Assembly: GCA_026394555.1 (NCBI GenBank)
Contig: JAPKXZ010000022.1
Span: 1-51,633, forward strand
Length of the DNA stretch: 51,633 bases
Source of the DNA: Methanothrix sp.
GTDB lineage: Archaea > Halobacteriota > Methanosarcinia > Methanotrichales > Methanotrichaceae
Reading direction: 5' to 3'
In this document: positions 1 to 51,633 of the stretch, in pieces
Numbering within the stretch: position 1 is the first letter of the stretch
Layout of the letters: each line of letters begins with the position of its first letter
Translations under genes and position numbers: made by a program
The notes under the pieces: model-generated
Databases searched by the model: none
The model's input: only the letters and a program-made list of their open reading frames with translations
Told to the model about the DNA's origin: nothing

Positions 1-6
1 TAATCT

Positions 7-663
7 ATGAAGAAAAAATTAGTGAATAGAAAGATCGCCCTGGCATTTGTGCTGATGCTTGTGCCTGCAATCACGCTCTCGTATTTAGCAAGCGTGTTCA
101 CTGTCTTGCCCTTCGACCTGAAGTCCTACCACGAGTTGCAAGAGGAAGCAAACCCATTATTTAACATTTTAATGCAATGGGTCAGCTATCTCGGCGAAAC
201 AGCGATTTCGATGGCACTGACTGCCATCATTGTTGCGACATTTGCATCGCGGCGCCAATGGCTAGAGGCGATCTTTATGCTAGCGACAACCAGCAGCGTA
301 TTGCTGACTTTTGCGCTGAAGGAGGTCATCCATCGAGCGCGTCCATTCCCGTTAGCTGAAAATGCAACCGGGCTCATACAGAAGATCAACCAATACAGTT
401 ATCCGAGCGGACATGTCCTATTTTTTGTCGTCTTTTTTGGATTTTTCGCTTATCTTGCATGGATGCACTTTGCTGGACGGGTGCGGATGATCGTCATTAC
501 CATTTGTGCTGCATTGATCATTCTAATCGGACCATCACGTATATTTCTTGGAGCACATTGGGCGAGCGACGTTATAGGTAGTTATATCATCGGCACTATA
601 TGGCTATTTGTTTTGATTCTCGCATATCAAGAGGTGATGCGCAGGAGAGATCATGATCCCTAG
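7..663 (+). CDS. PAP2-family membrane phosphatase
   Basis: A 218-residue integral membrane protein of the type 2 phosphatidic acid phosphatase (PAP2) family, which removes phosphate from lipid or isoprenoid phosphates at the membrane. The three family motifs are in order: KEVIHRARPFP (about residues 104-114), YPSGH (about 132-136), and SRIFLGAHWASDV (about 176-188) with the catalytic His. Hydrophobic segments lie between them, and residues 10-32 form an N-terminal membrane anchor. The substrate (undecaprenyl or archaeal prenyl pyrophosphate, or another lipid phosphate) cannot be told from sequence. The upstream context is cut off by the window edge. Base composition is A+T-richer than the core genes to the right, so acquisition by transfer is possible but unproven. 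Confidence 0.85.
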   Translation: MKKKLVNRKIALAFVLMLVPAITLSYLASVFTVLPFDLKSYHELQEEANPLFNILMQWVSYLGETAISMALTAIIVATFASRRQWLEAIFMLATTSSVLLTFALKEVIHRARPFPLAENATGLIQKINQYSYPSGHVLFFVVFFGFFAYLAWMHFAGRVRMIVITICAALIILIGPSRIFLGAHWASDVIGSYIIGTIWLFVLILAYQEVMRRRDHDP

Positions 664-860
664 GTCGAGCCTAACCTTCAAGGAGGCCGAAGGTAGACAA
701 CACCCCATCTAAATCCTTTTTGGATTCTTTTGTTGACAATGTTTTGGAACGATATCTTTAAGGATGATGGTTAATTTTTTGTTTTATAATGGACACTTTG
801 TACTATAATCTACGATTTGTGTCACAAAGGCCATATATGAAACAGGACAAGCAAATTAGT

Positions 861-926
861 AGTAATTCGCATACCTCCAGATCCGCCTCCCTCGAATCTG
901 GTAGTGCTCCGGATAAACGAATTACT
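861..926. other. Nested inverted repeats (possible structured leader RNA)
   Basis: AGTAATTCG (861-869) pairs perfectly with CGAATTACT (918-926). Inside it CCAGAT (877-882) pairs with ATCTGG (896-901). The element ends 33 bases before the ATG of the lamin-tail gene, so it would lie in that gene's 5' leader if transcription starts downstream of the A+T-rich stretch near 781-815. It may be a cis-regulatory RNA or a protein-binding inverted repeat. No known riboswitch class is recognised. The rest of the 664-959 gap holds only a small TCC/GGA hairpin near 714-727 that could end the PAP2 transcript. Confidence 0.4.
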
Positions 927-959
927 CACCCAAATAGAAAAAACACATAAGGTGTCTAT

Positions 960-1499
960 ATGAAGAGATCTAAGAAATATGGATTGGTGCTTGTCACCAT
1001 GCTTATGGCGCTCTCGATTGGAGTTGCCTTTGGAGAAAATGTCACAACGGCTGATAAGATGATGCCGTCGAATGTAGTGAATGTAGCTACTGCGGGATCA
1101 AATGCAAATGTGGCAGATGCCGCAGATGCGAAGGAGAAAGAAGCCGTTGATAAGAATGAAACTGGTGAGGACAATGTCATCATTGACAACGTAACTTTTA
1201 GCACGACAACCCAGTATGTTGAACTCAAAAACAATGAGACATCAGGACAAGACCTAACTGGCTGGAAGCTTGAGGTACAGAATAAGGCGGTATTTACCTT
1301 CCCTAAGTTCATGCTAGATGCAAATGCTACCGTCGCGGTTCATACAGGAACAGGAAAAGATAGCAAGACAGACCTCTATGCTACAAATTCATTGATCTCC
1401 AAATCAGATGAAGAAGTTTCCTTGCGAGATGCAAATGGTGCAATAGTTAGCACTTCAGAAGAACCGAATGAGACATCCGATAAGCCTACAGATGCTTGA
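960..1499 (+). CDS. Secreted lamin-tail-domain protein
   Basis: A 179-residue exported protein. Residues 1-25 form a signal peptide (positive MKRSKK, then a hydrophobic core ending near AFG). An Ala/Asp-rich low-complexity linker follows (about 35-65). Residues about 70-160 resemble a lamin-tail (LTD) beta-sandwich: the pattern VIIDNVTF...QYVELKNNE...DLTGWKLE...FTFPKFMLDANATVAVHTG is the usual LTD core. In prokaryotes this domain occurs on cell-surface proteins and secreted nucleases, usually as a binding module; here it is the only domain. AAGGTG sits 6 bases before the ATG. The Thr/Glu-rich C-terminus has no anchor. The ligand is unknown. Confidence 0.7.
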   Translation: MKRSKKYGLVLVTMLMALSIGVAFGENVTTADKMMPSNVVNVATAGSNANVADAADAKEKEAVDKNETGEDNVIIDNVTFSTTTQYVELKNNETSGQDLTGWKLEVQNKAVFTFPKFMLDANATVAVHTGTGKDSKTDLYATNSLISKSDEEVSLRDANGAIVSTSEEPNETSDKPTDA

Positions 1500-1600
1500 G
1501 CTGAAAAAGAGGCATCTCAAAACAATATCGTCGATGTTGGACTCGAACCTAGAGAGGAGATCGAGCTGATACTTAATATAAGATCTTATGATGAGCCCGT

Positions 1601-1747
1601 ATGAAAAAGCTTTCCAATTTATGGGCAGGCATATTGATAGTTGCGATAATCTCAATCGCAATCATATCTACTGGCCCATCTCTCGTACAAAACATAAGAA
1701 TCGGCTTGGAATTCAAAGGTAGATACGAAAATGAACACAATAGATAA
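1601..1747 (+). CDS. Small single-TM protein, weakly SecD N-terminus-like
   Basis: A 48-residue open frame with a positive N-terminus (MKKLSNLWAG), one hydrophobic span of about 20 residues, then a polar tail containing IRIGLEFKG. A membrane span followed by GL(D/E)(F/L)KG resembles the first transmembrane helix and following segment of SecD. If the resemblance is real this is a truncated relic; otherwise it is a small membrane peptide. The end overlaps the next gene's start (1731) by 17 bases in another frame, so translation could be coupled. No clear Shine-Dalgarno is present. Low confidence as a functional gene. Confidence 0.3.
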   Translation: MKKLSNLWAGILIVAIISIAIISTGPSLVQNIRIGLEFKGRYENEHNR

Positions 1748-2984
1748 TCAATCAAGGATTTCCTTCAAGGCAGGAGAGCAGTTGTTAAGCAAAGTTCCGG
1801 AAATCACCCTTTATTTCTGGACCATCAAAGTCCTTTGTACCACGGTTGGCGAAACCGCATCGGATTTCTTGAACGTTAATTTGAATTTTGGCTTGACTGG
1901 TACTTCCATTGTAGTGGGGATTTTATTGTTGATTGCGCTATTTTTCCAATTTAGGGCAAAGAGATACATTCCCGGAATCTATTGGATAACAGTGGTCTTG
2001 ATTAGCATCTTTGGCACTTTGGTAACAGATAATTTAAGCGATGCCATGCATGTACCTCTTGAGTTGAGCACGATAGCGTTCAGCATTTTGCTGGCAATAA
2101 CTTTTGCCATTTGGTATGCCAAAGAAAAAACGCTTTCCATCCATTCAATTTTTACAAGGCAAAGAGAAGCATTTTATTGGCTGGCAATTCTTTTTACATT
2201 TGCCCTAGGAACAGCGTCGGGCGATTTGATGGCTGAAAGTCTTGGTCTTGGCTATTTAACTACCGGCGTGATTGTCGTCGCAACGGTTGCATTCTTTGCC
2301 ATCGGTTGGAAAATGGGGTTGGATTCCGTTCTGGCATTTTGGGTTATTTACATTATGACACGGCCGCTGGGTGCTTCCATGGGAGATTTTCTGTCACAAC
2401 CCCAAAAATACGGAGGATTGGATCTTGGAGCGACGGTTACTACTTTCATATTTACTGGAGCAATCCTGACAACAGTCCTTTTCCTTTCGATCACCAAAAA
2501 GGATTTAATTGCCAAACCATCAATTGGCGAGGTGGAAATTAAACCACAACGTAAACCACAACGCATTCCTGCGATTTGGCAAACTGCAACCGTTATTTGT
2601 TTGCTGTTGGTTGTTTCAGGATCCGGCTACTATTGGTGCCATTCAGCACTCCAGGCCAAGGAAAATATTTTATTGCAAGCAGATAATTCATCCGGGCAAG
2701 CCACCAAGGCACCGCCGTTGGGTGATTTGACGGTTTTCAAGACGATAACCCAGGATACGCTTGATTTTGTGAACGCCAACAATTTGTCGGGCGCAAAAAC
2801 CCAGGTCAATGATCTGGAATACGAATGGGACAATTCCGAAGCTCGCTTGAAACCGATGAATCCGACCAAATGGACGGAAATCGATACCGCCATCGATCAG
2901 GTATTGCGGCAAGTCCGCGCCGTAAATCCAAATGCCGCCACCTGCAAGTCTTCGCTTCAGGCATTATTGACTAAGCTGAAATAA
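1731..2984 (+). CDS. COG4705-like multi-pass membrane protein
   Basis: A 417-residue membrane protein. It begins with a short cytosolic segment, then KVPEITLYFWTIKVLCTTVGETASDFL, the hallmark of the COG4705 membrane-anchored family. The motif recurs in degenerate form as internal repeats, each pairing helices with a T.(G/S)(D/E) element: FGTLVTDNL (near 103), FALGTASGDLMAE (near 157) and RPLGASMGDFL (near 212). About eight transmembrane helices cover residues 30-265; another at about 285-305 is followed by an extracytoplasmic helical tail (310-417). Function is unknown. Such proteins are mostly bacterial, and the tail is unusual for the family. AAAGGTAG lies 9 bases before the ATG. Confidence 0.65.
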   Translation: MNTIDNQSRISFKAGEQLLSKVPEITLYFWTIKVLCTTVGETASDFLNVNLNFGLTGTSIVVGILLLIALFFQFRAKRYIPGIYWITVVLISIFGTLVTDNLSDAMHVPLELSTIAFSILLAITFAIWYAKEKTLSIHSIFTRQREAFYWLAILFTFALGTASGDLMAESLGLGYLTTGVIVVATVAFFAIGWKMGLDSVLAFWVIYIMTRPLGASMGDFLSQPQKYGGLDLGATVTTFIFTGAILTTVLFLSITKKDLIAKPSIGEVEIKPQRKPQRIPAIWQTATVICLLLVVSGSGYYWCHSALQAKENILLQADNSSGQATKAPPLGDLTVFKTITQDTLDFVNANNLSGAKTQVNDLEYEWDNSEARLKPMNPTKWTEIDTAIDQVLRQVRAVNPNAATCKSSLQALLTKLK

Positions 2985-3297
2985 TCTCATATCCTGGCCC
3001 ATTAAACGCCCGATCAGATATAACGCATAGCTAAGAGTAGTGAAACTGCGGCGGCGCACCCACGCGCAGCAAGCTGCAGGGCATCCGAGGCGCCGCCGCA
3101 TGAAAATGGAACCAGGTAGGGCTGATCCAAGCCTAAGTTGAATACGTATGCCCTTTATCCCAGTCGTAGCAAGCTGCGGGGTATTCATCAAAAATAAATG
3201 AAGTGAGAACATCTAGTGCTTCGCAAATAACTTCGGGATAGAAGCATATATCGGGATAGACTTTTATTTTCTCCATTTTCACGCCGCCTTCCTACGC
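2985..3297. other. Intergenic region with large GC-rich hairpin
   Basis: No credible gene is seen. A perfect 11-bp inverted repeat, TGCGGCGGCGC (3047-3057) and GCGCCGCCGCA (3090-3100), encloses a 32-base loop that contains a second small palindrome (GCAGC/GCTGC). A similar string AGCAAGCTGC occurs again near 3169-3178. The hairpin lies between the convergent ends of the COG4705-like gene and kae1, so it may act as a bidirectional terminator or be a relic of a mobile element. Confidence 0.4.
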
Positions 3298-4272
3298 TCA
3301 GGCCCACGTCACCGCCACATCGTCCGTCCTGTACCCCGGCCGCACCTTCGACTCCGCTAGAGGCGTTGTTGCCCCGCTTTTCAGCATGATCAATCCTGTG
3401 TAGGCGATCATGCTGCCGTTGTCGCCCATGAATTTTCGCGGCGGCAAAAAGAATTTCGCGCCTCTCTCCTCGCACATGATATTGAGCATCTCGCCCAGGC
3501 GCTTGTTGGCTCCTACGCCTCCCACCAGCATGGCCTCCTTCTTCTCGGCATGGGCCATGGCCCGCTCTGTGACCTCTACCAGCATGGCAAAGGCCGTCTC
3601 CTGCAAGCTGTAGCAGACATCATTCAGATCGTACTTCTTGGCCGCCTCTGTGGCCGCTGTGGACAGGCCGGAGAAGGAGAGGTCCATGCCCTTCACGGTG
3701 TAGGGCAGGGGGATGTACTGCTTCGCTTCGCGGGCCAGCTCCTCCACCTTGGGCCCGCCCGGATGGGCAAGTCCCACAGAGCGGGCGAACTTGTCGATGG
3801 CATTTCCCACGCTGATGTCCAGGGTCTCGCCGAAGATGCGGTAGTGGCCCTGGCGCAGCGCCAAAACTTGCGAGTTGGCCCCGCTCACGTAAATGACCGC
3901 GGGGTCATGCGCCCCTGATTGCCATTTGCCCACTTCAATGTGCGCCACGCAGTGATTGACGCCGACAAGGGGTACGGCAAAGCGCAGAGAGAGGGTGCGC
4001 GCCGCGGTGGCTACGGTGCGCAGGCACGGCCCCAGTCCCGGACCCTGGGAGAAGGCGACGGCATCGATCTTTAAGCCCTGCTGGCGAGAGTAGCCCAGCA
4101 CCTCACCCACTACCTTGGCCATGTATTCCGCATGATGCTGGGCCGCCTCGCGAGGGTGGATGCCACCTTTGGCCGGGGTGTAGGTGGCGCTCTTCTCGTA
4201 GATCACACCCTGCTCATCCACCAGAGCGACGCTCAGGTTCCAGGCCGTTCCTTCCAGGCCGAATATTATCAT
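3298..4272 (-). CDS. kae1: tRNA N6-threonylcarbamoyladenosine synthase Kae1 (KEOPS)
   Basis: The 324-residue Kae1/TsaD-family ATPase transfers the threonylcarbamoyl group onto A37 of ANN-decoding tRNAs within the KEOPS complex. The ASKHA fold is clear: MIIFGLEGTAWNLSVAL at the N-terminus, NHCVAHIEVG (about 107-116) with the metal-binding His pair, and VGGVGANKRLGEML and FMGDNGSMIAYTG toward the C-terminus. The ATG at 4272 gives the standard Kae1 N-terminus; the frame stays open upstream but that stretch is only the shadow of purD. Many methanogens fuse Kae1 to the kinase Bud32; here it stands alone, so Bud32 must be encoded elsewhere. It lies 29 bases downstream of purD and is probably cotranscribed. 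Confidence 0.95.
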   Translation of the reverse strand: MIIFGLEGTAWNLSVALVDEQGVIYEKSATYTPAKGGIHPREAAQHHAEYMAKVVGEVLGYSRQQGLKIDAVAFSQGPGLGPCLRTVATAARTLSLRFAVPLVGVNHCVAHIEVGKWQSGAHDPAVIYVSGANSQVLALRQGHYRIFGETLDISVGNAIDKFARSVGLAHPGGPKVEELAREAKQYIPLPYTVKGMDLSFSGLSTAATEAAKKYDLNDVCYSLQETAFAMLVEVTERAMAHAEKKEAMLVGGVGANKRLGEMLNIMCEERGAKFFLPPRKFMGDNGSMIAYTGLIMLKSGATTPLAESKVRPGYRTDDVAVTWA

Positions 4273-4301
4273 AGTAGCTGTAGCTCCTGTTTTTTTCCGT
4301 T

Positions 4302-5723
4302 TCAGACGTAGCCCTGGCCGATGTCCTTTCGGTAGCGCATTCCATTGAAACGGATGCGCTTGATGTTGTCGTAAGCCTTGATCCTGGCCTCGGCCAGGCT
4401 GTGGCCGCGCGCGACCAGGGTCAACACCCGGCCGCCCGTGGTAAACAGCCTTCTCTTGCCCGTGGCATCCTGGCCAAAGGCCGTGCCGTTGTGGTAGACC
4501 AGAACCGCAGGGTCTACTTTCTCCAGGCCGGTGAGGGGCATGTTGGTGTAGTGATCTCCCGGATAGCCGGGCCGCTCCTCGCCTCCTCCGGAGGAGTGGG
4601 GCTTGATCGCCCTTCCTGAAGTAGCGCATATCCCCAGGCAATAGTCACGCGACCACTGCAGCGGCACCGAGGCGAGCTTTCTGTCCAGCAATGCTTCAGA
4701 TAAGAGGAAGAAGTCCGTCTCCAGGCGGGGCAGAATGACCTGCGTCTCTGGATCGCCCAGGCGCACATTGATCTCCAGCACGGACGGCTCCCGATCTTCT
4801 GAGATCATGAGCCCGAAGTAGATCACGCCCACGTATTCGTGCCCTGTGGCCTCATGAAAGCCATGCACCGTGGGCAGGGCAATTTTATTCATTATCTTCT
4901 CTGTCAGCTCCTCGTCCAGCCAGGGGTGGGGCGAGAATCCGCCCATGCCGCCGGTGTTGGGATTGTTCTCTAAATAGGGATTATTGGAGAGCTTATTGAA
5001 GAGCCGGACGGCAACCGTCTCGTCTGCGGAAAAAGCCTGCTTGTAGTCTAAAGCCGACTCCAACGGCTGAACCGTCCTGCCGTCACTAAGGGCAAAGAAC
5101 ATCAGCTCGCGCCCTTCCAGCCGCTTTTCGATCTCGATTCTCTCTCCCGCCTTACCAAAGAGCTTGGGGCTGACCATGATGCGCTCAATTGTTGACCGGG
5201 CCTCCTCTTCTGTGGAGCAGACTATGGAGCCCTTTCCTGCGGCCAGACCGTCCGCCTTGATCACCAGGCCATGGCCGGGATTTTCCGAGCAGAACTGCTG
5301 GACGTACTCTCTGGCAGCAGCCGGGTCACCGAAATTTTTGCAGGGCGGCACAGGAACATTCAGGCCCTTGAGAAGATCTTTGGTGGTGCACTTGCTGTTC
5401 TCAAGGATGGCTGCCTCTTTCTTGGGGCCCAGGATTCTCTGGCCTTCTTCCTGGAAGATATTGACAATACCATCGGACAGGTAGCCTTCCGGCCCGACAA
5501 AGGTCATGTCTATCCTTTCCTGTTTTGCAAAAGCGAGCAGTTCAAGAATGGTCTTGGGAGGCTTGCCTTGCACCGTTGCCAGGCGGCACTTCTCGATCAT
5601 CTCGCTGCCTGCATTGCCGGGAGCCACGAATACCGTCTCCACGCTGCCGCTTTTGGCAAAGGCATGGGCTATGGCATTTCCTCTGCCTCCTGCGTCCACT
5701 ACGAAAACTCTTTTGCCTGACAT
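4302..5723 (-). CDS. purD: Phosphoribosylamine-glycine ligase (GARS)
   Basis: A 473-residue ATP-grasp enzyme that makes glycinamide ribonucleotide, step two of purine synthesis. It shows the N-terminal VFVVDAGGRGNAIAHAFAKS, the ATP-grasp part HGLVIKADGLAAGKG (about 150-164), NPNTGGMGGFSPHPW, the metal-binding VLEINVRLGDPETQVILPRL, and a C-terminal GARS-C domain ending in IKRIRFNGMRYRKDIGQGY. An in-frame TTG lies just upstream, but the ATG at 5723 has AAGGGA about 7 bases before it and yields the expected start. It has no PurM or PurN fusion. Kae1 follows on the same strand after 29 bases. Confidence 0.95.
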   Translation of the reverse strand: MSGKRVFVVDAGGRGNAIAHAFAKSGSVETVFVAPGNAGSEMIEKCRLATVQGKPPKTILELLAFAKQERIDMTFVGPEGYLSDGIVNIFQEEGQRILGPKKEAAILENSKCTTKDLLKGLNVPVPPCKNFGDPAAAREYVQQFCSENPGHGLVIKADGLAAGKGSIVCSTEEEARSTIERIMVSPKLFGKAGERIEIEKRLEGRELMFFALSDGRTVQPLESALDYKQAFSADETVAVRLFNKLSNNPYLENNPNTGGMGGFSPHPWLDEELTEKIMNKIALPTVHGFHEATGHEYVGVIYFGLMISEDREPSVLEINVRLGDPETQVILPRLETDFFLLSEALLDRKLASVPLQWSRDYCLGICATSGRAIKPHSSGGGEERPGYPGDHYTNMPLTGLEKVDPAVLVYHNGTAFGQDATGKRRLFTTGGRVLTLVARGHSLAEARIKAYDNIKRIRFNGMRYRKDIGQGYV

Positions 5724-5825
5724 CAAATCCCTTATGAATAGTATAACCTAGATAAGCGTGATTGCAGTACATGAATTGCTGCATTGAATGGGTAAGGAAG
5801 CCGGAATAGCCTTTCCCATGGATAG

Positions 5826-5835
5826 TTATTTAAAA
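5826..5835 (+). promoter_or_regulatory. TATA box for glnA
   Basis: TTATTTAAAA lies between divergent purD and glnA. An archaeal start about 25 bases downstream would fall near 5857, giving glnA a leader of about 100 bases if translation begins at 5955. Confidence 0.5.
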
Positions 5836-5954
5836 CACCAGGTTGAGCCAAATTCGTAAATGTAATCCCGCCCCGGCATATGGGCAATAGATTTCACTCT
5901 CGCGGATTTCTGTTTATGAATGATCCGCAAAACGGCGCAGGAGATGATAATACA

Positions 5955-7280
5955 ATGTACTCTCAGGAGCAGGTGCTTAAAATCGTTCAGGAGAAGAACG
6001 TAGAGTTCCTCCGGCTACAGTTCACGGATATATCGGGAATTGTGAAGAACGTGGCCATTCCCGCCACCCAGATAGGAAAAGCCTTGAAGAGCGGCATATC
6101 TTTTGACGGCTCTTCCATTGAGGGGTTTGCCAGAATCCAGGAGTCGGATATGGTCCTGCAACCAGACCTTTCCACATTCAGCCTTCTGCCCTGGCGCTCC
6201 AAGGACGGCACTAATGAGGCCCGGCTGATCTGCGATGTGCATCTGCCCAACGGGAAGCCCTTCGAGGGCGATCCCCGCCGTGTCCTGCGCCTGCAGCTCG
6301 AAAAGGCCCAGGAGATGGGCTTTAAGATGAATGTCGGCCCGGAGCTGGAGTTCTTCCTCTTCGAAAAGCAGAATGGCGGCAGTGCTACCATCCCGCACGA
6401 CTCTGGGGGCTACTTTGACCTAGGCCCCGTGGACCTGGCCGAGGATGTACGCCGCGAAATCGTCCGGGCGCTCACAGAGATGGGCTTTACCATTGAAGCC
6501 TCTCATCACGAGGTTGCCAAGGGTCAGCACGAGATAGACTTCGTTTATGACGATGCTCTGAAGAACGCCGACAAGGTAGTGACCTTCAAGTATGTCACCA
6601 AGACCATCGCCATGAAAGAGGGCCTGCGCGCCACTTTCATGCCCAAGCCCATTTACGGTGCATCCGGCACGGGAATGCATGCTAATATCTCGCTATTTAG
6701 GGGCGGGGAGAATGCGTTCTTCGATTCCGAAACTGCCACGGGCATCAGCGATCTGGCCCGGTTCTTCGTAGGTGGCTTGATTGAGCACGCCTGTGCCATA
6801 ACCGCTATTGCCAATCCTCTTATCAACTCTTATAAGCGATTGGTCTCGGGTTTTGAAGCTCCCGTCTACATCACCTGGTCTGGGCCGAATCGCTCCTCCC
6901 TCATTCGTATTCCTGCCGGCCGGGGTCTATCCACGCGCATAGAGTTCCGTTCACCCGATCCGACCTGCAATCCCTACCTGACCTTTGCCGTAATCCTGGC
7001 CGCAGGCATGGACGGGATCAAGAGGGGCATCGATCCCGGAGAGCCGGTTGATCTGAATGTCTATCATCTGAGCCCCGCCGAGCGCAAAGCGTTGGGCATC
7101 AAGACCCTGCCAGCCAATCTCAAGGAGGCCCTGGATTATCTGGAGGCGGACAGTGTCGTACGCGAGGCTTTGGGCGAACATGTTTTTGAGAATATCATGC
7201 GCCTGGGTCTTTTGGAGTGGGAGGCTTACAACACCTACGTCCATCCCTGGGAGATTGAAAGGTATATCAATGCGTTTTGA
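5955..7280 (+). CDS. glnA: Glutamine synthetase type I
   Basis: A 441-residue dodecameric GSI that makes glutamine from glutamate, ammonia and ATP. The beta-grasp domain begins VEFLRLQFTDISG. DGSSIEGFARIQESDM, GPELEFFLFEK, HHEVAKGQHEIDF, YGASGTGMHANISL and NSYKRLVSGFEAPVYI are all family signatures for the metal, glutamate and ATP sites. The region around VDLNVYHLSPAERKALGI lacks the adenylylatable Tyr context of enterobacterial GSI-beta, so this is the GSI-alpha type of archaea and Firmicutes, regulated by feedback or PII-like proteins rather than adenylylation. The frame is open from 5880, but the ATG at 5955 with GGAGATG (5940-5946) gives the normal family start; 5916 is an alternative. 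A PII gene lies far away at 34.9 kb. Confidence 0.95.
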   Translation: MYSQEQVLKIVQEKNVEFLRLQFTDISGIVKNVAIPATQIGKALKSGISFDGSSIEGFARIQESDMVLQPDLSTFSLLPWRSKDGTNEARLICDVHLPNGKPFEGDPRRVLRLQLEKAQEMGFKMNVGPELEFFLFEKQNGGSATIPHDSGGYFDLGPVDLAEDVRREIVRALTEMGFTIEASHHEVAKGQHEIDFVYDDALKNADKVVTFKYVTKTIAMKEGLRATFMPKPIYGASGTGMHANISLFRGGENAFFDSETATGISDLARFFVGGLIEHACAITAIANPLINSYKRLVSGFEAPVYITWSGPNRSSLIRIPAGRGLSTRIEFRSPDPTCNPYLTFAVILAAGMDGIKRGIDPGEPVDLNVYHLSPAERKALGIKTLPANLKEALDYLEADSVVREALGEHVFENIMRLGLLEWEAYNTYVHPWEIERYINAF

Positions 7281-7419
7281 GGGGCATTTACGGCTCCCAT
7301 CATCTCTTTTTTCCGGTACTTTTTGAATTTACTTCTGTGGGTAATTTGCTTATACCGGTCCTTAACGGTTATTATTAAATGCATGCGCCGGGGCTCTCAG
7401 GCAAACTGTCACCCGAAAG

Positions 7420-7430
7420 TTTATATATAG
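7420..7430 (+). promoter_or_regulatory. TATA box for tRNA-Lys/tRNA-Trp
   Basis: TTTATATATAG starts 31 bases before the mature 5' end of tRNA-Lys, the usual archaeal spacing. tRNA-Trp follows after 13 bases and probably shares the transcript. Confidence 0.7.
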
Positions 7431-7450
7431 CATCAACCTTGGAGGAGTCC

Positions 7451-7524
7451 GGGCCGGTAGCTTAGTCAGGCAGAGCGAAAGGCTCTTAACCTTTAGGTCG
7501 GGGGTTCAAATCCCTCTCGGCCCG
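7451..7524 (+). tRNA. tRNA-Lys (CUU)
   Basis: A 74-base cloverleaf. Acceptor GGGCCGG pairs with TCGGCCC (one G-U). The anticodon stem AAAGG/CCTTT encloses loop CTCTTAA with anticodon CUU. The T arm is GGGGG-TTCAAAT-CCCTC. The discriminator base is G and CCA is not encoded. No intron is present. Confidence 0.95.
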
Positions 7525-7537
7525 CTTTAAAACAACC

Positions 7538-7745
7538 GGGGCTGTGGCCTAGCCAGGTAGGGCGATGGGCTCCAGCGGTATAATTTAATGATGAGCAACG
7601 GGTCTACTGAGATCTCTCGACGGGGAGATCGTTGATGATCCGTTGGAGCACTGAAATGAGCTGTTATCAGCCACCGATTTCCGGCTGTATGCACTTCAGT
7701 ATCGGAGATACCCGTCGATCGTGAGTTCGAATCTCACCAGCCCCA
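7538..7745 (+). tRNA. tRNA-Trp (CCA) with 134-base intron
   Basis: Exons 7538-7575 and 7710-7745. Acceptor GGGGCTG/CAGCCCC, anticodon stem ATGGG/CCCGT, anticodon CCA at 7572-7574, T arm GTGAG-TTCGAAT-CTCAC, discriminator A, no encoded CCA. The intron (7576-7709) sits at the canonical 37/38 position. The splice sites form a textbook bulge-helix-bulge: the 4-bp helix CTCC (7570-7573) with GGAG (7704-7707), 5' bulge AG^C and 3' bulge AT^A, each cut after its second base, and the outer intron helix GGTAT/GTATC. The tRNA endonuclease should therefore excise it. Confidence 0.95.
7588..7654 (+). ncRNA. Box C/D guide RNA inside the tRNA-Trp intron
   Basis: Box C ATGATGA (7588-7594), box D' CTGA (7607-7610), box C' TTGATGA (7632-7638) and box D CTGA (7651-7654), each box pair separated by a 12-base guide. 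By the rule of methylating the target base paired five positions upstream of box D/D', the D' guide matches A36-U43 of the spliced tRNA and selects C39. The D guide matches G31-A36 and selects C34, with extra pairing across the 5' splice site in the precursor. In Haloferax volcanii the corresponding intron guides 2'-O-methylation of C34 and U39, so the function is conserved. The 21-base D'-C' spacer holds a GATCTC/GAGATC hairpin, which is longer than usual. Confidence 0.9.
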
Positions 7746-7784
7746 CCTTTTTATTCTAGGTTCATTATTTTGCTCTCCACAGCG

Positions 7785-7792
7785 TTTAAATA
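7785..7792 (+). promoter_or_regulatory. TATA box for the 102-residue gene
   Basis: TTTAAATA lies 34 bases upstream of the ATG at 7826, so the leader should be very short. Confidence 0.5.
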
Positions 7793-7825
7793 TTCTCTGG
7801 CCCCAGTCTATGCAAGGGTGCCGAG

Positions 7826-8134
7826 ATGTATAGAGATATTCTCACCACATGCTGGTCCATCAAAGAGGTCAATAAGAACCTCACCGATCGGAAGTCTACA
7901 TCCGACTTCTCCATAAAATATCTAAAAAATGCCTGCTCTGTTCTGGCAGAACAGATGCGTAAGATTAGCAAATCCATGCCCCAAGAGGTCATCGAGGTTG
8001 TCGATAAGAAGGGCGGGAAGAAGAGCTTCACAATGCATGAGGTGGCAGAGATGCTTTACGATACTCGAAAGATCGTAGAACTGAATCTGATCGATAATAT
8101 TAGCCTATGGGCAAAAGCTCGATTGGCCGCCTAA
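7826..8134 (+). CDS. Hypothetical protein, 102 aa
   Basis: A small soluble, probably all-helical protein with no domain I recognise. Conserved-looking features are an N-terminal helix with CWSIKEVNKNL, a central YLKNACSVLAEQMRKISKSMP, and a C-terminal MHEVAEMLYDTRKIVELNLIDNISLWAKARL. The protein is Lys/Asp/Glu-rich with no signal peptide or membrane span. GGGTG lies about 6 bases before the ATG, a TATA box sits at a sensible distance and a terminator-like hairpin follows, so it is a real monocistronic gene. Nothing in the neighbourhood (tRNAs, endonuclease IV) points to a role. Confidence 0.75.
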   Translation: MYRDILTTCWSIKEVNKNLTDRKSTSDFSIKYLKNACSVLAEQMRKISKSMPQEVIEVVDKKGGKKSFTMHEVAEMLYDTRKIVELNLIDNISLWAKARLAA

Positions 8135-8140
8135 GGTTCA

Positions 8141-8190
8141 GAAAGAACGGCAAAACCAGAAAGCGTTCTTCCGTTCTTCATTTGAATTTT
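8141..8190 (+). terminator. Hairpin plus T-rich tract after the 102-residue gene
   Basis: GAAAGAACGG (8141-8150) pairs with CCGTTCTTC (8171-8179) apart from one bulged A, and a T-rich stretch follows. This is a plausible end of the upstream transcript. Confidence 0.45.
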
Positions 8191-8377
8191 TTATTAATAT
8201 ATTTAACGCGCCTCAGAACTCATAGGGCTCATCATATGGCGTCAGAGCATGCTGTATCATCATAGGCGTCGCTACTCGGGAGCCCGTGCCCTAATAACTA
8301 TTGTCTCCTATAATCAATTTATCCTTGGCAAGCGGCAGGGCAAGTTTGATCCGAGAAGCACACCACCTGTCTCGAAT

Positions 8378-9232
8378 ATGGTGCGATTGGGCGTGCACGT
8401 CTCTGTGGCGGGCGGCGTGGACAGGGCCGTTTCTCGTGCTCGCGAAAAAGGTTGCGATGCGTTTCAGATCTTCTCTTCCAATCCCCGCAAATGGATATCA
8501 AAAACCATTCCCTGCGAATCTGCGAAGCGCTTTCTCGCCCTGCAAAGACAGTTTGGCCTCTCTCCGATCGTGGACCATATGCCTTACTTGCCCAACCTTG
8601 CCTCGCCAAAGGAAGAGGTTTATGCCAAATCGGTAGAGGCTCTCGCGAGGGAGCTGGAGCGCTGCCAGGCATTAGGCATACATTATCTTGTAACTCATAT
8701 GGGAAGTCACCTGGGCGCAGGACAGGAGCGAGGGCTCGCGAGGATTGTAGCTGCTTTGCAGACGGTATTTTCTCTGTGCGATAGCGATACCGTCTTGCTT
8801 CTGGAGAACAACGCCGGCACAAAGAACAGCATGGGTAGTACCTTTTCCGAGATAGCTGCCGTCTTAGAATCCCTGCCAGCCGATCGCGGGCGATTGGGCG
8901 TGTGCCTGGACACCTGCCATCTTCATGCCGCAGGATATGACCTAAGAACCCCTCAGGCATTGCAGGCGACGCTGGATCAGTTTCAGGATTGCATCGGGCG
9001 GGAAAGGCTTATGCTTCTTCATCTCAACGATTGCAAGGGAGCCATAGGATCGCATCTGGATCGGCATGAGCATATTGGTCTGGGGCAGATTGGCATGGAA
9101 GGCTTTCGGGCAATTCTTTGCCATCCCGCTCTTTCCAACCTGACAATGATCCTGGAGACACCGGTAGATGCATTCCGGGATGATAAAGGGAATCTTGATG
9201 TGGCGAGGCGCCTGGCCTCAGGGATAAAATAG
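8378..9232 (+). CDS. nfo: Endonuclease IV (AP endonuclease)
   Basis: The 284-residue TIM-barrel Nfo enzyme nicks DNA at abasic sites for base-excision repair, using three zinc ions. It begins VRLGVHVSVAGGVDRAVSRA and carries AFQIFSSNPRKW, VDHMPYLPNLASP, YLVTHMGSHLG, VLLLENNAGTKNSMG with the metal-binding Glu, VCLDTCHLHAAGYDL, and HLNDCKGAIGSHLDRHEHIG, which holds the zinc-binding Asp/His pair. The frame is open further upstream, but the ATG at 8378 gives the family's standard length and N-terminus. A TATA-like CTATAATC near 8308 suggests its own promoter. Its end overlaps the convergent response-regulator gene by 15 bases. A uracil-DNA glycosylase at 44.8 kb would generate its substrate. Confidence 0.95.
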   Translation: MVRLGVHVSVAGGVDRAVSRAREKGCDAFQIFSSNPRKWISKTIPCESAKRFLALQRQFGLSPIVDHMPYLPNLASPKEEVYAKSVEALARELERCQALGIHYLVTHMGSHLGAGQERGLARIVAALQTVFSLCDSDTVLLLENNAGTKNSMGSTFSEIAAVLESLPADRGRLGVCLDTCHLHAAGYDLRTPQALQATLDQFQDCIGRERLMLLHLNDCKGAIGSHLDRHEHIGLGQIGMEGFRAILCHPALSNLTMILETPVDAFRDDKGNLDVARRLASGIK

Positions 9233-9610
9233 CTTCTCGATGACCAGCATCAAGGCGTCATTGGAGATGGGCTTGACCAGGTAACTGTCGGCTCCCAGAT
9301 CGTAGCTCTTCTGAATATCTTGATCCACATTGGATCCAGTAAGAATGACCACGGGAATATTGCTCAAATTTTTATCTTTCTTTATGCAGGTGAGAAGATC
9401 TATGCCGCTGATATCGGGCAGGTTGATGTCCAGCAAGATTAGCTGGGGCAAATCGGCCTTAGTAATATTTTGCAGAACGGCAAGGGCCTCTTTGCCGTTG
9501 GCGGCCATAACCAGATCATTATTCAGCTTATTGTGCGATAATACGCGCTTTGTCACGGCCGCGTCCTCATAATTGTCCTCCACCAGCAGGATCTTTATTT
9601 CTAAGTCCAT
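9218..9610 (-). CDS. Single-domain response regulator (receiver)
   Basis: A 130-residue stand-alone CheY/Rcp1-type receiver. The acidic pocket is IKILLVEDN, the phosphoacceptor Asp lies in LILLDINLP (about residue 60), the switch Thr in VVILTGS and the conserved Lys in SYLVKPIS. There is no output domain, so it must act by protein contact, typically relaying phosphate from a hybrid histidine kinase encoded elsewhere. AGGTGA stands 6 bases before the ATG. The gene converges on nfo with a 15-base overlap of their ends. Confidence 0.9.
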   Translation of the reverse strand: MDLEIKILLVEDNYEDAAVTKRVLSHNKLNNDLVMAANGKEALAVLQNITKADLPQLILLDINLPDISGIDLLTCIKKDKNLSNIPVVILTGSNVDQDIQKSYDLGADSYLVKPISNDALMLVIEKLFYP

Positions 9611-9879
9611 AGATTCACCTGGAGCTTAACGCCCACTTTTTCCCTTAAATCATTAAGGCTAAAGGAGGTGATGCAACTACCCACAAAAATAGTTTTCCCA
9701 CTAAACAGATCAAATCGCCCCATAAATGCGCACCCTTGGCTTAACCTTGTACCCTAATCCTGAACGTGCAACCATCTCTGCTCAAGATTTTTATATTTCA
9801 GATATTAATGATTATTCATTGTCTGCAGTAGTTTTTGAGTGATACGGATCGCTCTCTGGTTCAACCCGGTTTTGCTTTT
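9611..9879. other. Intergenic region upstream of the response regulator
   Basis: No convincing gene is seen. A perfect Shine-Dalgarno string AAAGGAGGTG (9661-9670) abuts an ATG that opens a 28-codon frame, but the zero-to-two-base spacing is too short for normal initiation. A+T-rich stretches near 9788-9815 may hold promoter elements. Confidence 0.3.
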
Positions 9880-10803
9880 TTAGTTCGTGTCCACCAGGCT
9901 TCTCTTTACACGCCCGCTGGAGAGAAGGGCAACCCGGCTCAGGGGCACATCTGCCTCCAATTCGTAGCCCAGGGCCTCGCCTAGGGTGCGAGCGAATTCC
10001 ATGATCTCGTAATGCTGCGGCATGTCCTCTCTTGTCAAGCGGTCTCGGGAGCGGCCCAGATGCATGTAAGCTTTGACCTCTACATAGTCCGGCTCGGACC
10101 TCGCGATGAGGCGGGCGTAGTCCTCCGGCCTGACCATATTCAGGCCGCGCACCAAAGTCAGGCGAATCACGCTTCGGCAGCGGTGCTGCTTGATGATCTC
10201 CAGGCTCTCCATAATTCGCGGCCAGAGATCTGCCGCAGGCCGGCAGACGCGCCGGTACAGTTCTTCGTCGGGGGCATTGAGGCTGAGGTAGAGCTGGGTG
10301 GGCAGAAGGTCGGCCAAGACCTCCGGATTTGTGGCGTTGCTCACCACGAATGAGGTCATGCCCCGCCGGCGGATGAGGTTGATAAGCTCCTTAAGGTAAG
10401 GATAGAGGGTGGGCTCGCCCATGAGGGAGAGGGCCACGTGCATAGGCCGGCGCGCCTCAGCCAGCCTCTCCTGATCAGTGGTCTTGGCTCCGCCGTAGCC
10501 GGAGAGAAACTTCTGCTGGCCGGAGAGGATGCCGTCCAAAAGTGCCTCGGGCTCCAGTGGTGCAATTCCCGGCACAGGATCGTCTATCGGCCTCCAGCAG
10601 TGCAAACATTGGTGGTTGCACTCCAATGTGGGCGTCATCTGCACGCAGCGGTGGCTGGAGATGCCGTAGAAGTGGTGCTTGTAGCACTGATCGCCGCCCC
10701 GCATGGCGCGGCGAAGCCACATGCAGGGCTTGACGGCTCCGCCCCCCACAAGGTGGTAGCCCTGCTTGGCGAGGGTCTGTGTAGCTTGATTTTGAGGTGG
10801 CAT
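9880..10803 (-). CDS. taw1: 4-demethylwyosine synthase Taw1 (radical SAM)
   Basis: A 307-residue TYW1/Taw1 homologue. It condenses N1-methylguanosine-37 of tRNA-Phe with two carbons of pyruvate to build the tricyclic 4-demethylwyosine. The radical-SAM cluster motif is CNHQCLHC (about 62-69), preceded by CYKHHFYGISSHRC, which supplies the cysteines of the family's second cluster. SLMGEPTLYPYLKELI and FVVSNATNPEVL are the GGE-like and ribose motifs. It lacks the flavodoxin domain of eukaryotic TYW1, as expected for archaea. Taw1 needs m1G37 made by Trm5; a COG2520 Trm5/Taw2-type methyltransferase lies 7 kb away at 17.5 kb. A TATA-like ATATATAG stands about 30 bases upstream. Confidence 0.93.
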   Translation of the reverse strand: MPPQNQATQTLAKQGYHLVGGGAVKPCMWLRRAMRGGDQCYKHHFYGISSHRCVQMTPTLECNHQCLHCWRPIDDPVPGIAPLEPEALLDGILSGQQKFLSGYGGAKTTDQERLAEARRPMHVALSLMGEPTLYPYLKELINLIRRRGMTSFVVSNATNPEVLADLLPTQLYLSLNAPDEELYRRVCRPAADLWPRIMESLEIIKQHRCRSVIRLTLVRGLNMVRPEDYARLIARSEPDYVEVKAYMHLGRSRDRLTREDMPQHYEIMEFARTLGEALGYELEADVPLSRVALLSSGRVKRSLVDTN

Positions 10804-10965
10804 GTTAGGACGCTGAAAGAATAGTCTGAGATATATAGCTGTGTGTGAGGCATTCCAATTCTCGCGATGGGAACTTATGAACCAATAATCATTCTGAGGG
10901 GGGTTCTTGTGGAGAAAAAAGTGGGGTACAAAGTGATAAATCCTGGACCGTCTTCAAATTAGTCA

Positions 10966-12447
10966 GTGATTAGAGTTTCCAGAAGGCAAATGCTGCTCTT
11001 GGCCTTGCTACTGCCCATCCTGCTTAGCGAGGCCTTGGCAGAAGTGCCAGGGCTTGATGCCCCTTCGCCGGCCGCGCCGGTCATCGCCGCCCAGGATATC
11101 CTGGCCCAAATAAGATCGGGCGAGCCGCTGAACTATGACAACGTAACAGTCGTCGGTCAACTGGATCTGGGGCCGGAAGTTGAGCCGGTCAAGCAATCGA
11201 TAAGAATCACCAACTCTCGCATCCAGGGATCGGTAAGAATTGAGGCCGTGACCTTCGCTGAGGTCCTGGATCTGCGGGGATGCATCTTTCAAGACGATGT
11301 CAGCTTTGTCAAGTCCGTTTTCCAGAAAGGTGCCAAGTTTTCCGGAGCAAGATTCCAAAAGCAGGCCGACTTTGCCGAGACCTATTTTCAGGGACCGGCC
11401 TCCTTCATTAGCACACTTTTTCAAAACGACAGCAGCTTTAGCAACGCCCAGTTTAATGGGGATGCCGTATTCCTCAATTCCGGCTTCGCCAGTGATGTCG
11501 ACTTCAATTACGCCAAGTTCCTAAGTTCCGGATCTTTTTTGAATGCTAATTTCGAAGATGTAAGCTTCTTTGAGACACAGTTTGCCGGGCAGGCCACATT
11601 TCGATTCGCAAAGTTTCGAGGCAATGCCACATTTGCCGCCACCCGTTTCGAGAGCGATGTGCTCTTTCGTGCGGCCCGTTTCTGGAGAGGAAGCACTTTT
11701 GGCCTGTCTAGCTTTGGGGGCTTGGCAGACTTTGGCAATGTTGATTTCAAAAAGACGGCCTTCTTTGGGGGGGTGAAGTTTGCAGACCTGGCCTATTTCG
11801 CCAATGCCCGGTTTGATGGGGATTTGATCCTGGAGGGTGCCCGGTTGTACAGCATGCAACTGGACAATGTCACATTCAATGAGAGTTCAAAAATTAACCT
11901 AAACAGCACGGACTTTTCCAAGTTCGTGGTCCACTGGAGCACCATACGGGATCGCATGGTGTACAATGGGGCCGCCTACCTGGCGCTGGTGAAGAACTAC
12001 AAGAGCCTAGAGTGGTTTGACGAAGCCGATGAATGCTACTATCAATACCGCAGAATCGGCCAGGAACAGACGCCCTGGGGCTGGGGCAAACTCTCGGACA
12101 TCGTCTCCTGGCTCTCCTGCGGTTATGGTGTTCGGGTGAGCTACACGGCCTTTTGGTGCCTTTTTACCATCCTTACCTTTGGAGTGGTATTTTGGGCAGG
12201 AAAGGGCATGGACAAGTTCGTGATCGAGGGCGTGGAGCTTCCCGGAGACCAGCAGCTTGTGCCCAGCAAACGCGTCTCTTTCACCGATGCCCTCTATTTC
12301 AGCATTGCCATGTTCACAACCTCCCAGGCGCCTGTGAATACCTATCCAGTAGGCGTTTACAGGTATCTGGCCATGGCGGAAGGGATATTGGGCTGGTTCT
12401 TCCTGGGCCTCTTCGTGGTGGTGCTGAGCGCTGTGCTCATTCGCTAA
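10966..12447 (+). CDS. Secreted/membrane beta-helix (pentapeptide_3) protein with C-terminal channel-like pore
   Basis: A 493-residue protein with a signal peptide (MIRVSRRQ then a Leu-rich core ending EALAEV). Residues about 90-300 have Phe recurring as F-x4-F-x5 (period 11), the Pfam pentapeptide_3 type that builds a right-handed beta-helix. A conserved linker follows (YNGAAYLALVKNYKSLEWF, ADECYYQYRR), then TM1 (about 395-417), a re-entrant FTDALYFSIAMFTTSQAP segment and TM2 (about 460-492), matching the two-helix ion-channel fold. The potassium filter (TVGYGD) is absent, so selectivity is unknown. A paralogue lies at 29.8-31.5 kb. The GTG start keeps the positive signal-peptide end; ATG 10990 is the alternative. 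A 17-codon frame with a strong ribosome site precedes it in frame. Confidence 0.8.
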   Translation: MIRVSRRQMLLLALLLPILLSEALAEVPGLDAPSPAAPVIAAQDILAQIRSGEPLNYDNVTVVGQLDLGPEVEPVKQSIRITNSRIQGSVRIEAVTFAEVLDLRGCIFQDDVSFVKSVFQKGAKFSGARFQKQADFAETYFQGPASFISTLFQNDSSFSNAQFNGDAVFLNSGFASDVDFNYAKFLSSGSFLNANFEDVSFFETQFAGQATFRFAKFRGNATFAATRFESDVLFRAARFWRGSTFGLSSFGGLADFGNVDFKKTAFFGGVKFADLAYFANARFDGDLILEGARLYSMQLDNVTFNESSKINLNSTDFSKFVVHWSTIRDRMVYNGAAYLALVKNYKSLEWFDEADECYYQYRRIGQEQTPWGWGKLSDIVSWLSCGYGVRVSYTAFWCLFTILTFGVVFWAGKGMDKFVIEGVELPGDQQLVPSKRVSFTDALYFSIAMFTTSQAPVNTYPVGVYRYLAMAEGILGWFFLGLFVVVLSAVLIR

Positions 12448-12532
12448 ATATCGCTAATCGGAAAAAACGATAAGAGCGCGCCAATCCGGAAAGGTTGATA
12501 TACGTGTTGGTTATACGGGAAAGATCGGAAAA

Positions 12533-12607
12533 GGGCGCGTGGCCTAGTCCGGATAAGGCGGCAGCCTCCTAAGCTGTAGATCGGGGGTTCGAATCCCCCC
12601 GCGCCCG
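12533..12607 (+). tRNA. tRNA-Arg (CCU)
   Basis: A 75-base cloverleaf. Acceptor GGGCGCG/CGCGCCC, anticodon stem GCAGC/GCTGT with loop CTCCTAA (anticodon CCU), T arm GGGGG-TTCGAAT-CCCCC, discriminator G, no encoded CCA, no intron. TATA-like GATATACG lies about 35 bases upstream. Confidence 0.95.
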
Positions 12608-12632
12608 CTAGGCTTTTTTTTGAATTATAGGT

Positions 12633-13505
12633 TTAAGGCACAATCTTGGAGATGGCCAGCTCCAGGATATCCTCTGCCCCCGATTTCTTCAACTGGGGAA
12701 TGAGCAGGTTGACAATGGATCGGTCTACCACAGTCTCCACGGCGTAGTAGCCGGAGTTGTAGAGCTTGGAGATGGTGGGATTCTTCATGCTGGGCAGCAT
12801 GGATATCAAATCCGCTATCGAATCCTCGGGCACATTCATCTTGAGCAGGACTTTTCCTCTCGCCTTTATGACCGCAGATAGAAGCGTCTCTACGGCTATG
12901 ATCTCCTCGCGCTTCTCCGGGTCTGCCCAGCTCTTTTTGTTGGCAATCAGCTCCGAGGTGGACCTGAGCATGACATCAATGATCTTCAAGCCGTTCTTCT
13001 TCAGGGTGGAGCCGGTCTCGGTGAGATCAACGACCACATCGGTCAGCTCCGGAACCTTGGCTTCGGTAGCTCCAAAGGAGAACTGAATGTCCACCGGTAT
13101 TCCCAGACCCAGGAAGAAGGCCTGGGTGAGGCTAGGATACTCTGTGGATACGCGACTGCCCGGTTTTATCTCACGGGCAGAGTGGATATCCAGGCTCTCG
13201 GGCACGGCAACCACCAGCTTTACAATGCCTGGTCCCAGTTTGCCGTAGTTGAGCTCAGCCACACGGGCCACGACGGCACCTGACTCCATTATCCAGTCCG
13301 TTCCCGAGATGCCCAGGTCGAAATAGCCTTTGGCTACATATCCCGGTATCTCCTGGGGGCGGAGGATCTTCACCTTGCCGATGCGAGGGTCTTGTATGCG
13401 GGCGTTGTACTCGCGCTCCGTTCTCTTAACCTCCAGCCCGGCTTGCTCGAAGAGCTGCAGTGTCTGGTTTTGCAGGCTGCCTTTGGGAATGGTGATGTCG
13501 ATCAT
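12633..13505 (-). CDS. hisG: ATP phosphoribosyltransferase, long form
   Basis: A 290-residue HisG that joins ATP and PRPP in the first, feedback-controlled step of histidine synthesis. The catalytic domains begin MIDITIPKGSLQNQTLQLF and include GYFDLGISGTDWI, STEYPSLTQAFF and the PRPP-binding VVVDLTETGSTLKKNGL. The last about 75 residues (KGKVLLKMNVPEDSIADLISMLPS... type) form the ACT-like regulatory domain of the long, HisZ-independent form that binds histidine. Other his genes are not adjacent. Its ATG faces a divergent metallophosphoesterase gene, and its end lies 25 bases beyond tRNA-Arg on the opposite strand. Confidence 0.95.
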   Translation of the reverse strand: MIDITIPKGSLQNQTLQLFEQAGLEVKRTEREYNARIQDPRIGKVKILRPQEIPGYVAKGYFDLGISGTDWIMESGAVVARVAELNYGKLGPGIVKLVVAVPESLDIHSAREIKPGSRVSTEYPSLTQAFFLGLGIPVDIQFSFGATEAKVPELTDVVVDLTETGSTLKKNGLKIIDVMLRSTSELIANKKSWADPEKREEIIAVETLLSAVIKARGKVLLKMNVPEDSIADLISMLPSMKNPTISKLYNSGYYAVETVVDRSIVNLLIPQLKKSGAEDILELAISKIVP

Positions 13506-13615
13506 TCTGAGGTTTTGCTTTTTTAGAACATATTTTTGTCTTTTGCTCGAGGGGTTGTATCGATCGAGAATCTATGTTTTACTTGTCATTTTCCAGGCGA
13601 TCACCACGCACAATA

Positions 13616-13625
13616 TTTATAAATA
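13616..13625 (+). promoter_or_regulatory. TATA box for the metallophosphoesterase gene
   Basis: TTTATAAATA predicts transcription from about 13643. This places the upstream in-frame ATG at 13574 outside the transcript and favours the TTG at 13664, which has GGGGG 7 bases before it. Confidence 0.6.
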
Positions 13626-13663
13626 ACAACAGTAATAAACAGTTGTGGGAAGGGGGAAGGCAA

Positions 13664-14605
13664 TTGGCATCTCTGATTATCTCTGATACGCATTTCGGCC
13701 TGGATTCATCGACTCTTCAGTGCCCGGCAAAGGTAGACCAGTTGATGCAAGAGATATCGGAATTTGAGAGCGGCTGCGACGAAGTCGTGCTCTTGGGCGA
13801 TATCCTCGATTTCTGGAGGGTGCGCCCAGAGAATGCGGTGAGGTGCGCCGTCCCTTTTTTAAAACGGCTCTCCCAGGAATGTCAGAAGATTCGCTACGTT
13901 GTTGGAAATCACGATCATCACCTGGTGGTACAAAAGCAGGAGGCGGAATTCATGGAGAGGGCTGCTCGCTGCGATCTGTTTCCCGTTTATATTCCAACAA
14001 TGCGCTGGCGCCGGACTTTTTGCGGCGTTGATATCGAGATGCTCTATCCTACTTACCGGACGCGTTGTTGCCAGAGGACCATTCTCTTCACGCACGGCCA
14101 TCATCTGGACGGCATTCAAAACTTCACTTTGCAGCTGGTGGAGAAGCTGCGCAAACTTTCCGGAGAGGAGTTTCTTCCCGCAGACCTGGAGATGATGATG
14201 ACTTACGCCTACGAGGGGCTGTATCGCTCCGCCTGTATCGGAGAGATGGTCTCTTTCGAGAACTCGATCTGGAAGGCATCCAACCTGCTGCAGAGGATCA
14301 ACGCCGGCGTTTTTTCCAACCAGCGCCGCGCCAACGTAGAGGGGCAATATGAGGCCATATTGAAGTTCATTCGCGAGAGAAATCTTGGCAAAATAGACTG
14401 CTTCATTTATGGAGATACGCATCTTCCCGGCATATTTCAAAGAAAGGGAGGACCGTTGGCCGTGAACGCGGGCAGCTTCACGCGCGAGCCGGGAAATGGC
14501 TCTCGCTTCGAGACGCACGATACCTATATGCTTCTGGATGAGGGTGGACTGGCCATAAGAGAGCTGGGCCGGAAGAGGCCTCTCATTTTATGTGAGCTTC
14601 TCTAG
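13664..14605 (+). CDS. Calcineurin-like metallophosphoesterase
   Basis: A 313-residue enzyme with all five metal-ligand blocks of the calcineurin-like fold: LIISDTHFG, VLLGDILDFWR, YVVGNHDHHLV, ILFTHGHH and FIYGDTHLPG. The order and sequence resemble LpxH-like UDP-diacylglucosamine hydrolases and archaeal relatives, but archaea lack lipid A, so the physiological substrate is unknown. The TTG start is chosen because the frame's earlier ATG lies upstream of the likely TATA box; GGGGGAAGG precedes the TTG. It probably heads an operon with the 102-residue gene (14646) and elp3 (14979), since gaps are short and all are on one strand. Confidence 0.85.
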   Translation: MASLIISDTHFGLDSSTLQCPAKVDQLMQEISEFESGCDEVVLLGDILDFWRVRPENAVRCAVPFLKRLSQECQKIRYVVGNHDHHLVVQKQEAEFMERAARCDLFPVYIPTMRWRRTFCGVDIEMLYPTYRTRCCQRTILFTHGHHLDGIQNFTLQLVEKLRKLSGEEFLPADLEMMMTYAYEGLYRSACIGEMVSFENSIWKASNLLQRINAGVFSNQRRANVEGQYEAILKFIRERNLGKIDCFIYGDTHLPGIFQRKGGPLAVNAGSFTREPGNGSRFETHDTYMLLDEGGLAIRELGRKRPLILCELL

Positions 14606-14645
14606 ATGCCAAACCTATTTCATCCAGTATCCTCTAGGTCAATTC

Positions 14646-14954
14646 ATGTTCGAACCAAACGAGGAATCCCTGGTCCTGGAGATCGTGCGCGGCTTCTTTG
14701 ATATTCCCACCGAGGATATGATGAAGATTGGCGATCAATTCAAAATGCTGCTCTTCGATCCAGAGACAGGCAGCGAGCAGGACGCGGTGGCAAAGCTCAA
14801 GGAGGCGCTAAAAGAGATGTCCAAAGAGCAGGTCTTGATGGCAGGCATGTTCATCTCAGGCTTGCTACGCTGCAACCTTGCAGAGCAGGTTGAGCAGCAG
14901 TATCAGCAAGCCAAGGCAGAAGGAAAAATCGAGCATAATTGCGGTTGTGATTGA
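14646..14954 (+). CDS. Hypothetical protein, 102 aa
   Basis: A small acidic helical protein (begins MFEPNEESLVLEIVRGFFDI) with no domain I can name. It contains EDMMKIGDQFKMLLFDPETG, an Ala/Lys/Glu-rich amphipathic helix (AVAKLKEALKEMSKEQ), a hydrophobic MAGMFISGLLRC segment too short for a secure membrane helix, and a CGCD C-terminus that could bind metal. A GTG-initiated longer version overlapping the phosphoesterase end is possible, but the ATG at 14646 is preferred. Position between the phosphoesterase and elp3 suggests cotranscription. Confidence 0.6.
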   Translation: MFEPNEESLVLEIVRGFFDIPTEDMMKIGDQFKMLLFDPETGSEQDAVAKLKEALKEMSKEQVLMAGMFISGLLRCNLAEQVEQQYQQAKAEGKIEHNCGCD

Positions 14955-14978
14955 TGGCCCCTTTGCATCCGTTTCCCT

Positions 14979-16580
14979 ATGAATAAGGCGCTTTGTGCAT
15001 GCCGGGACGGCGAGGCCCTTGGCCAGGAGCTGCGGCGCATAGTCGAGGCCATTTTAGCAGGCGTTATCAAGACGCAGGCAGATCTGGAGTCGCACAAGAA
15101 GGACGCCTCATCACGCCTCGCCCTCTCTTCCTTGCCAAGCAATGCCGATATACTCGGCTTCGCTTCTGCCCAGGAGCGGGCGGAGCTCAAGATGCTGGTG
15201 CGTAAGCCCACGCGAACCCTCTCCGGGGTGGCGGTCATCGCAGCCATGACCTCTCCCGCCCGCTGCCCGCACGGAATCTGCGTTCCCTGTCCGGGCGGCA
15301 TTCTTTGCTCCTCAGCGCAAAGCTACACCGGTCGCGAGCCTGCCGCGCTTCGGGCAGCGCAGCACGATTACGACCCCTACCGCCAAGTAAGGGCGCGGCT
15401 GGCTCAACTGGATGAGATTGGCCACCCCTTAGACAAGTCGGAGCTGATCATCATGGGCGGAACGATCACGGCGCGTCCTTTAGGCTATCAGCACTGGTTT
15501 GTCAAGCGCTGTCTACAGGCCATGAATGATTATCCCGCGGCAAAAGCGCCCTCCACGGAGTACCAGTCATTTGCCTACGTGGCCGCAGCCAATGAGACGG
15601 CATCGGTTAGAAACATCGGCACCACCTTCGAGACCCGGCCGGACTACTGCGGTCGCGCGGAGACAATGAACATGCTCCTTCTCGGAGCCACCAAGGTGGA
15701 GCTGGGCGTGCAGAGCACTCGTGATGATATCCTAGAGAATATGAAGCGTGGCCATACGGTCGAGGATACCGTCTCTGCCAATCGCGCTCTAAGAGAGGTG
15801 GGTCTGAAGGTGGGCTTTCACATGATGCCGGGACTGCCCGGCTCCTCGGCAAAGGTGGATCTGGAGGTCTTCCGTGAGCTTTTCTCGGATAGCCGCTTTC
15901 GCCCGGACTACCTCAAAATATATCCCACTTTAGTAGTGGAAGGAACCGAGCTTTACCGGCAGTACCTGCTCGGCGAGTACGTCCCTCTGGGCGACGCTGC
16001 TGCCGCAGAACTGGTATCTCAAATAAAGGAGATTCTGCCCGCCTACGTTCGGCTGCAGCGTGTGCAGCGAGACATTCCCGCCCAGCTCATCGTGGCGGGG
16101 GTCAAGAAATCCAATCTGCGTCAGCTTGCCCAGCAGCAGCTTTGGGCACGTAACAGCCATTGTCGCTGCATCCGCTGTCGGGAAGCGGGGCTGCGCCGCT
16201 TCTTGGGCGGGGAAGTGCGGCTTAGGCACGAGGTCTATGAGGCATGCGGGGGAGACGAGCACTTTTTGTCCTTTGAGGGGGAGGAGGAGACAATCGTCGG
16301 CTTCCTGCGCCTACGACTTTCTGCCCGCGCCCGGGTGAGGGAGCTGCATGTCTACGGGCCCATGCTTCCCATCGGCAGCAGAGCGGAAGGATGGCAGCAC
16401 CGTGGTTACGGGGAAAAATTGTTGCATGCGGCAGAGACACTGGCAGAAGAAGCGGGCTACGGCTCCCTGGAAATTACCAGCGGCATTGGGGCCAGAGGCT
16501 ACTATCGGCGGCTGGGATATGAGCTATGCGGGCCTTACATGGCCAAGCGATTAAAATCGAGGTCAACTACCACCCCATGA
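14979..16580 (+). CDS. elp3: Elp3-family tRNA U34 acetyltransferase (radical SAM + GNAT)
   Basis: A 533-residue archaeal Elp3, which alone performs the Elongator reaction, adding a carboxymethyl group to C5 of the wobble uridine using acetyl-CoA and SAM. Order: N-terminal helical tRNA-binding part; radical-SAM core with the cluster cysteines in CPHGICVPCPGG (about 95-106), IIMGGTITARPL, SVRNIGTTFETRPDYC, VELGVQST and HMMPGLPG; a zinc-binding CRCIRCREAG segment (about 390-400); and a GNAT domain with acetyl-CoA loop WQHRGYGEKLLHAAE and GYYRRLGYELCGPYM. All key motifs are intact. It is third in the phosphoesterase gene run and directly precedes a tnpB relic. Confidence 0.95.
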   Translation: MNKALCACRDGEALGQELRRIVEAILAGVIKTQADLESHKKDASSRLALSSLPSNADILGFASAQERAELKMLVRKPTRTLSGVAVIAAMTSPARCPHGICVPCPGGILCSSAQSYTGREPAALRAAQHDYDPYRQVRARLAQLDEIGHPLDKSELIIMGGTITARPLGYQHWFVKRCLQAMNDYPAAKAPSTEYQSFAYVAAANETASVRNIGTTFETRPDYCGRAETMNMLLLGATKVELGVQSTRDDILENMKRGHTVEDTVSANRALREVGLKVGFHMMPGLPGSSAKVDLEVFRELFSDSRFRPDYLKIYPTLVVEGTELYRQYLLGEYVPLGDAAAAELVSQIKEILPAYVRLQRVQRDIPAQLIVAGVKKSNLRQLAQQQLWARNSHCRCIRCREAGLRRFLGGEVRLRHEVYEACGGDEHFLSFEGEEETIVGFLRLRLSARARVRELHVYGPMLPIGSRAEGWQHRGYGEKLLHAAETLAEEAGYGSLEITSGIGARGYYRRLGYELCGPYMAKRLKSRSTTTP

Positions 16581-16811
16581 AGGAGGTGGCTTGCCGTTCC
16601 AGTTTTCGTTAGGAGGGTGGTCCCTCTTAAGACGGTTGGGTTCAGACCAACAACGGACGACAATAGGCCGGTTGACGCAGATTTGCAAGATACGTCGAGC
16701 CATTTCAGAAGGTCGAGGCTTGCGGCACACAAGAACGTAATCAGGAGATGGTTTTGTGAGCATAAATACTTCACGGGACCGCCCAATTCCCCCCCACCCT
16801 AAAGGATGGGG
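16581..16811 (+). pseudogene. IS200/IS605-type relic: tnpB C-terminal tail plus right-end hairpin
   Basis: Between elp3 and the S8e gene there is no intact gene. The plus-strand frame reading VPLKTVGFRP, then DNRPVDADL (16617-16660), resembles the tail that follows the zinc finger in archaeal TnpB proteins. It is followed by the hairpin CCCCACCCTAAAGGATGGGG (16792-16811), typical of IS200/IS605 right ends. An almost identical 20-mer (19 of 20) occurs at 34858-34877. I infer a decayed insertion whose catalytic part is lost; only a homology search could confirm it. The remaining bases to 16911 hold the S8e promoter. Confidence 0.45.
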
Positions 16812-16863
16812 ACTCCCTGGGCAACGAGTTGAAAAAGGAAAGGGGATCTAAGCACCACAACCA

Positions 16864-16870
16864 TTAAATA
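16864..16870 (+). promoter_or_regulatory. TATA box for the S8e gene
   Basis: TTAAATA lies 42 bases before the S8e ATG, with GAGG (16899-16902) as ribosome site. The promoter lies just right of the IS relic. Confidence 0.45.
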
Positions 16871-16911
16871 GCGTGCACCAAAGAGGATTTGCGGTTCTGA
16901 GGAATTATAAT

Positions 16912-17295
16912 ATGCGTTGGCAAGGCAAATTTGGAAGGAAGCCCACCGGGGGAAAATTGATTCTCGCCAGGGGCAAGAGAAAGTGTGAGATAGGCAGAGA
17001 GCAGAGCGACACCACCATTGCCGCGGTCAGAGTTAAGAAGATCGAGACAAAAGGCGGAAATATAAAACTACGCATGCTGCGGGGCGATATGGCCACGATA
17101 GCCGATTCCGTGACCGGCAAGTCCAAGATGGTCAAGATTGAGACCGTAAAGGAAAACAAGGCCAATCTGCACTACATGAGAAGGAACATTCTCACCAAGG
17201 GTGCGATCATCAAGACGGAAATGGGAGATGCCAGGATAACCAACCGGCCCGGCCAGGATGGCGTCATCAATGCCATACTGCTGCCCGCGGTGTAA
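16912..17295 (+). CDS. rps8e: 30S ribosomal protein S8e
   Basis: A 127-residue archaeal/eukaryotic S8e, which binds small-subunit rRNA. The N-terminal RWQGKFGRKPTGGK and basic ARGKRKCEIGRE are diagnostic. The central beta-barrel contains VRVKKIETKGGNIKLRMLRG and the end reads TNRPGQDGVINAILLPAV. The ATG at 16912 gives the usual archaeal length; a longer frame from 16873 includes promoter sequence. It probably heads an operon with the DUF1922 gene (20-base gap) and the COG2520 methyltransferase (8-base gap). Confidence 0.95.
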   Translation: MRWQGKFGRKPTGGKLILARGKRKCEIGREQSDTTIAAVRVKKIETKGGNIKLRMLRGDMATIADSVTGKSKMVKIETVKENKANLHYMRRNILTKGAIIKTEMGDARITNRPGQDGVINAILLPAV

Positions 17296-17315
17296 AATCC
17301 CCTTCCACTTTTAAA

Positions 17316-17525
17316 ATGTTCGTCGTCTTCCGGTGTAGTTGTGGTCGCCACCTCTACTCCTTGAAGGACGCCAAGTCTAGGACCTGCCCCTGTGGAAAGA
17401 GAACTATTCTTAGCAAGGCGAGGGTTTTAGCCCAGGCGGAGGACGCTTATGCTGCCGGCGATATCGTGAGAAAGTTGCAGCTTGAGGGGCACGGCATGAC
17501 CGGATTTAAATCGGCCGGACCATAG
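17316..17525 (+). CDS. DUF1922 zinc-ribbon protein
   Basis: A 69-residue protein matching the DUF1922 family of methanogens. Two knuckles, FRCSCGRHLY (near 6-15) and TCPCGKRTIL (near 23-32), form a four-cysteine CxC...CxC rubredoxin-like zinc site. A helical tail follows (LAQAEDAYAAGDIVRKLQ). Function is unknown. Family members commonly accompany translation genes, and here it lies between S8e and a tRNA methyltransferase, which suggests an RNA-binding or translation role (inference). No obvious Shine-Dalgarno is seen; the start follows from length and family N-terminus. Confidence 0.85.
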   Translation: MFVVFRCSCGRHLYSLKDAKSRTCPCGKRTILSKARVLAQAEDAYAAGDIVRKLQLEGHGMTGFKSAGP

Positions 17526-17533
17526 CCAAATCT

Positions 17534-18334
17534 ATGCGCCTCAAAGAGAAGCTGCAGGGAGTAGTGCCAGAGGAGTGCCAGAGCTTACTCTCGAATCGCT
17601 TTCATGTCATTGGGAATATTGCCATACTCACTCTTCCCCCGGAGCTGGCAGGATACAAGACAAAGATTGCAGAGACAGTGCTCTCTTCCGGCAAGAGCAT
17701 TCATACCGTGCTCAATAAAACCACCAAGCTGCAAGGTGAGAGAAGGGTGGCAAGCTTTGAACTTTTAGCCGGTGTCGGCAATACCGTCACCACGCATAAG
17801 GAATTCGGCTTTCTCTACCGTCTGGATGTAGCAAATGTCTTCTTTAACAGCCATCTTTGCTACGAGAGAATGAGGGTGGCAGCAGCAGTCCTGGCCGGGG
17901 AGGATGTGCTGCTTCCTTTCGCTGGTGTGGGACCGTTTGCCGTTCCCCTGGCAGCCCGGGGCGCCGTTGTCCTGGCCCTGGAGAAGAGTCGGGAAGCGTG
18001 CCTTTACCTGTCTGAGAACGCCCGGCTGAATCGAGTGGAAAAGATGATCGCGATAATAAACGCGGATGCCTTTCACATGGCCAAGCTGCTTCGAAAGGAT
18101 TTTCACAGGGCTGTCATTCCTGCGCCCTACGGAGCAGACGGGATTTTAGAAACGGTATTGCCTCTGGTGAAATCCCAGGGAATTTTACACTTTTATACCT
18201 TCAAGAAGCTTCATCAGATCGAGCCGCTCAAGAAGAGCTACCAAGATCTGGGTCTGGAGGTTATGCAAGCTCGCCGCTGCGGCAATATTGCCCCCGGCGT
18301 CTGTCGTTGGGTCTTCGATCTGGCGAAATCCTGA
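17534..18334 (+). CDS. COG2520 SAM-dependent tRNA methyltransferase/aminocarboxypropyltransferase (Trm5/Taw2 type)
   Basis: A 266-residue Rossmann-fold enzyme of the Trm5/Taw2 family acting on G37 of tRNA. The SAM loop is LLPFAGVGPFAVPLA (about 126-140), followed by VLALEKSREACLYL, and the end GNIAPGVCRWVFDL is typical of the group. Preceding FLYRLDVANVFFNSHLCYERMR matches the family's FFNPRL...ER element. The catalytic-loop equivalent reads IPAPYG rather than the NLP of standard Trm5, and the protein lacks the extra N-terminal D1 domain of Trm5b. It could therefore make m1G37 or do the Taw2 aminocarboxypropyl step after Taw1. It is the third gene of the S8e cluster. Confidence 0.8.
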   Translation: MRLKEKLQGVVPEECQSLLSNRFHVIGNIAILTLPPELAGYKTKIAETVLSSGKSIHTVLNKTTKLQGERRVASFELLAGVGNTVTTHKEFGFLYRLDVANVFFNSHLCYERMRVAAAVLAGEDVLLPFAGVGPFAVPLAARGAVVLALEKSREACLYLSENARLNRVEKMIAIINADAFHMAKLLRKDFHRAVIPAPYGADGILETVLPLVKSQGILHFYTFKKLHQIEPLKKSYQDLGLEVMQARRCGNIAPGVCRWVFDLAKS

Positions 18335-18523
18335 ACATGGAAATCCTTAAATACGGCGATTGACGTATAGTTGCATTGGCAAAGGTCGAAGACTCATTTC
18401 TTTCCCTCCGATGACTTTTGCCTCCCTCCTAATTACACTATTTTGTGACTTGCGTCTCCTCTCTTGGAAATGCTGCCATCCTATGCAGCGACTTTCATCT
18501 CAGACTTCGCTCATAATATCTCC

Positions 18524-19741
18524 TCATAACAGCGACGATATCGCTGCCAGGGCATAGGCCGCCAGGCCCAGCAGGCTGAGGGGCAGGGTGTATCCCATAA
18601 CAGTTTCCTTCATGCTCGCCCCTGTGGAGCTTTTGATGAGCCAGAAGTAGGGATCGGTGACATAGGAGAACATGAAAGCTCCGGAGGCAATGAGCAGGGC
18701 TAAAGTTACTCCCGGGAGCGGATAGCCGGCCAGGATCTGCGCAGCAACTGTAGCCGTCACCACCCTGGACCCCTGGGCGAGTTGCAGGGCAGCAGATACC
18801 AGGAAGGGCAGGAGCAAAGCTGGCAGGAAATGACCCAGGCGAAAGATCTCCTGACCAAGATCGCTTTGCGCCACCACATAGCCGAAAGCGCCCGCACCGC
18901 ATAGGTCCAGCAATATCACCCCGGATCTTCGCCCGGCCACATGAATCAGATCATGCATCTTCTGTCTCTCCAGTGCCAGACAGAGCATGGCTCCCAGGAG
19001 CAGGGCAATGCCCGGATCTGCCAAAATACGCATCTTCTCAGGCAGGCTATTGCCCAGCAGTATCAAGGCTATTGGTACCAGCAGAGGGGCCCAGGCACGT
19101 GACCTGCTCATTTTAGGGAGGGCTCTGATCTCTCTTGATTCCGCGTTATCAATATCTGGGAAAAAATGTTTCATAAGGATGTAGGCCAGGACGAACAGAA
19201 CCAATGAAATGGGAATGCCGCGCATGAGCAGATCGTAGGGTGCCGCCTGTAGGCCTGTGGAGAGGGTGATCATGACCGGAGAGGGATAGATGAGGTTGAA
19301 AGAGATTATGGAGCAGGCTGCCGTCATGAAAAGGGCCCTTTTGCCGTTCGGGCTGTCTTTTCCGGCCAGGCCGCTTACCACGGGCTGCAAAATCATGTAG
19401 GCGGTGATGCTGCACATCACAGGCAGCGAGATGAGGTAGCCGGCAGCTCCGCCGATAGCCAGGCTCTTGCCGGCCAGTCTCCTCAGGTCGGCAACGATTC
19501 GCTCCAGGCTCTGTGTGCTGCGCAGATACTCCGCCAGCAGGGCACCGCTGAATACTACTATGGCCAGGGAGGAAAAGATCCTGGATAGTCCCGTGGAGAT
19601 ATATCCCTGCAACTCTCCGTTCATGCCCACCAGGAGGCCAAAGACGATAGAGGAGATGATTAAACTTAAGAACGGACCAATCCTCGGTATGATCAAACTG
19701 ACGAAAATTATGGCGGCCAGAAAAGCAAGGAACGGGTCCAT
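18524..19741 (-). CDS. GntP-family permease
   Basis: A 405-residue integral membrane protein with about 11-12 hydrophobic segments. Late motif ALQLAQGSRVVTATVAAQI corresponds to the ALR.A.GSATVA signature of the gluconate/GntP symporter family, and SYVTDPYFWLIKSSTGASMKET matches the following family block. GntP proteins import sugar acids or hydroxy acids with protons. The substrate in a methanogen is unknown and no sugar-acid catabolic genes are adjacent. It lies between a convergent methyltransferase gene and a divergent surface-protein gene, each with its own promoter region. Base composition is like its neighbours. Confidence 0.8.
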   Translation of the reverse strand: MDPFLAFLAAIIFVSLIIPRIGPFLSLIISSIVFGLLVGMNGELQGYISTGLSRIFSSLAIVVFSGALLAEYLRSTQSLERIVADLRRLAGKSLAIGGAAGYLISLPVMCSITAYMILQPVVSGLAGKDSPNGKRALFMTAACSIISFNLIYPSPVMITLSTGLQAAPYDLLMRGIPISLVLFVLAYILMKHFFPDIDNAESREIRALPKMSRSRAWAPLLVPIALILLGNSLPEKMRILADPGIALLLGAMLCLALERQKMHDLIHVAGRRSGVILLDLCGAGAFGYVVAQSDLGQEIFRLGHFLPALLLPFLVSAALQLAQGSRVVTATVAAQILAGYPLPGVTLALLIASGAFMFSYVTDPYFWLIKSSTGASMKETVMGYTLPLSLLGLAAYALAAISSLL

Positions 19742-19938
19742 ACTGTCAAGTATATCTTCTTAGCTATAAAACCATGATTATGCTTGCCTTGGCTTTTTCC
19801 CCTAAACATCCGAAACGCATTTATAGATAGAAATATAAAAAAAGGCAGAGAAGGGATTTAGTCTTATTTAAATCCGCCCAGATCGTGAAATAGCGATCCT
19901 TGGCAAGGGATAGTTGGGCAGGGGAAGGGAGTAGTGGC

Positions 19939-22900
19939 ATGAGTAGAGGTAGCTTTAGGGGTAGACTACCTCGGGGGAGGCTTGACTTTAAGGTAAGTCC
20001 GGCACTCCTGGGCGTAGCCATGTTCTTAGTTATTCTAGTTCCATCTCTATTCTACATATTCCCCAATGTCCTCGACTCTTCGCAATCATATAATGCATTG
20101 CAAAATGTCGCCTCCAATGGGGCATCTCTTTTAGCCACCGTCCGACAGTCGCCCGAAATGTCTCAGGTCTACCTGGAGAACACCGGCTCCTTAAAGCTGC
20201 ATCAGGTGCAGATTGTGGGCGGGGGAAGGTCCTTAGGCATACTATCTGAGCTGGTTTGCGGCGAGAAGAAGGTGCTGGCCGTCAGCGGCTACCCGGAGGA
20301 ACTGCGGGTGTCTGCGCTCGATCCTTCCCAGGGAATGGTTCAGGCTCGCGTCCAGTATATCTCGCCAGTCGCAAGCAAGGATATCACAAGCCCCGTTTCC
20401 AGTGAAGAGGTACTGAGCACCAAATCGGCACCAATCATTGCACCCACCTTTTCCGGGTCGGCAGGTACCGACGCCACGGCACCTTCATCCATTGATCAGC
20501 CCAGAAGAGAGACGCCAGAAACATCTGCACTCCTGCTGACCATAACTGCCAATAAGTCGGAAGGCATGGCAGGCGAGGTCGTGGGCTACAGATGCCTGGC
20601 GAAAAACCAGGGGGCTTTGGAACTGTCCGACATCCAGATCTCTTGTGCCGGAAAGATGGCCTCCACAAAGTATCTGCCTGCCGGCCAGGAGCTTTTCCTG
20701 GATGGAGCCATGCCGATTGAGAATAATACCAGACTATCGGCCAGCGTGCGGGCGTTGGATGGCAAGGGCGGGATCTACACCAACAATACCTCTCTTGACA
20801 TCTGGAAAATCTCTCCTTTCCTTAGGCTTATGGTTACTGCCCCCCCGCGACTGCACCACGGCGAGAAGGTTTCCCTGCAAATTCGCATTGAAAATAAGGG
20901 GACGGAAAACCTCACCGATATTCTTGTCAGGGATAGTTGGGGGGAGATCGGACGGATAGCGGAACTTCCTGCGGGCGATTTTCAGGTGCTGCAAAAGGAC
21001 GTGACGGTCTTTCAGAGCCAGAAGGACGCGTTTTACGTTATCGCCCATGATCAGGCAGGAGCAGAGGTCTATGCCAGTGAGAAGTTCGGCCTTCGGGTAC
21101 TAAACTCCTCGATCTTGATACAGGGCGACCCTTCTGAGGTCAGGATTTCTCCAGGAGAGCCCGCCGAGGTGACCTGGATCTTGAGCAACAGCGGCGAGGA
21201 ATTGCTGCAAAATATTACCTTAGAGGGAGACGGTAAGAGGCGCATTCTCAAGGAACTGGCCCCCGGCCAATCGATAAAGATGGCGGCCATTTACACCAAG
21301 AACTCTACCACCTGGATAAACGTTACTGCGAAGGGATTTGATGGCAACGGTTTTGAGACAGTCAGCACAGCGGGCGTGCTTTTAAGGTCCGTCTTGCCCG
21401 GCATAACTTTGAAGCTCATGCCCACCGAGATCGAGGTAAGCCCGGGTGAAGCGGCAGAGATCAGTGTCCTGATCACCAATTCCGGAGACGATCGCCTGGA
21501 AGATGTTGTCTTAATTTTAAACGGCTCCACGCTGTCATCCCTGGGCAGCATGCAGCCGGGTGAGTTCAGAGTGATAAATTCCAAAACCGCGATCTTCGAT
21601 AATTGCACAATTCAATTTGAGGCCAGGGGAAAAGACTCGCGCGGCCTGACATTGTCAGATGAATCTGCGGTCAAGGTGTCGGCGGTTGTTGCCGCACTCA
21701 AGATATTCGTCAGCGCTTCGCCGCCGGCCATTGTACCGGGAGAAAAGAGCCTTCTCACCTGCACCGTGGCCAACACCGGCATTGTCCCTCTTTACAGCAT
21801 ATTCGTAATCAGTAAACGGCTGGGGGCCCTCGGCAATATCGAATATCTTTCCCCCAAGCACCAGATGACGGTCACTATGGAAAAGATGGTGAGCGAAGCT
21901 ATCGATGATACCATAATTGCAGAAGGCTTCACTCAAGACAAGAAGCCCGTAAGCGGCACTTTTAGCCTGAGCCTGAAGCTTCTTCGTTCTCCCGGCCTGA
22001 TCCCACCGGACGTGGCAGAGAGTCGCGCATCCAGTCCTTTGCAGCCGTCCGGCGTGAAGACGGCATCGGCCAACATCAGCTTCGGCAATTTCAGCCTGCC
22101 CTTCAATCTGCCTGCCCAGGAGGAGACGTCCTCCGAAGTATCGAGAACGATGGCCAACGATGTGGATCGCACGACAACAAAGCAAAACAATGTAGTATTG
22201 GACAAAATTGCTAACCTGCTGCGCTATGTGGAAAGGCTTCTGGGATTGAATGAATCCCAATCGCATGCCGCCCCGGAGCTCTCTCCTGCGGGAAAAGATA
22301 GCCTGCCCGGATCTAAAAATTACGAGCTATCCATTGCGGGGGTGAAGGGCTCAGAGCACGGAGCTATAACCATTCTGGATGTCAATGCCTTGCCGTCCCA
22401 ACCCGCCGCCAATGAGCCGGTCAAGGTGACTGTACACCTGCAAAGCCCGGAGGGAATAAAGTCTGCGCTGGTGAAATACGGCCTGTCTGAGATGCCCCTC
22501 ACCAGGCAGGATATGCAAAGCGTGGATCAGGTCTATGACTGTGCCCTTCGTCTGGAATCGGGCAGCCAGGAAGACGGATACTGGAGCGGCACCATTCCCG
22601 GGCGAGGGCCGGGCACCTACATGCCTCTTTCCGTCTTTGTAACGGGTGGATCGAGCACTGCTGAAGGCGGACCTTATTTGATCCACTGGAGCACAGTCAA
22701 CTCCGTCCAGGAACGGACAATTGTCGCTCCTTCCGGAAGAAACGGCATGCTCTTCATTGAGTCCTCATCCGTAAAAGGCAGAGGCGAGGTCACCATCAAG
22801 GATACCATCCAGGGATCGACCATGCAGTTCAATGAGAAGATAATGGGCAACGGCTCCATCAGCCTGGAGACGCTGCGCACCATTGATCGCAGTGGATCGG

Positions 22901-23238
22901 TAGACAATTTCACCGAGAAGAAGGATCTGGTTTTTACCGGCGGCAATCTCAAAGGCCATAAGACTTTGGCTTCTCCTAACTTCCAGGGGGGCTTGGGAGC
23001 CTCGGTCACGGAGAGGTTCAACTTGAGCCACGTAGACAAGAGCGAGACCTCCAGCGTTCGCAGCAACAATTTTGCTAACAATACTTTGTCCTTCAAGACG
23101 GACCAGGCCTTCGATGGAACCTGGAACATCCAGACCAAGTATGCCAAGTTCTACAAGAAGATCAAGGCCGATCAGAAGTACACCGGCTCCTTCCAGACCC
23201 AGAAGGATATCGAGTTCTCGGATGCGGGACAGAAATGA
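19939..23238 (+). CDS. Large cell-surface protein with about five CARDB-like beta-sandwich repeats
   Basis: A 1099-residue surface protein with a basic N-terminus and a signal anchor (about 22-47). From about residue 190, five related segments of about 95-100 residues appear. Each has a PGE/GE strand, a (S/A)N(S/T/K)G turn and a later L.PG element (for example ISPGEPAEVTWILSNSGEE, VSPGEAAEISVLITNSGDD, IVPGEKSLLTCTVANTGI), the CARDB/NEW3 adhesion-type fold. A helical stretch near 745-765 follows, then an Ig-like domain and a Thr/Ser/Asn-rich C-terminal beta region. Many N-x-S/T sequons suggest glycosylation. The ATG at 19939 with GGGAG is preferred to an upstream TTG. Probably a sheath or surface-layer component (inference). 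Confidence 0.75.
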   Translation: MSRGSFRGRLPRGRLDFKVSPALLGVAMFLVILVPSLFYIFPNVLDSSQSYNALQNVASNGASLLATVRQSPEMSQVYLENTGSLKLHQVQIVGGGRSLGILSELVCGEKKVLAVSGYPEELRVSALDPSQGMVQARVQYISPVASKDITSPVSSEEVLSTKSAPIIAPTFSGSAGTDATAPSSIDQPRRETPETSALLLTITANKSEGMAGEVVGYRCLAKNQGALELSDIQISCAGKMASTKYLPAGQELFLDGAMPIENNTRLSASVRALDGKGGIYTNNTSLDIWKISPFLRLMVTAPPRLHHGEKVSLQIRIENKGTENLTDILVRDSWGEIGRIAELPAGDFQVLQKDVTVFQSQKDAFYVIAHDQAGAEVYASEKFGLRVLNSSILIQGDPSEVRISPGEPAEVTWILSNSGEELLQNITLEGDGKRRILKELAPGQSIKMAAIYTKNSTTWINVTAKGFDGNGFETVSTAGVLLRSVLPGITLKLMPTEIEVSPGEAAEISVLITNSGDDRLEDVVLILNGSTLSSLGSMQPGEFRVINSKTAIFDNCTIQFEARGKDSRGLTLSDESAVKVSAVVAALKIFVSASPPAIVPGEKSLLTCTVANTGIVPLYSIFVISKRLGALGNIEYLSPKHQMTVTMEKMVSEAIDDTIIAEGFTQDKKPVSGTFSLSLKLLRSPGLIPPDVAESRASSPLQPSGVKTASANISFGNFSLPFNLPAQEETSSEVSRTMANDVDRTTTKQNNVVLDKIANLLRYVERLLGLNESQSHAAPELSPAGKDSLPGSKNYELSIAGVKGSEHGAITILDVNALPSQPAANEPVKVTVHLQSPEGIKSALVKYGLSEMPLTRQDMQSVDQVYDCALRLESGSQEDGYWSGTIPGRGPGTYMPLSVFVTGGSSTAEGGPYLIHWSTVNSVQERTIVAPSGRNGMLFIESSSVKGRGEVTIKDTIQGSTMQFNEKIMGNGSISLETLRTIDRSGSVDNFTEKKDLVFTGGNLKGHKTLASPNFQGGLGASVTERFNLSHVDKSETSSVRSNNFANNTLSFKTDQAFDGTWNIQTKYAKFYKKIKADQKYTGSFQTQKDIEFSDAGQK

Positions 23239-23344
23239 TGAAAGCCTCTTTTGGGCGATCTTCCACATTAGGAGAAGAAGGTCAGTGGCTTAAGAAGTGA
23301 CCTTTGAGTGGGCGTAAAATGGCGATGCTCTGATATGCCGCTTT

Positions 23345-23929
23345 TCAGATTATGCCCTTAACTCGCAGCGCAGATTTGATCTCGGCCAGCTCGCTCTCGA
23401 TGTACTCAAACCTCTGGTCCATGTGACCCGTCAGGTCCCGCCTCAATCCCTTAATCTCGTCGATGGTATCATCCTGCTTGTCAAGCATCTTGTCCATCCT
23501 GCAATTTAGGCCGTCCATCTTGACGTTAAAGCTGTCCATCTTTGAGTTCAAGCCATCAAAGCCGGGTTCAGTGATTGCAATGAGTTTGTTGATGCCTAAC
23601 ATCATGTATTTTAGGATTTCAATTCCGTCATCCAATCTCTCTCCGATCTCATCCGGGCCGGTGATTTTCCTGAAGACTGAAAACTCTCCGGATGCATGGG
23701 TGTAGCTGGCATCGACATTTTCCACGTTGATCAAGGCATTTTCGATCTTTATGGCGGACTCGAACTTCTCTACAGTCTCTTTTTCGCCTTCTGCGATCAC
23801 CAATACTCGACCGTCAGGACGGTTCTGGACAAGTCCCACCAGACCAAAGCTATGGGCCATAGAAATTATTTTAGCCCGGTAACCCACCCACCGAACTCTG
23901 CCCGAAACATAGGCTGTCAATCGCATCAT
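23345..23929 (-). CDS. Acylphosphatase domain fused to a C-terminal coiled coil
   Basis: A 194-residue protein. Residues 1-90 are an acylphosphatase: AYVSGRVRWVGYRAKI holds the catalytic Arg in the GRV(Q)GVGYR-type phosphate loop, and LVGLVQNRPDGRVLVIAEG holds the catalytic Asn. Acylphosphatases hydrolyse acyl phosphates such as acetyl or carbamoyl phosphate. Residues about 110-190 form a long heptad-rich coiled coil with repeats of MDS(F)NVKMDGLNCRMDKM type, suggesting oligomerisation or tethering. Isolated acylphosphatases are usually about 90 residues, so the fusion is unusual. The ATG at 23929 is preceded by the intergenic repeat at 23941-24108. Confidence 0.8.
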   Translation of the reverse strand: MMRLTAYVSGRVRWVGYRAKIISMAHSFGLVGLVQNRPDGRVLVIAEGEKETVEKFESAIKIENALINVENVDASYTHASGEFSVFRKITGPDEIGERLDDGIEILKYMMLGINKLIAITEPGFDGLNSKMDSFNVKMDGLNCRMDKMLDKQDDTIDEIKGLRRDLTGHMDQRFEYIESELAEIKSALRVKGII

Positions 23930-23940
23930 AATTGTTTTGG

Positions 23941-24108
23941 TCCTCTGTGAGTTCTCCGTGTGCTCTGTGCCTGCGGTGGTGGTAGTCCGTAACCACTTGG
24001 TTATAACCAGTGGCTAACGACGTTTCAACCACAGAGGCACGACAGTTCACAGAGAACGCGCAGAGCGACTAACTAACAACTGGAAAACCATAGTAATAGC
24101 GAGGAGCT
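23941..24108. repeat. Dispersed intergenic repeat, copy A (with internal inverted repeat)
   Basis: Contains CTCTGTGAGTTCTCCGTG, a GGTTATAACC palindrome, ACCACAGAGGCAC and CAACTGGAAAACCATAGTAA (24077-24096). Copy B at 42598-42694 shares the first about 66 bases and the tail. Copy C at 40845-40939 is in inverted orientation and shares the 20-mer exactly. The GTGCCTGCGGTGGT arm and the ACCACAGAGGCAC arm are imperfectly complementary, so the whole unit can fold on itself. It fills the gap between the acylphosphatase and pdx genes. Confidence 0.75.
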
Positions 24109-24113
24109 TTTAC

Positions 24114-24470
24114 TCAGCTCCTTCCCACCCCTGCCGCCTTCCTCCAGACCTCGTCGCTATTGTCCATGGACTCGATCTGATCGTGGATATCGATGCGGTG
24201 CTGCACCTCGGCTGCCCGCAGCCTATTTTCCATAGAAAGCCGCAGCATCTCCTTGGAGCTGTCTCGCAGCTCTTCCGCCTCTTGCCAGAGCTTCTCCGCC
24301 TCTGCGGCGTCTGCCGCCCTGGTCTCCACCGACTTGGCCCGAAGCTCCATCTCTCTTAGCAGGGCTGCATCGTGCTCCTCTTTCAGGCGCTTGGCATCGG
24401 CCAGCAGTTTTTCGACCTCACGGGTCATATCCTCTTTGCTTCTGGCAACCAAATCATTCTCCGAGAACAT
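24114..24470 (-). CDS. Coiled-coil hypothetical protein, 118 aa
   Basis: A highly charged, almost entirely alpha-helical protein rich in Glu/Lys/Ala/Arg heptads (for example VEKLLADAKRLKEEHDAALL, AEKLWQEAEELRDSSKEML). There is no signal peptide or membrane span and no named domain. Its ATG lies one base after the pdxT stop, so it is the third gene of the pdxS-pdxT operon and is probably translated from ribosomes leaving pdxT. A scaffold or structural role is possible, but nothing in the sequence specifies one. Confidence 0.7.
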   Translation of the reverse strand: MFSENDLVARSKEDMTREVEKLLADAKRLKEEHDAALLREMELRAKSVETRAADAAEAEKLWQEAEELRDSSKEMLRLSMENRLRAAEVQHRIDIHDQIESMDNSDEVWRKAAGVGRS

Positions 24471-24471
24471 A

Positions 24472-25053
24472 TCATGCCTCCAGCATATTCAGGAATATTT
24501 GATGAATCCTTGGGTCTTTCGTCAGTTCAGGATGAAAGGCTAAAGCCAGCAGATTCTTCTGGCGCGCCGCCACCACCGCTTCCCCTACGCGCGCCAGCAC
24601 CTCTACGCCGTCGCCCACCTGGGCTATGGCCGGGGCGCGGATGAAAACGGCATGGTAAGGCCGGTCCAGCCCTTTTATTTGCAGGTCTGCCTCAAAGGAC
24701 TCCCTCTGCGGCCCGAAGGCATTGCGGCTGATCTTGATGTCCATGAGGCCCAAAGGCTTAACCATGCTGTCACCCTCTACTTCCTGGGAGACCAGCACCA
24801 GGCCGGCACAGGTGGCCAGGATGGGCAAGCCCTGTCGCGCGGCGGCCTTCAGCTCCTGTGTGAGGCCAAAGCTTTCTAACTGGCGACGAATGGTTGTGCT
24901 CTCTCCGCCCGGCAGCACCAGAGCCCCGCACGCTTCCATCTGGCCGCTCTTTCTGATCTCCACTACCTGGACTTTTCCCTTGCCCGCCCTCTCCAGGGCC
25001 AGGACGTGCTCCGATACGTCTCCCTGCAAAGCTAGGACGCCAATCCTTGCCAC
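24472..25053 (-). CDS. pdxT: Pyridoxal 5'-phosphate synthase glutaminase subunit
   Basis: The 193-residue class-I glutaminase of DXP-independent PLP synthesis; it releases ammonia from glutamine and channels it to PdxS. IGVLALQGDVSEHV, VLPGGESTTIRR, the nucleophile Cys in ILATCAGLVL (about 79), and the His-Glu pair in ALAFHPELTKD are present. The start is GTG, immediately after the pdxS TAA stop with no gap, indicating translational coupling for the PdxS-PdxT complex. A coiled-coil gene follows after one base. Confidence 0.95.
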   Translation of the reverse strand: MARIGVLALQGDVSEHVLALERAGKGKVQVVEIRKSGQMEACGALVLPGGESTTIRRQLESFGLTQELKAAARQGLPILATCAGLVLVSQEVEGDSMVKPLGLMDIKISRNAFGPQRESFEADLQIKGLDRPYHAVFIRAPAIAQVGDGVEVLARVGEAVVAARQKNLLALAFHPELTKDPRIHQIFLNMLEA

Positions 25054-25947
25054 TTACCAGCCCCTATTCTGCAAAGCTTCCGCTTCGGGAATCGTGGAAG
25101 CATCCATTCCTTTCATGGCTGCACCTAGACCCTTGGATACCCTGGCCAAAAGTGCCGCGTCATCGTAATGGTGCACCGCTTCAACGATGGCATCCGCCAT
25201 GGCCTGCGGATTTTCGGACTTGAATATGCCTGAGCCCACGAAGACCCCATCCGCACCAAGCTGCATCATCAATGCGGCATCAGCCGGTGTGGCCACGCCG
25301 CCCGCAGCAAAGTTGACCACAGGCAGGCGCTGCATGCTGGCGCACTCTCTGACCAGATCCAGGTCTGCCTCAATCTCCCGTGCCACCTTCATCAGTTGCA
25401 GATCGTCCATGCCCTTCAGGCTCCTGATCTGGCCATGGATCATCCTCATGTGCAAAACTGCCTGGCTCACGTCTCCCGTCCCAGCTTCGCCTTTGGTCCG
25501 GATCATGGCCGCACCTTCCTTGATGCGCCGGCAGGCTTCTCCCAGGTTTCGAGCACCGCAGACGAAGGGAATGGTGAACTTGGTCTTCTCAATATGAAAT
25601 TCATCCGCAGGAGTGAGCACCTCGGACTCGTCCACCATATCCACACCCAGTGCTTCTAAAATCTGGGCCTCCACAAAGTGACCGATCCTGGCCTTGGCCA
25701 TGACGGGAATGGTCACCGCCTCGATGATGGCCTCGATGATTTCTGGGTGGGCCATCCTGGCTACGCCACCCATCTTTCGGATATCGGCAGGCACGGCATG
25801 CAAGGCCATTACGGCCACAGCGCCCGCCTCTTCCGCGATAACGGCCTGCTCTGGGGTTGTGACGTCCATGATGACGCCGCCCTTCTGCATCTTTGCGAAA
25901 CCGCGCTTGAGCAGTTCCGTACCAAATCGAAGATTTTCCAGCTCCAT
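25054..25947 (-). CDS. pdxS: Pyridoxal 5'-phosphate synthase subunit PdxS
   Basis: The 297-residue TIM-barrel synthase, which builds PLP from ribose 5-phosphate, glyceraldehyde 3-phosphate and ammonia in a dodecameric core. It shows [13 protein letters not shown] with catalytic Asp, [13 protein letters not shown] with the first catalytic Lys region nearby, [16 protein letters not shown], and the phosphate site [20 protein letters not shown] / [11 protein letters not shown]. The ATG at 25947 is preceded by GGGG and matches the family; an upstream TTG is unlikely. It leads the pdxS-pdxT-coiled-coil operon. Confidence 0.96.
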
Positions 25948-25990
25948 GAATTGCCCCAAATGTTCTTAAGTGCCAGGCTAATGCAGTGAG

Positions 25991-26000
25991 AATAAATAAA
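25991..26000 (-). promoter_or_regulatory. TATA box for the pdxS operon
   Basis: On the minus strand it reads TTTATTTATT, 44 bases before the pdxS ATG. Transcription near 25965 would give a short leader containing GGGG as ribosome site. Confidence 0.5.
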
Positions 26001-26030
26001 CTTTGCCCCATTCTTATGAAAAATACGGTT

Positions 26031-26051
26031 GGGCAGGCAGGCAGCCTGCCC
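26031..26051 (-). terminator. Hairpin terminator after the propeller gene
   Basis: GGGCAGGC and GCCTGCCC form a perfect 8-bp stem with a 5-base loop just beyond the stop of the minus-strand surface-protein gene. On that strand it is followed by a short T run (GTATTTTTC). Confidence 0.5.
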
Positions 26052-26060
26052 CTTTACCTC

Positions 26061-29000
26061 TTACGGCATATAGTTTTCGTAAAGATAGATATCTTTGTCT
26101 CCACTACGATCATCGGTCCAGACGATTCGCCCCGTCTTTATGCGCGGCTGGGTCTGATTTGCCGCATCTGTGCAGATAGCTTTCTCTTTTTGCACATTAC
26201 GATCGTAGACATAGATATCCCAATTGCCGTTACGGTTATCCTGCCAGACAACGACGCCGTTTTCGACATCGGGATTGGTCTCATCCGCCAGACCCTTGGT
26301 TATCTGTATCTCCTTGCTGGTGTTCAGGTCGTAGGCATAGATATCCCAATTGCCGTTACGATTATCCTGCCAGACCACCGTATGTCCGTCCGTAGCCGGA
26401 TTCGTCTGATCGCTGGCATCGTTTGCCAGTGCCACAGGACTCTTCCCCTGCGTCCACATCCATATATCCCAGCTACCTAACTTATTGTCCTGATAGACTA
26501 CATAGTCTCCACCCGCCCGCTGATTAATGCCGCTCGGCGGATAATCAGAGGGTAACTCTTTTTCATAGAGCGGTCTCACATAGACCATCCAGCCGAAGTA
26601 ATTCTTTCTTAGGTATGCCAGATTATTTGCACTGAGGGAAATGGGTGTGGCATTCTCCAGACCGTAGACCAGCTCCGTGGAGTTGACAATGGATATGTCA
26701 AAGGTTCGGATGGACCAGTAATCCTCGATTTTATACTGATTCAAGGGATTTCTGGACATCCAGGCGATGATGCTCCCATCGATATCCGGATACATATCTT
26801 CATACGGGCCTGCCGCTATGGGTAGCTCTAGTTCCTGAGCCAGGCTGTAAACATAGATATCCGGTTTTCCGGTGCGATTGTCCATCCAGGCCACATAGTA
26901 TCCCACCTGGTCGTTGCCGCCCACGACCGGATAGCTTTGGTCGCCGGGTGCTTTGCATATGATGCTCGTCTGACCTGCGGTCACGGGCACTGTCCTCGGC
27001 CTACCGTTATGGGTGTTGAGCCAGACCAGCTTTTCGTCCATGCTGGGCTTGACCTGGCCCGGCCCTGCCTGGACCAGCTCATCTTTCCAGTTGGAGAGGT
27101 CCAGCTTGCGAATAGATGTGTCCGGATCGGTCCCGTCCACATAGGAGATGTATTTTCCCGATACTACGGCATTTGTCTGCTCTCCCGGTCGGGGATAGGT
27201 CTTGCCCCACTTTTTGTCCCAGAAGTAATAGGCGATATCTTTGCTCTTGGCGTCTTCCCAGGCGATGGTGTTTCCGGATATGTCGGGATAGAGCTGATCT
27301 CCGCCTTCTGTAAGTTTGGTCTCATTTCCGGTTATTAGGTCTTTGACATAGACATCAAAGTCGCCGTTTCGGTTGTCCTGCCAGACTACCAGATTGCCAC
27401 TGATGATAGGATACATCTGCTGGCCCTTTCCCTTGTAGACGGCCACGCTCTCGCCGTTCACCAGATCTTTCATGTAAATGTCCCAGTTGCCGCTGGAGTT
27501 GTCCATCCAGACGACTTTATCGCCGGAGATGGAAGGCCAGGTCTGATCTCCTTTTCCCGTCACAATGATCGATTCGATGCCTGTGGTCATATTCTTCATA
27601 TAGATGTCAGCGTCCTTATTTCTATAATCCGTCCAGACCACAGTATTCCCCGAAGCTTTGGGATAGAGCTGATCCCAATCTCCTTGGGAGATGGGCTTTT
27701 CCGCCCTTGTGAAGAAATCAAAGCCAAAGATATTCCAGTTGCCCCTCCGATTGTCGCTCCATACCAGCAGGCTGCCGTTGGTGCTGGGATAGTCAGTGGC
27801 GAGAAGCAGCAGCGGATCGGAGTTGATGTACCTCATCTTGATCTGGGAAAATCCATTGCTGTTATCCATCCATACAATCTTGTTGTCTGATATGATCTTG
27901 GAAGAGAGGTATGGCTTTATTTGATCCGGATCGCCCTTGCCGTCATTGGGCGTCTGCTGCATAGGAAGTGTGGCAACCGGTATTTCCACTCCTTTTTCCA
28001 GATCATGGAGATAAATATCCGAATCTCCACCCCTAACATCCAGCCAGGCTACATAGTTATTGTATATCGTCGGATAGCCCTGGTTGGCGGAATTGATTGT
28101 TACGGCTCTTTCTGTTTTGGTGGATAGGTTGTAGGTGTAAATGTCCCAATTCTTATTTCTGCCATCGGCCCAGACCACGGTATTGCCCCAGATCCAGGGT
28201 TGAGCCTGCCTATTAGGATCAGTGCAGATAGCGGTCTCCTCACTCGATGTCAGGTTGTAGAGATAAACATCCCATTTATTTTCACCACTGCGGGAATCGA
28301 TCCAGACGATTTTGTCGCCGTTTATCACAGGTGAGAGCTTGAAGGACTTTACAGTGGTGATTTGCCTCTCTTTTCCCTTAGCGATGTCGTAGAGATAAAT
28401 CTCCTCGCTGCCTGAGCGTTTATCGATCCAGATGATATTATTGCCGTCGATCATTGCGTAGCGGTTGTCGGATGAACCATTGGTAACCGTTGTGGTCTTC
28501 TTCGTCTTAAGGTTATAAAGGAAGATGTTGAGGTTTCCTTGACTCTTGTCCGTCCAGATCACATTTTCGCCGCTGGTGTCAGGACTGCTGTGGTCAAAAT
28601 CGCTATTGGTAATGTTTTGTTCCTTGTTAGTTGTGATGTTGAACAGATAAACGTTGAAGTATCCATTCCGGTTGTCCGTCCAGACGATGTTGTCCCCGGA
28701 GAGAGAGGGATTGGTATGGTTGAAAGGCCCGCTGGTTATGGATACATCGGCTAAAATCTTGAAGTCGTACATCCGGATATCCGGATCGCTCGGACCTTGC
28801 CTGTACTCCGTCCAGACGACGCCACGATCGCTGATGTCAGGCTCCATCTTTATGGTTCCCGGTGACAAGGGGAAATCATTGCCGGTCTTGATATCATAAA
28901 GATTGATATCGGTGCGGTTGTTGAGGTAGGCAATAAAGTTGCCAAAGATCCTGGGATCTGTCTGCATGCCGGGCTTAGTAAGCGTAGTCGTCTTCTGTGT

Positions 29001-29705
29001 AGTAATATCCAGGAAGGCGATGTCAGACTCGCCGGTACGATTATCGGCCCAAACCACGGTGTTGCCATAAACCGAGGGAAACGACTGATCATTTGGCCCA
29101 GTGGATATGAGCGATTCTTTGCCGCTGGCAATATCGTACATATATACATCAAAATCGCCAGAACGCTTATCCATCCAGACTATTTTATCGCCATTAATCT
29201 TGGGCTCAATCTGCTCTCCCTTCCCGGTGGATACGATGCTCTCCTTCTTGCTCGTCAGGTCGTAGAGACCAATGTGATAGGTGCCGTCGCGGTCATCGGC
29301 CCAAACCACCCGATTTCCGCTGATGTCGGGTTGGGTCTGGTTACCTTCGGCTGCAATCACCGCAGATTCGGTGCGGTTGACGGCATCGTACATGTAGATG
29401 TCCCCGTTGCCCGCGCGCATGTCTTGCCAGACGATGCATTCGCCGGATACAGCCGGATTGATCTGGAAGAACGGATTAATGCATACCCATTTCTCCAGGC
29501 CGGTCTCCAGGTCGTACATGAATATGTCGAAGTTTCCACTCCTGTTATCCGACCAGGCTACAATATGTCCGTCCATGGCAGGCTGCATCTGCTCCGAGCC
29601 CACCAGAATGGCTATGGGACGCTCTTTTCCATATTCCGCCCCGCCGACAGCGCCCACATAGAGAAATGCTGCCGTTATGATCATAATGAAGATTGCCTTG
29701 TGCAT
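26061..29705 (-). CDS. Giant secreted beta-propeller protein, 28 TolB/WD40-like blades
   Basis: A 1214-residue exported protein with a signal peptide (MHKAIFIMIITAAFLYVGAV). By eye I count 28 repeats of about 42 residues with consensus G..VVW.D.R.GN.DIY.YDL.TG.E......D..P.I.G. Several are nearly identical, such as VVWQDNRNGNWDIY, which occurs twice at the C-terminus. Each is one four-stranded blade of the TolB/PD40 type, and 28 equals four seven-bladed propellers. Similar proteins in Methanosarcinales are cell-surface or sheath proteins. No membrane anchor or sorting signal is seen at the C-terminus. It is flanked by a terminator-like hairpin and lies just downstream of the second pentapeptide channel gene, possibly cotranscribed. 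Confidence 0.8.
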   Translation of the reverse strand: MHKAIFIMIITAAFLYVGAVGGAEYGKERPIAILVGSEQMQPAMDGHIVAWSDNRSGNFDIFMYDLETGLEKWVCINPFFQINPAVSGECIVWQDMRAGNGDIYMYDAVNRTESAVIAAEGNQTQPDISGNRVVWADDRDGTYHIGLYDLTSKKESIVSTGKGEQIEPKINGDKIVWMDKRSGDFDVYMYDIASGKESLISTGPNDQSFPSVYGNTVVWADNRTGESDIAFLDITTQKTTTLTKPGMQTDPRIFGNFIAYLNNRTDINLYDIKTGNDFPLSPGTIKMEPDISDRGVVWTEYRQGPSDPDIRMYDFKILADVSITSGPFNHTNPSLSGDNIVWTDNRNGYFNVYLFNITTNKEQNITNSDFDHSSPDTSGENVIWTDKSQGNLNIFLYNLKTKKTTTVTNGSSDNRYAMIDGNNIIWIDKRSGSEEIYLYDIAKGKERQITTVKSFKLSPVINGDKIVWIDSRSGENKWDVYLYNLTSSEETAICTDPNRQAQPWIWGNTVVWADGRNKNWDIYTYNLSTKTERAVTINSANQGYPTIYNNYVAWLDVRGGDSDIYLHDLEKGVEIPVATLPMQQTPNDGKGDPDQIKPYLSSKIISDNKIVWMDNSNGFSQIKMRYINSDPLLLLATDYPSTNGSLLVWSDNRRGNWNIFGFDFFTRAEKPISQGDWDQLYPKASGNTVVWTDYRNKDADIYMKNMTTGIESIIVTGKGDQTWPSISGDKVVWMDNSSGNWDIYMKDLVNGESVAVYKGKGQQMYPIISGNLVVWQDNRNGDFDVYVKDLITGNETKLTEGGDQLYPDISGNTIAWEDAKSKDIAYYFWDKKWGKTYPRPGEQTNAVVSGKYISYVDGTDPDTSIRKLDLSNWKDELVQAGPGQVKPSMDEKLVWLNTHNGRPRTVPVTAGQTSIICKAPGDQSYPVVGGNDQVGYYVAWMDNRTGKPDIYVYSLAQELELPIAAGPYEDMYPDIDGSIIAWMSRNPLNQYKIEDYWSIRTFDISIVNSTELVYGLENATPISLSANNLAYLRKNYFGWMVYVRPLYEKELPSDYPPSGINQRAGGDYVVYQDNKLGSWDIWMWTQGKSPVALANDASDQTNPATDGHTVVWQDNRNGNWDIYAYDLNTSKEIQITKGLADETNPDVENGVVVWQDNRNGNWDIYVYDRNVQKEKAICTDAANQTQPRIKTGRIVWTDDRSGDKDIYLYENYMP

Positions 29706-29819
29706 CTTATCACTCTGTGATCGAATGTTTTTCCTTCTCAGGGTGCTTTTGGCGAACCCATATAAGGACTTTTCTCGACGTTTGTCGTGATCAGTCCCAA
29801 AAGGATATTTCTAATTCAG

Positions 29820-31502
29820 TTAACGGATCATGGTTCTGCCTAAGGTTACCAGGAAGAGGGCCAAAAGAAGCCACCCTAAAACCGCCTCCACTGTAGCCAA
29901 ATAACGAAAGACGCCTACCGGGAACCATTTTACTTGCGTCTTGGCTGTGAAGACCATGGCGCTGAAGTAGATATTGTCCAGGAAGTTGAGAGATTCTGGG
30001 TGGGCGATGCTGGGGCCGGCACCATTTAGCGGCTCCACCACAATGCCGTCTCCCATCCAGAAGAGAAGAGCAAAGAGTATGATCAGAAAGCAGCTCAAAA
30101 ATACGGTATTCCTGGGTCGTACGCCGTAGCCGCATGAGATCCAGGCCATGCCGTCCATGAGTTTGGACCAGTTGATCTTGATCAACATTTTTTCCCGAAA
30201 GACCAGGGTCTTGCCGGACTGACTCATGCGCCGATAATGGTAGTAGCAGTCGTCTGCATCTTCGAACCACTCCTGGTTTCTGAAATTCTTGGCCAACGAA
30301 AGGTATGCTGCGCCGTCGTAGGCCAGATGTTGGCATAGTGTGGGCCATCTGACCTCCAGGCGGGCGAAATTTGCGTTATGCAGATCGATCTGCCCGGCAA
30401 ACACAACATCAAAGAGACGCATGACCTGGATTTTTGCATTTGCTAAATCCAGGTTCTTTTGAAAATTTGAGCAGGAGAAATTTGCAGTGCCTGTAAACTG
30501 TGTCCCCCGGAAGAATGCTTCTTTGCAGAACTGAACGCTTCGAAAGTCGGCTTCCTCTAAAAAAGAGACATCCGAGAATTGGGCTTCTTCTGCAAAGACC
30601 GCCTGCTCGAAGAATGCATCCTCTTGAAAGCAAGATCCCTGGAAGGATGCCTTTCCCTGGAAATGAGATCCTGTGAAGTTGACATCCAAGAACTCGGCCC
30701 GGAAGAAATTAGCTTCTTTCGCCATGTATGAACCTAAAAAAATGGCATTGCCTTGAAAGGAGGCAAACTCCATATTGATCTCTTCATTGAAGTTTGCACC
30801 GCGAAAATCGGCGTTTCCGGATAGTGCAGCGCTCTGAAAGCTGGCATAGCCCATGAATTTAGCACCCTGGAAATTAGCATCGGCAAGAAAGATCGCCTTC
30901 CAGAAGCTGGCCGATCTTCCAAAAGACGTCTGCCGGAAGTTGGCAGTCCCGGCAAATTTGGCCTGTGTGAAGTCGGCTTCATCCAGAAAGCTTGCCTCTC
31001 CAAAGTTGGTGCACAGCTTGCTGAAGCGAGCCGAGCCGAAGTGGGCCGGGCAATCGAAGACGGCATTGCCGAAGTTGGCTATAGCGGAAAAATGTGTCCC
31101 CTGGAATCGAGCTGAACCCAGGAAATTTGCATCTCGGAAGGTGGCATATCTCTTAAAGCTGCAGGATTCAAATCCGGCTCCGCCCAAGAAAGATGCACCT
31201 TTAAAGCGCGCCTCCTGCAAAAAGGTGCAGCCGCACAGGTCCAGGGCTTCTCGCAACCGGGCATGAGCGAAGTTCACGTTTCCCTGAAACTCAGAGTTCC
31301 TGATCTGGATCTTAGAGGCCACGACCACAGCCGTCTGCGTCTCTTTAGCGGAACGCTCACAGTGAATGGGGGGGAGATCAAGCCTGGTGATGTCTATGTC
31401 ACCGACTATGGCCACGTGATCATAGATGAGCGGATCGCCATTCTCGATCCTGGTTAGAAGCTCGCGGGCCTCAATTACGGGAAGATGCGGCTCTTTCGCC
31501 AT
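29820..31502 (-). CDS. Pentapeptide_3 beta-helix protein with C-terminal channel-like pore (paralogue)
   Basis: A 560-residue paralogue of the 10966-12447 protein. Residues about 85-355 carry a longer run of the same F-x4-F-x5 beta-helix repeat. The linker is conserved (YDGAAYLSLAKNFRNQEWF, ADDCYYHYRR), then SCGYGVRPRNTVFLSCFLIILF as TM1, a pore-like NFLDNIYFSAMVFTAKTQVKWFP segment and TM2 ending LGRTMIR. It has no signal peptide, unlike its relative, so the beta-helix may face the cytoplasm here. The potassium filter is again missing. A TTG further upstream is possible, but the ATG at 31502 has GAGG 8 bases before it and fits the TATA position. Confidence 0.8.
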   Translation of the reverse strand: MAKEPHLPVIEARELLTRIENGDPLIYDHVAIVGDIDITRLDLPPIHCERSAKETQTAVVVASKIQIRNSEFQGNVNFAHARLREALDLCGCTFLQEARFKGASFLGGAGFESCSFKRYATFRDANFLGSARFQGTHFSAIANFGNAVFDCPAHFGSARFSKLCTNFGEASFLDEADFTQAKFAGTANFRQTSFGRSASFWKAIFLADANFQGAKFMGYASFQSAALSGNADFRGANFNEEINMEFASFQGNAIFLGSYMAKEANFFRAEFLDVNFTGSHFQGKASFQGSCFQEDAFFEQAVFAEEAQFSDVSFLEEADFRSVQFCKEAFFRGTQFTGTANFSCSNFQKNLDLANAKIQVMRLFDVVFAGQIDLHNANFARLEVRWPTLCQHLAYDGAAYLSLAKNFRNQEWFEDADDCYYHYRRMSQSGKTLVFREKMLIKINWSKLMDGMAWISCGYGVRPRNTVFLSCFLIILFALLFWMGDGIVVEPLNGAGPSIAHPESLNFLDNIYFSAMVFTAKTQVKWFPVGVFRYLATVEAVLGWLLLALFLVTLGRTMIR

Positions 31503-31565
31503 GACCCTCGCCTCGGTAGATGATAATTTTAACAGATTCTCTCGCCCGCTCAAATTAGCAATGAC

Positions 31566-31573
31566 TATATATT
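31566..31573. promoter_or_regulatory. Shared bidirectional TATA element
   Basis: TATATATT is the only TATA-like element between the divergent channel gene (start 31502) and pgk (start 31613). It is near-palindromic and sits at suitable distance for both. Confidence 0.5.
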
Positions 31574-31612
31574 CCTTGCGTCAACCCCCTAACCACATCG
31601 GGAGGAACCAAG

Positions 31613-32833
31613 TTGAAGGATTATCTCACAATGGATGACGTCATGCTTGATCATAAAAGGGTCCTGGTAAGGGTGGACTTCAACTCTCCCATGGACCCCA
31701 GCGGAAATATCCTGGATGATAAGCGCATAAAAAGCCATTTAGACACTCTGCGCGTTCTGGAGGACTGCCGGGTGGTTCTCATGGCGCATCAGAGCCGGGC
31801 CGGAAAGAAAGATTATACCACGCTAGAGGCTCATGCCCGCCAGGCAACGCGGCTCTTACGTCGCGATGTTGCCTACATTGATGATATCTTCGGATCGCAT
31901 GCCCAGCAAGCCATAAAATCTATGGGGCCAGGGGAGGTTCTTCTTCTGGAAAATACCCGTTTTTATGCCGAAGAGAACATGAACCGAAGCCCTGCCGATC
32001 ATGCCAAAAGCCACATGGTAAGAAAGCTGGCGCCGTTATTTGATCTTTTCATAAATGACGCTTTTGCAGTCTCCCATCGCTCTCACTGCTCCGTGGTGGG
32101 ATTTACGGAGGTGCTGCCTAGCTACGCCGGACTTCTTATGGACAAGGAGATCACGGCACTGGATAAGGGATTAAAGGGCAATGAGCATCCAACCGTCTTC
32201 TCTTTAGGTGGAACGAAGGCGGACGATTCCATCAAAGTCACGCAAAACGTTCTAAGTCGCGGCGGTGCCGATAAGATCCTGACCTCGGGAGTCGTAGCCA
32301 CTGTCTTCATGATGGCAGCAGGCATTAATGTAGGCGAGGCCAATCGCAAGTTCGTGGAGGATCAGGAGTATCTGGACCAAATTCCTATTGCGGCAAAGCT
32401 TTTGCATGATTATCCGGGCAAGATCGTTCTGCCTGTGGATGTAGCTTTGAACCAGAATGGCGAGCGAGTAGAAGTTGCCGTGGACAAGCTCCCCACAGAT
32501 TTGCCCATCGCCGACATTGGCCTGGAGACCATTGTCATCTACTCCAAGTATATGAAGGAGGCAAAAGTTACCGTCCTCAATGGACCGACAGGGATCTTCG
32601 AGCAGGAGAAGTTCCGGCTCGGCACATCCGAGCTCTTGAAAGCGGCCACCGAGTCGGGCTATTCCATTGCCGGCGGAGGGCATAGCGTGGCGGCCATCGA
32701 GCAACTGGGCCTGGAGTCCAAGTTCACTCATGTGAGCATGGGAGGCGGCGCATCCATCACCTACCTCTCTGGCGAGCCGTTGCCCGGCATTGAAGCTCTG
32801 AAGAAGGCGGCTCTTCGGGCACGAAAGGTCTGA
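31613..32833 (+). CDS. pgk: Phosphoglycerate kinase
   Basis: A 406-residue archaeal PGK interconverting 3-phosphoglycerate/ATP and 1,3-bisphosphoglycerate/ADP; in a methanogen it runs mainly toward gluconeogenesis. It shows VLVRVDFNSPMD, HQSRAGKKDY, LLLENTRFYAEE, FINDAFAVSHRSH, FSLGGTKADDSIKV, VLNGPTGIFEQEKF and the C-terminal AGGGHSVAAIEQLGL / MGGGASITYLSG nucleotide loops. The start is TTG: GGGAGG lies 7 bases before it, giving MKDYLTMDDV as expected; the ATG six codons in lacks a ribosome site. Confidence 0.95.
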   Translation: MKDYLTMDDVMLDHKRVLVRVDFNSPMDPSGNILDDKRIKSHLDTLRVLEDCRVVLMAHQSRAGKKDYTTLEAHARQATRLLRRDVAYIDDIFGSHAQQAIKSMGPGEVLLLENTRFYAEENMNRSPADHAKSHMVRKLAPLFDLFINDAFAVSHRSHCSVVGFTEVLPSYAGLLMDKEITALDKGLKGNEHPTVFSLGGTKADDSIKVTQNVLSRGGADKILTSGVVATVFMMAAGINVGEANRKFVEDQEYLDQIPIAAKLLHDYPGKIVLPVDVALNQNGERVEVAVDKLPTDLPIADIGLETIVIYSKYMKEAKVTVLNGPTGIFEQEKFRLGTSELLKAATESGYSIAGGGHSVAAIEQLGLESKFTHVSMGGGASITYLSGEPLPGIEALKKAALRARKV

Positions 32834-32845
32834 GGTCTCGGGCCT

Positions 32846-33784
32846 TCAGGACAGGCTTTCTGCCACTTTTTTTCGGCATGCCTCCAGGATAGCGGACGGC
32901 TCGCCCGCTGCCTCCAGGGCGGCTGCCGACCTGTGCCCCCCGCCATCGCCCCCGTAGGCTTTGCCCACCTCTCCTAAGAGCTTTGCCAGGTTGCAGCCCC
33001 TCCGGGCCGCCTCGCGGCTACAGCGGGCGCTGACCCGGACAGTGTCCCCATGCCGTCCTGCCACGAAGGCTACGTCTGCGCCTAAATCCACCAGGGCATT
33101 GGCCGCAAAGCCCTCGAAGGAGTTGACAGTTGTGCAGACAACAAGCCAGTCTCCCTGGCGCATGACCTCGGCCCGAGAGGCGGCTTTTAGGACGGCAATT
33201 CTTTGCGAGATGTTCGCTGGTACAAATAGGGCCTCTTGTGCCTCTTCATAAGCAAAGCCTCCGGCATCTAAGATCTCGGCTGCCGCCAGGAAAGCTCCAG
33301 GCGACGCACGCTTGAAGCGGCCAGTGTCGGCGATCATGCCTGCCAGAAGTCCCAGGGCCGCGTTCCGGTCGACCTTCTTGCCGTTTTCTTTTAGAATCGT
33401 CCAGACGATCTCGGCTGTGGACTTGGCAGGCTTTTGGATGTAGAATAGAGCATCGTTCAGCAGTCCTTCATCCAGGTGGTGGTCCACCAGGGCATAGTTG
33501 TCCGGCAGCCTGTTGCCCAGTTGCGTCCCTACTGATGTGTCTACTACTACCACCAGATCGTAGTCTTCCACATCTGGATTTATCCGGACGCAGGCTCCAA
33601 TAACATTGGCCAGTGAAACGCCCGTGCGGCTCAGATCGTCTACAGCGCCGATTGCGCCTCCGAAGGCCTGGCTCAGAGCAAAGCTGCTTCCTATGGCATC
33701 GGGATCGGCGTTCCTGTGGCAGAGGTAGAGGACATTTTTGTATCGTCCGATGTGATCGCCATACTGTTGCTCGCTGATGCGCAT
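32846..33784 (-). CDS. DHH-family phosphoesterase (RecJ/NrnA-like)
   Basis: A 312-residue DHH-DHHA1 protein. Motifs: LCHRNADPDAIGSS (I), VVVVDTSVG (II), YALVDHHLDEG (III, the DHH), LLAGMIADTGRF (IV), and the DHHA1 element GGDGGGHRSAAALEA near the end, which binds substrate phosphate. The length matches single-domain nanoRNase/pAp-phosphatase or archaeal RecJ-like enzymes rather than full RecJ. It likely degrades short oligonucleotides or cyclic-dinucleotide products. It is convergent with pgk (12-base gap). Confidence 0.85.
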   Translation of the reverse strand: MRISEQQYGDHIGRYKNVLYLCHRNADPDAIGSSFALSQAFGGAIGAVDDLSRTGVSLANVIGACVRINPDVEDYDLVVVVDTSVGTQLGNRLPDNYALVDHHLDEGLLNDALFYIQKPAKSTAEIVWTILKENGKKVDRNAALGLLAGMIADTGRFKRASPGAFLAAAEILDAGGFAYEEAQEALFVPANISQRIAVLKAASRAEVMRQGDWLVVCTTVNSFEGFAANALVDLGADVAFVAGRHGDTVRVSARCSREAARRGCNLAKLLGEVGKAYGGDGGGHRSAAALEAAGEPSAILEACRKKVAESLS

Positions 33785-33986
33785 GGCTTTATTTGAGCTA
33801 TGAGAATTGATATAGGTTGTCCAGCGAAACGAAATAGGGAAGGCGTCCTGGCAGATACAGTCAGTAAAAAGGGGTTGCTCTGATTCTTCGCTTCTCCTTT
33901 ACCCGATCCAGCTACCGAGAAGAATAAAAGCATCAGGCCACCCTCATCTTTTCTGTAGGCTGCAATTACTTGGCAATCACTACTAT

Positions 33987-34499
33987 CTATCTTCCACCTT
34001 GCTGCCTGCTGCCGGACTCACGTCCATTTCCTGCTTGACCGCAGCCCATGCCCTGGCAGTTCCCGCCCTGGCCCATCGGTCCCTGGGCGTCCATACCCAT
34101 CATACCATTGCCCATCATGCCATCACCCATCATACCGGGGCCATTCTCGCCCATGCGATCCTTTTTCATCTCCTTGATCTGGGCCAGAGTCATGTTGCCG
34201 AGCTTTTCCATCTGCTTTTGGCGAAGCTCGTCAATCTGAGCCAATGTCATGTTGTTAAGTTCAGCCATCTTCTGCTCTTGCAGCTCTTTGATCTGGTTTA
34301 AGGTCATGTTATCGAAATTTTCCCTTGTGGCGTCATCCACCAGGAGCATCCAGTTATGCGGTCCATCAAAACCGCCTCTCTGCAAGGAGGCATTGCATCT
34401 CTCTTTGTTGTTCGAATCCTGTCCAGCGGCCAGGGCCGGTGCCATAGAAAGGCAGACCACAGCCAGCGCCATTACGGCTAATGCAATTTTTGTTTTCAT
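33987..34499 (-). CDS. Secreted Met/Gly-rich protein with 19-residue repeats
   Basis: A 170-residue protein with a signal peptide (1-25, MKTKIALAVM... ALAAG). Residues about 63-120 contain three tandem 19-residue repeats of form NMTL.QI.EL....M..L, each starting with an N-x-T sequon. The C-terminus is low complexity: GMMGDGMMGNGMMGMDAQG then a Gly/Gln/Cys tail. Clustered Met with Cys and His is typical of copper-handling secreted proteins, but there is no proof. The ATG at 34499 has GAGGT 9 bases before it; a longer upstream frame would bury the signal peptide. Unrecognised family. Confidence 0.65.
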   Translation of the reverse strand: MKTKIALAVMALAVVCLSMAPALAAGQDSNNKERCNASLQRGGFDGPHNWMLLVDDATRENFDNMTLNQIKELQEQKMAELNNMTLAQIDELRQKQMEKLGNMTLAQIKEMKKDRMGENGPGMMGDGMMGNGMMGMDAQGPMGQGGNCQGMGCGQAGNGRESGSRQQGGR

Positions 34500-34923
34500 A
34501 TCTTTGTACCTCGCAACTTTTTTCCTTCGAGAATGTCTGTGATTGCATCGCTTGCGACATTCACTAAGCACCACCAGTGTCAGGAACGATAGAAAAGGGT
34601 GAGACCGAACGAACGGTTCTAAAAGCACGGGAATATCTAATTGAAAGCCAATAAAAGGTACGGGAACGTTTCATTAATACTAAATTGTGCAAATACAGTT
34701 TTGTTTCAATGATTTAATCTTAAAAATCAATATTTGCAAGATTCAGCTCTGATTAGGCCAGATTGCAGATAAGGCAACGTCCCTCTCCTCCGGAGGGCCA
34801 ACCGGCTGAGCACCAGCCGGGCCGCACCATGATAAAAGATCAAACAGCGCGCGTCCACCCCACCTTAAAGGATGGGGAATTCATGACCCTCCGCACTCCC
34901 GTTGTATTAAATGAGGGAGGACC
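34500..34923. other. Intergenic region with IS605-type right-end-like hairpin
   Basis: No credible gene is seen. The left part is A+T-rich (34620-34745) and probably holds the Met-rich gene's promoter. At 34786-34830 there are short GC palindromes (CCTCCGGAGG and CCGGCTGAGCACCAGCCGG). At 34858-34877 the hairpin CCCCACCTTAAAGGATGGGG matches the relic right end at 16792-16811 in 19 of 20 bases and is followed by AATTCATGA, as at IS200/IS605 right ends. It may be a second element reduced to its ends. Confidence 0.4.
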
Positions 34924-35274
34924 TCAAACCGCCCCGCACCCCCGCTCTTTCGTGCGCACCCGCACCACGTCCTCCACCGGATGGACGAAGATCTTGCCGT
35001 CTCCGGCCTCGCCCGTTTGGGCAAACTCGCAGATGAGGTCAATGACACACTCCACGTCCCTGTCCTCGACCACCATCTCCAGCTTCATCTTTTGCAGGAA
35101 CTCCACCCGATAGTCTCCGGCCCGCCACTGCAGGGTAATGCCCTTCTGCCGGCCCCGGCCCTTGACCTCGGTCACCGTCATTCCCGAAAAGCCCTTCATG
35201 TCCAGCTTTTCTCGCAGCAGGTGCAGCTTCTCGGGCCGAATTATGGCTTCAATTTTCTTCATCATTCCCCACAT
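34924..35274 (-). CDS. glnK: PII nitrogen-regulatory protein (GlnK/GlnB family)
   Basis: A 116-residue trimeric PII protein. KKIEAIIRPEKLHLLREKL is the N-terminus; the T-loop region reads GRGRQKGITLQWRAGDYRVEF, with a Tyr at the position uridylylated in enteric GlnB (Tyr51) but Trp in place of Tyr46. The B-loop TGEAGDGKIFV and RVRTKERG C-loop bind ATP/2-oxoglutarate. It blocks the ammonium channel when nitrogen is plentiful. Its ATG overlaps the amt stop (TAATG), so the two are translationally coupled; the usual archaeal order is glnK before amt. The ATG at 35262 (MKKIEAII) is an alternative start. Confidence 0.92.
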   Translation of the reverse strand: MWGMMKKIEAIIRPEKLHLLREKLDMKGFSGMTVTEVKGRGRQKGITLQWRAGDYRVEFLQKMKLEMVVEDRDVECVIDLICEFAQTGEAGDGKIFVHPVEDVVRVRTKERGCGAV

Positions 35275-36551
35275 TACATGTAAGCGCCTTCGCCGTGCTG
35301 GCTGATGTCGAGACCCACCGATTCTTCATCATCCCGCACGCGTAGCCCCATGACGGCATCAATGATCCTGGCCAGGCCAAAGGTGACGACAAAGGAGTAG
35401 CCCCAGGTGACGGCGATAGCCAAAAGCTGCACCAGCACTTGATGAGCATTTCCCGCCAGCAAGCCCGACGCGCCGATGGTGGCAAAGATGCCGGTAGCCA
35501 GTACGCCCCAGGTGCTGCCGATGCCGTGACAGGCTAAAACGTCCAGCGAGTCGTCCACCCGGCCGCTGCCCCGGACGAGTATGATGGCATAATAGCCCGC
35601 GATGGCAGCTACGATACCGATGGGGATCGCCGCCAGGGGCGTCACGTAGCCTGCGGCGGGCGTTATCGCCGCCAGCCCGGCCACCGCGCCCGTCACAATG
35701 CCCAAAGCTGAAGGCGCTCTATGCCGCCAGGAGAGGAGCATCCAGGTGGTGGCCGCAGCCGCGGCGGAGGTGTTGGTGGTAACGAAGGCATTGGCAGCGA
35801 TGCCGTTGGCCGCCAGAGCCGAGCCCGCGTTAAAGCCGAACCATCCGAACCAGAGCAGAGCCGCGCCCATGACTGTGGTGGGAATGTTGTGCGGCTCCAT
35901 GGGGTCGGTGCCAAAGCCCTTGCGCACACCGATGACCATAGCCACGGCCATGGCGGAGACCCCAGCGGTGATGTGCACCACTATGCCGCCCGCAAAGTCC
36001 AGGGCGCCCATCTGTTGCAGCCAGCCCCCGCCCCAGACCCAATGGGCCACGGGATCGTAGACAAGAGTAGCCCAGGCTAAGGAGAAGACAAGAAAAGAGC
36101 TGAACTTGATCCTCTCCACGTAAGAGCCCGTGATCAGAGAGACGGTGATGATGGCGAACATGGCCTGAAAGATCATGAAGGTGAGAGAGGGAATGGTCAG
36201 GCCCTCTTTGACGCCCATGCCTACCCCAGCCAGGCCCAGGAAGTCCAGGCCGCCGATGAGTCCGCCTATGTCTTTTCCGAAGACCAGGGTGTAGCCGTAC
36301 AGGATCCACTGCAAGCTTATGATGCTCATCACGGCAAAGCTGAAGATGATCGTGGAGATGGCGTTCTTCTTTCGGACCATGCCGCCATAGAAGAGGCCCA
36401 CGCCGGGAATCATGATCAGGACCAGAGCGGCGCTCATAAGCACCCAGGCGTTGTCAGCGGCATTGATGGCGCCGTCTTCCGCAGAAGCTGCACCTGCCAG
36501 CAGAGCTGATAATAATAAGCATAATAGTAGTGACCGGACTGAGAGCAACAT
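35274..36551 (-). CDS. amt: Ammonium transporter Amt
   Basis: A 425-residue Amt/Rh channel with a cleavable signal peptide (ending AASAED) and 11 transmembrane helices. The pore His pair is seen in GGIVVHITAGVSAM and LACHGIGSTWG. Other family signatures are FYGGMVRKKNAIS, ERIKFSSFLVFSLAWATLVYDPVAHWVWGGGW (split across helices 5-6) and WFGWFGFNAGSALAANG. The ATG at 36551 is preferred to an in-frame TTG four codons upstream. PII follows with a one-base overlap of stop and start. The A+T-rich stretch at 36580-36675 should contain a nitrogen-controlled promoter. Confidence 0.95.
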   Translation of the reverse strand: MLLSVRSLLLCLLLSALLAGAASAEDGAINAADNAWVLMSAALVLIMIPGVGLFYGGMVRKKNAISTIIFSFAVMSIISLQWILYGYTLVFGKDIGGLIGGLDFLGLAGVGMGVKEGLTIPSLTFMIFQAMFAIITVSLITGSYVERIKFSSFLVFSLAWATLVYDPVAHWVWGGGWLQQMGALDFAGGIVVHITAGVSAMAVAMVIGVRKGFGTDPMEPHNIPTTVMGAALLWFGWFGFNAGSALAANGIAANAFVTTNTSAAAAATTWMLLSWRHRAPSALGIVTGAVAGLAAITPAAGYVTPLAAIPIGIVAAIAGYYAIILVRGSGRVDDSLDVLACHGIGSTWGVLATGIFATIGASGLLAGNAHQVLVQLLAIAVTWGYSFVVTFGLARIIDAVMGLRVRDDEESVGLDISQHGEGAYM

Positions 36552-36677
36552 TACCACCAACAATTAAGACAGAAACCTATCTAATAAGCATATGTAGGAA
36601 AAAGTATGCGCAGTTCATAAGAAGTATGAAAAGATCTTAAGCCCAGATTAACTTAGTTAATAATTATACATTATAAT

Positions 36678-38669
36678 TCACATAAGCTTTTGCTTTCTCT
36701 TCTCCTCCTTCTTTCTTTCTACCCGGTACTCCTGGAAAAGGCCCTCCAGCCGCTCCTCATGCAGCCTCGCCAGACGTGCTTTCATCTCTTCTTCCCAGGC
36801 AACGCTGGCCGCAGCCACGTCCTCAGGTCGCACGAAGGGCATTTTATTGATCATCTGCACCGGCACATTTTTGCGGGAGAAGATGGGAACACCCATCTGC
36901 AAGAAGTGCTCACGCAGGGCAGGTGCCATCTCGCCCTCCGCCACCACTCCGGCGATCTCCTTTTCCCGCAAAAGCTCAACCGTGCTCCTCCCACCGCCGC
37001 TGGCATCCTCCAGAAAAAGCCAATCCCCCTTTTCCAGGCAATATTGCTCCATAGCCAGCAAAATAGACTCGCGGGTAAAGGCCGCTAGAGGCTTGAGCTT
37101 TTGCAGGCCGCGTGTCTCCTCAATTATCTCTGCCTTCTTCTGACGCTCCAAAGTCTTCTTCAGTTTTTTGATGTACTTTCTCTCCGAGCGCAGAATAGCC
37201 CGCAAGCGCTCGATCTCTTTGTCTCGAATCTTGATCTCATGCTGCCGCTTGATCTCGCGAGCCGTCTTGTCCCGCAGGCGATCCAGCTTGCCGTTCACTA
37301 CCCTCAGGGCGACCTCTTTTTCCGCCAGCCCGTCCCGCAGCTCATCCAGGTAAGAGCGCAGCGTTCTGACCTGCTCGGCAAGTTGCTGGTTTTGCTGGCG
37401 CAATGCAGTGACATTTGGAGAGACTTCGAGAGAGACATCAAGAACGGCTTTCCCCGCCCCCGGCAACGTTGCCTTTTGCCCCACGGGGGCAGCAGATGAA
37501 GGCACAAATTCGGCGATGGCGTTTTCAATGGAATAGCCCCGCACCACCAGGGCCTTCACCTCGTCGGGATCGATCTCGGAGGGAGATTTCTTTTCCACCT
37601 GCAAGAACTTATTTTTGTATTTTTTAAAAGCGCTCATGGCCGCCGCCAGAGCATCGCGCTCATGATCGTTCTTGTAGCCAAACTCCTTTCCCAGAGCGAT
37701 CTTCTCTTCCGCAGGAATGTCCCCGCCCGGAGAGTAGAGAACGGCATTAAAAGCGCGCTTGACCTTCTCCACGCTGCCCGGCGTGGGATTTACATCTGTG
37801 GCGACTACCAGCGATCTGCCCCGCGCCGCGATCCATTCAATCACATCCGAGGAGGATAAGCCCCGGGAGCTTATCAGGTCCACCAGCTCGCCGGACAGGT
37901 TCAGCGCGGCAATGCCCGTTGTCGTTCCCGGGTCCAGGCCCACGATGATGTATCCGCGCCCTTCTGAAAGTGGTTTGTACTGCAACTCGGGCCGCTCCAT
38001 GCTCTGCACCAAGAGCTGGGCATCGCTGTAGTAGCCGGGACGAATATGCACCTTCTCGCGGGACGCTTCTACCACAAACTCGGCGCGGGTATAGCCGCCC
38101 AGGCCCTCCACGGCCCTGGTAGTGTACGCCAGCCCGGCCTCCCGAAGCTGTCGCTCCACCTCGCGCGCCAGGCTCATCACTGCGCCGTGAATCTTGCGAG
38201 TGTAGCGGTTCTGGCTCCAGCCGCCCCGGCCTAAAGAGCGCCTCCGGCTCACCTTGATCCAGGTCCGCTCCTGGAAAGCAGATAAAACGGCCCCGACGCC
38301 CTTGGCTGCCAGCCGGGCGCAGGCCTCCGCCTCTTGCAGCGGCTTGGTGCGGTCGAAGGTGATGCCGTGGTAGCGGGCCAGCTTGACCAGGGACTCCGGG
38401 TGGGCGGCGCCCGTCACCTGCACCATTCTGGTGGTGGGAGGCATCCGACGCAGGATATTGATCAGCTCCCTTCGATCACTGGCCAGCTCATGGAGGTTGT
38501 CCATGGCCACGATCTTTGGCTGGCGCTCCCTGATGAGCCGGATCAGTTTATGCCGGCTGATCATGTGAAAGAGCGCGACGTTTCCCCCATCCAGCATCAC
38601 CAGAGAGTAGCTTGGCGCCCTTCTGCCGGACGGCGAGCCGCTGGCGATGTCCACACCAAATATGCTCAA
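36678..38669 (-). CDS. DUF460 (COG2433) archaeal protein, RNase H-like plus coiled coil
   Basis: A 663-residue archaeal protein of unknown function. The N-terminal half carries two RNase H-fold-like segments: MSIFGVDIASG with later VAMDNLHEL, and IIVGLDPGTTTGIAALNLSG with VVATDVNPTPGSVEKVK and NDHERDALAAAMSAFK, as in Holliday-junction-resolvase-like proteins. Residues about 405-525 form a long charged coiled coil, followed by a compact C-terminal domain. The start TTG overlaps the rio2 stop (TTGA, 38669-38666), with GGGAGG about 10 bases upstream. Coupling with rio2 suggests a ribosome or RNA-processing role (inference). Confidence 0.85.
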   Translation of the reverse strand: MSIFGVDIASGSPSGRRAPSYSLVMLDGGNVALFHMISRHKLIRLIRERQPKIVAMDNLHELASDRRELINILRRMPPTTRMVQVTGAAHPESLVKLARYHGITFDRTKPLQEAEACARLAAKGVGAVLSAFQERTWIKVSRRRSLGRGGWSQNRYTRKIHGAVMSLAREVERQLREAGLAYTTRAVEGLGGYTRAEFVVEASREKVHIRPGYYSDAQLLVQSMERPELQYKPLSEGRGYIIVGLDPGTTTGIAALNLSGELVDLISSRGLSSSDVIEWIAARGRSLVVATDVNPTPGSVEKVKRAFNAVLYSPGGDIPAEEKIALGKEFGYKNDHERDALAAAMSAFKKYKNKFLQVEKKSPSEIDPDEVKALVVRGYSIENAIAEFVPSSAAPVGQKATLPGAGKAVLDVSLEVSPNVTALRQQNQQLAEQVRTLRSYLDELRDGLAEKEVALRVVNGKLDRLRDKTAREIKRQHEIKIRDKEIERLRAILRSERKYIKKLKKTLERQKKAEIIEETRGLQKLKPLAAFTRESILLAMEQYCLEKGDWLFLEDASGGGRSTVELLREKEIAGVVAEGEMAPALREHFLQMGVPIFSRKNVPVQMINKMPFVRPEDVAAASVAWEEEMKARLARLHEERLEGLFQEYRVERKKEEKRKQKLM

Positions 38670-39553
38670 TGGTTCTCTGCCTCCCGGACGCGCGAGAGCG
38701 CCCTATCCAGCGGCATTTCTATCCGGTATTTTCGCTCGAAGAAGCGCAAGACATTGACCAGGTCCCTCTCCAATAGCTCCTGGGCATGGGGATGATTGAC
38801 CTCTACGGCCTGAGGCCAGTCGATGATCTTGGGGCCGGACTCGTCCACCATTACGTTAAACTCGGAAAGGTCGGCGTGAATGATGCCCAGCCTCCGGGCC
38901 TTTCCTACCTCGCTTAAGATCATGTTCAGTCCGTTCTCAGGGTCGGAGAGCGTGATGCGATTAAGAGCAGGGCCGCTTACAAATTCCATGGCCAGAACAT
39001 GACGGCTTACCGCAACCGGTCGGGGAATGGATACGATTGGGTAGAGCTTCTCCATGATGGCAAATTCGTGGCGAGCTGCCAGGGCGGCAGCATAAATCCA
39101 GGGCACTTTGGTCTGGTCGGTGAGATGATCGCGCAGGCGGCGAATATGCTTGAAGCTGGTCCTTCCCTGACGGTGGAACTTGATGGCCAGGTGATTCTCT
39201 CCATTATCTCGATTCTCTCCCAGAGCTTCGAATACCACCGACTCTTTGCCAACCCCGATTCTCTCGCCAAAGGCTTTCACGCTCCCTCGTTTCACTAAAT
39301 CGGAGAGTGCCAGAAGATCATAGGCATCAAAGTCAATGCGGTAGCCGAGATAGTGCATGCTCTCCCGCTCTACCAGCTTCTTTTCAAAAAGTTGGCCCAG
39401 CCGAAACTCCACCTTGCGGACCGGCAGGCCGGACAGCTCTGAGATCACGTAGGACGGGACCCATTCGTGAGTCTTCATCCCGGTCTCAATAGCACTGAGC
39501 AGGGAGCGGTCCTCCCGGCTCAGGCCCAATAATGCTTCAGCTAGATTTTCCAC
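38666..39553 (-). CDS. rio2: RIO2-type atypical protein kinase/ATPase
   Basis: A 295-residue RIO2: an N-terminal winged helix (about 1-85, WVPSYVISELSGLPVRKVEF) and RIO kinase core with IGVGKESVVFEA as P-loop, LAIKFHRQGRTSFK with the ATP-binding Lys, catalytic IHADLSEFNVMV and metal-binding KIIDWPQAVE. RIO2 helps late maturation of the 40S/30S subunit. The start is GTG with no Shine-Dalgarno; a TATA-like AAAATAATC lies about 25-30 bases upstream on the minus strand, so the mRNA may be leaderless. The end overlaps the DUF460 gene by 4 bases. Confidence 0.93.
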   Translation of the reverse strand: MENLAEALLGLSREDRSLLSAIETGMKTHEWVPSYVISELSGLPVRKVEFRLGQLFEKKLVERESMHYLGYRIDFDAYDLLALSDLVKRGSVKAFGERIGVGKESVVFEALGENRDNGENHLAIKFHRQGRTSFKHIRRLRDHLTDQTKVPWIYAAALAARHEFAIMEKLYPIVSIPRPVAVSRHVLAMEFVSGPALNRITLSDPENGLNMILSEVGKARRLGIIHADLSEFNVMVDESGPKIIDWPQAVEVNHPHAQELLERDLVNVLRFFERKYRIEMPLDRALSRVREAENH

Positions 39554-39578
39554 AGATACTATTATGTGATTATTTTAG

Positions 39579-40748
39579 CTAAAGCTTTGCCCCCAGGGTC
39601 TGCATCACATAATCAGCAAACTGTGCACCGGTTGCCCCATCGGCTCGCCCAGTAAGGACAACCTTCCTCTCCAACTGGCCGCAGACGTCCAGTGCATTCT
39701 CCAATTTGGCCGCCTGATTCACAAAGCCGATGTGGCGCAGCAGCATGACACAGGCGCGCATCATGCTGGCCGGATCGGCATAAGCAGCTCTGCCTTCCTC
39801 TACCATGCGCGGAGCCGAGCCGTGGATGGCCTCGAACATGGCATAGCGTTTTCCGATGTTGGCGCTTCCCGCTGTGCCCACGCCCCCCTGAAACTCGGCT
39901 GCTTCGTCGGTGAGGATGTCTCCGTAGAGGTTGGGCAGCACTATGACCTTGAAGTCCTTTCTGCGCTTCTCGTCCACCAGCTTGGCAGCCATGATATCCA
40001 CAAACCAGTCGTCAAAGGCGATGTCCGGGTATTCTTTAGCCACACGCCTGGCCGTCTCCAGGAATTTGCCGTCCGTGGCTTTGATGACATTGGCCTTGGT
40101 GACTGCCGAGACCCTTTTAATGCCGTTCTTCTTGGCATACTCAAAGGCCAGGCGCACAATCCTCTCCGCGCCGGGCGTGGTTATGACCTTGAAGTCCACG
40201 GCCAGGTCGTCGGTGACATTGATGCCCTTGCTGCCCAGGACGTACTCGCCCTCGGTGTTCTCCCTGTAAAAGATCCAGTCGATGCCCTTCTCCGGCACCT
40301 TGACCGGCCGGACGTTGGCGAAGAGGTCCAGCTCGCGACGCATGGAGACATTGGCGCTCTCCAGGTTGGGCCATTTGTCGCCCTTCTTGGGGGTGGTGAG
40401 GGGGCCCTTGAGGATAACGTGGCACTCTTTTAGCGCCGCCAGAACGTCCGCTGGCAAGGCCTTCATGACTTTGACCCGCGACTCGATGTCGAGACCGGGA
40501 ATGTCCCGCAACTCCACCTTTCCCGTGGCAATCTCATCGGCCAGCACGTAGCTCAGGACCCGCACCGCCTCTTTGGTAATGTAGGGGCCGATGCCGTCGC
40601 CGCCCACCACGCCGATGATGAGGGGGTGGAGTTTGCTGTAGTCAACCCAGGTATCTCCCGCCTTTATCTGATCAACGCGCAAAAGCTGCTCCACCAGCAG
40701 CTTGGCGAAGTGCTCCTTCGCCTTTTCTATGGCCTCGGTATGAATCAT
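39579..40748 (-). CDS. Isocitrate/isopropylmalate-family dehydrogenase, probably isocitrate dehydrogenase
   Basis: A 389-residue beta-decarboxylating dehydrogenase. GVVGGDGIGPYITKEA is the N-terminus. ESANVSMRRELDLFANVRPVK supplies the substrate-binding Ser/Arg residues, and the Ser-Ala-Asn-Val form favours isocitrate over isopropylmalate. Further motifs are YRENTEGEYVLGSKG, VTKANVIKATDGKF, ILTDEAAEFQGGVGTAGSANIG and FEAIHGSAPRM. It would make 2-oxoglutarate for glutamate synthesis. The ATG at 40748 has AGGTG 6 bases upstream and is preferred to a GTG three codons earlier. The protein is somewhat longer at its N-terminus than typical bacterial forms. Confidence 0.85.
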   Translation of the reverse strand: MIHTEAIEKAKEHFAKLLVEQLLRVDQIKAGDTWVDYSKLHPLIIGVVGGDGIGPYITKEAVRVLSYVLADEIATGKVELRDIPGLDIESRVKVMKALPADVLAALKECHVILKGPLTTPKKGDKWPNLESANVSMRRELDLFANVRPVKVPEKGIDWIFYRENTEGEYVLGSKGINVTDDLAVDFKVITTPGAERIVRLAFEYAKKNGIKRVSAVTKANVIKATDGKFLETARRVAKEYPDIAFDDWFVDIMAAKLVDEKRRKDFKVIVLPNLYGDILTDEAAEFQGGVGTAGSANIGKRYAMFEAIHGSAPRMVEEGRAAYADPASMMRACVMLLRHIGFVNQAAKLENALDVCGQLERKVVLTGRADGATGAQFADYVMQTLGAKL

Positions 40749-40844
40749 GCTTCGCACCTATTCTTCAGGGGTGGTGGCGGTTCTGGAAGATCAATCTTTT
40801 GCAGAATCGAATACTTTCGCTCCGCTCACAGCAACTATTCGGCA

Positions 40845-40939
40845 CTTCGCTATTTTCAGAGGCGAACCTCTGGTTACTATGGTTTTCCAGTTGACTATGC
40901 AACACGATCACCACAAAGGCACAAAGACACAAAGACGAC
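40845..40939. repeat. Dispersed intergenic repeat, copy C (inverted)
   Basis: Reads opposite to copies A and B. It contains CGCTATTT, AACCTCTGGTTA, TTACTATGGTTTTCCAGTTG (40874-40893, an exact reverse complement of 24077-24096) and the ladder CACCACAAAGGCACAAAGACAC. It borders the A+T-rich nuclease island on its left. Confidence 0.7.
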
Positions 40940-41005
40940 GTAATAATTCGGGAACCCTCATCATTGCAAACCCTAATAAACAACCACTTATATTTTTGGA
41001 TAACA

Positions 41006-41704
41006 ATGAAAATTGTAAGTTGGAACTGCAAAATGGCCTTCCGAAATAAATTGAATTATGTGCAAGGGTTCAATCCCGATATTGTTGTTGTTCCTGAATG
41101 TGAAAATTTTGGTAAACAAACAACAAAATGCATATGGTTTGGGGAAAACAGGAGCAAAGGAATTGGTATTTTTTCATATTCGGATTTTGAAATCGAACTC
41201 AGTCCAGATTATAATGCTAGTTTTAAATATATAATTCCACTAATAGTTAAAGGCCCAACAAATTTCAACCTACTTGCAGTTTGGGCAATGAATGATTCCA
41301 TAGATATACGAAAACGATATATTGGGCAGGTTTGGTTAGCAATAAATTATTATAAAGAACTCTTAGAAGGACCACTAATCATAATAGGAGATTTCAATTG
41401 GAATAAGATATGGGATGCGAAGCCAAAATATCCTCTATACGGCAATCTAATCGATGTAATAGAGATTCTCAAGGATAAAGAAATCAAAAGTGCTTATCAT
41501 TCATTTTATGAAGAAGAATTTGGAAAGGAAACAAGACCTACCCTATTCATGCACCATAACAAGAATAAATCCTATCACGTAGATTATTGTTTTGCATCAA
41601 AAAATTTTAAATTAGAGAATGTTGAAATCGGCGAATATTCTGACTGGGCAAAAAAGAGTGACCATATGCCGCTAATGATAACGTTTAATGAGAGGCAATT
41701 TTAG
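41006..41704 (+). CDS. Endonuclease/exonuclease/phosphatase (EEP) family protein
   Basis: A 232-residue member of the DNase I/exonuclease III superfamily with all metal and catalytic motifs: MKIVSWNC (Asn), DIVVVPECE (Glu), LIIIGDFNWN (Asp/Asn), HVDYCFAS (Asp) and SDHMPLMI (Asp-His). It could cleave DNA, RNA or another phosphodiester; the substrate is unknown. The coding sequence is strikingly A+T-rich with AAT/ATA/AAA codons unlike nearby genes, indicating recent acquisition. The ATG at 41006 is chosen since it matches the family N-terminus; only a weak GGA precedes it. It sits between inverted intergenic repeats with two restriction/defence-like fragments. Confidence 0.8.
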   Translation: MKIVSWNCKMAFRNKLNYVQGFNPDIVVVPECENFGKQTTKCIWFGENRSKGIGIFSYSDFEIELSPDYNASFKYIIPLIVKGPTNFNLLAVWAMNDSIDIRKRYIGQVWLAINYYKELLEGPLIIIGDFNWNKIWDAKPKYPLYGNLIDVIEILKDKEIKSAYHSFYEEEFGKETRPTLFMHHNKNKSYHVDYCFASKNFKLENVEIGEYSDWAKKSDHMPLMITFNERQF

Positions 41705-41745
41705 GATGGTAAATAACCTTAATTGAGCCATTTCCTAAGACAAGA

Positions 41746-41970
41746 ATGTATTTTTCCCTTTTGTCCCTTGTTTATGACTTTGAAAAGCAGGAATGGCAAG
41801 GTGATAAGAAATCATCCGAAGATACAGTAGTTAGGGGCTCGAAAGATAAATTCGCAGACTTGATAAAAAATACCTATAGAATACTTCTGACAAGGGGCCT
41901 CAAAGGTTGCTATGTGTATTTTATGGACAAGGACACAGAACGGTTCGTGAAAAGCAGGATGGAGAATTAG
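41746..41970 (+). pseudogene. C-terminal fragment of a DUF2075 NTPase/helicase
   Basis: A 74-codon frame whose YDFEKQEWQGDKKS and LIKNTYRILLTRGLKGCYVYFMDKDTERF match the extreme C-terminus of DUF2075 (AAA/UvrD-like NTPases found in bacteria and archaea, often in defence loci). The normal protein is several hundred residues, so everything upstream, including the Walker motifs, is gone. The apparent ATG at 41746 is only an internal Met. It is a relic left by deletion in the island between the EEP nuclease and the PstI-type fragment. Confidence 0.7.
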
Positions 41971-42011
41971 ACAGGAGTTCCTCCTCCTGGCCATTTCCAG
42001 TGCCAGCCAGC

Positions 42012-42032
42012 TTCAGTCAAATCTTTAAACCA
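42012..42032 (+). repeat. 21-bp direct repeat, copy 1 (TATA-containing)
   Basis: TTCAGTCAAATCTTTAAACC plus A, identical to 42866-42886. It contains a TATA-like CTTTAAA. Here it lies about 70 bases upstream of the PstI-type gene; a 32-codon frame (MTKMLSWIERETGR..., 42036-42134) directly follows. Confidence 0.7.
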
Positions 42033-42102
42033 GAAATGACTAAAATGCTCTCGTGGATAGAACGAGAAACAGGACGTGTGCCACTCAGGGAGAGCATTGA
42101 AA

Positions 42103-42555
42103 ATGACACCCGGTGCTTCCAGCGAATTGCTTAAAGATATCTTAGAAGGATTCTGTGCGCGATATGTTCCGGACGGATTGATTCTCCATGCAAACGATAC
42201 CGGGCCTAAGCAAAAAGAAGAAGCGATTGGCTATCTTAAATCAAAGCTGGGCATAGTGCTCGATGAACAAAGCAAGATTCCTGATGTTATCATTCATGAT
42301 TCGAATAGAAACTGGATATTCTTGATCGAAGCGGTCACAAGCTCGGAGATAATTGATGTCAAACGGCATAAGGAGCTAAACGATCTATTTAAGTCTCCGG
42401 GAATTGGGCTGATTTTCGTGACCGCCTTCCCGGACAGCGAGACATTATCAAAAGATATCTCAAATATCGATTGGGAGACAGAAGTGTGGATCGCGAAATC
42501 ACCCACCCACATAATTCATTTCAACGGAAAGCGTTTGCTTGGACCCCACGAATAA
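42103..42555 (+). CDS. BsuBI/PstI-type restriction endonuclease catalytic domain (N-terminally truncated)
   Basis: A 150-residue protein equal to the C-terminal catalytic domain of BsuBI/PstI type II restriction enzymes: FCARYVPDGLILHANDTGPKQ, LGIVLDEQSKIPDVIIHD, WIFLIEAVTSSEIIDVKRHKEL, LIFVTAFPDSETL, DWETEVWIAKSPTHIIHFNGKRLLGP. The Asp/Glu-rich PD-(D/E)xK site (PDV, EAV) is preserved. Full enzymes are about 300 residues with an N-terminal DNA-recognition domain, which is missing, and no partner methyltransferase is nearby. It is either a pseudogene remnant or a free-standing nuclease domain. GGGAG lies about 11 bases before the ATG. Confidence 0.75.
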   Translation: MTPGASSELLKDILEGFCARYVPDGLILHANDTGPKQKEEAIGYLKSKLGIVLDEQSKIPDVIIHDSNRNWIFLIEAVTSSEIIDVKRHKELNDLFKSPGIGLIFVTAFPDSETLSKDISNIDWETEVWIAKSPTHIIHFNGKRLLGPHE

Positions 42556-42597
42556 GTCGGATCCTCGCTGTTTCACGTGGTTAATAGAATAATCGAG

Positions 42598-42694
42598 TCC
42601 TCTGTGAGTCCTCCGTGCGCTCTGTGTCTCTGTGGTGGTAGTCCGTAAACCATTGGTTATAACCTGAGGTTAGCAACTGGAAATAGCGAAGAGC
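42598..42694. repeat. Dispersed intergenic repeat, copy B
   Basis: Same orientation as copy A (23941-24108): CCTCTGTGAGTCCTCCGTG, CTGTGGTGGTAGTCCGTAAA, the palindrome GGTTATAACC, then CAACTGGAAATAGCGAAGAG. It lacks the middle ACCACAGAGGCAC arm of copy A. With inverted copy C (40845-40939) it brackets the nuclease island. Confidence 0.75.
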
Positions 42695-42865
42695 CAATAA
42701 GTCTCTCTTGAATCATCGCGAGAAATTGATTTAAGTATCGACGACTGCATGAGGGCGCACATCCCGCGTCCCTCGCGGACACCGCCGGACGCGCTCGCCT
42801 CCGCCCCCGCGCGCGCGGACGCCTGGGCCGCTGGTCCCAAGTAAAATGAAAACCGGGGCTACGTT
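42695..42865. other. Intergenic stretch with a very GC-rich segment
   Basis: Between copy B and the promoter of the small membrane peptide there is no gene. Positions 42751-42835 are extremely rich in CG dinucleotides, with short palindromes (CCGCG...CGCGG, GTCC...GGAC, CGCGCGCGCG), and contrast sharply with the A+T-rich island just to the left. I see no coding potential. Confidence 0.4.
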
Positions 42866-42886
42866 TTCAGTCAAATCTTTAAACCA
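42866..42886 (+). promoter_or_regulatory. 21-bp direct repeat, copy 2: TATA region of small membrane peptide
   Basis: Identical to 42012-42032. Its CTTTAAA (42877-42883) lies about 26-30 bases before the ATG at 42907, so the transcript of the small peptide could be leaderless. Confidence 0.6.
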
Positions 42887-42906
42887 AGAGCGACCTGCAC
42901 CTTCTC

Positions 42907-42999
42907 ATGGACATAATGAGCATAGCCTTCTACGTCATCGTATTCGTCCTCGCCTTCATGATCGCCCGCATCATCATGAAGATCATGCGCGGCTACTAA
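42907..42999 (+). CDS. Small single-TM membrane peptide, 30 aa
   Basis: A 30-residue frame, MDIMSIAFYVIVFVLAFMIA followed by RIIMKIMRGY. It has one membrane helix (about 5-22) and a basic C-terminus, so the tail should stay in the cytoplasm. A TATA element is well placed for a leaderless mRNA and base composition is like the core genome. No homologue is recognised. Such short hydrophobic peptides are often toxins, regulators of membrane complexes or unannotated conserved proteins; the sequence does not decide. Confidence 0.5.
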   Translation: MDIMSIAFYVIVFVLAFMIARIIMKIMRGY

Positions 43000-43026
43000 C
43001 GAGGCCGGAATAGACCAATGTTTTGA

Positions 43027-43082
43027 CTTCGCGCCTTAGCGTGAGATTCAACCAAGGTCCGGTTTCACGCGAAGGCGCGAAG
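43027..43082. repeat. Inverted repeat of the CGCGAAGG type
   Basis: CTTCGCGCCTTAGCGTGA (43027-43044) and TCACGCGAAGGCGCGAAG (43065-43082) are complementary in 17 of 18 positions with a 20-base loop. It resembles the CACAAAGGCACAAAG and CACAGAGGCAC ladders of the dispersed repeats. It lies about 120 bases upstream of the nucleotidyltransferase gene. Confidence 0.7.
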
Positions 43083-43203
43083 CCGCGAAGAACGATCAAC
43101 CACCCACAAAGGCACTTATCCTCTCACAATCATCAGCAATGCACAGGGATAAGCCAAAGAATAAGCGACAGGCTTAATATTTGCCGACATCTAACAGGCA
43201 GCC

Positions 43204-44481
43204 ATGTTTCCCCAGGTCTTAGCCACCGTGGGCGGCTCAGGAACCCGTTTGTATCCGCTTACTTTAGACCAGCCCAAACCGCTGGTGGAGCTTTGCGACA
43301 CCGCCATCATCGCCAATCTCTTCCGGGTTTTAGCCAGTCAAGGCTGCAAAAGGTTCATCCTGGGCAGCAAGGGCGCCAGCAACACCCTCAACCTGAGCAA
43401 TTACTTCAAAGCAGGTGAAGGCTTCTTCAAGCGCCTGGGCATCACCGACCACCAGGACTTCAGCTACCAGCCCCTCTATGACGACACGGGTAGCGCCGAC
43501 TCCCTGCGCTATTGCATGAACTACTACGACATCGACGATGACCTGCTGGTGGTATCGGGCGACAACCTCATCGACATCGACCTGGCAAGCTTTGTCGAGT
43601 TTCATAGAAAGCACAAGCCCCTTCTCACCGTGGCCCTTAAAGAGCTGGGAGCGGAGGAGAACGTATCTCAGTACGGCGTGGCCCGCGTGGACGATGATAT
43701 GCGCATAAAAGGGTTCGTAGAAAAGCCGAAAGCGGGAAACGAGCCCAGCCGCATGATTAACACCGCCTTTTACCTCTTCTCGCCCCAGATTCGCGAGGTA
43801 CTGGCCAAGATGGGTGATAAGGCCCGCGACATCGGCGGCGATCTGATCCCCTATTTAACAGAGAACGGCTATCCTGTTTACGGTTTTCCTATCACAGGCT
43901 ACTGGATCGACATCGGCACCCCGGAGCGGCTGCACCAGGCGGCCATGGACTGCCTCTCCGGAGCCGTCCGACATTTTGACCGCAAGTACCACTATAAGAC
44001 CAATCAGTGGATTCATCCCAGCACATTGGCCAGAATCGAGCCCTTCCTCGCCTCCGGCGATATTCAGCTTGTGGGCAATGTCTCCATCGGCAGAAACTGC
44101 CACATCGAAAAGGGCGTGACCATCGAGAACTCTCATATCGGCCATACCAGCCTCATCGACCGCGATGTGGAGATCAAAGAGAGCATGATCATGAGCTTCA
44201 CCCATATCCAGCACATGGTCAATATCCGCCGCACCATCATCGGTCGCCACTCCACCATTGAAGAGCATAGCATTTTGGGGGGAGAAAATGGTATTGGAGA
44301 GAACCTTATAGCCGTTATCGGCGAGAATGCCGTTCTGCCGCCCGAATCAGTGGTATCCGCTGGCGTAAGAGTAGCGCCGCTCAAACACAGCCACCGCATT
44401 CTGGCCACCGGCAGATTCGTGGAATTGGGAATTGATGAAAAAAATATCTACTTTGCAGAAAAAGGTTCGATGAAGCGCTAG
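43204..44481 (+). CDS. Sugar-1-phosphate nucleotidyltransferase with C-terminal left-handed beta-helix
   Basis: A 425-residue enzyme that activates a sugar 1-phosphate to an NDP-sugar. The N-terminal Rossmann domain starts VLATVGGSGTRLYPLTLDQPKPLVEL (signature GGxGTRL plus the PKP(L) Lys), with VVSGDNLIDIDL as metal-binding Asp, GFVEKPK and GYWIDIGTPERL. Residues about 280-400 are a hexapeptide-repeat left-handed beta-helix (VSIGRNCHIEKGVTIENSHIG...). The substrate could be glucose-, mannose- or N-acetylglucosamine-1-phosphate. The surface-glycoprotein genes nearby would need such donors. The N-terminus MFPQVLATVGGSG is normal; AGG precedes the ATG weakly. Confidence 0.85.
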   Translation: MFPQVLATVGGSGTRLYPLTLDQPKPLVELCDTAIIANLFRVLASQGCKRFILGSKGASNTLNLSNYFKAGEGFFKRLGITDHQDFSYQPLYDDTGSADSLRYCMNYYDIDDDLLVVSGDNLIDIDLASFVEFHRKHKPLLTVALKELGAEENVSQYGVARVDDDMRIKGFVEKPKAGNEPSRMINTAFYLFSPQIREVLAKMGDKARDIGGDLIPYLTENGYPVYGFPITGYWIDIGTPERLHQAAMDCLSGAVRHFDRKYHYKTNQWIHPSTLARIEPFLASGDIQLVGNVSIGRNCHIEKGVTIENSHIGHTSLIDRDVEIKESMIMSFTHIQHMVNIRRTIIGRHSTIEEHSILGGENGIGENLIAVIGENAVLPPESVVSAGVRVAPLKHSHRILATGRFVELGIDEKNIYFAEKGSMKR

Positions 44482-44488
44482 TTAATAA

Positions 44489-44725
44489 CTAGTAGTAGCG
44501 CTCCCAGGCATCATCCATCTTTCTTATTTTATATTTCGCCCCGTTATCCAGTAAATATCGGTTCAGGTCCTGAGCATCCTGGAAAAAGCGCTTGTCCCTC
44601 AGGTTATTATAGACGTCTTCTGTGGTGAATCCCTTCAGCTCACCCTTGCCGTAAACGATCCTCTCAATAGTATAATAGATGTCGTCAAACTTCCTCAAGG
44701 GATAAGTCCACTCTGCAAACTGCAT
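44489..44725 (-). CDS. Hypothetical protein, 78 aa
   Basis: A small soluble, charged, aromatic-rich protein (MQFAEWTYPLRKFDDIYYTI..., ending DDAWERYY). The pattern FTTEDVYNNLRDKRFFQDAQDLNRYLLDNG looks like a winged-helix or small helical domain, but I cannot name the family. GGAGG lies 8 bases before the ATG. It is convergent with the nucleotidyltransferase gene (7-base gap) and divergent from the uracil-DNA glycosylase gene. Role unknown. Confidence 0.6.
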   Translation of the reverse strand: MQFAEWTYPLRKFDDIYYTIERIVYGKGELKGFTTEDVYNNLRDKRFFQDAQDLNRYLLDNGAKYKIRKMDDAWERYY

Positions 44726-44828
44726 CTCGTGCCCTCCTCATTTGGCTACAGGTTTTGAGCAAATAAGAACCTTTCGTTTTTCTGGGAAGAAAAAGATTAT
44801 CAATAACGGAAACGAAAAAGTCATCTTA

Positions 44829-45368
44829 ATGGATCCAATCGATCTTCGCCATCTTAACCAGCAAATCTGTACCTGCCACCTTTGCCCTCTATCCCAAGAG
44901 AGAAAACGCGCCGTGCCGGGCAGAGGCCCCGCTCCCACCGATATCATGCTAGTGGGAGAAGCCCCCGGCAAAGAAGAGGACCTCACGGGAGAACCATTCG
45001 TAGGCCGGGCGGGAAGACTGCTGGATGCGGCTCTCGTGCAAGCCGGCCTGGAGAGATCGAAGGTATTCATAACCAGCGTCATTAAATGCCGCCCCCCGCA
45101 AAACAGAAAGCCGAAAAAAGCAGAGATCGATCAATGTCGCCCCTATTTACAGGCTCAAATTGAATTTCTCCATCCTAAAATCATCTGCCTGATGGGAAAC
45201 ACGGCTACACAGGCCGTCTTAGGCCGGCAGGGCGTCACAACCTTGCGCGGTCAGATCTTGCAGGATCGCTTTCTTGTCACCTACCATCCTGCCGCCGTCT
45301 TGAGAAATAGAAATCTCATGAATGATTTCGTCTCCGACCTTAAAAGGTTGAATATCTGGGAGCTTTAG
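44829..45368 (+). CDS. Family 4 uracil-DNA glycosylase
   Basis: A 179-residue iron-sulfur uracil-DNA glycosylase that removes uracil from deaminated DNA. Signature VGEAPGKEEDLTGEPFVGRAG includes the catalytic acid motif. Cys residues in CTCHLCPL, SVIKCRPPQN and DQCRPYL hold the 4Fe-4S cluster, and VTYHPAAVLRN is the second active-site motif. The ATG at 44829 gives the usual length; an open frame upstream from 44742 is A+T-rich leader. It would act before endonuclease IV (8.4 kb). An acidic hypothetical gene follows after two bases and is likely cotranscribed. Confidence 0.93.
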   Translation: MDPIDLRHLNQQICTCHLCPLSQERKRAVPGRGPAPTDIMLVGEAPGKEEDLTGEPFVGRAGRLLDAALVQAGLERSKVFITSVIKCRPPQNRKPKKAEIDQCRPYLQAQIEFLHPKIICLMGNTATQAVLGRQGVTTLRGQILQDRFLVTYHPAAVLRNRNLMNDFVSDLKRLNIWEL

Positions 45369-45370
45369 AC

Positions 45371-45895
45371 TTGTTTAGCCTTACCTACGATCTCTGGAAG
45401 GAGATCATTGAGGAAATTGCAGAGGCCCACGATCCACTTTTTGCCGCCATGCATCAGGCGGCGGAAGAACTCCAGCTCTCTAAGGCTCTGATTGATGATC
45501 TGAAGAGCAAAAGAGAATTGACGATCGCAAATGATCCCTGGGAATTACAGCTCACCATCGAATTTATCGAGGATAAGATCAATGGTTTCATTATCTACCT
45601 GGAAGCGATTGAGCCGCAGGAAGTCTTCGAGGAGATCAAAGCTAATGTTGCATCTGACAACGGCTTTTCCCTGGAAGAGATCGAAGGCTTTGAGATCGAA
45701 CACGGCCTGGATATAGAGGAAGAAATATTTGAAGAGATGGAGGAGAGCTATGGAGTTCGAACCGAGGTAGGAGAGTATGAAGTCATCTATGAACTGGTGA
45801 TCTTTGATAGCCAGGACATTGACAATAGCAGGTCCAGCGATCTGGCATGGCAGGAAGATGAGCATCCTAAAGGCAAAGCCTGGCATACTCCTTAG
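45371..45895 (+). CDS. Acidic hypothetical protein, 174 aa
   Basis: A very acidic, helical protein with many Glu residues (for example IEGFEIEHGLDIEEEIFEEMEESYG) and a His/Pro-ending tail. It has no domain I recognise, no signal peptide and no membrane span. The TTG at 45371, two bases after the glycosylase stop with GGGAG 10 bases upstream, is the best start; a later ATG would lose the first conserved-looking helix. Its end overlaps the convergent hemB gene by 29 bases. Pairing with the DNA glycosylase hints at a DNA-related role, but this is only context. Confidence 0.6.
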   Translation: MFSLTYDLWKEIIEEIAEAHDPLFAAMHQAAEELQLSKALIDDLKSKRELTIANDPWELQLTIEFIEDKINGFIIYLEAIEPQEVFEEIKANVASDNGFSLEEIEGFEIEHGLDIEEEIFEEMEESYGVRTEVGEYEVIYELVIFDSQDIDNSRSSDLAWQEDEHPKGKAWHTP

Positions 45896-46820
45896 CCCAG
45901 TAGGTGATGATCATATCTGCGCCCGCCCTCTTGATGCAAGTCAAAGCCTCCAGGAAGGCCGCCCTCTCATCCAGCCAACCCCGCTCTGCCGCAGCTGTAA
46001 TCATGGAATACTCGCCTGAGACCTGATACGCGGCAGTAGGCAACGCGAACATCTCCTTGACGGCGCGCAGAACATCGAGGTAGGGCATGGCCGGCTTGAC
46101 CATGACCATGTCCGCACCTTCTTCGATATCCTGTTGCACCTCCCAGAGCGCCTCGGAAAAGTTAGCCGGATTCATCTGGTACCCTAAGCGATCGCCAAAG
46201 GCAAAGCCGGACTCGGCCGCCTCGCGAAAGGGGCCGTAAAAGGTGGATGCGTACTTGGCAGAATAGGAGAGGATGGACGTGTCTGTGTACCCGTCCAGGT
46301 CCAGAGAGGCGCGTATGGCCTGCACCATGTGATCCATCATGCCGCTGGGAGCTACGATATCCGCTCCTGCCTGAGCGTGGCTCACAGCCGTTTCCCCCAA
46401 TATCGGCAACGTCTCATCATTGAGGATCTTCTCGCCCCGCACTAGGCCGCAGTGCCCGTGGCTGGTGTACTCACACAGGCACAAATCGGTTATTACTATC
46501 AGGCTGGTGGTCTCTTTGATGGCGGCTACCGCCTTCTGAATTATGCCCTGCGGATCGTAGGCACCTGAGCCGGTCTCATCCTTAATAGCAGGCAGGCCGA
46601 ATAAAAGCACGGCAGGCACGCCTAAATCTTCCAGGGCTTGCGCCTCCGCCGGCAGACTCTCTAGGCTCTGCCGGAACTGGCCGGGCATGGACTCAATTAC
46701 CCTTGGCACGGATATCCTCTCATCCACAAATATGGGCTGCACCAGATCATTGAGAGAGAGATGGGTCTGTGCGACCATCTCGCGAATTCCCGGCATTCTT
46801 AGCCGCCTCATTCTTCTCAT
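45867..46820 (-). CDS. hemB: Porphobilinogen synthase (delta-aminolevulinate dehydratase)
   Basis: A 317-residue HemB that joins two 5-aminolevulinates into porphobilinogen. The zinc site CLCEYTSHGHCG (three Cys) is intact, as are the Schiff-base lysines in LSYSAKYASTFYGPFREA and MVMVKPAMPYLD. GDRLGYQMNP is the family's substrate loop. Its ATG overlaps the hemA stop (ATGA), so the genes are translationally coupled. It is the last gene of the NosD-ahb-precorrin-2 dehydrogenase-hemA-hemB operon. In a methanogen the product feeds F430, cobamides, siroheme and heme. Confidence 0.96.
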   Translation of the reverse strand: MRRMRRLRMPGIREMVAQTHLSLNDLVQPIFVDERISVPRVIESMPGQFRQSLESLPAEAQALEDLGVPAVLLFGLPAIKDETGSGAYDPQGIIQKAVAAIKETTSLIVITDLCLCEYTSHGHCGLVRGEKILNDETLPILGETAVSHAQAGADIVAPSGMMDHMVQAIRASLDLDGYTDTSILSYSAKYASTFYGPFREAAESGFAFGDRLGYQMNPANFSEALWEVQQDIEEGADMVMVKPAMPYLDVLRAVKEMFALPTAAYQVSGEYSMITAAAERGWLDERAAFLEALTCIKRAGADMIITYWAKEYARLCL

Positions 46821-48076
46821 ATATTTTCCTCCAGCCGGAATAGCTCGCTGACCGCATTAAGGACCGTTGTGTCCCCAAGCTCCGCCGCCCGCTTGAGAGT
46901 CTTGGTGGGCTCGGAGAAGAGCTTGTTTACAATGGAATGGCTCATGTCCTGCAGTACCTGCTGCTCGATCTCGCCCAATGTATGCCTGGCAGAGAGCTTG
47001 TTCATGGCCCTTTTTACCTCTTGATCCTTGATGACCTCGGCCTTGGAATATAGCCGGGCCAGCAGATCCTCTGCCTGTTTTCTTTTATATTTGGCCTTTA
47101 GTAGCTGCATCTCTTCAGCGATGATGGCCTCGACCCGATTGGCCTCTGCCATCCTGTGCAACATGTTCTCGCTGCTGATATTCTTCAGGCTGTCAATGTT
47201 ATGCAGCTCTACGCCAGGAACCTCTGCCGCCGCCTCGTCTACGTCTCTGGGATTGGCAATATCTATTATGAGCAGCTTATTTTCTCTTCCCGCCATGGCC
47301 TTCTCGATGTCCTCTTTAAGCAGGATATAATGGGGCGCAGAGGTGGCGCTGATAACCACATCAGCCGTATTAAGGAAAACTTTCATCTCCTCAAATGGCA
47401 CGGCCTTCGCACCCAAGCACTCGGCCAGACACTGGGCTGAGCTGTAGGTCCTGTTGGTAACCACCAGCGAGCCGATATCCCGGGCCAAGAGCGCTCGTGA
47501 TATCAGCTCTCCCGTCTCCCCGGCACCAATTACCAGAACGGACAATCCCTTTAAATCCCCCAGAATTTCTTCGGCCAGGTCAACCGCGGCAGATCCCACT
47601 GATACGGACCTCTCGTTAATTTGGGTCTCTTTTCTTACCCGTTTTCCAACAGCAATGGCTTTTTTGAAGGCCGTGTCCAGCATCCAACCAGTAGTTCCCG
47701 CTTTGGCCGCCATCAAGACCAGATCCTTCATCTGACCCAGGATCTGGTCCTCGCCGATGATCATGGACTCAAGTCCCGAGGCCAGACGCAAAAGGTGAAG
47801 CAGAGACTCATCATGATCATGAAAATCGATTATGCGAGAAGAGACGCGCGCCTTTTTGGCCAGGTCGAAGAGCACCTTCTCGCCGCGCGCACTAACGACA
47901 TAAATCTCGACACGATTGCAGGTCTTGAGCACAGCGCACTCTTCCACCCTCTCCAGTGAGCCCACCCATTTGAGAAGGGTCTGTACATCTCCGTGCCAGG
48001 CCCTCTCGATCTCATCAATGGAGGCCTTACGGTGTGTCACCAGCATCGAGGCTATCTCGCTCATCGAAGCAAACAT
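46817..48076 (-). CDS. hemA: Glutamyl-tRNA reductase
   Basis: A 419-residue HemA, the committed step of the C5 route to tetrapyrroles: NADPH reduction of glutamyl-tRNA to glutamate-1-semialdehyde. The catalytic Cys lies in CAVLKTCNRVEIYVVS. GLESMIIGEDQILGQ, KRVRKETQINERSVSVGSAAV, the NADPH loop VLVIGAGETGELI, and the C-terminal dimerisation helix are all present. The first 50 bases overlap the end of the upstream precorrin-2 dehydrogenase gene in another frame; ATG 48064 is an alternative start, still overlapping. HemL is not in the window. Confidence 0.96.
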   Translation of the reverse strand: MFASMSEIASMLVTHRKASIDEIERAWHGDVQTLLKWVGSLERVEECAVLKTCNRVEIYVVSARGEKVLFDLAKKARVSSRIIDFHDHDESLLHLLRLASGLESMIIGEDQILGQMKDLVLMAAKAGTTGWMLDTAFKKAIAVGKRVRKETQINERSVSVGSAAVDLAEEILGDLKGLSVLVIGAGETGELISRALLARDIGSLVVTNRTYSSAQCLAECLGAKAVPFEEMKVFLNTADVVISATSAPHYILLKEDIEKAMAGRENKLLIIDIANPRDVDEAAAEVPGVELHNIDSLKNISSENMLHRMAEANRVEAIIAEEMQLLKAKYKRKQAEDLLARLYSKAEVIKDQEVKRAMNKLSARHTLGEIEQQVLQDMSHSIVNKLFSEPTKTLKRAAELGDTTVLNAVSELFRLEENI

Positions 48077-48722
48077 GTGAGCGGGCTCTCATATAGGCCT
48101 TTTCATAGGAGACTAAAAGAAGCCTCCAAACCTCATCGTCCAATAGTATCTCCCAGACTATGCGGGCGCGATCCTTCTGCAGGGGCACAATTTCTTTGTT
48201 CTCCACCCTGATCTCTGAGAGCAGCCGGGCCATGTCCTGGTAGTTCTCAGTAAGCTCCTCTTCCAGGCGCATTCGAAGGTACTTGGTAAGGCCCGGGCTT
48301 TGTGTAGAGATGGCAATGGCAATAGAGCCCCTTTGCAGAATAGATGGAACCACCACATCTCCGACGCCCTCCACTTTGTTGACGAGGATTTTCCGAGAGC
48401 GCGCCTCCATTTCGATGGCGCGATTTAATTTTGAGTCGCTGGTGGCAGGTATTACGATGAATGCACCCAGAAGATAATTGCCAAAATCGCAGGTTAGATC
48501 GCACTCCACGAGCTCGATCTGCCTTTGCGGGTCCGCAGCCAGATCCTGGAGCCCGGAGGAGAAAATGCGGGACAAAACTCTCACCGGTCCATATTGGGAA
48601 AACAGCCTGGCTTTGCGCTCGCCAACCGCTCCACCACCAAAAATCACCACAAGACGCGCTGTGAGGTCCAGAAAAAGGGGGATATGCGGCCTTCTTGATT
48701 CGATATCAATTTGTTCGGCCAT
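48027..48722 (-). CDS. Precorrin-2 dehydrogenase / siroheme synthase (Met8/SirC type)
   Basis: A 231-residue NAD-dependent enzyme that oxidises precorrin-2 to sirohydrochlorin and may also insert iron. The N-terminal Rossmann domain reads PLFLDLTARLVVIFGGGAVGERKARLF, followed by VIPATSDSKLN, and the dimer/catalytic region NKVEGVGDVVVPSILQRGSIAIAISTQSPGLTKYLR is highly characteristic. It lacks the C-terminal methyltransferase of CysG, as usual in archaea. It lies 11 bases after the Ahb gene and overlaps hemA by 50 bases. Confidence 0.92.
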   Translation of the reverse strand: MAEQIDIESRRPHIPLFLDLTARLVVIFGGGAVGERKARLFSQYGPVRVLSRIFSSGLQDLAADPQRQIELVECDLTCDFGNYLLGAFIVIPATSDSKLNRAIEMEARSRKILVNKVEGVGDVVVPSILQRGSIAIAISTQSPGLTKYLRMRLEEELTENYQDMARLLSEIRVENKEIVPLQKDRARIVWEILLDDEVWRLLLVSYEKAYMRARSHVCFDERDSLDAGDTP

Positions 48723-48733
48723 TGTCGCCTCTA

Positions 48734-49195
48734 CTAAATCCTGGCACTGGTCTTCTTGTACTCAAAATCGCTAAATAGCACCCTGTAATCACTTATGCCT
48801 GAACTTTGCGAGAGCTGATCTGCGATCTTTAGGCAGTCATCCCGGCTTTTTGAGTGTACCATGGTGTAAAGATTATAAGGCCAGTCCTCGGATGCCGCCC
48901 TCTCGTAACAGTGGGTGACCTCATCGACTGAGGCAAATAGCACGCCTGCCCTTTCCACATCTTCGGGTGCCGCCTTCCAGGCAATCATGGCATTGGCCAC
49001 AATTCCCAGAGCCCTGTGACCAATGGTGGCGGCAAAGCGACGAATTATGCCGGCCTCTTGCAGGGCACAGAGGCGAACTATGACCTCCTGCTCGGATATG
49101 CCCACCAGATCTCCTAAGATCTGATAGGGTCGCGATGTAAGAAGCACTCCGTCCTGGGCGATCTTGAGGAGATCAAGATCCTTTTGATCGATCAT
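48734..49195 (-). CDS. Siroheme decarboxylase subunit (AhbA/AhbB, Lrp/AsnC-like)
   Basis: A 153-residue AsnC/Lrp-fold protein of the AhbA/AhbB type: an N-terminal winged helix (DLDLLKIAQDGVLLTSRPYQILGDLVG) then the family block IRRFAATIGHRALGIVANAMIAWKA, VTHCYERAASEDWPYNLYTMVH, and DYRVLFSDFEYKK at the end. AhbA and AhbB together decarboxylate siroheme to didecarboxysiroheme in the alternative heme pathway; only one subunit lies here, so the partner must be elsewhere. It could be mistaken for a transcription regulator, but the tetrapyrrole operon settles the role. The ATG at 49195 overlaps the NosD-like gene's stop (ATGA). Confidence 0.9.
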   Translation of the reverse strand: MIDQKDLDLLKIAQDGVLLTSRPYQILGDLVGISEQEVIVRLCALQEAGIIRRFAATIGHRALGIVANAMIAWKAAPEDVERAGVLFASVDEVTHCYERAASEDWPYNLYTMVHSKSRDDCLKIADQLSQSSGISDYRVLFSDFEYKKTSARI

Positions 49196-51327
49196 TGCCA
49201 CCCCCACGCGTCCTGGAAAGGATAACGATCAACGCCGCCCCCAGGAATTTGGCGCGGCACATCGGCAGGATTGCCATGGACGGAATGGTCGCTCCAGTAG
49301 TTGCCGCCGGCACTCGGCCCGCCATCCCACTGGTTTTGCCCGTTATCCGCAGCATTCTGGATGCCATTTTTCTCGAAGACGTTGTGGTAGAGCAAAAGTC
49401 CTGCGCAGTCCACTAAATTAGCGCCCGCGATCCAATTATCATAGATGTTATTCTCGGTGATGTTGCAATCCTTTGAGCTGCTTATGCGCAGGCCAAAACG
49501 ATTATTTTCACCCAGAATATTTCCAGAAAGGTTCAATCGGCGAGAGGACTGAACATAGATTCCCTGGCCGTTTCTTAGGGCGATGTTGTTCTGAACATTA
49601 ATATTTGCTAGCTGCTGCAAAGATATGCCGTCTAACTTGTTCCCGCTGGCATTATTTGCTTGTAGGAAACAGGAGCTGCTACCCGTAAGGGATATGCCTC
49701 GATCATTGGAAAATGCCGCATTTCCGATAATAGAGCAATTTTGGGATTTGCTGAGAAGCACCCCTTCCCCCTGGTTATTACTGACGCTACCGTTTTGAAT
49801 CCTGCATAGCCGGGATTCATGAAGAGCTATACCGCTTTGGCAGAACTGTATTTCGCACCCCAATAGGCTCAGGCCCTGAGCGTTGTCAGCGCGTAAGCCC
49901 TGGGCAGAACAATTACGGGCCTGGTCGTAGGCAAACTGGCACTCGGATGATGCCTCGACCAAAAAGCCCGTGTTGCAGTTCACGGACAGGCATCGAGATA
50001 TGGTGCACCCTTGGCTGTCTTGAAGGAGAAAACCCGTTTCCGCCCATGAGATGCTGCAATTTTGGATATTGCAGTTGGTGGAATTGACCAGCAACACGCC
50101 CATGCTGCTGTTTTTTAGGGTTAAGTTGGATGCACTAATGTTTTTGCAGGATACAAGCCCCAAAAAGCCGCTGTCCTCCGGCACCATGAGATCGGCTTTT
50201 CCAACCAGATAACAGATCGGCTTATTGTCTAAAAGATTGCTCTGGTCTATATCCTGCACAAAGAAATCATAATTTGATGACCCTGATCGTCCCTGGCCGG
50301 GATCAACGCGTAGGTTGTAGGAGTTTTCCAAAAGGACGTTCTCCCTCAGCATATTTTTCGTACATCCACGCAAAGATATTCCATAGACATTCCGGTATGC
50401 CTGGTTGGAGATAAGAGAGTTTTCTATTGAGCCCTGAAGAAGGATGCCATTGCCGTTCTCGGAAAGATTATTGCTCGCCAGGAGGTTATGATTGGCCCCT
50501 TCCACAAATATTCCAGCCCGCTCGTTCTTCTCACAGATGTTGCCGGATACGTTGCAATTTTGCGATCCGCGCAGGCTTATGCCGACTTTACCGCCTGTTA
50601 TGTAGTTTTTGGTCAGGTTACTATTGCGAGAGTCGACAACATCAAGACCGCTCACATAGCCACGGGACAGGTTGTTATAGGAAACAATGTTGCCATGAGA
50701 TCTGGTGAGCACTACTCCAAATCCGTTTCCAGAAAAGGTGTTATTGACAACGGCATTTCCAAGGGAGTCTTCTATCAGCACCCCGCCTTGCAAAGCAGAT
50801 ATCTGGCAGCCGGAAATCATGCACCCACCAGTGCCGTTGATTCTAATGGCAGTGCTACCCGAGATGGTGCTCTGTAGAACCTCATTTTTCGCGGCGAAGA
50901 TCTCTACACCCTGAGGCGAATTGATCCGGCAATCCCTTAGAGAATTATTCTCACCGGTCACTTTGACGGCCGTCGCGATGCCCCCTATGGTGCAGCGCAC
51001 GAGTTGATTGTTGGGGGAGGCAAGGCTTATGCCAGCATCTTTTCCTCGGGCCTTTATGGTGATGTCGGAAACCCGGCAGCCGGGCGCAGTTACAGCTAAT
51101 GATCCTTCGATAATTACTGCACCTGTGCCGGTGATGTTCACGCTCTTGTCAACAATTGCTCCGGCATAATTTCCAGGCAAGATTTGAATCGTATCTCCAT
51201 TGCCGGCCAGGAAGACGGCGGCCAAAAGCGTATTAGCATCTCCTGATTCACCAGAATCGACAATTAGTGTCTTAGCCTGGCAGGAAGCGACGAGAAGCAA
51301 GAGAAAGAGGACAATGCATAGTTTCAT
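49192..51327 (-). CDS. Secreted NosD-like right-handed beta-helix protein
   Basis: A 711-residue exported protein with a signal peptide (MKLCIVLFLLLLVASCQA; the Cys could mark a lipoprotein-like site). After ILPGNYAGAIVDKSVNITGTG come tens of PbH1-type coils of 22-24 residues with repeating N(N)L/NCxI patterns (NCNVSGNICEKN, NNLSENGNGILLQGS, NCSIIGNAAFSNDRGISL), the NosD/pectate-lyase-like solenoid. The end reads NYWSDHSVHGNPADVP, a common end of methanogen NosD-like proteins. NosD proteins load copper onto N2O reductase, but methanogens have none, so a surface role is likely. Its stop overlaps the ahb start, tying it to the heme operon. ATG 51345 is an alternative start. Confidence 0.8.
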   Translation of the reverse strand: MKLCIVLFLLLLVASCQAKTLIVDSGESGDANTLLAAVFLAGNGDTIQILPGNYAGAIVDKSVNITGTGAVIIEGSLAVTAPGCRVSDITIKARGKDAGISLASPNNQLVRCTIGGIATAVKVTGENNSLRDCRINSPQGVEIFAAKNEVLQSTISGSTAIRINGTGGCMISGCQISALQGGVLIEDSLGNAVVNNTFSGNGFGVVLTRSHGNIVSYNNLSRGYVSGLDVVDSRNSNLTKNYITGGKVGISLRGSQNCNVSGNICEKNERAGIFVEGANHNLLASNNLSENGNGILLQGSIENSLISNQAYRNVYGISLRGCTKNMLRENVLLENSYNLRVDPGQGRSGSSNYDFFVQDIDQSNLLDNKPICYLVGKADLMVPEDSGFLGLVSCKNISASNLTLKNSSMGVLLVNSTNCNIQNCSISWAETGFLLQDSQGCTISRCLSVNCNTGFLVEASSECQFAYDQARNCSAQGLRADNAQGLSLLGCEIQFCQSGIALHESRLCRIQNGSVSNNQGEGVLLSKSQNCSIIGNAAFSNDRGISLTGSSSCFLQANNASGNKLDGISLQQLANINVQNNIALRNGQGIYVQSSRRLNLSGNILGENNRFGLRISSSKDCNITENNIYDNWIAGANLVDCAGLLLYHNVFEKNGIQNAADNGQNQWDGGPSAGGNYWSDHSVHGNPADVPRQIPGGGVDRYPFQDAWGWQ

Positions 51328-51516
51328 CTTTCCTGCTTTATGCATTTGCAAGCTATTAAATCTATGGCAGTAGGGTAAGTTTATTTATTTTGAATATCCT
51401 GCAACTATGCTACGGAGTGCGCCTCAGCAATTTAATAGATGCGAGAACCTTCACCATGGGCCACCAATTTTGCCTATGCATCTCATGTTCCTTTATATAC
51501 CTAACCTCCCGAAAGT
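51328..51516. other. Promoter region of the NosD-heme operon and spacer
   Basis: No gene is seen. On the minus strand, A+T-rich TAAATAAACTT-type sequence near 51377-51392 could supply a TATA element for the operon. TTTATATAC at 51491-51499 is another TATA-like element. Confidence 0.3.
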
Positions 51517-51541
51517 TCAGGCGCACAAGTTTAGCGCCTGA
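51516..51541 (-). terminator. Inverted repeat at the end of the partial transposase gene
   Basis: TTCAGGCGC (51516-51524) pairs perfectly with GCGCCTGAA (51533-51541) around an 8-base loop. It could end the minus-strand transposase transcript or be part of the element's terminus. Confidence 0.4.
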
Positions 51542-51633
51542 ATAATTTCCCTCTGTTTTTTTGTCATTTCAGTGTCAATTATCTGTCCGTCCGCTAAAGA
51601 AATTTTTCTAAATTTCTCCAATTGCAGAAGCAA
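51517..51633 (-). CDS. Transposase C-terminus (partial, runs off the edge), IS1634-like
   Basis: A minus-strand frame open to the window edge encodes 38 residues ending at TGA: LLQLEKFRKISLADGQIIDT, then EMTKKQREIIQALNLCA. The (T/D)TE(M/I)TKKQ(R/K)(E/D)I(I/L) ending is what I recall at the C-terminus of IS1634-type DDE transposases. The 5' portion is outside the window, so completeness cannot be judged. A perfect inverted repeat TTCAGGCGC/GCGCCTGAA lies over the stop codon (51516-51541) and may be a terminator. Confidence 0.45.
   Translation of the reverse strand: MLLQLEKFRKISLADGQIIDTEMTKKQREIIQALNLCA

Follow-up and report, generated by a model that had tools for sequence, protein, structure and literature searches.

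A K+-channel-derived pore-loop protein with a replaced selectivity filter and a probably exported pentapeptide solenoid in Methanothrix

Two-helix K+ channels (Ion_trans_2; KcsA, KirBac and NaK) are built as TM1, pore helix, loop and TM2, with a hinge glycine. Glutamate receptors are thought to derive from a K+ channel that was inverted and joined to a sensor; few natural cases show a channel turning over, or the consequences of losing the K+ filter. The topology of GluR0 is opposite to that of KcsA, as shown by PhoA fusions (PMC13099474), and the K+ filter is not conserved in glutamate receptors (PMC6385376). A 2010 survey of prokaryotic glutamate receptor channels found none in archaea (PMC2950845). 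The effector of the Hailong anti-phage system, HalA (PDB 9nyi, NCBIfam NF051894), is described as an ion channel that is blocked by poly-dA (PMC13275509). The pentapeptide repeat proteins MfpA, EfsQnr and Rfr32 are soluble and have no pore; Rfr32 also has a signal peptide (PMC8145042). Ion channels go unmentioned in a 2021 review of pentapeptide repeats, and nothing relevant was found in the literature on pentapeptide-repeat ion channels, or on the family described here in Methanothrix.

Here we describe a protein of Methanothrix, a major methane producer, that compares in part with each of these systems. P0001 shares with the two-helix K+ channels the order TM1–pore helix–loop–TM2, the hinge glycine and homology at the level of profiles, and its ancestry is joined to theirs through relatives that carry TVGYGDWYP; it is unlike KcsA, KirBac and NaK in having no TVGYGD, in bearing a solenoid ectodomain and, probably, in its opposite membrane orientation. 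Its likeness to GluR0 and the ionotropic glutamate receptors lies in the signal peptide, the putatively extracellular sensor domain and, if our reading of its topology holds, an inverted pore of K+-channel type; in contrast to these receptors P0001 is archaeal and has no split ligand-binding domain. Pfam scans of P0001 gave no match to Lig_chan, and the C terminus stops right after TM2. The analysis offers a testable function for a large family in Methanothrix that has no annotation and whose members are likely surface proteins.

Domain order and predicted structure

The window, the whole stretch of 51,633 nucleotides that was analysed, contains an ORF at 10966-12444 (+), the strand on which all features of P0001 lie. 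It encodes 493 amino acids from a GTG start at 10966, and an in-frame stop two codons 5' of this GTG bears out the extent originally assigned to the gene. The adjoining ORFs, as read from their translations, encode a radical SAM protein, a response regulator and hisG; a probable tRNA gene, recognised by eye, lies directly 3' at about 12535-12608 (+). P0001 begins with a hydrophobic, signal-like N terminus, followed by a Pentapeptide_3 beta-solenoid, a linker containing ADECYYQYRR and the TM1–pore helix–loop–TM2 module. The initial annotation had placed a signal peptide, a solenoid, a conserved linker and a two-helix pore in one chain, and all of these parts are indeed found within the single reading frame. 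The predicted signal peptide (10966-11043) has the n-region RVSRR, a hydrophobic core and a cleavage-like site between ALA and E; the hydrophobic segment is retained among orthologues, with individual letters variable.

The solenoid opens with an N-cap (AAQDILAQIRSGEPLNYDN, 11086-11145) common to the whole family and extends from 11128 to 11925 with a period of 11 residues. It matches PF13576 (Pentapeptide_3) with an E-value of 5e-32 and 110 bits, against a cut-off of 27, and F–F pairs at a lag of 11 number 31, compared to 6.7 in shuffled sequences (maximum 14). The spacing of F alternates between 5 and 6, as in the F-x4-F-x5 pattern first noted; calling this pattern strict was a slight overstatement, for the register shifts around residues 196-217 and 261-272. 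The possibility that the repeat forms a new kind of beta-helix was rejected, since the match is to the known Pentapeptide_3 solenoid. The solenoid is thus of the same type as in MfpA, EfsQnr and Rfr32, to which P0001 adds a pore module.

An AlphaFold2 model of P0001, built on 42 family sequences, has a mean pLDDT of 88.9 (about 98 in the solenoid); the turret is badly modelled. Two helices form the linker (residues 335-368, 11968-12069), within which lies the ADECYYQYRR signature (12025-12054). Across the family the linker follows the consensus D-A-[DN]-[DE]-C-Y-Y-x-Y-R, with C, Y, Y and R invariant, and the conservation first claimed for it therefore extends family-wide. A short, amphipathic, slide-like helix of about 12 residues (373-384, 12082-12117) precedes the turn CGYGVR. 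Next come TM1 (residues 391-411, 12136-12198), the turret loop (12199-12279), the pore helix (residues 439-452, 12280-12321), an extended loop, and TM2 (residues 465-492, 12358-12441), which carries an invariant hinge-type glycine (LGW). A model of the pore alone is consistent with that of the full protein. The succession of TM1, pore helix, extended loop and TM2 predicts a re-entrant loop and agrees with the two-helix module proposed at the outset; nothing among the homologues marks the hydrophobic end as a mere anchor. A simple C-terminal anchor is disfavoured by the predicted loop together with the conservation of the segment occupying the filter position.

Descent of the pore and replacement of the filter

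The selectivity filter of TVGYGD type is absent from P0001, where TTSQAPVNTYP (12316-12348) stands at that position. Several relatives outside the Methanotrichaceae combine this linker and pore with FTTVGYGDWYP at the filter; in alignments their TVGYGDWYP falls on TTSQAPVNTYP, as the initial annotation had proposed for TVGYGD. These canonical-filter relatives score 58-62 bits against Ion_trans_2 (PF07885) and match the profile of the family with E-values of 1e-31 to 2.5e-48. Alignment of the family profile to TVGYGD channels (hhalign) gives a probability of 98.7% and an E-value of 1.7e-16. P0001 itself reaches 22.7 bits against PF07885 (cut-off 22.5) as the sum of two pieces flanking the filter, and 11.3 bits, under the cut-off, as a single match. 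Sequence searches of the PDB with P0001 alone gave no match and those with the pore profile nothing above threshold, with sub-threshold matches to KirBac and NaK. Because relatives with the same linker and pore keep TVGYGDWYP, the filter of P0001 is a replacement. On these comparisons of sequence we firmly place the pore of P0001 among descendants of K+ channels, its filter having since been exchanged.

At the level of fold (Foldseek), the pore model matches HalA, KcsA, NaK and KirBac in the PDB with probabilities of 0.93-1.00, although E-values are weak, at about 0.1. The best of these matches is HalA (probability 0.99), followed by KcsA, NaK and KirBac, and the full P0001 model matches HalA along its whole length; the pore region of HalA also has weak sequence similarity to canonical-filter and cytoplasmic relatives. 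No match to NF051894 (equivalog cut-off 250 bits) was returned for P0001, nor any above the cut-off in its genome, and a PADLOC search of P0001 gave no match, which led us to reject P0001 as a component of a Hailong anti-phage system. No HalB-type nucleotidyltransferase was seen among the neighbouring ORFs. HalA also differs in its sensing of a DNA signal inside the cell, as the solenoid of P0001 appears to be extracellular.

The replacement segment is itself conserved. Among 26 SQAPVN orthologues, conservation is highest in the pseudo-filter (0.98) and the pore helix (0.97), and lower in the turret (0.81), the solenoid (0.72) and the signal peptide (0.46). That TTSQAPVNTYP is among the best-conserved segments argues for function, and the replacement looks to be a functional one. 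Related groups have in common a loose [SA]-[QK]-x-P motif (SQAP, SQGP, AQSP, SQPP, GKTP); this suggests that the replacement is old and has since diversified. Separate losses of the filter also occur within the canonical clade (TMSYKEW, FMNNGKW and FMSHNNW, for example).

The same data bear on a different interpretation, in which the protein has retained the K+-channel fold to anchor the solenoid in the membrane as a tetramer, or to relay signals for it, and conducts no ions. The very different filters of the paralogues (SQAP, SQGP, TANSKG, GKTP, AKTQ, SGAS), some with a lysine in the loop, would accord with a pseudo-channel of this kind, as would the high copy number per genome, which suggests a repertoire of surface proteins. 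However, the orthologues of P0001 hold this loop among their best-conserved segments, and they retain the pore helix and hinge glycine, which a plain anchor would not need; we regard a non-conducting pore as rather unlikely.

Export of the solenoid and orientation of the pore

A clear signal peptide is present in most family members, including those with canonical filters, and absent from some. In the solenoids of the 81 members with a signal peptide, N-glycosylation sequons occur 429 times, compared to 219 in shuffled sequences and 128 for the mirror motif. Counting only sequons outside the repeat register (those in which the middle residue is neither F nor L), there are 19.2 per 1000 amino acids in these 81 members versus 5.6 in the 26 without a signal peptide, a figure that falls further when two truncated artefacts (L096 and L194) are excluded. 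Among the proteins of the window, sequon density is 15.9 per 1000 amino acids in those carrying an export signal and 3.9 in cytosolic ones; the genome encodes an STT3 oligosaccharyltransferase. Sequons are not clearly enriched in the signal-peptide members whose filter is canonical. Taken together, the solenoid is likely to be exported and extracellular.

The distribution of positive charge also differs with the signal peptide. The turret contains on average 4.5 K+R in members with a signal peptide versus 1.1 in those without, being K/R-rich in most of the former and almost devoid of K/R in the latter; the 40 residues preceding TM1 show 4.7 versus 7.4. A widespread family of Cys/His-rich channels without a signal peptide (9.0 before TM1, 1.9 in the turret) has the pattern of the members without one. 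Under the positive-inside rule these charges would place both termini of the signal-peptide members outside and let the pore loop dip into the membrane from the cytoplasmic face, and a solenoid outside the cell would most likely mean a pore that is upside down relative to KcsA. The TANSKG clade, which has a signal peptide, has just one turret charge. On the tree, members switch between having and lacking a signal peptide about five times, and only two of these switches fall on well-supported branches; with so few independent events, neither the charge correlation nor the sequon correlation reaches significance after correction for relatedness. An extracellular solenoid with an inverted pore is, we infer, the simplest reading of both patterns, and an inversion relative to KcsA, as in GluR0, is plausible.

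If the hydrophobic start were not a signal peptide, or if the later GTG present in the ORF (V27) were the true start, the solenoid could be cytoplasmic and the pore conventionally oriented, as in channels of KcsA type and in the widespread Cys/His-rich pentapeptide channels, which have no signal peptide and are K/R-rich before TM1. This is improbable: a hydrophobic start recurs in 81 members, canonical ones among them, the sequon enrichment resembles that of exported proteins, and positive charge is distributed in the reverse way to members without a signal peptide. An additional membrane crossing by the short helix ahead of CGYGVR would reconcile export with the orientation of K+ channels, but that helix is amphipathic and spans only about 12 residues, and the turret charges of signal-peptide members point to the cytoplasm, making this improbable as well.

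Our preferred reading, which we consider probable, is that P0001 is a pore-loop protein derived from a K+ channel, with an exported solenoid, an inverted pore, a replaced filter and gating linked to the cell envelope. To its computed part (homology, filter replacement, conservation and the predicted loop) we add export and inversion, which we infer from the patterns above. The signal peptide would send the N-terminal solenoid to the cell exterior, and the helical linker and slide-like helix would connect it to TM1, the re-entrant loop and TM2 in what we assume to be a tetramer. If both termini lie outside and the loop reaches in from the cytoplasmic face, the arrangement of GluR0 and other glutamate receptors, the solenoid would be attached at the gate side and face the envelope, where it may sense or tether an envelope component. 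Methanothrix cells are covered by a proteinaceous sheath. Gating, likewise assumed, could be operated by the solenoid pulling on the slide-like helix and TM1. Since the K+ filter has given way to a conserved (T)SQAP-type loop, P0001, assuming that it conducts, would admit ions other than K+ or discriminate poorly between ions. The original proposal of a solenoid sensor or gate joined to a pore without a K+ filter thus stands as far as the joining of the two modules; it did not foresee descent from K+ channels, an ordinary Pentapeptide_3 repeat, a solenoid that is likely outside, or the pore inversion that would follow.

More broadly, and tentatively, archaea may have separately invented an inverted pore-loop channel coupled to an ectodomain, in which orientation follows the signal peptide within one family and genome, and in whose exported branch the K+ filter gave way to a conserved loop of SQxP type with a new selectivity. 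Paralogues in close relatives differ in whether they have a signal peptide and in whether the filter is canonical or lost, so that both inversion and filter loss can be tested.

Distribution of the family and its genomic neighbours

A search with the linker and pore profile found the family in 47 of 50 Methanotrichaceae genomes, and the close named relatives of P0001 belong to Methanothrix and the Methanotrichaceae; the family is expanded in this group. Elsewhere the distribution is patchy, chiefly other Methanosarcinales and the f9 genomes of a second class, and the linker-plus-pore module, whose presence in other archaea had been raised as a check, is widespread among related archaea. The genome of P0001 has about ten paralogues, gathered from loci, of which most have the same linker and pore; TVGYGD is in none of those read. 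Two paralogues of this genome (L015, L016) have a signal peptide and solenoid and end without the two-helix pore.

In 17 of the 20 loci with enough upstream sequence (L029, L030, L031, L032, L036 and L047 are among these loci), the SQAP gene has a family gene directly 5' on the same strand, usually of the SQGP type, so that a heteromer may be the common form. The SQAP gene of the window is solitary, with no family gene directly upstream. The second member in the window (29820-31553, -) has no signal peptide, 13 Cys and the pseudo-filter TAKTQVKWFP, with a lysine in the loop; like other paralogues that lack a signal peptide, it has the reverse of the sequon and charge patterns of P0001. Large predicted exported proteins rich in sequons are encoded in the window at 26061-29705 (-), 19894-23235 (+) and 49195-51384 (-), among them a WxDxR-type repeat protein and a beta-helix protein.

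The only bacterial matches are two adjacent members in a Chitinivibrionales bacterium (L100), which have signal peptides and carry TPGVN/TPGVD in the loop; lateral transfer is a possible source. A separate archaeal family (L145, L147, L149, L154 and L166-L168) combines a Cys/His-rich N terminus, pentapeptide repeats and a GYG motif with a pore that carries TLGYGDIQP or TSLGYSNIQP; this family is weakly similar to HalA, and its members are possibly cytoplasmic ligand-gated channels.
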